Virus record (IMG/VR): IMGVR_UViG_3300034019_000060
Location: 1 to 29,444 of that record
DNA length: 29,444 nucleotides
From: a virus
Direction: 5' to 3' (one strand)
Part shown: positions 1 to 29,444 of the stretch, piece by piece
Layout of the letters: the number at the start of each line of letters is the position of its first letter
How positions within the stretch are numbered: position 1 is the stretch's first letter
Position numbers and translations under genes: made by a program
Notes under the pieces: model-generated
What the model was told of the DNA's origin: nothing
The model's database searches: none
What the model saw: the letters and a program-made list of their open reading frames with translations, nothing else

Positions 1-2
1 GG

Positions 3-284
3 TCTAAGAAACTCTTAGAGGCTTGCAGGGAACTACCCTGCGGGCTCTGTGGTGTCGAGGATGGAACGGTTGTCGCGGCTCACTCTAATCAACAGAAAGA
101 CGGAAAAGGAACGGGTATCAAGGCGCATGACTTTAGGGTCGCTGCGCTCTGCTACAGATGTCACATGCAGATAGATCAGGGAGGCGCAGGGAAAGAAGAG
201 AAAAGGCAAGCGTGGGAAGAAGCCCACAGAAAGACGATTGGTTGGTTATTTGAAAAAGGAATCTTAGATGTCATCAGTAAATAA
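3..284 (+). CDS. DUF1364 (YbcO-like) nuclease, 5'-truncated
   Basis: An open frame enters from the left edge and stops at 282-284, giving the last 93 residues of a protein whose start lies outside the window. It contains a Cys cluster (CxxxxxCxxC, residues about 8-17 of the fragment), then an AAHSNQ segment, [10 protein letters not shown], and a late [12 protein letters not shown] segment. This Cys/His pattern is what I recognise from the DUF1364/YbcO family of small HNH-like phage nucleases, which resemble the Nin/Rap group near phage recombination genes. The stop overlaps the ssb start by 17 nt in another frame, so the two are translationally linked, and the nuclease sits directly before SSB and a YqaJ exonuclease, fitting a recombination role. 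The family call is fairly sure; biochemical activity is inferred. Confidence 0.75.
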
Positions 285-633
285 AGTGATCTTGATTGGT
301 AACGTAGGCAAAGACCCTGAGTGCAGATATACAGAAGCAGGAACGGCTCTAGCGAATCTCACTCTTGCGACAACTAATCGCTGGAAGAACAAACAAGGTG
401 AGCCGCAAGAAGAAACCGAGTGGCATCGTGTTGTTGCTTATGGAAAGTTAGCCGAGATCATCGAGAAGTACGTCCAAAAAGGTAAGCCGTTGTACATAGA
501 AGGTCGTTTACAGACCCGGAAGTGGACAGACAAACAAGGAGTCGACAGATACACCACTGAGATTATTGCTGAGAGCCTACAGATGCTCGGACAAAAAGGT
601 CGAAAAGACGACGATGACGAGATCGCATTCTGA
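268..633 (+). CDS. ssb: Single-stranded DNA-binding protein
   Basis: 121 aa. The N-terminus ([18 protein letters not shown]) and the core ([37 protein letters not shown]) are diagnostic for the bacterial-type OB-fold SSB family. The linker is very short, and the protein ends in an acidic tip, DDDDEIAF, equivalent to the DDDIPF tail through which SSB recruits exonucleases, helicases and polymerases. It would coat ssDNA during replication and recombination in the cytoplasm. A good Shine-Dalgarno (AAGGA at 255-259) precedes the ATG. The start overlaps the nuclease gene by 17 nt, and the stop overlaps the next start (TGATG), so all three are one operon. Complete, typical phage length. Confidence 0.97.
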
Positions 634-1217
634 TGGAACAGGGAACCGAGGAGTGGAGGCTTGCACGGTTGGGGAAGGTGACAGCTTCCCGCGTCTCAGA
701 TGCGCGAGCTAAAAAAGGAACGGCTACACGAGCGAACTACATCGCAGACATCCTTGCTGAAAGACTGACAGGGACCGTAGCCGAGACATTTACGAACAGT
801 TATATGGAATGGGGAACATTAAATGAGCCTTTAGCAAGAGCCGCGTATCAAATAAAGACGGGTCGCTGGGTAGAACAGATCGCCATCGTCGACCACCCGA
901 CAATCCCTAACTTTGCTGCAAGCCCTGATGGTCTAGTCGAGGATGGGCTTATAGAAATAAAGTGTCCTAAGACCTCGACGCATATCTCTTATCTAACAGC
1001 GGGTGAAGTGCCTACAACTTACAAGAATCAGATGATGGCACAGATGGCTTGTACGGGTCGTAGGTGGGTCGATTTCGTTTCCTTTGACCCTAGACTGCCC
1101 GAAAGACTACAGCTCTTTGTGGTGCGTTTTGAGCCGCCTGAGGATGATATTAAGAACCTAGAAACGGACGTTGTTAATTTTTTGACTGAAGTAGATAATC
1201 TAATGGAGAAGCTATGA
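633..1217 (+). CDS. YqaJ / lambda-exonuclease family recombinase
   Basis: 194 aa. Begins with the family signature QGTEEWRLARLGKVTASR (residues 3-20), in which Trp8 and Arg9 are conserved. It continues with MEWGTLNEPLAR (Glu65), SPDGLVEDGLIEIKCP (Asp99, Glu108, Lys110: the PD-(D/E)xK metal site) and a Gln-rich helix YKNQMMAQMA (130-139). This family gives 5'-3' dsDNA exonucleases that make 3' overhangs for a partner annealase (RecT, Erf or Red beta). No annealase is in the window; it may lie upstream. The neighbouring SSB supports a recombination/replication role. The start overlaps the ssb stop by one base and the stop overlaps the next ATG (ATGA). Confidence 0.95.
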   Translation: MEQGTEEWRLARLGKVTASRVSDARAKKGTATRANYIADILAERLTGTVAETFTNSYMEWGTLNEPLARAAYQIKTGRWVEQIAIVDHPTIPNFAASPDGLVEDGLIEIKCPKTSTHISYLTAGEVPTTYKNQMMAQMACTGRRWVDFVSFDPRLPERLQLFVVRFEPPEDDIKNLETDVVNFLTEVDNLMEKL

Positions 1218-1396
1218 ACTGGAAGGAACTCATTGAAAGCCAACGATCCCCTAGAACCTTTAGACCTGTCGAGGAGATCTGGCGCGAACACGGCTGGAGA
1301 CCTCCCTCCACAGAATGCCCAGACACGATTGAAAAGCACCGAGCTTTTAGAGCGTGGTCAATGGCTGGAGATCATCAAAGCGGTGAAGTCCAGTGA
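1214..1396 (+). CDS. Small hypothetical protein (60 aa)
   Basis: 60 aa beginning MNWKELIESQRSPRTFRP, at an ATGA overlap with the exonuclease stop and with a GGAGAAG Shine-Dalgarno just upstream (1205-1211). The first about 45 residues look like a real protein (RPVEEIWREHGWRPPS, Trp-rich, charged); the end is less convincing. Function unknown; I recognise no domain. It overlaps the following ORF (1233-1601) by 164 nt in a different frame, so one of three things is true: both are made from dual-coding DNA, only one is real, or a +1 frameshift joins them. The classic ATGA coupling is the main reason for keeping it. Confidence 0.5.
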   Translation: MNWKELIESQRSPRTFRPVEEIWREHGWRPPSTECPDTIEKHRAFRAWSMAGDHQSGEVQ

Positions 1397-1601
1397 TAGA
1401 TCGGAAATTACGCAGGCTTATGAAAAAGCTATGCCGTATGTCGTTGCGGATTGGGCTCACTGGCTTTTATCGAAGCCTCGTCCGCAAAGGCTCCCTCTTA
1501 TAGAAAAGATCGCAAAACACCACGGGGACGCAGTGGGTGAGATGGTGAAAGAAGCACTCACCCGCTTGCATAAAGAGAAGATTCAGCGACGCGACGCTTA
1601 A
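1233..1601 (+). CDS. Hypothetical protein, last gene of the early operon
   Basis: 122 aa from a TTG start (1233) that has a strong GGAAGGA Shine-Dalgarno at 1221-1227. The second half (about 35-122: STELLERGQWLEIIKAV, then KAMPYVVADWAHWLLSKP and a Lys/Arg-rich helical end) has a clear protein-like composition; the first 30 residues share DNA with the 60-aa ORF and are less certain. An alternative start is a TTG at 1329 without a visible ribosome site. Predicted helical, soluble and basic; no family recognised. Its 3' end overlaps the 3' end of the endolysin gene on the other strand by 44 bp, marking the convergence of the early and late transcription units. Confidence 0.7.
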   Translation: MKANDPLEPLDLSRRSGANTAGDLPPQNAQTRLKSTELLERGQWLEIIKAVKSSDRSEITQAYEKAMPYVVADWAHWLLSKPRPQRLPLIEKIAKHHGDAVGEMVKEALTRLHKEKIQRRDA

Positions 1602-2064
1602 CCAAACCGGGAAGAACTTTGCCACCTCCCTTTGTCCACATCATAAAAGCCTTAGCTGCTCCCTCGTAATCACCGCGGTCATTCTTCATTCTGATCGTAG
1701 AGCGCTGGTAATTTCCTAAGCCAGCGTTGTACGCAAAACTGACAATAGCGTCGAACCTTGACTGACTGCTAGCCAGATTAGGAGACATTCTAAGAACACC
1801 GCGCTCGAAATATTGCAGATCGCTCTCAAAAAGGCTATCGACCTCCGCTTGCGTCCAGTTTCGACTATCGCCGGGACTGATTGCGTATTCCTTCCTAAGA
1901 ATGCCTGTGTAGCCGTTTTTACGCTCATTAGGGAGCCTTATCTGATCTTGATATAGGACATGACCATATCCCACTGTCCAGAGGCTTGCAGGGCATAAAT
2001 AAGGCCTTAGACGGCATCCCTCGAACCTGTGCATCAGGTCGATGCCAGCTTGCCCTGTTTTCAT
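1558..2064 (-). CDS. Endolysin, GH24 lysozyme (muramidase)
   Basis: 168 aa from ATG at 2064. The motif FEGCRLRPYLCPASLWTVGYGH gives the GH24 triad Glu15, Cys24 and Thr30 with the canonical 8- and 5-residue spacing (Cys replaces the T4 Asp, as in P22-type enzymes). FAYNAGLGNY and the C-terminal GLVKRRVAE are also family features. It cleaves the NAM-NAG bond of peptidoglycan. I chose ATG 2064 over an upstream TTG (2091) because it makes an ATGA overlap with the holin stop and gives the usual MKTGQAGIDL start. No signal peptide or SAR segment is visible, so export should depend on the holin. It is the last gene of the late operon. Confidence 0.95.
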   Translation of the reverse strand: MKTGQAGIDLMHRFEGCRLRPYLCPASLWTVGYGHVLYQDQIRLPNERKNGYTGILRKEYAISPGDSRNWTQAEVDSLFESDLQYFERGVLRMSPNLASSQSRFDAIVSFAYNAGLGNYQRSTIRMKNDRGDYEGAAKAFMMWTKGGGKVLPGLVKRRVAESSLYASG

Positions 2065-2561
2065 TTCTTCCAGCTGCGCGACCCGAACCAAAAACCTATG
2101 ATGCCGCCTAGCATTGCCATTTCATCATCACTAAAAATGATCTCCGCGACCTTGATGAGATCCTCCATCGACTGCACTAAATGGGGATGCTGCCAGACGT
2201 AATAAGCAAGAACTGCATTCACCGCAATAAGCTCAAGAATTAGTAAGTAAGTGACATTGGGTCTGACTGTGCCGATGTAATTAACAACCCATTTACTTGA
2301 TTTCTCAATGATCTGTTTGTCATGATCCAGTGCAGCCACAGTCATTTGTGCATCAGTCTGCATTGCTATCTGATCGGTTCTTATTTCCTCGATTCTTTGT
2401 TGAGCAAGAAAACCTTCTTTTGCTAAGGCAAGCTCGCGCTCAGATTGAACTCTTGCAAGCTCAAGCTCGTGCGCTTGATCGGCTTTATTCTGGAAATAGT
2501 CAAGAAGTTTCGGGAGGCCGGAGATTAAAAGACCGCCGAGGGTCGATAAAAGTGAAAGCAT
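2061..2561 (-). CDS. Holin, GTA_holin_3TM-like
   Basis: 166 aa. Hydrophobic N-terminal segment (about 2-22), a long charged helical/coiled-coil stretch (25-90), then RPNVTY (100-105) leading into a membrane helix (103-123) and a second C-terminal hydrophobic segment (148-161) ending FWFGSRSWKK. The RPxxTY motif at the helix start and the C-terminal WFGSR are what I associate with the 3TM holin family first described for gene-transfer-agent release. It would form inner-membrane lesions that release the endolysin. AGGGG lies 5 nt before its ATG, and its stop overlaps the endolysin ATG (ATGA), typical of a holin-lysin pair. Confidence 0.75.
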   Translation of the reverse strand: MLSLLSTLGGLLISGLPKLLDYFQNKADQAHELELARVQSERELALAKEGFLAQQRIEEIRTDQIAMQTDAQMTVAALDHDKQIIEKSSKWVVNYIGTVRPNVTYLLILELIAVNAVLAYYVWQHPHLVQSMEDLIKVAEIIFSDDEMAMLGGIIGFWFGSRSWKK

Positions 2562-2563
2562 AA

Positions 2564-2980
2564 CTACCCCTTAGCGGTTACAACATCAGCACCTTTTTTG
2601 ACAGTAACTTTAGATCCTTCAACATCAACTTGCATGGGTTGCTCTGCGCGATCTAACTTATCAAGACGGTGAATCAAGTCTTTAATAACTTCAAACTCAG
2701 GCTTTTCTTGTTTGGCAGCAGTTCCTGCAATGCCGTTCAGCATCTGTATAAGTGCAGTAAGTGAAGCGCCCAAAAGACCCATTACCGCAGCGATCTTCTC
2801 GCCCTCTAAGAACAGGGATGCTCCAACACCGACAAGCACGATCAGGAAAATGTAGAGAAGCCCATCTTCGCCAATCGCTTTGCCTGCGACTTCTTTGGCA
2901 GAATCTTGAGCCTTTAGCTCTTCTAGCTTGATTCTGGCTTGAGCTTTAAGCAGTGCCAACTCATGAGATTTATCGTCCAT
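2564..2980 (-). CDS. Small membrane protein of the lysis cassette
   Basis: 138 aa. N-terminal charged helix (1-35), two predicted transmembrane helices (about 41-58 and 63-84) separated by a short EGEK turn, then a soluble C-terminal tail with a predicted helix (KDLIHRLDKLDRAEQ) and a small beta-like end. A helical hairpin of this size could be a second holin, an antiholin or a membrane scaffold; I do not recognise a named family. It starts at a TAATG overlap with the preceding 77-aa gene and stops 2 nt before the holin start, so the three membrane proteins are co-expressed. The role in lysis is inferred from topology and position only. Confidence 0.65.
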   Translation of the reverse strand: MDDKSHELALLKAQARIKLEELKAQDSAKEVAGKAIGEDGLLYIFLIVLVGVGASLFLEGEKIAAVMGLLGASLTALIQMLNGIAGTAAKQEKPEFEVIKDLIHRLDKLDRAEQPMQVDVEGSKVTVKKGADVVTAKG

Positions 2981-3213
2981 TACTTGTCGGCTTTGCCATC
3001 TAGCTTGTCAAAGATCTTGCCGAGCATAAATTTAATCTCGTGAATATCGGTCTCGTAATCCTTCTTAAGGACATAATCGTGAGGCAAATTCTTTTCGATG
3101 TCACGAAGATCGCGTTGCATTTCTTTTACAGCCTCCCAAACAACTCGGAAGATCCACCCGAACGCCGCTGAGATTGCGCCGAATAAGATGTTAATGAGAG
3201 TCTGGCTGTCCAT
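2980..3213 (-). CDS. Small single-TM protein of the lysis cassette
   Basis: 77 aa from ATG at 3213 (MDSQTLINILFGAISAAFGW). One N-terminal hydrophobic helix (about 5-25) is followed by a charged helical tail (VKEMQRDLRDIEKNLP, then KDYETDIHEIKFMLGKIFDKL) that looks like a short coiled coil. This layout is common for small phage membrane proteins placed before the holin; function is unknown, and a spanin-like or holin-partner role is only a guess. An upstream ATG at 3246 would add 11 residues; I prefer 3213 because the protein then starts directly before the membrane helix. It overlaps the glycosyltransferase 3' end by 23 nt. Confidence 0.65.
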   Translation of the reverse strand: MDSQTLINILFGAISAAFGWIFRVVWEAVKEMQRDLRDIEKNLPHDYVLKKDYETDIHEIKFMLGKIFDKLDGKADK

Positions 3214-4252
3214 AATATTCAAGATTCCTGATAAGCCGTTCATCATCTGGAGACAGCCTGACTGCCTCCGCTCCGTGTCTTATCGCTTCTTCTCTCAGGC
3301 CTAAATTGTAAGCAGAAATAGCCGCTAAGTCATGAGGCTTAGATCCCCACACTTCTGGGTCACAAGTGTAAACAAGTTCTTTACTTTTAATCTCTAAAGC
3401 CATTGTCGCTGCGTGATGGCATTCCTTCCACATTGATTTTCGGTAATACGACATCGCCGCATCTACCCACGGCTCTCTGGTTCCCGGAGCCTCAGCGATA
3501 GCCATACGAAACCACTTGAGAGCCTCCCAGTGATTTCCTTTCTCATCGTGAGCCTTCCCTAGGAGCCGCATCGCATAACACCGCTCGTTAGGCCAATCAG
3601 CTCGAGGGTTGTTTAGGTAAGTATGCAGAGCCTCTATTGATTCGTCCCAAAGGTTATAAAAGGTCAGTTCTCTGGCAAAGTAGAAAGCATTTCTAGGACA
3701 GCTCGGATCTTCTTTAACAGCCATTCTAAGGAGATCAAGATACTGACCGCGTGACTTAGTAGGATCTGGATGATGAGAGACTAAGAGTTTGTCAGTATGT
3801 GCATAGACCTCTTGAATGCGAAGGTCAGGCCGTGGGTATTCATGAATAGCGTGATGGAACCTGTAGCCTTTTTTTGCGAAGATCTTTTCGTAGTAAAAAC
3901 AAATGCCTTGACCCCAATCGAACTTGTACCTAAGTCTAGTAGTCTCTGGAGTCCAAACACGCTCGATCTCTTCCCGCCAGCCGGGTTCTAAGACTTCATC
4001 TAAATCTAGCGAAATGATGACATCTACATCAGCGGGGACTAGAGCTAAGGCAGCGTTTCTTGCTAGGTCAAATCGCCACGGGGTGATTGAGATGTCATAA
4101 ACAGTGATGCCGCACTCTCTAGCAATATCAGCGGTTCCGTCTGTTGATCCGGTATCGGCAAGAATAATTAAGTCAGCATCTTTGGCCGACTCGTAAAAAC
4201 GCTTTACAAACTGAGCTTCGTTTTTTGATATTGCGTTAACGCAAATCTTCAT
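3191..4252 (-). CDS. GT2-like glycosyltransferase with TPR-like C-terminal half
   Basis: 353 aa. The N-terminal GT-A domain shows MKICVNAISKNEA (nucleotide-sugar-binding strand), ADTGSTDGT (32-40), WRFDLARNAAL (59-69) and the metal-binding SLDLDE (81-86, a DxD), then HHAIHEYP (133-140). The C-terminal half (about 180-350) is a series of helical pairs resembling TPRs (LLGKAHDEKGNHWEALKWF, YNLGLREEAIRHGAEAV). The enzyme should move a sugar from a nucleotide donor to an acceptor in the cytoplasm. Acceptor unknown: candidates are the phage's own fibre proteins, encoded just upstream in the operon, or a host glycan. AGGA lies 6 nt before the ATG. The family is clear; substrate is inference. Confidence 0.9.
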   Translation of the reverse strand: MKICVNAISKNEAQFVKRFYESAKDADLIILADTGSTDGTADIARECGITVYDISITPWRFDLARNAALALVPADVDVIISLDLDEVLEPGWREEIERVWTPETTRLRYKFDWGQGICFYYEKIFAKKGYRFHHAIHEYPRPDLRIQEVYAHTDKLLVSHHPDPTKSRGQYLDLLRMAVKEDPSCPRNAFYFARELTFYNLWDESIEALHTYLNNPRADWPNERCYAMRLLGKAHDEKGNHWEALKWFRMAIAEAPGTREPWVDAAMSYYRKSMWKECHHAATMALEIKSKELVYTCDPEVWGSKPHDLAAISAYNLGLREEAIRHGAEAVRLSPDDERLIRNLEYYGQPDSH

Positions 4253-4263
4253 GTCGTGTCCTA

Positions 4264-4950
4264 TCAGAATGGATTAAAGGTCGAAACCGTTACTCCGTTG
4301 TTTGTAAGTGTATTAGGAGAACTTGAGTTATCTACAATTGTTGCAGATTGACAAGTAAGCAGTCTTGTATTCGCGTCGTTCGTTAGCGGTGACGTGGGAA
4401 CCGGAGCCGATGAAACGCCAACTCCAATTCTATAACGGAGATTGCTGATATAAGCATTTGCCGGAGTTGTTAAAACGTTCCGTCTTATGCCTATTGTTGT
4501 GTCGTATAAAGACGGATCAGAAAAATTATTGGTTACGGTTGCGGCAGTGGCAGCAGTTCCGTTTATAAAAAATTGAGAATCATTTGATGCCGTCGATCTG
4601 CGAGAAAAGCAAACATAATTCCAAACGCCGCTACTAATTGCAACACTTGAAACATATGTCGATGATTCTTTTATGAGTCTAGGAACGCCCGTACCGTCAA
4701 TGGCTATTTCAAATCCACCTGTAAGCCCAGAAATGTAGCCGCAACTAAATATTGATTGATAGGTCGCAGAATTTGGATAAATGAAAAACTCAATAGTGAA
4801 TGCAGAAGCTCCCGGCGCAAGATTAGAGCTTGCAGGCATAGATATGTAATCCGTTTGCGAACTTACAAAAAGATTACTGTAATAAACCGGAAGCCCTCTA
4901 GGAGCGAATCCAGTTTTTGATGCAGCGCCAATGGAAGAAATGACCGGCAT
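4264..4950 (-). CDS. LamG/ConA-like lectin domain tail protein
   Basis: 228 aa. After a short N-terminal segment, a single jelly-roll domain occupies about 30-190: DYISMPASSNLAPGASAFTIEFF, then WNYVCFSRR, DSQFFINGTAA and ISNLRYRIG follow the strand order of concanavalin A/LamG-type laminin G domains, which often bind carbohydrates. The C-terminus (TNDANTRLLTCQS) is a frequent ending of such phage modules. Probably a virion-surface adhesin decorating the tail or fibres, with host glycan recognition as the likely role. The start overlaps the previous stop by one base (TAATG). It is Ser/Thr/Asn-rich, like the other fibre proteins. Confidence 0.75.
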   Translation of the reverse strand: MPVISSIGAASKTGFAPRGLPVYYSNLFVSSQTDYISMPASSNLAPGASAFTIEFFIYPNSATYQSIFSCGYISGLTGGFEIAIDGTGVPRLIKESSTYVSSVAISSGVWNYVCFSRRSTASNDSQFFINGTAATAATVTNNFSDPSLYDTTIGIRRNVLTTPANAYISNLRYRIGVGVSSAPVPTSPLTNDANTRLLTCQSATIVDNSSSPNTLTNNGVTVSTFNPF

Positions 4951-5414
4951 TACGCAAACCTTGATTGGCTTGCAAGCACTGTGAATGTGGCATTCGCCGT
5001 TTTAATCACGGTGTATGTATAAACATCAATGCCGTTTGCATTGCCAGCAGAAGGAGCAGAACCGCCAAACCATTCGACTGTTGCCGCAGCGCCGTCGACG
5101 GTCACTGATGAATTATAGTAAGCGGGAGATCCTTGAGTCGACAAGAACGCAAGCGTGATGCTTTGTCCTGTAGCCATCAACGAGTTTAATGTCGTTGTTG
5201 AGTTTCCTCGGATGTTTACAGTAAAGTTTCCAGAAGCCGCAGTGGTGTAGTACAAGACCGACTGAGTGGCTAATTCAAAATTGATCGTACCGGATGAAGG
5301 AGTAGCAGAGATCGTAACCTTCTCTAGCGCCGCTGATAAGGTAGTCTGAACAACACCATTGACAACACCTAAGGCTAACGTGTTGACGTTATCGGCTGTG
5401 ATTTTAGTAGTCAT
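4950..5414 (-). CDS. Tail-fibre-associated structural protein
   Basis: 154 aa from ATG 5414, which overlaps the preceding stop as ATGA; an in-frame start four codons upstream is therefore not needed. It begins MTTKITADNVNTLALGVVNG, a leader I have seen on small phage fibre proteins, and is rich in Ser, Thr, Ala and Val with alternating beta-strand patterns (FTVNIRGNSTTTLNSLMATG, ITLAFLSTQGSPAYYN, VEWFGGSAPSAGNANGIDVY). The WFGGxxPSxGNxxGIDVYTYTVI segment is typical of beta-sandwich phage fibre or attachment proteins. Likely virion-exposed; exact placement unknown. Confidence 0.65.
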   Translation of the reverse strand: MTTKITADNVNTLALGVVNGVVQTTLSAALEKVTISATPSSGTINFELATQSVLYYTTAASGNFTVNIRGNSTTTLNSLMATGQSITLAFLSTQGSPAYYNSSVTVDGAAATVEWFGGSAPSAGNANGIDVYTYTVIKTANATFTVLASQSRFA

Positions 5415-5764
5415 GCTTCCACCCAACTCGTCGTTGCTTCATCCCACTGATACATCTTTCCATCAGTCGGCATCGCTACAGGAGCCTCCCACTGTGCATC
5501 AGCGTTTAAGAGCCAGCTAGCAAAGGGCTTAGGTGGAACAAACGCGTCAATGTCTGCTCGGTAGGTATAACCAATGCCTGCGTAGTTTTTACGCATGTTG
5601 CCGTTGTAGCTTGTCTGCTTCCATACGCCACCGAGAATCTTCTCTAGGTGCGCTGCGCCGATGTGTTCTTTCTCAACGCCAAACGCATCTGCCGTGTCTT
5701 TATTGTCAACAACGACAACCTGCTGCACGACACCGTTTTCATCTATTTTTGCAAAGTGAGCCAT
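5411..5764 (-). CDS. Conserved phage structural protein (tail/fibre region)
   Basis: 117 aa. MAHFAKIDENGVVQQVVVVDN, GVWKQTSYNGNMRKNYAGIGYTY, FVPPKPF and a Trp-rich end (WEAPVAMPTDGKMYQWDEATTSW) match a small protein that recurs in the fibre regions of aquatic tailed phages, including cyanophages. Function is not established; a virion structural role is usually assumed. It starts with ATG one base into the oxygenase stop (TAATG) and its own stop overlaps the next gene (ATGA). Its conserved association with 2OG-Fe(II) oxygenase genes in phages is my recollection, not a calculation. Confidence 0.7.
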   Translation of the reverse strand: MAHFAKIDENGVVQQVVVVDNKDTADAFGVEKEHIGAAHLEKILGGVWKQTSYNGNMRKNYAGIGYTYRADIDAFVPPKPFASWLLNADAQWEAPVAMPTDGKMYQWDEATTSWVEA

Positions 5765-6366
5765 TACGCCTCCAACTTCAATCCGGTTAAATCCATCTCT
5801 TCCCCGACAACACCCACGGGAAAGGTGTTAAACGATAATGAGATTCGTGTGTCTTCGCCTTTGACCTCTGGAACCATGTGCGTGAGTGACGAAGGAAACA
5901 AAATCAGCCTGCCTGCATACGCCTCGAACCACCAGCTCTCAGAGTTATACGGATTCCATTGGTCAGGCGGGAATTTGATCTGCTGCCAACCGTCTTTGTA
6001 GAAATAAATCCTGTCATCAGGGTTGGTCTGCACATAGAACACGCCGCTGATGTAGCTATTAGGATGTGCGTGTTTATGATGATACTGACCTTGCTCGCTG
6101 TAATTACACCAACTCTGAGTCACTCTTAAAGATACATTGTGCTTAGGATTGACTGTGGATTTAAAGTAATCAGCAACTGAATCTTCTATAAAAGAACGGA
6201 GGTTTGTCAGTACAGGGTCACGCAGCACAAAGTTATTTGTTGATGTCGTGTTGCCCATGTTCGGTCTTGTCTCTAACTCACGGATGAAGAACAACTCTTC
6301 ATCAGACAAGGGTCTGCCTAACTCAGCAAAACCTACGGGTATGGGAAAGAGATTATGCAATTGCAT
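5764..6366 (-). CDS. 2OG-Fe(II) oxygenase family protein
   Basis: 200 aa from ATG 6366, chosen over TTG 6372 because AAGGA lies 8 nt upstream. The layout matches the phage-common 2OG-Fe(II) oxygenase group (PF13759-like): TQSWCNYSEQGQYHHKHAHPN (His96, 97, 99, 101) followed by SYISGVFYVQTNPDDRIYF, and a distal AGRLILFPSSLTHMV (His163) with DTRISLSFN (Arg174, the likely 2-oxoglutarate-binding residue). Such enzymes use Fe(II), O2 and 2-oxoglutarate to hydroxylate proteins or small molecules. The gene sits inside the fibre cluster, downstream of two collagen-like proteins, so a fibre substrate is possible but unproven. Confidence 0.87.
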   Translation of the reverse strand: MQLHNLFPIPVGFAELGRPLSDEELFFIRELETRPNMGNTTSTNNFVLRDPVLTNLRSFIEDSVADYFKSTVNPKHNVSLRVTQSWCNYSEQGQYHHKHAHPNSYISGVFYVQTNPDDRIYFYKDGWQQIKFPPDQWNPYNSESWWFEAYAGRLILFPSSLTHMVPEVKGEDTRISLSFNTFPVGVVGEEMDLTGLKLEA

Positions 6367-6607
6367 CTTCAATTTCCTTTTGTTTAATACCCATTTCTTC
6401 TAACTGTTCAGGTAGCCAGATCGTAGGAATTGAATCTTCAAACTCTCTGATCTTGTCTATCACCCAATAGACTTCTTCAATGCTCGGACAGGGACGAGGA
6501 TCATCCCAGCGTGTAAAGACGTTATTAGAGATTTCCCACTTTGCACCGGGACGAAGTAGGTGCATGGCTGTGTCTATGCCTAGGAATTTATAAACTTTTG
6601 TAGTCAT
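6353..6607 (-). CDS. Conserved small phage protein
   Basis: 84 aa: MTTKVYKFLGIDTAMHLLRPGA, KWEISNNVFTRWDDPRPCPSI, then a helical end (EEVYWVIDKIREFEDSIPTIWLPEQLEEM). It looks compact and soluble with a conserved-looking WDDPRPCPS segment; I recall similar ORFs next to the oxygenase in other aquatic phages but know no function. It starts one base after the glycine-rich protein stops and overlaps the oxygenase start by 14 nt. A structural, chaperone or oxygenase-partner role are all possible. Confidence 0.65.
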   Translation of the reverse strand: MTTKVYKFLGIDTAMHLLRPGAKWEISNNVFTRWDDPRPCPSIEEVYWVIDKIREFEDSIPTIWLPEQLEEMGIKQKEIEDAIA

Positions 6608-6608
6608 G

Positions 6609-8585
6609 TTATTGATTGATTTTGATGATTACGATACCGGAGCCTCCGGCAGAACCACTTGCGTTATACCCTCCACCAGCACCGCCACCAGAAAAAGCAG
6701 TTCCGGGATTCCCAGAGCTAGGATTGGTGCTAGCCCCAGCACCACCGCCGCCATTGCCACCGCTCCCGCCGGTTCCTAAAGCTCCGCCACCGCCACCGCC
6801 TGAAAAATAAACAGAACCTGAAACAACTTGCCCAACTCCTAATGATGTTGCTTGAGTAGAATTAATAATTGTTGTTACTGAACCAACTCCTCCTGCACCA
6901 CCAGTTGTTCCATTTGGAGCGGAGCCACCGCTTGCTGAAGAACCACCTCCGCCACCACCGCCAAAATTAGGGGCAGAATTTCCAGATCCGCCATTGTAAC
7001 CTTGTCTAGTTCCTGAAATAAATGACGATCCCGGATAAATTCCAGCTCCACCAGAACCAGCAGCTGTGCCAGGATTGCTAACACTTCCACCGCCGCCAGA
7101 GCTTCCGTTTTTACCATTATGATTTGGCGATGATGTATACCCACCACCACCACCACCGCCAAAAGCATTGATACCACTAAGAGAACCTGTGATGGTTGTA
7201 CTAGAAACTGTTTGGCTTACGTTAACTGTGTAAGTGCCAGCCCCACCTGTTCCAGTGCCGTAAGCAGTAATAATCGTCCCTGATGCAACACCAGTCCCTG
7301 ATAATGCCATCCCTGCGTAGAAAGTATTAGTAACCGTACCGCCTACAGTTAATGTCGTTCCAGAAATAGATGATGCTGTTCCTGATGCGTTAGATATTGA
7401 TGGGTCGTTTGAAAACCCTGTTCCGGATATAGAAGAGTTCATGCCTGTAATACCACTAGAAGCTGCTCCTCCAGCAGCCCCTCCACCACCGACAATAATT
7501 GAATAATCAGAACCGGCTGTTACACTGACTCCTGAAGCTGTTCTAAAACCCCCCGCTCCACCTGCGCCTAATGAACCGCTACCACCCCCACCACCAACCA
7601 CAAGGTAATCAACACTAGTCACACCAGTAGGACATTTCCACGTGGTAGTGCCTTTAAATACAAAGACTGTTTGGCTAGGTACGGTGTACTTGAGGATGAC
7701 AATGCCGGAGCCGCCTGCACCGCCTGTTGCAGTACCGGCAGCGCCACCACCGCCACCTCCCGTGTTAGGTGCACCAGCAGTTCCGGCCCCTGAATTAGAC
7801 GCATCACCGCCACCTCCTTTATCTGCTGTAGTTGACGTCCCGCCACCCAATCCAGCAGTGCCACCAAATACAGCAGACCCGCCACCACCGCCAGCGTAAC
7901 TTACAGATGTCCCTGTAATGGATGAAAAAGAAGCCGTACCTCCTGCGCCGCCTGTGGTTGTTGTTCCATTACCACCAGCACCACCGCCGCCACCGCCACC
8001 GCCAGCACCATAATTAGGAGGTCCAGCTCCAACGCCACTACCTCCGTTATTTCCTTGAGAAGGACTTGTTGATGGTGTATTGCCAGTTCCTCCAGAAAAA
8101 ATAGTAACTCCGTTTACACCAGCCCCTCCTCCCGAACCACCGTTTTTTCCGGCTAATCCACTTGGGGTGTCGCCACCTGCGCCGCCGCCGTTAGAGGTAA
8201 CTGTACTAAAAACACTATTTTGACCATTTGTAGCAGCCGCCCCTCCTGCGCCTATGGTTATGGTGTAATCCGTGCCTGCTGTAACCGAAAACCCTGAAGC
8301 AACCCTAAACCCTCCGGCTCCTCCACCACCGCCGTTATAAGAACTTCCAACCGCGCTTCCACCTCCACCACCACCAGCGACAACCAAATACTCAACCTCT
8401 GTAACACCAGTAGGGCATGTCCACGTTGAGGTAGCCGTAAAGGTTTGGATGACGGTGTAGCTTTGAAAAGGCCAGATTCCTTGTCGCTGAGCAATAAACT
8501 GCTCCATAAGCGACCAGACACCTTTGGCTGAGGATGTAGTCGGTATGTTTGCTGGGCCTATGACCCCACCGTTACCTCGCGGCAT
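6609..8585 (-). CDS. Glycine-rich tail fibre / adhesin with duplicated module
   Basis: 658 aa. Two tandem modules, about 46-300 and 303-658. Each opens with an xTWxCPTGVTxVxYLVVxGGGG strand pair, runs through poly-glycine GGGGG/GGAGG blocks and closes with GGSGIVI(L/I)K. This is the glycine-rich phage fibre/adhesin module, expected to form a polyglycine-II-like sandwich seen in some phage adhesins. Module 2 carries an insert (about 395-470: [47 protein letters not shown]), a beta domain widespread in surface proteins. Likely a distal receptor-binding protein. The N-terminal 45 residues ([16 protein letters not shown]) may be the attachment segment. It starts at a TAATG overlap. Confidence 0.8.
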
Positions 8586-8959
8586 TAGCTTATCTCCTCA
8601 TAAGAGATAACAATCTGAAGATCACTTGCGCTGCCAGCCGTTGCTCCAATACTCCGATCTTCTTCAACGTAGATATAAGCATCCTTGTCGATCACTACTA
8701 AAGTCGCGTCAGCAGGAACCGCTACTGTTGAGCAGATTGCTGTAGCTGTTCCACCTAGTGCAGCAGCAGAGTAGTAATTAATCGTGATGTCAGCGTTTGC
8801 CGTTCCGTCTATGTTGGCAACGTAAAGACTGTTGATCTTTAGCACCTTGCCAGAGCTTGCAGCGTTACTAAGCACAGACGTTGCTGAGGTCGTTGTAAGG
8901 TTCACGGTTGCACTCTTGCCCGTGATCGTCGTCGGTGAAACTAAATTAGGTGCTGCCAT
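8585..8959 (-). CDS. Small beta-rich structural protein
   Basis: 124 aa: [57 protein letters not shown], and an end with [17 protein letters not shown] and [11 protein letters not shown]. The alternating pattern predicts a single beta-sandwich. I recall this type of protein near fibre genes in many phages, where it is annotated as a structural or hypothetical protein. GGGGA lies about 6 nt before the ATG and the gene starts 3 nt after the collagen-like fibre stops. It may be a capping or decoration subunit of the fibre; that is inference. Confidence 0.7.
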
Positions 8960-8962
8960 TTT

Positions 8963-10723
8963 TTATCCCCAAATCATTGCAGTCATGATGCCACCAGAAG
9001 CACCGCCGCCGCCACCCGGAACGTTTACAGTCACAGCCGAGCCGACTGCTGTGGCTGTTACACCAGAGCCGGTGAAGTTGAAAGAAGTAGCGCTTGCGGT
9101 AATGGAAGTGCCTTCATCTAACACGGCTATAGAGGCTGCACCAGAAGCCCCGGTAGGGCCTGTTGCGCCGGTCGGCCCGGGCACTGTCGAGGCATCACCC
9201 GTGGGCCCCGTTGGGCCGTTCGCCCCTGCGGCCCCAGTCGGTCCGGTCGGGCCGGGGATCGTACTGGCAGCACCCTGAGCGCCGGTGGGCCCCGTTGGTC
9301 CGCTGCCCGAAGGGCCTGTCGCACCGGTCGGTCCTTGATAGCCGTCGAGCACTCGGATATTGATCGCAACACCAGAGGATGGAGCCGTAACGAAGATGAC
9401 GTTAGCACCAGAAACCGTGTAATCGGTTGTCGGTGTCTGACTAATACCATTCAACAAAACAAGAATGGATGTGACCGTGATTCCCGCCACGGCAGCGTAA
9501 GTCGTTGTGGTTCCGTCGCCCGTATAGGAGTAAGTCTGAAAACCCGTTCCAATTGCAGACGCAGGGCCTGTGGGACCCGTTGGCCCGATATTCCCTTGTG
9601 CGCCCTGACTGCCGGTGGGCCCTGTTGGACCGGCCACCGTACTAGCAGCCCCTGTTGGGCCAACATCCCCCTGTGCCCCGGTGGGCCCCGTCGGTCCGGC
9701 AACGGTACTTGCAGCGCCTGTAGGGCCGGTTGGCCCAACCCCCGCGGAGACGTTTACTGTAACCGCATCACCAACGGACGTAGCCGTGACACCAGATCCT
9801 GTGAAATTAAAGGATGTAACGCTTGCTGTTAGCTGAGTGCCTTCGTCTGAGACTGAGATGGCACTGCCACCACCCCCAGCAGGCCCTGTGGGCCCCGTAG
9901 CCCCAGTCGGTCCAGTATTCCCTTGAGCACCGGTCGGTCCGGCCACAGTGCTTGCCGCCCCAGTTGGGCCGGTGTTGCCCTGAGCGCCGGTTGGACCCGG
10001 AACCGTAGAAGCCGCTCCGGTGGGGCCCGTGGGTCCGGTCGCCCCGGTGCCGCCAGTGATCGAAACTGTGACAGCATCACCGACTGCCGTTGCAGTGACT
10101 CCTGAGCCTACAAAGTCAAACGATGTGACATTCGTAGTAAGCGTCGCGCCTTCTTCCTTAACCGTGATTGCGCTTCCGCCTCCGGCAGGCCCGGTCGGGC
10201 CCGTCGGCCCGGGAACCGTAGATGCAGCGCCAGTGGGGCCAATATTTCCCTGAGCACCCGTAGCCCCAGTGGGTCCGGGCACTGTGCTTGCTGCGCCCGT
10301 CTCACCGGTGGGCCCCGTTGGGCCAGCCACCGTGGATGCCGCCCCGGTGGGGCCTGTGCTTCCAGTGGCTCCCGCTACCCCTTGAGCGCCGGTTGGACCG
10401 GTCGGGCCGACAATCTGCCCGGAATCGCCCCACGCAGATCCGCTCCACACATAAAGATGACCGTTAGAAAGAACAATATAAGCATCGCCGGGAGTGTTGC
10501 CAGACGAAGGCAGATCACCAACTGTGGCAACCGTTCCCTTGATCGTGATGCCAGCCCCTTGTGCGCCGGTGGGGCCCGTCGCCCCGGTTGGCCCGGGAAC
10601 TGTGCTCGGTAAGCCCGTGGGCCCCGTTGGTCCGCCCGCTGCACCGGCAGGCCCGGTCGGGCCGATAACGCCCTGATCTACAACAAGGACGATCTGATTT
10701 GCGCCAGTAACTGTCGTACTCAA
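8963..10723 (-). CDS. Collagen-like tail fibre protein
   Basis: 586 aa. Short head ([19 protein letters not shown]), then Gly-Pro-Thr/Gly-Ala-Gln triplet blocks interrupted by globular inserts: about 55-107 ([16 protein letters not shown], a Trp-containing beta domain), about 394-458 (a fibre beta domain ending [10 protein letters not shown]), and three copies of a 40-residue module (about 180-222, 287-325, 531-568) of the form [32 protein letters not shown]. Such GXY stretches form trimeric triple-helical shafts in phage fibres. The end [14 protein letters not shown] is a short tip. The start overlaps the previous stop (ATGA). Receptor binding by the tip or inserts is likely but unproven. 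Confidence 0.87.
9142..10680 (-). repeat. Collagen-like GPT/GAQ triplet repeat blocks (interrupted)
   Basis: Short in-frame repeats coding Gly-Pro-Thr, Gly-Ala-Gln and [14 protein letters not shown] units. The DNA is much richer in GGGCCC-like words than its surroundings. Third codon positions vary between copies (GGG, GGC, GGT and GGA for Gly; CCC, CCG and CCT for Pro), so peptide identity is much higher than DNA identity. Long open frames on the other strand here are by-products of this composition. Boundaries are approximate and include non-repeat inserts. Confidence 0.85.
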
Positions 10724-11202
10724 TTTGTGACTCCATCAGATCTGACAAGGAATAACAAGAAGATGATGAGATCCTGCGCCGGAGTTGATCCGCTTGCGGG
10801 AATAGCGATTTTGATGTTCCCAGAGAACCCAACCGGGTTGTTTGCGTTTATGTCGAGCTGAACATCCGTCGACATGACCGACCACGCCGACTCATCAATC
10901 ACCAGTGTGAAGGAGCCGTTAGACAGGTCTTGATTAGTAATGGTCAGATTGACCGGTGAGGGTTCTGGAGTGTAATCGGCTATGTCGAATGTGAGACCGT
11001 AGCGCGAGTCTCTAACATTGGAAAGCTGCCGACGTAGGATCTGGCTCGTAACCGTAGAACCAAATAAATTTCTGGGTGTGCCGTCGAAGTTATTGAGAGT
11101 TAGATTCCAATACGTCCGCTGGTTGTAAACCAGTTCACCGGCAATGATTTGATTGTCAAAACCGCTGACCTGCGTCAGGGTATTTTTTGAAAAGACGGCC
11201 AC
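10720..11202 (-). CDS. Phage structural protein (tail tip / fibre base)
   Basis: 160 aa from a GTG start at 11202 with GAGGG 4 nt upstream. Beta-rich: [107 protein letters not shown] recognise this as a protein that follows the tail hub/fibre gene in various aquatic siphophages, usually called hypothetical or structural; it resembles the immunoglobulin-like baseplate/fibre connector type. It is the first gene after the only noticeable intergenic gap in the late operon and overlaps the collagen fibre start (ATGA), so it may form the base to which that fibre attaches. Confidence 0.7.
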
Positions 11203-11274
11203 GTTTCCCTCTACTCGGTAAGTGACGTTCGCTAGGCACTCCCAGCAGAACGATGGGCTGTCGTGTTTTTTATT

Positions 11275-11303
11275 ATTTTATGCGGGATTCTCCAACTCCG
11301 CAA
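11275..11303 (-). promoter_or_regulatory. Weak candidate promoter before the fibre genes
   Basis: On the minus strand, TTGCGG (11303-11298) is followed after exactly 17 nt by TAAAAT (11280-11275), a 5/6 match to the -10 consensus, and an AT-rich discriminator. It precedes the only sizeable gap (75 nt) in the late operon. The -35 match is poor (TTG only), and late phage promoters often need other factors, so this is a low-confidence call. Confidence 0.25.
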
Positions 11304-14300
11304 TGCGCCGCTTCAAGTCTTGAATTTCCTTGAGCAGAGGAACAATCAACTTTGAATAATTGATGCCTCTCAAAACCTTTTCGCCATTTATGATGTCGTA
11401 GTAACAAATCTCTGAATTGACGGTCTCGGCATCTTCAGCAATCAAACCGTAAGATAAATCACCGTCTTTTTGGTCGGTGAGGTTCCCTTCCCTATCTCTT
11501 GCTCGGTAGTAAAACGAAACCGGCTGAAGATCATAAATCCATTGAGCATTTGCAAGTGGCTGAATATCTGTTTTGGTCTCTCTCAGAGAACTGACATAGC
11601 CGATCAATCCAGTGTTATCAACGTAAACATCTCGATTAGTTCCTCCGACTGTCGCGGAGTAAACGCCGGGAACCACAGCATTGCCAGACGATGTAAGCGT
11701 CAGGTAAGCAGTGCCAGAGTTGATGCTCGCGCCCGTTCCGATAACCACGCCGCCATCGACTACATCAGAGATGTTAGCCGCAATAAAGTATTGCTTAACG
11801 TCTCCAGCAGATCTTAAAAGAACTTCAGGAATGCCCTTTTGCAGTTTGAGATCGCCTTTAGCGAGCAAGGTAGATCCGTTCCACGTTAGGTTTGCCGAAC
11901 CGTCAAAAGTATTAGATGTGTTGTATTGGATGCTTGTGGTTACGCCTCCGGGTGTTGCATTCGCCCCCGTCGGGCCTGTCGGGCCGCCCGCTCCAGTAGG
12001 GCCGGGAACCGTTGACGCTGCTCCGGTGGGCCCCGTCGGGCCGACATTCCCTTGACTGCCCGTAGGCCCGGTCGGACCGGCAATTCCCTGAGCACCGGTG
12101 GGTCCAACATTGCCCTGTGCGCCTGTGGGCCCGGTTGGGCCGACACTCCCCGCAGCGCCCGTTGGCCCAACATTTCCTTGAGCGCCAGTGGGGCCCGTCG
12201 GTCCGGGCACAGTAGATGACGCACCCGTGGGCCCTGTTGGACCGGCAATCGAGGAAGCCGCGCCCGTGGGCCCTGTTGGCCCCGGTACGGTGGAGGCAGC
12301 GCCGGTGGGGCCTGTATTCCCCTGAGCCCCGGTCGGGCCGGTATTCCCTTGAATGCCTTGTGCTCCGGTGGGCCCTGTCGGACCGGCAACCCCGGTGGGG
12401 CCGGTCGCTCCCTGCAAGCCTTGCGCCCCGGTGGGGCCCGTTGCCCCGACGTTACCCTGCGCTCCGGTGGGGCCCGTGGCTCCCTGAATGCCTGTGGGCC
12501 CCGTTGGGCCGGGAACCGTGGAAGATGCCCCGGTAGCGCCGGTCGGGCCGATATTGCCTTGCACTCCGGTGGGCCCCGTTGGGCCCGGAACCGTTGAGGC
12601 AGGCCCTGTGGGCCCAGTCACCGAGGCTCCCGTGGGCCCCGTTGGGCCGGGTACTGTGGATGAGGCTCCCGTAGCGCCCGTGGGCCCTGTTGGTCCGCTT
12701 CCCGCGCCGGTGGGTCCAATCGGGCCCGTCGGTCCGGTCGGACCGCCCGCAGGCCCTGTGGGGCCCGTCGCTCCGTCTCGGATACTTGAAATCACCATTG
12801 AGTTTGTAGCCGAACAACCACCTTGACTTGCAGTCACCGAGACTGTTTTTGCAGTGCTAGGCGAGAAAGCAGACAGAACAAAAGTATTGGTTGTGGAAGC
12901 CTGTAAAACGCCGTCTACACGCCACTGCCACGTTGGGCTTGTAAAGGTACTTGTCGCTGTAAACGTGATCGTAGAGGGCGATACAACACCAGCAGAGGAC
13001 GTTATAAATTGAACAGCAGTTGAACTAAGACTTACAGTTCTAACGCTTGTGTCCCATACCACTGCGGAGGATGTTGCGCTAACAGAAGAAGCTGATCCGT
13101 TGCTAGCGATGACTCGAAAATAATAAGTGCCGGATGGAAGCGTTAGGTCTGTAAAGACCTGTGAAACCAATGGAGTGTAAGGACTGCCATCAATTGTGTT
13201 GGTTGTCTTGATTAGGTTCCAATCCGATGAGGATGGAGTCGCAACCGTCGTGTAGTACAGCGACATCAACAACACTCGACCGGTAGCCGGAACATTAGCA
13301 ACCATGCTAAATACCGGAGGATCAGCACAGGGAGCGGGTGCATACGGTGGCACGTTGTAGAGCCACGGTGTCCCCGGAGTCGAGATGTACTGAGAAGAAG
13401 GGATGCCAGATGCCGGAGCTTGTGTGTATTGGCTGATTGATCCCGCAGTCGGATCTGCGTAAACGGTTGCCGAGTATTCCGTAAGTTCTAGTGCCGCGCC
13501 GAGGTTGCCATCTGGTGTCGTAGCCTCGTTGACTTTCATGACTCGGAAGAGTTTGTTAGTCCATCCGTAGTCTGAGTTTGTAATGTCTACAACATCACCC
13601 GCATCAACCTGAATCGCAGGGTAAGCCGCAGTAATCGAAACTAATAAGTCCTCTCTGCTCTGCAAAAGCCGACGATTGGCAAGATACTTAACTTGCACCG
13701 AATCGTTGGTCATCTCTAGTCGATAAGTCTCTTTGTTCCTCGGCTCGTTGGCATAAAGAGAACCGGCTGGAAGCTCTGCAAATACGATGTCTGGCTGATC
13801 TCGCGCTTCTTTACTTGCGAAGTCAATCTCAATCTGGTTGATTTGTTGGTTGATGTCGGTGGTGCTAACCCGAATGTCACCGATTAGATTTGTGTCGTTA
13901 AAGGAGAAGCTAGAAGCCTCGGCTTTATTGACGACAATCGACCACTGACCAGAGGCAGCGTTGTAGGTCATCCAACTGTCGCAAGCCTCGATAATTTGCT
14001 CGACGTTCTCTAAGATTGGTCGAGCCGTATCAACAACACCGTTGATCCTATATCTCGCTTGACTGCTCGTGCCTCCAGATGAGTTCGTGTAAGAAATGAG
14101 CGTATCTGAGTAAGTGTTAAGCGTTGCCGCGCTGGCAGAATCGACTAAACCCGTCATGCCTGCGCCGTAACGTGTGTCGGTCATGTAGTCGTACCAGACA
14201 TCCCCGGGCTTAGCTGCGCCGGTTCCGTTTAGATACTGAGAACACTTGAAAGTAAGAGGCTGCAAACCAGTTAGTCCGGCATCCCTGTTATAAGTCATCC

Positions 14301-14916
14301 TCACAATGGCAAATGCCAAACCGTTCATTCTTCTTCCGGTGGAAGGCCATTGCAAAGCAGGATCAATACCCGCCGGTTCAGAAGGCCCCATTACATCCCA
14401 CGGATAACTTAGCGAATTAACCCTTGTGATATTTCCAGAGTTATCAGATGTATATAAATAAATCTGAAATCTATTGTCAGCCGCCACTGCGTCATCTATG
14501 TTTCCATTGCCATCAACAAGACTTTCGACATTTGGACTTGAAGATGATTGAAAATTTACTTGCCGGTCACCGTACCAAAAATCTGTCGTGTCAAAAGAAA
14601 ACTGTCCGTTATTGCTAATACTAGAGATTGCAAGAACATAAAACATTACCTTTTGATCGGTAGACAACACCGCATCGACAAAGGTTCCGCCGAGATAAGC
14701 ATCTCCGTACACAATCGGCACAGAATAATTAGCCGCTGGAGGAAGTTGTTGTCTTACACCCGCATCCTGAGCATTTGAGCTTTTATTTCCGAAGGCCTTA
14801 GAGACAACGACAGAGGTTGCAAACCGAATCGCCGCGGTTGCGGCCATAGCGCCCAAACTGCTCGCAGCGAATACACCCGCTTCTACAAGTCCCGCGACAA
14901 TAATGGATGCTGGCAT
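11278..14916 (-). CDS. Tail hub (J-like) fused to collagen shaft and S74 peptidase/chaperone
   Basis: 1212 aa. Residues 1-45 are hydrophobic ([20 protein letters not shown]). About 45-510 resembles the J / phage-tail_3 central hub ([89 protein letters not shown]). About 530-710 holds fibronectin/Ig-like beta domains. About 715-985 is GPTGPTGA collagen-like shaft. 985-1105 is a beta tip domain. 1108-1212 is an intramolecular chaperone (S74) with Ser1110 and Lys1115 five residues apart, the catalytic dyad spacing of this family, and a C-terminal coiled coil ([19 protein letters not shown]). The chaperone should trimerise the shaft and then cut itself off. It starts 3 nt after the GNAT gene. Confidence 0.9.
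11962..12774 (-). repeat. Collagen-like triplet repeat in the tail hub gene
   Basis: About 270 residues of nearly uninterrupted Gly-X-Y triplets, mostly GPT with GAQ, GAA and GPA units. The peptide vocabulary ([25 protein letters not shown]) is the same as in the separate collagen-like fibre at 8963-10723. Codon third positions vary between copies. GC-rich relative to flanking DNA. Confidence 0.9.
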
Positions 14917-14919
14917 GAT

Positions 14920-15357
14920 CTACTCTCGAAAGAATGTGGCTTGCAAAGGTCTGTATTTATATTTTGTATAGTCAATCTCAGGGCTGGACGGCATTAGGCT
15001 TGTACACACAATGTCTATCTTTTTTTGATCGAGAAGGTTTTGAGCAAGCTGGTTAAACCTTAACCAAAGTCGACCTCCGACGCTTGTGCTTCGGTATTCA
15101 GGCATGACCCACCACGCCACTTCGTGAAGCTCTCGTATGTATCGGTTCCAGAAGTTCCTTGAGACATAAGCCGCAAGAAATCCTCTCAGGTTATCGTCGA
15201 CAAGCACAAAGCCTCTGCCGTTCATCATTTGATCGAACAAGTTTTTCACTTGATCTTCGTTCTGTTTTTCTTGCAGTGCTTTTACGCCTGCCTCTTTTGC
15301 GTACTCTTTCATCATCTCTAACAGATGGGGCATGTCGTATTTTGTTGCGTATCTCAT
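14920..15357 (-). CDS. GNAT-like acetyltransferase / virion adaptor protein
   Basis: 145 aa. Fits a compact GNAT fold: N-terminal MRYATKYDMPHLLEMMKEYA (strand 1/helix 1), GFVLVDDNLRGFLAAYV, LHEVAWWVMPEYRSTSVGGRLW (strand 4 and the acetyl-CoA pyrophosphate loop, here R-S-T-S-V-G-G-R), and IDYTKYKYRPLQATFFRE at the end. Related GNAT-like proteins sit in tail operons, and T7 internal virion protein gp13 has been likened to this fold, so the role may be structural or enzymatic. It lies between a minor tail protein and the hub, where lambda has K and I. It is joined to its upstream neighbour by ATGA and to the hub by a 3-nt gap. Confidence 0.75.
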   Translation of the reverse strand: MRYATKYDMPHLLEMMKEYAKEAGVKALQEKQNEDQVKNLFDQMMNGRGFVLVDDNLRGFLAAYVSRNFWNRYIRELHEVAWWVMPEYRSTSVGGRLWLRFNQLAQNLLDQKKIDIVCTSLMPSSPEIDYTKYKYRPLQATFFRE

Positions 15358-16004
15358 AAACCACCACCTGATGTGTCCACTTCGACTGACGATCCAGCAT
15401 TGGGATCTGATAGTCCTCCAGACTGAGGGGGAGCGCCGAAGTCAAAGTATTGCCCGGTGATTGCGTCGACTCGATCCATACTCGCATCGGATGGATAAAT
15501 TGCTCGCCATGTATTCTGGTTTGTCCTGATGCCAGAGATTTTATTTTCTAAGATGGTTCTGAACGAAGCGCAAGAGATTGAGCAGCTGACCGTTCTTGAT
15601 CGGTTCTCTTGATCGAAATCCTCACTCAAACTGACACTGTTCACAATCCCCTGATAACGCTTGAAGAACTGCGTTGTAGGGCTTGTGATGATCTGGTAAT
15701 TAGAGTCGAAGAATCCCCTCCAGATCTCGACCGTTGAGCCTTTTATATTGTTGGCAAGAATGAGAGAAACGTTGGTCGGGTCAATCCCTATCAGACTAAT
15801 AATCATGTCATCAGAGGTCGCTTTCAGATCTCTCTGCACATCGCCGACAGAAAGAAGGCTTCCCAATCCGGTAAACGTGATCCCAGAAACAGTGATAGAT
15901 GCTGCTGCACTGCAAAAGGTGTAAGTGTTAGTGCTAGTGACCAACCTTACGAATTCTGAATGCGTGATTGACGCTGAGGAAAGCGCCGCTATAGCTGTGC
16001 TCAT
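15354..16004 (-). CDS. Minor tail protein (tail tip, gpL position)
   Basis: 216 aa. Beta-rich N-terminal half: HSEFVRLVTSTNTYTFCSAAA, FTGLGSLLSVGDVQRDLKATSDD, ISLIGIDPTNVSLILANNIKGS and VEIWRGFFDSNYQI. This resembles the tail-tip family (DUF2163-like) found between tape measure and hub. The C-terminus (ASSVEVDTSGGGL) is flexible, and there are several Cys (SCSISCASF, 145-153 region) which in lambda gpL bind an iron-sulfur cluster, although the spacing here does not obviously match. ATGA overlaps at both ends place it in the tip operon. Assigned by position and fold-like pattern; molecular function not shown directly. Confidence 0.7.
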   Translation of the reverse strand: MSTAIAALSSASITHSEFVRLVTSTNTYTFCSAAASITVSGITFTGLGSLLSVGDVQRDLKATSDDMIISLIGIDPTNVSLILANNIKGSTVEIWRGFFDSNYQIITSPTTQFFKRYQGIVNSVSLSEDFDQENRSRTVSCSISCASFRTILENKISGIRTNQNTWRAIYPSDASMDRVDAITGQYFDFGAPPQSGGLSDPNAGSSVEVDTSGGGL

Positions 16005-16648
16005 TGGACGTTTTCCCTGAAAACAAAGTCGTTATCCCAATCGACAAATGCGCCGCTTGTCATTGGTCTTAGAGTGTAAGTCGGGCATGTCTCAGCCACA
16101 ACATTAAACGTGCAGGCAGCGCCTACAGCCGTCAAAGTTCCGGTGGATGGAGTTCCTATCACTGGTCGGTGTAATGTAACGCTAACGGTCGATCCTGAGC
16201 CTCTCAAGACCTGTGCTGTGACTTTATATGGATAGTTTCCGATCTGAAGGAAGTCTCCCGCAGCGAATACAACTGTCGAGGATGCAACCGCAGGAAGATT
16301 GCCGACTGAGATCGTTGTCGCGTTAGGAGCAGGAACGCTCGCAAGCGTTAACGCCGAGGCTTGTCCTGAAGTGAGACCACCTTTGTATTCCGTGAACCAT
16401 TGAAGCGTTGTAGTGTTAAACGTGATGTTCGCCGCGGTTTGCCGGTCTAAGTTATCAATCGTCTGGATAACATCCCGGACTTGAGGATAGTAAAGATAAG
16501 AGTGAGGTTTGACTGTAAACACCCACGGAACTGCTGTGACATACAGAGCCGTTCTAACTTGTCCAGAGCGTGAGTATTGCTGCCCAACCATCCTTCGGTT
16601 ATTAACCGTGATGCTTTGCGAAATGTCTAGAATGGTCTGGAAGCTCAT
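16001..16648 (-). CDS. Distal tail / minor tail protein (gpM position)
   Basis: 215 aa. MSFQTILDISQSITVNNRRMV, SRSGQVRTALYVTAVPWVFTVK, VRDVIQTIDNLDRQTAANITF, then a middle domain (TTISVGNLPAVASSTVVFAAGDFLQIGNYPYKVT) resembling the beta-barrel insertion typical of baseplate/distal tail proteins, and an ending with CPTYTLRPMTSGAFVDWDNDFVF. Immediately downstream of the tape measure, it takes the place of lambda gpM or an SPP1-type distal tail protein, forming the ring at the tube end. ATGA overlaps with both neighbours. The family is not firmly recognised; the call rests mainly on gene order. Confidence 0.7.
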   Translation of the reverse strand: MSFQTILDISQSITVNNRRMVGQQYSRSGQVRTALYVTAVPWVFTVKPHSYLYYPQVRDVIQTIDNLDRQTAANITFNTTTLQWFTEYKGGLTSGQASALTLASVPAPNATTISVGNLPAVASSTVVFAAGDFLQIGNYPYKVTAQVLRGSGSTVSVTLHRPVIGTPSTGTLTAVGAACTFNVVAETCPTYTLRPMTSGAFVDWDNDFVFRENVQ

Positions 16649-18537
16649 GTTCTACCTCGGACGCTTAATGATTTGTTGGCGTATTGATTCGCCGCCCACA
16701 CAGCCTTAGAACTGCCTAAAAGCCGATCCTCAAAAGACTTTACGTCGATAGCTTGAATGTTGTAGTTGACAACCGTTGAGCCAGCTTGAGCCATCATGCC
16801 GTTAGGAACGATTGTTCCGCTTGCTCTAGGAACAAAAAGCTCAGGGCCTTTTTCCCCTACGATATAAGGCTCTCCAGATGTTACAGGGCCTCCATTTGCT
16901 CGAAACATATTGAAAAAACTGCTCAACATACCCGCGCTAGCATCTGATTTAGGAAAGATTGCGTCAAACAAATTATTGAGTGATCGTGAGGCGAATTTTT
17001 GCAACAGACTAGAAAGCACATTCTTAAACGCATCAGTTGCCTTACGGCCAGAACCAAACGCACCAACAATCTCAGCGCCTAAGCTCTTGAACCCATCCCG
17101 AAGATCCTCAAGCATGAGTTCCATTTCGGTTTTTGCAGGCTTCATGCTCTTGTTGTAATCCTCAAATGCTTTACCTAAGATCATGTAATACTCTTTAGCG
17201 TTAACAAATCCTTTTTCAAACGCCTCATCAAGACTCTGCACTCGATTCTCAAGAATCTGTAATGGTGAAAGCGCACCATCTACTTGCTTTCTCCAATACG
17301 CCCATTCATCAGCATCCTTTGCCAGTTTCTTTCCTGCGCTAGAGACTTCGTCGACAAAGTCTTTGACCAGTTCCTTACGGTCAGCGCCCATCGCTTTTTC
17401 GGTCTCGGTTCTGATCTTGTCAAAAACATTCTCCATCGTGTCGCTGGTTGATTTATCTAGCTTCAGCGAAATCAAGATGGTCATCTTCTTAACGCCAGCT
17501 TCGCCTGCGGCTTTTCTAGCCTCAAACATTGAGGACATTTCCTCGCCTTCAACAAGACGGCGAATCTCTTTGTTTAGGTTCTCTAAATAGCTTTGCGCGG
17601 CTTTACCAGCAGACTCAATGTTTTTCCGACCCTCTCTAATTGCACTGCTTTGCGCTGAAGTTAGTTTCTCTGTGGCTTCCGTGGCTTTTGTGTAAAAGCC
17701 CATAAACTGTGTGAACCACTTTCTTCCTTCGTCCGTAGCCTTGCTTAAATCAATCTGCAAGCCCGTTACATAGTTCCTGACGCTCTGTATAGAAGCCGAA
17801 CCAGATTCAAGCCCCTTCAGCGTGTTTAAAAGTCTTCCAGCCTCATCCTCAGCAACGTTTAGATCTTTTGCTAAAGAGCTTGCAGCCCATCCTGCCGTCT
17901 TAGGAATAAGACCGAAAAAGAATTTGTTGTATTCGTCGCCTAGAGCTTTAGCGGACGATTTGATCTCGTCGCCAAACTTCATGCCCGATAAATTCCGCAT
18001 CTGCTCGTAGAGCTTTTGCAGGGCTGGTGCTGCATCCTCGTTGTAGATCTCGGACAGCTCTTTCAACGACATTCCAGCTTTGTCGTTCATGTCCGTAAAC
18101 GCTTTTCCAGCGTTATCTACATCCTCAAGGATCTGCTGAAGCGATCTCAGCTCGACACCCATCGCAACAAGCGCCGCCTTGAATGCAGGGATGGCAACCG
18201 CAGCCAACGTCCCTAAGATGACACCGACTAGACCAAAGCCAGAAAGTAATTGTGGAAGCTGTTGTCCCAGTGCAGTAAGTGCGCTTTGTCCAGATCCAAC
18301 TTGCACCGCAAAGTCTTGAACCTGATAGCCTATATTTCTTGCTTGATCGGCAAACTGTTTCTGAGAATTACCCGCGCTTTTCAGCGAGTCATCGTAGCCT
18401 TTAGTCTGCTGCTCGATATTCTTAAATGATTGGCCGAGCTCTTGAGCTTTACGTTTGGCTTCGTCGGCATTTTTCTTAAACTCTGCGCTTTCAAGTCCTA
18501 GACCAACTTGCAGCGCTGCAATCATCTTACCGGCCAC
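16645..18537 (-). CDS. Tail tape measure protein
   Basis: 630 aa from a GTG (18537) with a GGGGG ribosome site 5 nt upstream. N-terminal ALQVGLGLESAEFKKNADEA and QARNIGYQVQDFAVQVGSGQSALTALGQ (66-92) are diagnostic for the lambda-like tape-measure group. A hydrophobic segment follows (about 100-128), then long alpha-helical regions rich in Lys, Glu and Ala, and a C-terminal part with FRANGGPVTSGEPYIVGEKGPELFVP, a common TMP ending. It sets tail length and may insert into the host membrane. At about 1.5 angstrom per residue it implies a tail of roughly 90 nm. Follows the frameshifted chaperone gene, as in lambda. Confidence 0.95.
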   Translation of the reverse strand: MAGKMIAALQVGLGLESAEFKKNADEAKRKAQELGQSFKNIEQQTKGYDDSLKSAGNSQKQFADQARNIGYQVQDFAVQVGSGQSALTALGQQLPQLLSGFGLVGVILGTLAAVAIPAFKAALVAMGVELRSLQQILEDVDNAGKAFTDMNDKAGMSLKELSEIYNEDAAPALQKLYEQMRNLSGMKFGDEIKSSAKALGDEYNKFFFGLIPKTAGWAASSLAKDLNVAEDEAGRLLNTLKGLESGSASIQSVRNYVTGLQIDLSKATDEGRKWFTQFMGFYTKATEATEKLTSAQSSAIREGRKNIESAGKAAQSYLENLNKEIRRLVEGEEMSSMFEARKAAGEAGVKKMTILISLKLDKSTSDTMENVFDKIRTETEKAMGADRKELVKDFVDEVSSAGKKLAKDADEWAYWRKQVDGALSPLQILENRVQSLDEAFEKGFVNAKEYYMILGKAFEDYNKSMKPAKTEMELMLEDLRDGFKSLGAEIVGAFGSGRKATDAFKNVLSSLLQKFASRSLNNLFDAIFPKSDASAGMLSSFFNMFRANGGPVTSGEPYIVGEKGPELFVPRASGTIVPNGMMAQAGSTVVNYNIQAIDVKSFEDRLLGSSKAVWAANQYANKSLSVRGRT

Positions 18538-19353
18538 GATTTCCCCCTAGTATTTCCAGATACTCTGCCTTGAATCCCGGCAAAGTGGTGAACGTTAAAA
18601 AGTCACGCTCTTGTCTTGTCATGTTTTCTGGAGGGATAAAGTATTCCTCCAAATGCGGGAAGAACTCGGTCGGCTTAGATGTTTTCGCTCCTTTTGACCA
18701 CGAAGCAGCAAAGTTATAAACCAACGACATCAGATGCGACATAAAGATCAGGTTTTGCCTTCCACCGATCAATCCGTCGCGCCACATCAATTCTAATGCT
18801 TGAACGGTCGCTACATCAAGACTATCAAATACTTCCGGGCTTTGACCGTTAAAGATTGCCGCAGCCCTTATCTGGTGATATAGCGACCCTGTCAGTTTTT
18901 TTTCGTTGTCTCGTAATCAGGATTGACAACAGACTCAATGGATTTCACAAGCTCCGTTATCTCAACCTCGGATAGCGTGTCTGCGATGTCCTCGTAAGAA
19001 AGGGCAAACAAATCGTCGCCTTCCTTGAATCCGACTAGAGAAATCATCGCAATTTCACGCATCTTTTTGATGGCCGTGAATCTTGCTGTTGACTTCATGC
19101 TCACGCCCTGCACCTTAACGTCATTTTCCAATACTTCTATGCCATCATCAGTGGGGCTGCAAAACTGCCACAGCGAATCTATAAGCGTTTTATATTCGCC
19201 GTCGATAAGTTCTTGAGGAGGCTTCTTGAGCTTGTCCATCAAGTTTTTCATCTCGTTTCTGGTCGGCAAATAGACCTCAAGATTTTGATCGCCAAACTTG
19301 ATCTGTCGATATTTTTGCCGCTGAAAACCACCCAATCTTTCTTGTAATTTCAT
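18527..19353 (-). CDS. Tail assembly chaperone fusion (GT), via -1 frameshift
   Basis: Predicted 275-aa product made when ribosomes slip -1 on A_AAA_AAC (18901-18895), bypassing the TGA at 18894-18892. After the slip the frame reads CTG ACA GGG and stays open for 122 codons to 18527 (LTGSLYHQIRAAAIFNGQSP, then SLDVATVQALELMWRDGLIGG and a C-terminal LPGFKAEYLEILGGNRGR). The frame after the slip has no convincing independent start; the earliest ATG/TTG near 18790 lies inside protein-like sequence. In lambda the equivalent gpGT bridges the tube subunit and the tape measure during tail assembly. The 3' end overlaps the tape measure start by 11 nt. Confidence 0.85.
18892..19353 (-). CDS. Tail assembly chaperone (G-like), zero-frame product
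   Basis: 153 aa from ATG 19353, which overlaps the gp10-like stop (ATGA); an upstream GTG at 19383 has no ribosome site. Features: MKLQERLGGFQRQKYRQIKFGDQN, VYLPTRNEMKNLMDKL, MKSTARFTAIKKMREIAMISLVGFKEGDD, and a C-terminal helix ending NPDYETTKKN at the slippery run. Length, charged helical content and position before the tape measure are those of a lambda G-type chaperone, which coats the tape measure while the tube polymerises. Most ribosomes should terminate here; a minority make the fusion. Confidence 0.88.
   Translation of the reverse strand: MKLQERLGGFQRQKYRQIKFGDQNLEVYLPTRNEMKNLMDKLKKPPQELIDGEYKTLIDSLWQFCSPTDDGIEVLENDVKVQGVSMKSTARFTAIKKMREIAMISLVGFKEGDDLFALSYEDIADTLSEVEITELVKSIESVVNPDYETTKKN
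18895..18901 (-). other. Programmed -1 frameshift slippery heptamer A_AAA_AAC
   Basis: On the minus strand eight A residues (18903-18896) are followed by C, in phase as ACG AAA AAA AAC TGA. A_AAA_AAC is a canonical X_XXY_YYZ heptamer, placed directly before the zero-frame stop, with an open -1 frame continuing to the tape measure gene. No strong downstream stem is obvious; only a 5-bp GGGCT/AGCCC pairing about 28 nt downstream. Confidence 0.85.
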
Positions 19354-19823
19354 TTTGTCTTTGACCTTTGTTTTGATGCCCACGCGTCTAAATTTTTACC
19401 GAGACGCTCCGCAAGCGACGCTAGAACTTGTGGAACGGCAGATTGAAAGTTATTCCTGATAAAAGGCTTGCCCGGTGTTTTTGCAGTGCCGTATTCCATA
19501 GCCTCTGCTGCGGGTCTATATTCGCCTTTCTCATCCTTGTAATTAACACCAACATCGACATAACCGAACGCAACGGTATTGGGCGAAAGATACTTGCGCT
19601 TTTTATCTTTGCCAGTGGCAACCTTTGCGCCCTTTCTGATCTTGATCTTCAGTTTCCCGGTATCTACGGGTGCGCCAGCCTTAATTTTTGTTTTGGCTGC
19701 CTCCATAGCTTCTCTGAGAGCCGGTATAAGAGCTCGTTTGGCTTTTGTTGTGCCAAATTCCTCTTGTAGATCTAAAAGAACTCTCTCAAATTCTTTTAGA
19801 CCTTTAACCTCTATCGTTGGCAT
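19350..19823 (-). CDS. HK97 gp10-like head-tail / tail completion protein
   Basis: 157 aa. IEVKGLKEFERVLLDLQEE (4-22), a basic helix, APVDTGKLKIKIR (51-63), EYGTAKTPGKPFIRNNF (110-126) and a C-terminal helix follow the HK97 gp10-like pattern: substrate-like PVDTGxL and the YGTxxxPxxPFxR motif. The family acts in head-tail joining or tail completion. It normally precedes the tail terminator and tube genes; here it lies after the major tail protein and just before the chaperones. It overlaps the 76-aa gene at its start by 20 nt and the chaperone ATG at its end (ATGA). No clear ribosome site is visible, so translation is probably coupled. Confidence 0.9.
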   Translation of the reverse strand: MPTIEVKGLKEFERVLLDLQEEFGTTKAKRALIPALREAMEAAKTKIKAGAPVDTGKLKIKIRKGAKVATGKDKKRKYLSPNTVAFGYVDVGVNYKDEKGEYRPAAEAMEYGTAKTPGKPFIRNNFQSAVPQVLASLAERLGKNLDAWASKQRSKTK

Positions 19824-20034
19824 TGGTGACGATGCGCTTGAAGATCTGATCGTTTAGTTTCAGGACGTAATCAACTATTTCATCCGGTGACATGCAGTCC
19901 GCGTGATTAGCTGCAATCTGATGGCACAGCGAAATGTTGATGAGCCGTTGTTGTGGATACCCAAACCAGTTCTTAGCACCGGTTTGAGCCTGAGTAATTA
20001 GATAGCTCAGTAAATCGTCACTCGCTCGCTGCAT
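19804..20034 (-). CDS. Small hypothetical protein in the tail module (76 aa)
   Basis: 76 aa: MQRASDDLLSYLITQAQTGAKNWFGYPQQRLINISLCHQIAANHADCMSP in part, ending with DEIVDYVLKLNDQIFKRIVTNANDRG. Predicted all-helical. GAGG lies 4 nt before the ATG. It overlaps the 59-aa gene upstream by 17 nt and the gp10-like gene downstream by 20 nt. No family recognised. Size and place between the tube protein and the frameshifted chaperone suggest a small tail-assembly factor, but that is inference from position only. Confidence 0.65.
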   Translation of the reverse strand: MQRASDDLLSYLITQAQTGAKNWFGYPQQRLINISLCHQIAANHADCMSPDEIVDYVLKLNDQIFKRIVTNANDRG

Positions 20035-20197
20035 ATTGCCTCATCACGTTGAGACAAACAGCTTCATCGGCTTCGGCTTCCTGTAAGGCGGCATCCACCT
20101 CTTGAAGGGTAAAGGGATGGCCTTTAGCGTACTGGTGGAGATCGCCGTGGTATCCCTTCATGCCCTCAAGAAAATCAGACATTGTTTGACCAGCCAT
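20018..20197 (-). CDS. Short helical protein (59 aa) after the major tail protein
   Basis: 59 aa, MAGQTMSDFLEGMKGYHGDL through MRQYAASE, from ATG 20197 with AGGGG 8 nt upstream. It fills what would otherwise be a coding gap of about 140 nt. It overlaps the end of the major tail protein by 23 nt and the start of the 76-aa ORF by 17 nt. Mostly helical and acidic (DAALQEAEADEAV). An internal ATG (20182) could also be used. No domain recognised; a tail-assembly accessory is plausible by location. Confidence 0.65.
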   Translation of the reverse strand: MAGQTMSDFLEGMKGYHGDLHQYAKGHPFTLQEVDAALQEAEADEAVCLNVMRQYAASE

Positions 20198-20669
20198 ATT
20201 GATTACCCCTCGGATGAATGGTGAATGTCACCTTAGCTTCAGCACCGGGAGCAGGATCAACCGTCCACTGGCTTACACGTCCGTTGAAAGCGTAGTAAAC
20301 GATGTTTGTGCCATCCGTTGCTGCGATAACAAACGTGCGATCAATCGTGCCGTTGTACGCATCGCCGCGAAGCAAAAGAAGGTTAGTGTCGGCAGGATTC
20401 CACGCCGCTACCACCGTCATGCTTGTAGGCGCAGACTGAACGGGGATCTTGTCAGATTGACGCGAGCCAGCGACCGAGAAGTTAGCAACCGCATCATCTT
20501 GCCCGAATGCAGGAATCGCCTCTACAGGCACAAGATTGGCTGAGACAGCGATAGCCGCGACGCTTGCAACCACAGAAAGGTTTGCAGTCGTTAGCGGGGT
20601 TGGGGTTGCAGTTGGTTGGCAATAGAGCGAGGCGCTAAAGCCGGGTAAAACTTTATTAGGAAGAGCCAT
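20175..20669 (-). CDS. Major tail (tube) protein
   Basis: 164 aa. MALPNKVLPGFSASLYCQPT, then beta-rich segments (VEAIPAFGQDDAVANFSVAGSRQSDKIPV, SMTVVAAWNPADTNLLLLRGDAYNGTIDRTFVIAATDG, NIVYYAFNGRVSQWTVDPAPGAEAKVTFTIHP). This is the lambda-V/phage tail tube pattern: an aspartate- and glycine-punctuated beta barrel ending with a strand of the form AxVTFxI. It polymerises around the tape measure. GAGG stands 6 nt before the ATG. It follows the tail terminator by 8 nt. Only the N-terminal tube domain is present, without an added Ig domain. Confidence 0.85.
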   Translation of the reverse strand: MALPNKVLPGFSASLYCQPTATPTPLTTANLSVVASVAAIAVSANLVPVEAIPAFGQDDAVANFSVAGSRQSDKIPVQSAPTSMTVVAAWNPADTNLLLLRGDAYNGTIDRTFVIAATDGTNIVYYAFNGRVSQWTVDPAPGAEAKVTFTIHPRGNQYGWSNNV

Positions 20670-20677
20670 TTTTCACC

Positions 20678-21082
20678 TCACGCAGGAATGTCTAAAGTGC
20701 AATCAAGAACGATTTGATTTAATTTGCTGTCATTGTCGTATGTGTGAAAGAGCCAATCTACATCGACCTTTGACACAAAAAAAAGACCGCCGAAAGTACC
20801 TTGATAACCGTGTAGCGCATCCACAATCTGCTGCGCCTTACTAAAACAATTCGCCATCAACTGAGCAAACACTGTAGCCTGAAACACCGGTCGATCTATA
20901 CCCTTCACCGACTGCGGCCCCGTATACACCGGCTGATGAACGTCTCTGAGTTGCCACGTTACAAAAGTCGGTTCGCTTGCAAAGTTACGGTTAAACACTG
21001 CATAAACTGGAGTCGGCGTACAAACTGTGACTAGTTGCGCTTGTATCGCCTGAGCATAAACAACCGCGCTATTTTGCCCCAT
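20678..21082 (-). CDS. Tail terminator / completion protein (DUF3168-like)
   Basis: 134 aa. An N-terminal helix (AVVYAQAIQAQLVTV), the beta segment PTFVTWQLRDVHQPVYTG, RPVFQATVFAQLMANCFSKAQQIVDALHGYQG (the helix and ALxGYxG turn typical of DUF3168/gpU-like terminators) and an ending strand QIVLDCTLDIPA. It caps the tube once length is reached and joins it to the head. It sits between the adaptor and the major tail protein, the usual place, one base after the preceding stop. Ribosome site weak (GGCGG). Confidence 0.8.
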   Translation of the reverse strand: MGQNSAVVYAQAIQAQLVTVCTPTPVYAVFNRNFASEPTFVTWQLRDVHQPVYTGPQSVKGIDRPVFQATVFAQLMANCFSKAQQIVDALHGYQGTFGGLFFVSKVDVDWLFHTYDNDSKLNQIVLDCTLDIPA

Positions 21083-21083
21083 A

Positions 21084-21425
21084 TCAGACCGCCACGCTAG
21101 GTTCGTTTCTGTAACAAGTCAGCGAGACCCATTGTCTGTCGTCGTGCTCGTAAACCTCTGCGATTCGCCAACTGTTACCTCTAAACGTAATCGAGTAATC
21201 CTCTTGATTGTCCGAGATAGTCCGCATGTTAGGCGTGTAGTTAACGATAAAGTCCATCATATTGTCGTATTGCCTGAACTTCTCTAGCGTGCGAATCCGA
21301 TTGTGAACCGACTTAGTTTTTGCCCGAGTCTTAAACCAAAGCGTCTCGACTGTCGTTTGCTCACCTAAATTCGTGATGGTGAACGACAGATTATTAATGC
21401 TTATCTCGTCGACGCGTAAGACCAT
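21084..21425 (-). CDS. Head-tail adaptor / head closure protein
   Basis: 113 aa. INNLSFTITNLGEQTTVETLWFKTRAKTKSV, TLEKFRQYDNMMDFIVNYTPNMRTI, and YSITFRGNSWRIAEVYEHDDRQWVSLTCYRNE. The small beta barrel ending with an xxWRIxxVxExDDRxxWVxLxCxR strand pair is the phage head-tail joining (SPP1 gp16 / HK97 gp7-like stopper) pattern. It seals the connector after DNA packaging. Located between the gp6-like connector and the tail terminator, the expected order. Confidence 0.8.
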   Translation of the reverse strand: MVLRVDEISINNLSFTITNLGEQTTVETLWFKTRAKTKSVHNRIRTLEKFRQYDNMMDFIVNYTPNMRTISDNQEDYSITFRGNSWRIAEVYEHDDRQWVSLTCYRNEPSVAV

Positions 21426-21432
21426 TCTTAGC

Positions 21433-22077
21433 TCACATTACGAGTGGCTTGTACACGCGCAAAAGCTGATCCACTGCAAAAGGAATCTGTTTTAGATTCT
21501 CAGCGGATGTGGCCGAGCGGTTGTTGTACAAGTGAGTGAGAAGCATGAGCCCCGCTTGTTTGACAACGGGATACTGACCGATTACCGAGCCTTGTAAGGT
21601 GTACTGACAAAGCATTGGCGCAGTCACATAAGTGTTGATATTGTTGGGAACCTCGAAGAGAACAACTTTATTCCCTGTTGGATCGTAGTAATAGTTTGAG
21701 CTTGTGATCGTCGTTAAGACCGGAGGATTTAGGTCGTTGTAATACTTGATCCAATTTATTGTCACGCCGTTCTGCGAGACTTCGGGTAGATCAAGGCTTA
21801 CAGGTGCAGCCATAAGCCCTGAGATCATGTAAGAGGCCTGATACGTCACATTGAAGATTGGGACACCTAAGTAGTCCTCAATCGCCATTCTTGTAGCGAG
21901 TTCTAACTGACTTAGATAATCGTCTTGCGATTCGTCCTGAAACAAATTCAACTGATTGGTTATTTCCTCAAACGTCAGCCATTGAGTAACCGGATCTCGG
22001 GTGCTCTGAATGACCTTCGAGTAGTTGAACGGGTTTCTAGAACCCGCTCCGAAGTTACCTTGCAGTTGGCTAGGCAT
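21433..22077 (-). CDS. Head-tail connector (gp6-like)
   Basis: 214 aa. SRDxVTxWLTFEEITNQLNLFQDESQDDYL-like helical start (28-55), LELATRMAIEDYLGVPI (58-73, the helix pair typical of phage gp6-like connectors), a beta segment between, and a C-terminal helix KQAGLMLLTHLYNNRSATSAENLKQIPFAVDQLL. This is the HK97 gp6 / DNA packaging adaptor fold, a ring below the portal. It directly follows the second capsid gene (2-nt gap). GGAA stands 7 nt before the ATG. Confidence 0.85.
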   Translation of the reverse strand: MPSQLQGNFGAGSRNPFNYSKVIQSTRDPVTQWLTFEEITNQLNLFQDESQDDYLSQLELATRMAIEDYLGVPIFNVTYQASYMISGLMAAPVSLDLPEVSQNGVTINWIKYYNDLNPPVLTTITSSNYYYDPTGNKVVLFEVPNNINTYVTAPMLCQYTLQGSVIGQYPVVKQAGLMLLTHLYNNRSATSAENLKQIPFAVDQLLRVYKPLVM

Positions 22078-22079
22078 GA

Positions 22080-23105
22080 TTAAGTTCCAATGAGCCGAAC
22101 GCCAGCAGTTACATCACGAACGGTCGAGACCATCCGCTTCTCAGCATAGATCGTAATCGTTCCGGGTTGGGTCTGCTCCATTCTCTGAAGCGTCATCTCT
22201 GAATGATCGACGATCCACATAAACCGCGGCCAGTTTGCAAGATAAATCGGAGAAGCACCGGCAGCGGGAGCATCCAAATAAGGATTAGCAATAACCGGCC
22301 AGCCCATAATGTTTACCGCAGGGCCTTCGTCCTTCTCGCCAACTTCTACAAGCGCGTAAGAATTACCAGAGTGGGCATACTCTCGGAGAATCTGAATGGC
22401 TGTCGGGTGCATCATCCACGCAGTTCCGGGCATTCTCCAAAACTGACCGGGAAGAGCATTAGCAACATCTACAAGCGTTTCCCACTCAAGGTTCGTATGC
22501 GTAAAGCCAACCGTGTTAAGCGTGTGTATGCCCGCTGTAATAGCCGTTCCTGACGTTCCGTAAGCAGCAGATGACCCAGCAGTACCAGCGTACATCTTCA
22601 AGCCTCTAAGGCCGTTTGTCGCGCCCGTGGAGGTTGTTGTAGAGCCTGCCTGATCGTTATTTATTGCCATCGACGCGGCTTCGATCTGGCTAAATTCCAT
22701 TGCGAGATCTTCAACAAGCGCCGCATCTAATCCGTTGATGTCATCCATCGCCGCTGCCCTGATTGGCATCTGAGCGGAAATAACACGCATCGGAAGCTGC
22801 CAAATGGATGTGGCGATATTGGGTGAGCCTGAGTTCGCGTTGACCGTGTAGCCCCACGGGTTGGTAGAGTTAGCAGCATTACCTGTCTTAACGACAAACT
22901 GAATATCCGAGTCTGCCGTCATTGTCTGATTTGCATAAACCCGAAATGGGTTCCAGTAACGAAGGGATGCAAAGACATCCTCGTTGTAAACGCGACCGCC
23001 AACCCCGCTGCCTGAGCCGGTTAGGGCTGAGGCTTCCGCGAGGTTGACAGTGCTTTTGCCCTCGTGGAGAGCCTTTTTCAAGCCTTCCAAAATAACCTGT
23101 TTCAT
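22080..23105 (-). CDS. Second HK97-fold capsid protein (paralogue without delta domain)
   Basis: 341 aa. Clearly homologous to the capsid protein encoded just upstream: shared EASALTGSG (24-32), VKTGNA, WGYTV, ATSIWQ, AQMPIRAAAMDDINGLDA, MEFSQIEAASMAINNDQ, GLRGLKMYAG, AAYGTSGTA, and the end pattern QTQPGTITIYAEKR followed by STVRDVTAGVRL. It lacks the N-terminal coiled-coil/delta region, starting only about 23 residues before the conserved core. It may form a specialised position (for example pentons, as T4 gp24 does relative to gp23) or co-assemble with the first protein. It starts after a hairpin and a GGAG site. Both genes look intact, so this is not a decaying duplicate. Confidence 0.88.
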   Translation of the reverse strand: MKQVILEGLKKALHEGKSTVNLAEASALTGSGSGVGGRVYNEDVFASLRYWNPFRVYANQTMTADSDIQFVVKTGNAANSTNPWGYTVNANSGSPNIATSIWQLPMRVISAQMPIRAAAMDDINGLDAALVEDLAMEFSQIEAASMAINNDQAGSTTTSTGATNGLRGLKMYAGTAGSSAAYGTSGTAITAGIHTLNTVGFTHTNLEWETLVDVANALPGQFWRMPGTAWMMHPTAIQILREYAHSGNSYALVEVGEKDEGPAVNIMGWPVIANPYLDAPAAGASPIYLANWPRFMWIVDHSEMTLQRMEQTQPGTITIYAEKRMVSTVRDVTAGVRLIGT

Positions 23106-23121
23106 AGTCTCTCCAAAAGGG

Positions 23122-23139
23122 AGAGGGCTTTCGCCCTCT
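23122..23139. promoter_or_regulatory. Perfect hairpin between the two capsid genes
   Basis: AGAGGGC and GCCCTCT are separated by four bases; read as minus-strand RNA this is a 7-bp stem with a GAAA (GNRA) tetraloop. It lies within the 38-nt spacer, 5 nt after the first capsid stop and just before the ribosome site (GGAGAG) of the second capsid gene. Only a short CCCUUUU follows, so it could be a leaky terminator, an mRNA-end stabiliser or an element controlling relative expression of the two proteins. Confidence 0.6.
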
Positions 23140-23143
23140 TACA

Positions 23144-24493
23144 TCAAGCAGCCGTACCAGTCGAGCGATAACGCACACCAGCGTTAGGATCGCGCACAGA
23201 AGTAGCTGCGCGAGTCTCGCCGTAGAACGTGATCGAACCGGGTAAGGTTTGGTCGTATCTCCTGAGAACCATCGAGAGACGCATGACGATGGTGTGGAAC
23301 TGCTGCCAATCCGCAAAGTACATCGGATAGTAAGACGTAGTTCCTGCTGCGCCGGTGGTGGGCTGGCTGGGGTTATCAAGATACTTGTTGACTGCAACCT
23401 TGAAGCCGAGCAGCTCACCCACGATGCCGTCAGTGCGTGATAAACCGTCGATGTAGATCGGACGCTTTTGATCGTCTACGAGACCGCGGATGCCTTGAAG
23501 CAGGATCGGGTTAATCATGAACGCTGCGCTGGCCGTCCAATACTGCTGCGGCAGGCTGTAGATGAAGTTAACAACATCTTTGTAAACGATATTGTTAGCT
23601 GCAACCGTGTTGGCGTTGGTCGTCAACTGATCGTAAGTAGCAAGCGAGTGCAGACCGTTGGTGGTTGCAGTTCCCGAAGTACCGAAAGCAGCCGTCGAGC
23701 AAGATCCGCCCGTGTAGGTTGCATTAGCGCCAGCATACTGATCCAAACCGCGCAGACCATCAGCACCGCCCGTCGTTACCGAGGTTCCGGTTCCCGACTG
23801 ATCGTTGTTCTGGATCATCGAGGTTGCCATTGCCTGCTGGAACTCCATCAGCATATCGTCAACAACGTTGGCCTCTAAGCCGTCGATGTCATCAAGTGCT
23901 GCCGTCCTGATGGGGAACTGAGCGTTTAAGTCCTTAAGGATCACCTGCCAAATGCTCGTGGCTTCAGTTGTAGGTGCGCCGTTGTTTTGAACGGTGTAGC
24001 CCCACTGAGCGCCCGCGTTGCCGGTTTTGACTCTAAATTGATATGCAGAGCCGTCAGTTGCAACGATACGCGACAGATCCATCAAAGGATTTCCGAGACG
24101 CTTTGCAGCGAACACGGGATCGTAAGCTGTACGGCCACCAACGTCGTAACCCGAACCCGTAAGAGCCGAGGCTTCCTTGATGTACGCTTCGCACTGGTCG
24201 ACAGATTCAAAGATCTTGACTTCACGCTCAATGTTGTTACCAGCCTTCATGTACTCCTTAAGAACGTCTTTGAAGCGACGATTTGCTTCGCCACGGACGG
24301 TCTTGTGAATAGGACGGATGATCGAAGGAGCGGCAACTTTTGCCTCTAAAGCGGCAATCTTTGCTTCGGTTTCGGTCTTAAGCGACTCGACAGCCTCAGC
24401 AACTTTTGCCTCGACAGCCTGTGCGGTTTCTGCAAGTTTTGCAGCGCTAGATGCTTCGATTGCATCCAGTTTTTCAATGACTTTTTCCAACAT
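23144..24493 (-). CDS. Major capsid protein, HK97 fold with delta-domain-like N-terminus
   Basis: 449 aa. Residues 1-55 are Ala/Glu/Lys-rich coiled coil, followed by a basic helical stretch to about 105, as expected for the HK97 delta (scaffold) domain removed by the prohead protease. The core begins EASALTGSGYDVGG (107-120) and includes VKTGNAGAQWGYTV, IWQVILKDLNAQFPIRTAALDDIDGLEANVVDDM, NNDQSGTGTSV, GLRGLDQYAG, and the P-domain/axial ending GSITFYGETRAATSVRDPNAGVRY. Typical length for a scaffold-fused HK97 capsid protein. It follows the protease with a strong AGGAGA ribosome site. The paralogue downstream shares the core only. Confidence 0.93.
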   Translation of the reverse strand: MLEKVIEKLDAIEASSAAKLAETAQAVEAKVAEAVESLKTETEAKIAALEAKVAAPSIIRPIHKTVRGEANRRFKDVLKEYMKAGNNIEREVKIFESVDQCEAYIKEASALTGSGYDVGGRTAYDPVFAAKRLGNPLMDLSRIVATDGSAYQFRVKTGNAGAQWGYTVQNNGAPTTEATSIWQVILKDLNAQFPIRTAALDDIDGLEANVVDDMLMEFQQAMATSMIQNNDQSGTGTSVTTGGADGLRGLDQYAGANATYTGGSCSTAAFGTSGTATTNGLHSLATYDQLTTNANTVAANNIVYKDVVNFIYSLPQQYWTASAAFMINPILLQGIRGLVDDQKRPIYIDGLSRTDGIVGELLGFKVAVNKYLDNPSQPTTGAAGTTSYYPMYFADWQQFHTIVMRLSMVLRRYDQTLPGSITFYGETRAATSVRDPNAGVRYRSTGTAA

Positions 24494-24504
24494 TTTGAAA
24501 TCTC

Positions 24505-25263
24505 CTAACGGGTTGAAATAGCTTTCAGCAACTCGCGGTATTCGAGCGCTTTCAGCAACTCCGCCGCATCAGACTCACTCTGAGTGGCAGTTTGTTGATC
24601 GCCCACAGCATCACGCTGTTCCAAAATGGCTTTCAACACACCGGACGCGGCGGTCGCATCCCGGCGAGATAGCCCTGCATCACGCAAAGCCTTCTCAATC
24701 GTTCTCGGATTGGGTTTTGTACCCATCCAATACTCAAGTCTACTGATCTCAGCCTTCGGATTATTAGGCTGCATCACGATAGAAACCTCGGCCAGACCAC
24801 CTTTGACGATCTGAAAGAACATGTCGGGATCGTCTGTAGGCTCGCCGTTTTCATCCACCATTTGATACTCATCTGCGTAAGCACCGACAGAAACGCCACC
24901 AACCATCCGGGGCGATTCCTTCATGATCGTATAAAGATCAGACCCGGAAGTGGTGTTCAGGAAGATCTTTCCTGTGCCGGTCATACCTTCGTCCGTAATA
25001 TCGAATTTCGACCACTCACCGACAGGCATCATGTCTGAGGAGTGTTGAAAATACATCGGAAGCGGCCTTCCTGCTTCCATCCACATCTCGTGCCACGCCT
25101 CAAAAGCCTCTGGCGTATAAAAGAACCGTCGACCGTCTGCGCCTTCTCTCGCGCCCCACGTCGTAAGGGTGGCTTCGATTTCACCCGTGGGCTCGCCCGT
25201 TGCCTCGTCAGCTTTGCGGCCTAATTCGACCTTAGCTTCGTAAAAAAACGTCACGTTTTTCAT
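24505..25263 (-). CDS. Prohead protease (HK97/S78 family)
   Basis: 252 aa from ATG 25263, preferred over an upstream frame extension because GAGG lies 5 nt before it and the protein then begins MKNVTFFYEA. FQHSSDMMPVGEW gives His74, GGVSVGAY gives Ser125, and the following GLAEVSIV gives Glu159, at spacings like the HK97 protease triad. The C-terminal 90 residues are helical and charged, perhaps a self-cleaved tail. It removes the delta domain of the capsid protein during maturation. Directly upstream of the capsid gene, 7 nt after the kinase stop. Confidence 0.9.
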   Translation of the reverse strand: MKNVTFFYEAKVELGRKADEATGEPTGEIEATLTTWGAREGADGRRFFYTPEAFEAWHEMWMEAGRPLPMYFQHSSDMMPVGEWSKFDITDEGMTGTGKIFLNTTSGSDLYTIMKESPRMVGGVSVGAYADEYQMVDENGEPTDDPDMFFQIVKGGLAEVSIVMQPNNPKAEISRLEYWMGTKPNPRTIEKALRDAGLSRRDATAASGVLKAILEQRDAVGDQQTATQSESDAAELLKALEYRELLKAISTR

Positions 25264-25270
25264 GCGAACC

Positions 25271-25765
25271 TCACATAAATCTAAATGAACTGGAACTACT
25301 CTGTAAAATCCTTTGCGCGGAATGCAAAAGCGCATCATCTGAATTTATTGGGGCTAAACCCATTTCTTGTATGACATAAGGAGGCGATTGATACCACTTA
25401 ACAATTGATTCTTTAGTTCCCTTTGGTCTTTCTTTTGCTCTTTCTAAACACACTTCAATTCCGGGATCAATTAAAATAAATTCCACATTTTGGTCACGAT
25501 ACAAATGAATATGTTCTTGTTTTGGATTTGTGTGGATAATATATGCGTCAAATTTTACGCCTTGCATCACTTTTCGTATAGCGGCATCACGCACAGCAAA
25601 AGCCACTTCTCTTATGTCGCCTGTTGATTTATGGCTTACAGATGACCCTAAAGCCTTTGCAAGAGCATCAAAATCAACAACTACATCGTCCGGCGCTTTT
25701 ACTTTTTTAATATAGGTAGACTTGCCGGAGCAAGAAGCCCCAATAACTACCCTAATTTTTCCCAT
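25271..25765 (-). CDS. P-loop kinase-like protein inserted in the head module
   Basis: 164 aa. Walker A GASCSGKST (9-17), VVVDFDALAKALG (28-40, DxD as in zeta toxin/polynucleotide-kinase type P-loop enzymes), YIIHTNPKQEHIHLYRDQNVEFILIDPG, and a Cys-containing helix with Arg-rich lid-like CLERAKERPKG. It resembles small AAA_33/PNK-like kinases that phosphorylate nucleotides or nucleic-acid ends. The C-terminal SSSSSFRFM is odd. The gene is visibly AT-richer than its neighbours and interrupts the usual portal-protease pair, suggesting insertion of a cargo gene. Substrate unknown. Start overlaps the 38-aa ORF by 19 nt. Confidence 0.8.
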   Translation of the reverse strand: MGKIRVVIGASCSGKSTYIKKVKAPDDVVVDFDALAKALGSSVSHKSTGDIREVAFAVRDAAIRKVMQGVKFDAYIIHTNPKQEHIHLYRDQNVEFILIDPGIEVCLERAKERPKGTKESIVKWYQSPPYVIQEMGLAPINSDDALLHSAQRILQSSSSSFRFM

Positions 25766-25863
25766 ATCTTTTCTTTTGTTTGTTGCATTCCGTCTACCAA
25801 CTTAGGCTTTGGCTTCCTCTTATCTGCCGCGGCCTTGAGTTTTTCTAATAGATCCTTAAGCAT
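25747..25863 (-). CDS. Short ORF bridging portal and kinase (38 aa)
   Basis: 38 aa: MLKDLLEKLKAAADKRKPKP, then KLVDGMQQTKEKIWEKLG. ATG 25863 lies 5 nt before the portal stop and the ORF overlaps the kinase start by 19 nt, so it may mainly serve translational coupling. It is strongly basic and helical. The same frame extends upstream to 26058, but only within the portal gene, which I regard as a shadow. Real expression uncertain. Confidence 0.5.
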   Translation of the reverse strand: MLKDLLEKLKAAADKRKPKPKLVDGMQQTKEKIWEKLG

Positions 25864-27250
25864 TTCCGGCTCTGCCTGTCCTATTGACCACCTTAAGGTT
25901 TCCACCACCGCCAGTGTCTTGCGGAGAGCTACCGGGAATAGCGCTATCGCCACCAGCGGCAAGCAACAGATCATCAGCGCCATCGAGAGAGTTAAGTCCC
26001 AGATATTCACGCGCCTCATTCTGCGTAAGAATCCCATTCTTGACTCCTGCAACGACATAGTTCATTTGATCCAGCGGAGCGCCCTTTAAAAAATCCTGTG
26101 TCTGAAACTGAACGTGCAGATTGGGGAAGCCCTTTAACAACGACAATTTTAACCGCTGCTCAACGTTCGTAATGAACGGCATCATCGTGCTCTTGTAGAA
26201 CTCGTCCAGCATCGTTTGGGTGTTGTTGTACTTCGACTCGCCGACTCCGATCATCGCGGGAGGCACACCAAACAATCCACAGATACGCGTCATTGTTTGT
26301 TTCTTAAGTTCTCTTGCATCTACATCCTGAAGCGTAAGAGGCTTGATGGCTTCGTAAGTCATGCCCTGATCTAACAACATAGACTGCCCCGGCTTGCTCT
26401 GATCCGAAGGCTGGCTGTTCAACATGTTTGTCCACGCTTCTTTTAGCCTGCTAGCAATCTCTTTGAACTTTGAATCGGGGATGACTTGCTCGGTGCGGAA
26501 CAAACCAGATGGTTTTGCACCGTTCAACATAATGAAGTTGGAGTAGAGATCAATATCCTGATCTAAAGAAACCAACTCGACAGCTTGCAAGCGGTTAAAC
26601 GAACTGGAGCCTTGCCACGGCTCGCTCTTTGTGTGCATCACTTGAAAATACTTGAGCGGCTCATCCTTGTTGAAGCCGTAGGACGAACTTGTAAGCGTGT
26701 AGAACGGATAACGCGTCTCTGAGATCCTCGGCACGATTAGCGTCGAGTCAAGAACGTACATCTCGAGCGGAATCTGCGTCGGCTCCTCTGCGTCTTTCCT
26801 CCAGAGTAATACGAAAGTCTCACCGGCAAGCTCATGCCACATTGTGAACTGATACCAAAACTCGTATTGGCTCTGGAAGTTATTAGGATTCGCAAGAAGG
26901 TTAAGAACGCTTGCTGCCCGACTCTTTTCACGCTCGGGAACGCTAGGATCGGTCTGTGTGTCCACAAACGTGCCATCCGCTTGCTTAGACATGATTTTGA
27001 CGGGTAATTGAGCAAGAGATCGAGCTTTTGCCCCTACGCAAGCCATCACAGTAGAGTTTCTAGCAAGTGTCGTTATATCGACAGTTCGCCCTGCTTCGTT
27101 AACCGCAGATGTCGTAACGTATAAAAGCTGGTTAGATCCGTAGCCCTGCCCCTTGCCACGGAGCATGACGTTGTTTCCGAGGACGCTATTCCCGAATAAA
27201 GAGTTACTTTCGGCCTTTGTTTTACGCTTAAATACGTCGAATAAGCCCAT
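25856..27250 (-). CDS. Portal protein, HK97 family
   Basis: 464 aa. MGLFDVFKRKTKAESNS, VMACVGAKARSLAQLPVKIM, NLLANPNNFQSQYEFWYQF, and a long run (GETFVLLWRK, NGAKPSGLFRTEQ, FGVPPAMIGVGESKYNNTQTMLDEFYKSTMMPFITNVEQRL) diagnostic for HK97-type portals, with the clip/stem and wing parts in order. The C-terminal tail is flexible (GGDSAIPGSSPQDTGGGG). The dodecamer forms the vertex for DNA packaging by the terminase and attachment of the connector. AGGGG 5 nt before ATG; 8 nt after the terL stop. Confidence 0.96.
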   Translation of the reverse strand: MGLFDVFKRKTKAESNSLFGNSVLGNNVMLRGKGQGYGSNQLLYVTTSAVNEAGRTVDITTLARNSTVMACVGAKARSLAQLPVKIMSKQADGTFVDTQTDPSVPEREKSRAASVLNLLANPNNFQSQYEFWYQFTMWHELAGETFVLLWRKDAEEPTQIPLEMYVLDSTLIVPRISETRYPFYTLTSSSYGFNKDEPLKYFQVMHTKSEPWQGSSSFNRLQAVELVSLDQDIDLYSNFIMLNGAKPSGLFRTEQVIPDSKFKEIASRLKEAWTNMLNSQPSDQSKPGQSMLLDQGMTYEAIKPLTLQDVDARELKKQTMTRICGLFGVPPAMIGVGESKYNNTQTMLDEFYKSTMMPFITNVEQRLKLSLLKGFPNLHVQFQTQDFLKGAPLDQMNYVVAGVKNGILTQNEAREYLGLNSLDGADDLLLAAGGDSAIPGSSPQDTGGGGNLKVVNRTGRAGNA

Positions 27251-27258
27251 TTTTACCC

Positions 27259-28917
27259 CTAAAAGACTCTGAATCCGTACGATTCAGACGGCATCGGGTT
27301 GTCCAGACTACAGTGCATCGCAATAATCAAGGCAATAATTCCGTCAACCTTAGCGTGGCGATCCACACCGGCTTTCTTGACTTTGATGTTGCCTTGAACG
27401 TCTGTAAACACTTCGCAATTGCCCAGTTGATGTCCTAAGAATGGGTTTCCGTCGTGTCTGATTTTGTGGCCTAAGATGAGTCGCTCGACATGCTTCGACG
27501 GGTTAGAAAGCACCGCCATGCCTTGACCGACTTTCTTAACTGGCATTCCGACTTCATAAAGCCTTGCTACCAAAGCCGCAGCATTATAAGCGTCGTAGCC
27601 TACTTCTTTTATGTCGTATTTCTGGCTTTGCCCAATAATATACGCCGAAATCTCTCTATCGTCCATCACGTTCCCTTCGGTGATGTGCAAGATCCCCGAA
27701 TTGATTGCTTGTCTAAAGATGTCTTGATAATGAGTAGGTAGTAATTCAAAGCCATCTTCGGGGAGAAAGAACTTCCACTCGGCTTCGTAATCGTCCTCGG
27801 CAAATCGTTTTAATGTGCAGACCGCGTTTAGATCTCGTGTTGCCGCTAGGTCAAAACCGATAAATACCGCCTCGGGTTCTCTCTCTGTCAGCCCTACGGA
27901 TTCATCCCAGTGTGTGCGGTCAACCCACGCAGTTTCGGCTGATACATAGACGTTAAGTGTCTTACATAAGAATTCATTAAGCGCAGCGGGCTTAATCTTC
28001 GCCTCTTCGCATCGAGCAACAATCGCGTCGTGCGAGACCGAGATATTGTGCATCGGGTTAGCTTTAGCCCATACCTTTTCGTCTCTCCAATCATCACCAG
28101 CATCCAGAGAGTAAAGAAGGCCAAACCATCGAGGATTGTCAGGAACATCCTGATGAAGGATATGCTCCATCACCTGAAAGTCCTCGAAAAACTTTGTGTC
28201 GCGAGTAAAAGAAGCGGTCGTAATGTATAGCCGAAGAGGATTAAGCCGAGATACCATCCCTGAATGCAAGACCTCAATCGCATTCCTGTCGACAATCTGG
28301 CTCGCCTCGTCAATGATCGCGCAAGAAGGGTTGAGCCCGTCTCCGGTCTTTTTAGTGTCTCTGGAGAGAGCTTTCATCATGCTCTGGCTGTCGCCGTTCT
28401 TCACAATCGTGAACTTGCCGAGAATGAAGAGCCTAGAGATCTCCTGCGGCAACGTTTCGACGAAACCCTTAGCCGTAGTAAACACGATTGACGCTTGATC
28501 TCTGTTGGTAGCGAGCGTGTAGACCTCTGCGCCTGCTTCCCCGAAGGCTAGCTCATAAAGAGCGATAAGAGCCGTCAGCGTCGATTTACCAGCCTTTCTG
28601 GGGATGTAGACAATGACATCCTGCACCATCCGTTTACGGCGGTCTTTCTTGTGTCTAAAGCCGTAGATCGCGCAAGCAATAAGAATCTGGAAAGGCTCAA
28701 GGCTTACAGAGTATCCCGCCCACTGTCCTTTGACATGCTTACAGAGACCGGCAAACTGTAGGAAGTGATTAACCGGACTCGGATCAAAAACCCATTCCCA
28801 TTCTTTGTTTTCTATGTGATTTAAGAACCGCTGACAGGCTAAGCGAACATTTCGACAAGCGTCGATCTCGCCTTTTACGATGCCGACAGCGTAAGCAATA
28901 CCATCTTCTATTCTCAT
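27259..28917 (-). CDS. terL: Terminase large subunit (Terminase_1-type)
   Basis: 552 aa. WVFDPSPVNHFLQFAGLCKHVKGQWAG and FQILIACAIYGF (entry), Walker A-like PRKAGKST (106-113), Walker B CAIIDEAS (199-206, Asp203/Glu204), coupling motif ITTAS (232-236), then the RNase H-like nuclease with Asp356 (FIGFDLAATRDL), Asp442 (VGYDAYNA) and a late KVDGIIAL Asp. This is the HK97/phiC31-type TerL. It translocates DNA into the prohead and cuts concatemers. ATGA overlap with terS. All catalytic residues present. Confidence 0.97.
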   Translation of the reverse strand: MRIEDGIAYAVGIVKGEIDACRNVRLACQRFLNHIENKEWEWVFDPSPVNHFLQFAGLCKHVKGQWAGYSVSLEPFQILIACAIYGFRHKKDRRKRMVQDVIVYIPRKAGKSTLTALIALYELAFGEAGAEVYTLATNRDQASIVFTTAKGFVETLPQEISRLFILGKFTIVKNGDSQSMMKALSRDTKKTGDGLNPSCAIIDEASQIVDRNAIEVLHSGMVSRLNPLRLYITTASFTRDTKFFEDFQVMEHILHQDVPDNPRWFGLLYSLDAGDDWRDEKVWAKANPMHNISVSHDAIVARCEEAKIKPAALNEFLCKTLNVYVSAETAWVDRTHWDESVGLTEREPEAVFIGFDLAATRDLNAVCTLKRFAEDDYEAEWKFFLPEDGFELLPTHYQDIFRQAINSGILHITEGNVMDDREISAYIIGQSQKYDIKEVGYDAYNAAALVARLYEVGMPVKKVGQGMAVLSNPSKHVERLILGHKIRHDGNPFLGHQLGNCEVFTDVQGNIKVKKAGVDRHAKVDGIIALIIAMHCSLDNPMPSESYGFRVF

Positions 28918-29387
28918 GTGCCGAACTTAGGCCCTGCTAGAAATTCGCCCATCTTAGAGCCGTCCTCAAGTTTGTTTGCCGCCAATCGAGATCGGGGAGT
29001 CAGTCCCATTTCGTTCATTAGCTTGATGGAGTTCTCCATCGCTTTGTTTGCAAGGCTGATGTAAGGATTCGGAGCGTGAGTCTTCCCGCCGTTAGTCTTA
29101 ACCACTAAAGGATGCTTTGCCTGCTCTTTCCTTGCGTCAATGTAAAGCTGGAGCTGGTCTGCAAGCATCATGAGCGTGTGCCTGTCCTGATCCGAGCCGA
29201 TACCGTAAACATCGAATAGATAGTCGGCGGTCTCTTTTACAAACCTCTCGCGGTTAAATAAAGCCGGGTTGTCTGCCCACTCGGCAAACGGAACTCTGAT
29301 CTTTACCTTCTCCGGCAACGGGATGCCCGTGTTCTCTCCCTTTGTGCCGTGTACTAAGTGAACTTCAGGTGGATATTTCCGCTGCAT
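28914..29387 (-). CDS. terS: Terminase small subunit (P27 family)
   Basis: 157 aa. A helical core (NRERFVKETADYLFDVYGIGSDQDRHTLMMLADQLQLY, then NPYISLANKAMENSIKLMNEMGLTPRSRLAANKL); the GLTPRSR segment (128-134) is the signature of P27-family small terminases. It recognises packaging sites on phage DNA and loads the large subunit. ATG 29387 has an AGG 7 nt upstream, overlaps the upstream gene by 23 nt, and the stop overlaps terL by ATGA. Complete. Confidence 0.92.
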   Translation of the reverse strand: MQRKYPPEVHLVHGTKGENTGIPLPEKVKIRVPFAEWADNPALFNRERFVKETADYLFDVYGIGSDQDRHTLMMLADQLQLYIDARKEQAKHPLVVKTNGGKTHAPNPYISLANKAMENSIKLMNEMGLTPRSRLAANKLEDGSKMGEFLAGPKFGT

Positions 29388-29444
29388 TTTCTAGCCTCGC
29401 TTTCTGTCCGGTGAATTCTTCCCATCGTTTAACGATGACATCGC
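29365..29444 (-). CDS. C-terminal end of a probable phage DNA methyltransferase (partial)
   Basis: Minus-strand frame entering from the right edge: 25 residues, DVIVKRWEEFTGQKA then RLENAAEIST, stop at 29367-29365. CDVIVKRWExFTGxxA is a common C-terminal ending of phage ParB/DNA-methylase (N4/N6 amino-methyltransferase) proteins, often encoded just before terS. Only this tail is in the window, so the call rests on one short motif. It overlaps the terS start by 23 nt. Confidence 0.5.
   Translation of the reverse strand, partial: DVIVKRWEEFTGQKARLENAAEIST

Follow-up and report, generated by a model that had tools for sequence, protein, structure and literature searches.

In bacteriophage lambda, the slip site of the tail genes G and T is G_GGA_AAG. 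A short protein G and its −1 fusion GT, the latter a rare product, are encoded there just before the tape measure gene, and the G:GT ratio is put at about 30:1 in a passage of PMC5009743. The locus described here lies on the minus strand of a virus record of 29,444 bases (the window, by which the whole stretch of analysed DNA is meant) and shares this arrangement with lambda, but it differs in its A_AAA_AAC heptamer, in a stop codon placed right after the slip codon and in a covarying stem, and neither the window G nor the window T showed a sequence match to its lambda counterpart. The contrast between A_AAA_AAC and the lambda motif had already been drawn in the initial annotation.

Among the other closest systems are the g-t frameshifts of HCTV-2 and HCTV-1, which differ in belonging to haloarchaeal viruses and for which homology is not implied. 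The E. coli dnaX signal resembles the present one in its A-rich heptamer, in a stem of about 11 bp and, for part of the relatives of the window, in an upstream Shine-Dalgarno sequence (passages of PMC5009743); it differs in having A_AAA_AAG and a high efficiency, whereas the window is without a good Shine-Dalgarno sequence and has a stem around a 59-nt loop. The single slippery A_AAG of B. subtilis cdd (CGA AAG) and of IS1222 (G_CGA_AAG), as given in part of the same source (PMC5009743), is found again in those relatives that carry TCA_AAG, a likeness that excludes the window itself; in contrast to cdd and IS1222, these relatives have an immediate stop and, 6 nt further, a stem. The eukaryotic-virus sites treated in a section of PMC4373837 resemble the present one in that the stop comes immediately behind the slip heptamer, and differ in involving eukaryotic ribosomes and unrelated genes.

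The comparative evidence argues for a programmed −1 ribosomal frameshift that would make a predicted G/GT pair, and we give this reading a probability of about 0.93. The G/GT frameshift is of an already known kind. In the open-access literature, no account was found of frameshifting in P19250A, an isolate phage belonging to the family, or in its kin, and those passages of papers that name this phage contain nothing on frameshifting in P19250A; nor was a description found in the open-access literature of the present family, or of a tail-chaperone signal in which the slip motif and the 3' stem partner change while the stop and the spacer are fixed. The family is a natural experiment with four slip motifs and with stems that keep one arm while changing the other, spread over 61 clusters (90% nucleotide identity) that come from mostly uncultured phages, and it permits tests of the requirements of a −1 signal, notably of the part played by the adjacent stop. 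It also carries a rule for annotation: G and T of P19250A were filed as two genes, and a structure scan of 40–60 nt overlooks the stem of the window.

The locus and its relatives

The features of the locus are collected in Table 1. A cassette of two ORFs, the second in −1, was found between the probable major tail protein gene and the tape measure gene, with three more ORFs (20018–20197, 19804–20034 and 19350–19823) separating the tail protein gene from G, and the GTG start of the tape measure gene overlaps the end of T. The initial annotation had proposed an A_AAA_AAC −1 frameshift between G-like and T-like frames at a tail-gene position ahead of the tape measure gene, and this proposal is supported. 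The ORF at 19350–19823 on the minus strand is HK97 gp10-like (PHROG 5, E 3e-14, together with a Pfam match). As the start of G, the listed GTG at 19383 was rejected: relatives keep the ATG at 19353 followed by MKLQERLG or a similar sequence, and not the upstream reading. Invariant residues are present across the 61 G proteins of the cluster representatives, and the G frame was open for fewer than 140 codons in 6 of 218 distinct sequences.

Table 1. Coordinates of the features of the G/T locus in the window
Feature	Coordinates	Strand	Description	Support or comment
Window	29,444 bases		virus record	
G frame	18892..19353	(-)	153 aa, ATG 19353 to TGA 18894-18892	start conserved across relatives
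Overlap of upstream ORF and G	ATGA at G start	(-)	upstream ORF = 19350-19823	
A8 run	18903-18896	(-)		
Slip heptamer A_AAA_AAC	18895..18901	(-)	within A8 run	invariant in 13/13 window-clade representatives
Zero-frame stop TGA	18892..18894	(-)	immediately 3' of slip codon	
Spacer, 6 nt	18889..18894	(-)	stop codon + CAG	same length in 218/218
Stem 5' arm	18877..18888	(-)	GGUCGCUAUAUC	folding and covariation
Stem 3' arm	18806..18817	(-)	GAUGUAGCGACC	folding and covariation
13th stem pair	A18876-U18818	(-)		folding
Loop, 59 nt	18818..18876	(-)	contains smaller predicted hairpin	
T frame (−1)	18527..18895	(-)	122 codons beyond G	predicted 275-aa GT fusion
Tape measure gene	16645..18537	(-)		PHROG 1538, E 3.3e-27; Pfam TMP_2 above cut-off
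Probable major tail protein gene	20175..20669	(-)		PHROG 158, E 1.5e-5
GAG, weak	18910..18912	(-)	site of Shine-Dalgarno-like AAGGA in relatives	

Relatives were collected in six scans of viral contigs, one of species genomes and four of phage records, which gave at least 357 loci besides the window, many of them being the same contig fetched twice. The best 80 loci were taken in each of four viral-contig scans, and the family is larger than the sample. With the window included, there were 358 sequences, of which 352 were readable and 218 distinct; six (L020, L021, L048, L056, L129 and L337), indel-ridden or incomplete, were left out. An alignment of the site in relatives had been suggested together with the initial annotation, and its outcome agrees with the proposed event: T is in the −1 frame relative to G in 352/352, and A_AAA_AAC is kept in 13/13 representatives of the window clade.

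Among the phage records, 1 of 50,697 matched. The isolate phage P19250A (KX815270) is a member of the TCA_AAG group. The set of species genomes gave one locus, on a contig labelled Crocinitomicaceae. This phage tail-type contig, L221, is placed in a Crocinitomicaceae metagenome bin; since its G/T kin are virus contigs throughout, the host label is doubtful and may be wrong. L020 shows indel breaks in several genes and an odd junction and is unsuited to frame analysis. Under a looser rule, L296 appeared as a +1 case, which was rejected, its G being broken or truncated (31 codons) and the final parse giving −1.

Slip motifs before the G stop

The 3' end of G in the window reads ACG AAA AAA AAC TGA and contains X_XXY_YYZ in the zero frame in the form of A_AAA_AAC. 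Among the 218 distinct sequences, the G frame ends before its stop in A_AAA_AAC (94), G_GGA_AAC (62), G_GGA_AAT (1), T_TTA_AAG (2), TCA_AAG (58) or TCA_AAA (1); a canonical slip heptamer forms the last seven bases before the stop in 159/218, and TCA_AAG/A is found in the other 59. According to the initial annotation, relatives with a disrupted A-run and an intact T frame would speak against the frameshift. Such relatives do occur, namely P19250A and its kin, in which TCA_AAG is followed by the stop, and other kin without the A-run alternatively carry G_GGA_AAC or T_TTA_AAG, with T always in −1. Because another conserved junction takes over in these phages, their occurrence touches the need for the A-run and not frameshifting: judged from the aligned junctions, the A-run is unnecessary across the whole family, and frameshifting itself stands.

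A tree of the 61 cluster representatives (90% nucleotide identity) was built from G minus its last six codons, which excludes the slip codons; its bootstrap had not settled, and counts of changes on this tree are minima. The window clade comprises 13 of the 61 representatives (support 100/100), and A_AAA_AAC is present in every one of them. Within this clade, 32 columns of G hold an invariant, degenerate amino acid, and a single codon is used in only two of them, the AAA and the AAC of the heptamer. The codon preceding AAA AAC is AAA in 3, GAA in 8, AGA in 1 and CAA in 1, its final A alone being fixed, since this base is the X of X_XXY_YYZ. The codon invariance is usable as evidence in the window clade because the tree without slip codons recovers the same 13 rows; the corresponding invariance in the G_GGA and TCA_AAG groups was set aside, since these groups were chosen by that very motif.

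Over the G genes of the 61 representatives, an in-frame X_XXY_YYZ occupies the final two codons in 48, with TCA_AAG in the remaining 13, and elsewhere at 20 of 9,299 codon positions. The 34 minus-strand ORFs of the window contain 17 in-frame heptamers, of which two open a −1 frame longer than 31 codons, the G/T site (122 codons) and A_AAT_TTA at 19395 (165). The latter (19395–19389, minus strand) lies in the gp10-like ORF, and its −1 frame is the open G frame; as the site of a further frameshift it is probably a coincidence of sequence, since in the relative L012 an in-frame stop separates this position from the G start.

Upstream of the heptamer, no convincing Shine-Dalgarno sequence was found in the window (−3.0 kcal/mol with the anti-Shine-Dalgarno sequence, 32nd percentile of the same gene). 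A Shine-Dalgarno sequence at or below the 5th percentile was present in 1/16 representatives with A_AAA_AAC, 17/31 with G_GGA_AAY, 7/13 with TCA_AAG and 1/1 with T_TTA_AAG. A dnaX-type Shine-Dalgarno stimulator was rejected for the window, though it is common in relatives.

The stem beyond the stop

Only a weak downstream stem had been noticed in the initial annotation, and the efficiency was supposed to depend on the heptamer and the adjacent stop alone. In fact, a strong stem of 12–13 bp has its foot exactly 6 nt past the heptamer (−32.7 kcal/mol and z −3.60 with 90 nt folded; 0/200 dinucleotide shuffles as good), and it shows paired changes between relatives, which leaves the supposed dependence on heptamer and stop unsupported. 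A repeat fold gave z −3.65, and 2 of 1000 synonymous recodings of the window T fold as well as the native sequence. The spacer of 6 nt falls within the 5–9 nt usual for −1 frameshifting according to a passage of PMC8211752. Short folds after the stop (z −0.12 for 40 nt, 0.09 for 60 nt) miss the stem because its 3' arm lies some 60 nt further on and both arms must be included; a fold of 85 nt, with the end of the 3' arm outside, gave z −1.17.

In a simple scan, the stem began at base 7, counted from the first base of the stop, in 218/218 sequences. The 3' arm ended at position 51 in 130 of them, at 89 in 79, at 38 in 6 and at 41 in 3, which makes four different 3' partners for one fixed 5' stem base. 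In the window type (52 sequences; L007 was left out of 53 distinct ones, and the count over all 53 agrees), 99.8% of cells were paired, and two pairs showed double changes, 11/85 with G-C in 28 sequences and A-U in 24, and 12/84 with C-G, A-U or U-A. The other main type (86 sequences), whose 3' arm lies at 40–51 instead of 78–89, had 98.1% of cells paired and double changes at four pairs, 8/50, 11/47, 14/44 and 17/41. When mapped to the tree of G, pair states changed at least once at 11/85 and at least twice at 12/84 in the window type, and at least twice at 8/50, nine times at 11/47 and seven times at 14/44 in the other type, all the states observed being standard pairs. The changes in the 3' arm of the window type alter T, from Ala to Val, Ser or Thr.

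In the shuffle control, the percentage of paired cells, the double-change cells and the covariation score of both sets were reached by 0/500. At least as many covarying pairs were seen in 20/500 shuffles for the window type and 58/500 for the other type, and at least as many pair types in 483/500 and 144/500, respectively; 8 of the 12 window-type pairs show no variation. When the window-type partners were slid by 3 columns, the covariation was 0.091 and 0.099 against 0.106, with only 50–55% of cells paired, and slid versions of the other type reached at most 0.139 against 0.298. Compared with synonymous recoding, the native stem beat all 60 recoded versions in 12/16 representatives with A_AAA_AAC, 23/31 with G_GGA and 2/13 with TCA_AAG, the TCA_AAG stem being weaker in this comparison than the stems of the other two groups.

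The hairpin inside the loop did not keep its register between relatives, as judged by eye. The best loop match for a pseudoknot in the window was 7 bp, equalled by 160/200 shuffles, and longer loop matches were found in a few relatives (L187, L233, L244, L223 and L253); consistent support for a pseudoknot was not obtained across the window and these relatives. A search of Rfam with positions 18500–19400 returned a single match, to an lncRNA family at E 0.59, far below the cut-off.

Reading of the T frame and identity of the products

Most ribosomes would read G and terminate at the TGA, releasing the 153-aa protein. A minority would be slowed when the 12–13-bp stem, with its foot 6 nt past the heptamer, meets the mRNA entry; both tRNAs on AAA AAC would then re-pair with AAA AAA one base back, and reading on in −1 would yield the 275-aa GT fusion. 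On the lambda model, the abundant G would be a chaperone that coats the tape measure protein, and the scarcer GT would bring in the tail-tube protein. In E. coli, A_AAA_AAC is much less shifty than A_AAA_AAG, as stated in a passage of PMC5009743, and frameshifting of 6% and 7% is given for two HK97-like tail chaperone genes in part of PMC3711429; by this comparison, the modest A_AAA_AAC suits a predicted product of a few percent. The comparison of relatives gives the frame relation, the slip site, the adjacent stop and the paired stem changes, from which we infer the slippage itself.

The same event might take place at another step, with the tRNAs slipping after translocation, when the stop is already in the A site, and this version, although it seems to us the less probable one, has a real chance of being correct. 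The stop adjoins the slip codon in 218/218, which is unusual, since the mean slip-to-stop distances in two other phage sets are 26 and 36 nt in the PRFect passages at hand (PMC10885494). Moreover, TCA_AAG gives only the Lys-tRNA on A_AAG an obvious −1 pairing, and in 6/218 sequences T opens just 7 nt before the stop, so that the slip has to lie within TCA AAG; this speaks for slippage while the A site holds the stop, a step also argued for HIV-1 constructs (PMC4373837). At the HIV-1 slip site, a stop placed next sets release factor and slippage in competition (a section of PMC4373837); in the HIV-1 construct of that same section, however, the following stop cut frameshifting by about 70% (PMC4373837), so the stop could serve only to hold the ratio low and GT rare. 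The canonical heptamers in 159/218 also permit ordinary two-tRNA slippage. The further proposal that the stop occupies the A site during slippage and that the level of release factor helps to set the GT:G ratio is a tentative and rather unlikely one; if true, it would link tail assembly to termination efficiency.

As a rival reading, T could be a gene of its own, with translation beginning at a T start or resuming past the G stop, and with the overlap being mere gene packing. In the P19250A record (KX815270), G and T are indeed entered as separate hypothetical proteins, T being given an internal ATG start, and possible starts near the slip are found in many relatives (TTG at codon 5 in 25/61; a first ATG or GTG at codon 13 in 41/61), so that an argument from the absence of a start is strong for the window only. 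There, however, the −1 frame runs open between 18916 and the stop at 18529–18527, and the first possible T start, a TTG at 18790, comes after 35 codons, which confirms the initial annotation in both the 122 open codons past the slip and the 35 codons ahead of any start. Its remark that protein-like sequence begins right at the slip point was also correct, the conserved residues being S4, L5, Q8, A12, F15, N16 and G17. Over T codons 2–35 of the window clade, pairwise differences at codon positions 1, 2 and 3 amounted to 576, 489 and 1313, and single-base codon changes were synonymous in 816 cases and non-synonymous in 225; the other two frames of the window have 4 stops each within the first 34 codons. 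By this pattern of substitution, T is under protein-type selection ahead of any start. Protein conservation that starts at the slip point, ahead of possible starts, argues against a separate gene, as do a start position that varies while the slip codons, the stop and the stem foot do not, and a codon-level freeze of AAA AAC that a separate gene would not need. A T gene of its own is, in our judgement, improbable.

Transcriptional slippage, in which RNA polymerase would slip while copying the A8 run and the altered mRNA would be read by an ordinary ribosome, is more improbable still. The window does have eight consecutive A's, but its clade includes representatives with A6 or A7 (AGA, GAA or CAA before AAA AAC), other kin use G_GGA_AAC, T_TTA_AAG or TCA_AAG, and a translation-type stem at a fixed spacing is found in 218/218. 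A homopolymer assembly error, with the true gene in one frame, has a negligible chance even though the relative contig L020/L056 contains clear indel errors in several genes, being refuted by the −1 position of T in the isolate genome of P19250A and in independent contigs, whether these carry A6, A7 or A8 or lack the A-run.

With programmed frameshifting as the preferred reading, we infer from gene order, architecture and the frameshift itself that G and GT are tail-assembly chaperones, and this role rests on gene order and frameshift because neither a consistent sequence match nor a significant PDB fold match was obtained. In PHROGs, neither G nor T of the window had a match up to E 1, and in Pfam the window G matched only Hus1, below the cut-off. 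PHROG- and Pfam-type searches with the 61 G proteins gave scattered matches of one or two members each, and the 61 T proteins had no PHROG matches; since families of tail-assembly chaperones are often too diverged for a match, the role may hold even without one. The best PDB sequence relatives were at E 0.38 or worse. The predicted model of G (pLDDT 88, pTM 0.78) was closest among solved structures to 5ir0 (Z 5.8), followed in second rank by the HK97 tail assembly chaperone 2ob9 (Z 4.4, rmsd 4.4, 97 aligned), both matches lying within the noise of the tool. Foldseek against pdb returned nothing at E ≤ 0.001 for the G model, which had two significant matches in a viral structure library, both uncharacterised. 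The predicted model of T was of low confidence (pLDDT 73.6, pTM 0.37).

Elsewhere on the minus strand of the window, two long ORFs of the tail region (8963–10723 and 11278–14916) contain collagen-like GPTGP repeats. Additionally, two adjoining ORFs at 22080–23105 and 23144–24493 are both major-capsid-like and 41% identical over 345 aligned columns, a similarity which suggests a tandem duplication; in the same place, P19250A has a capsid gene and then an unnamed gene.
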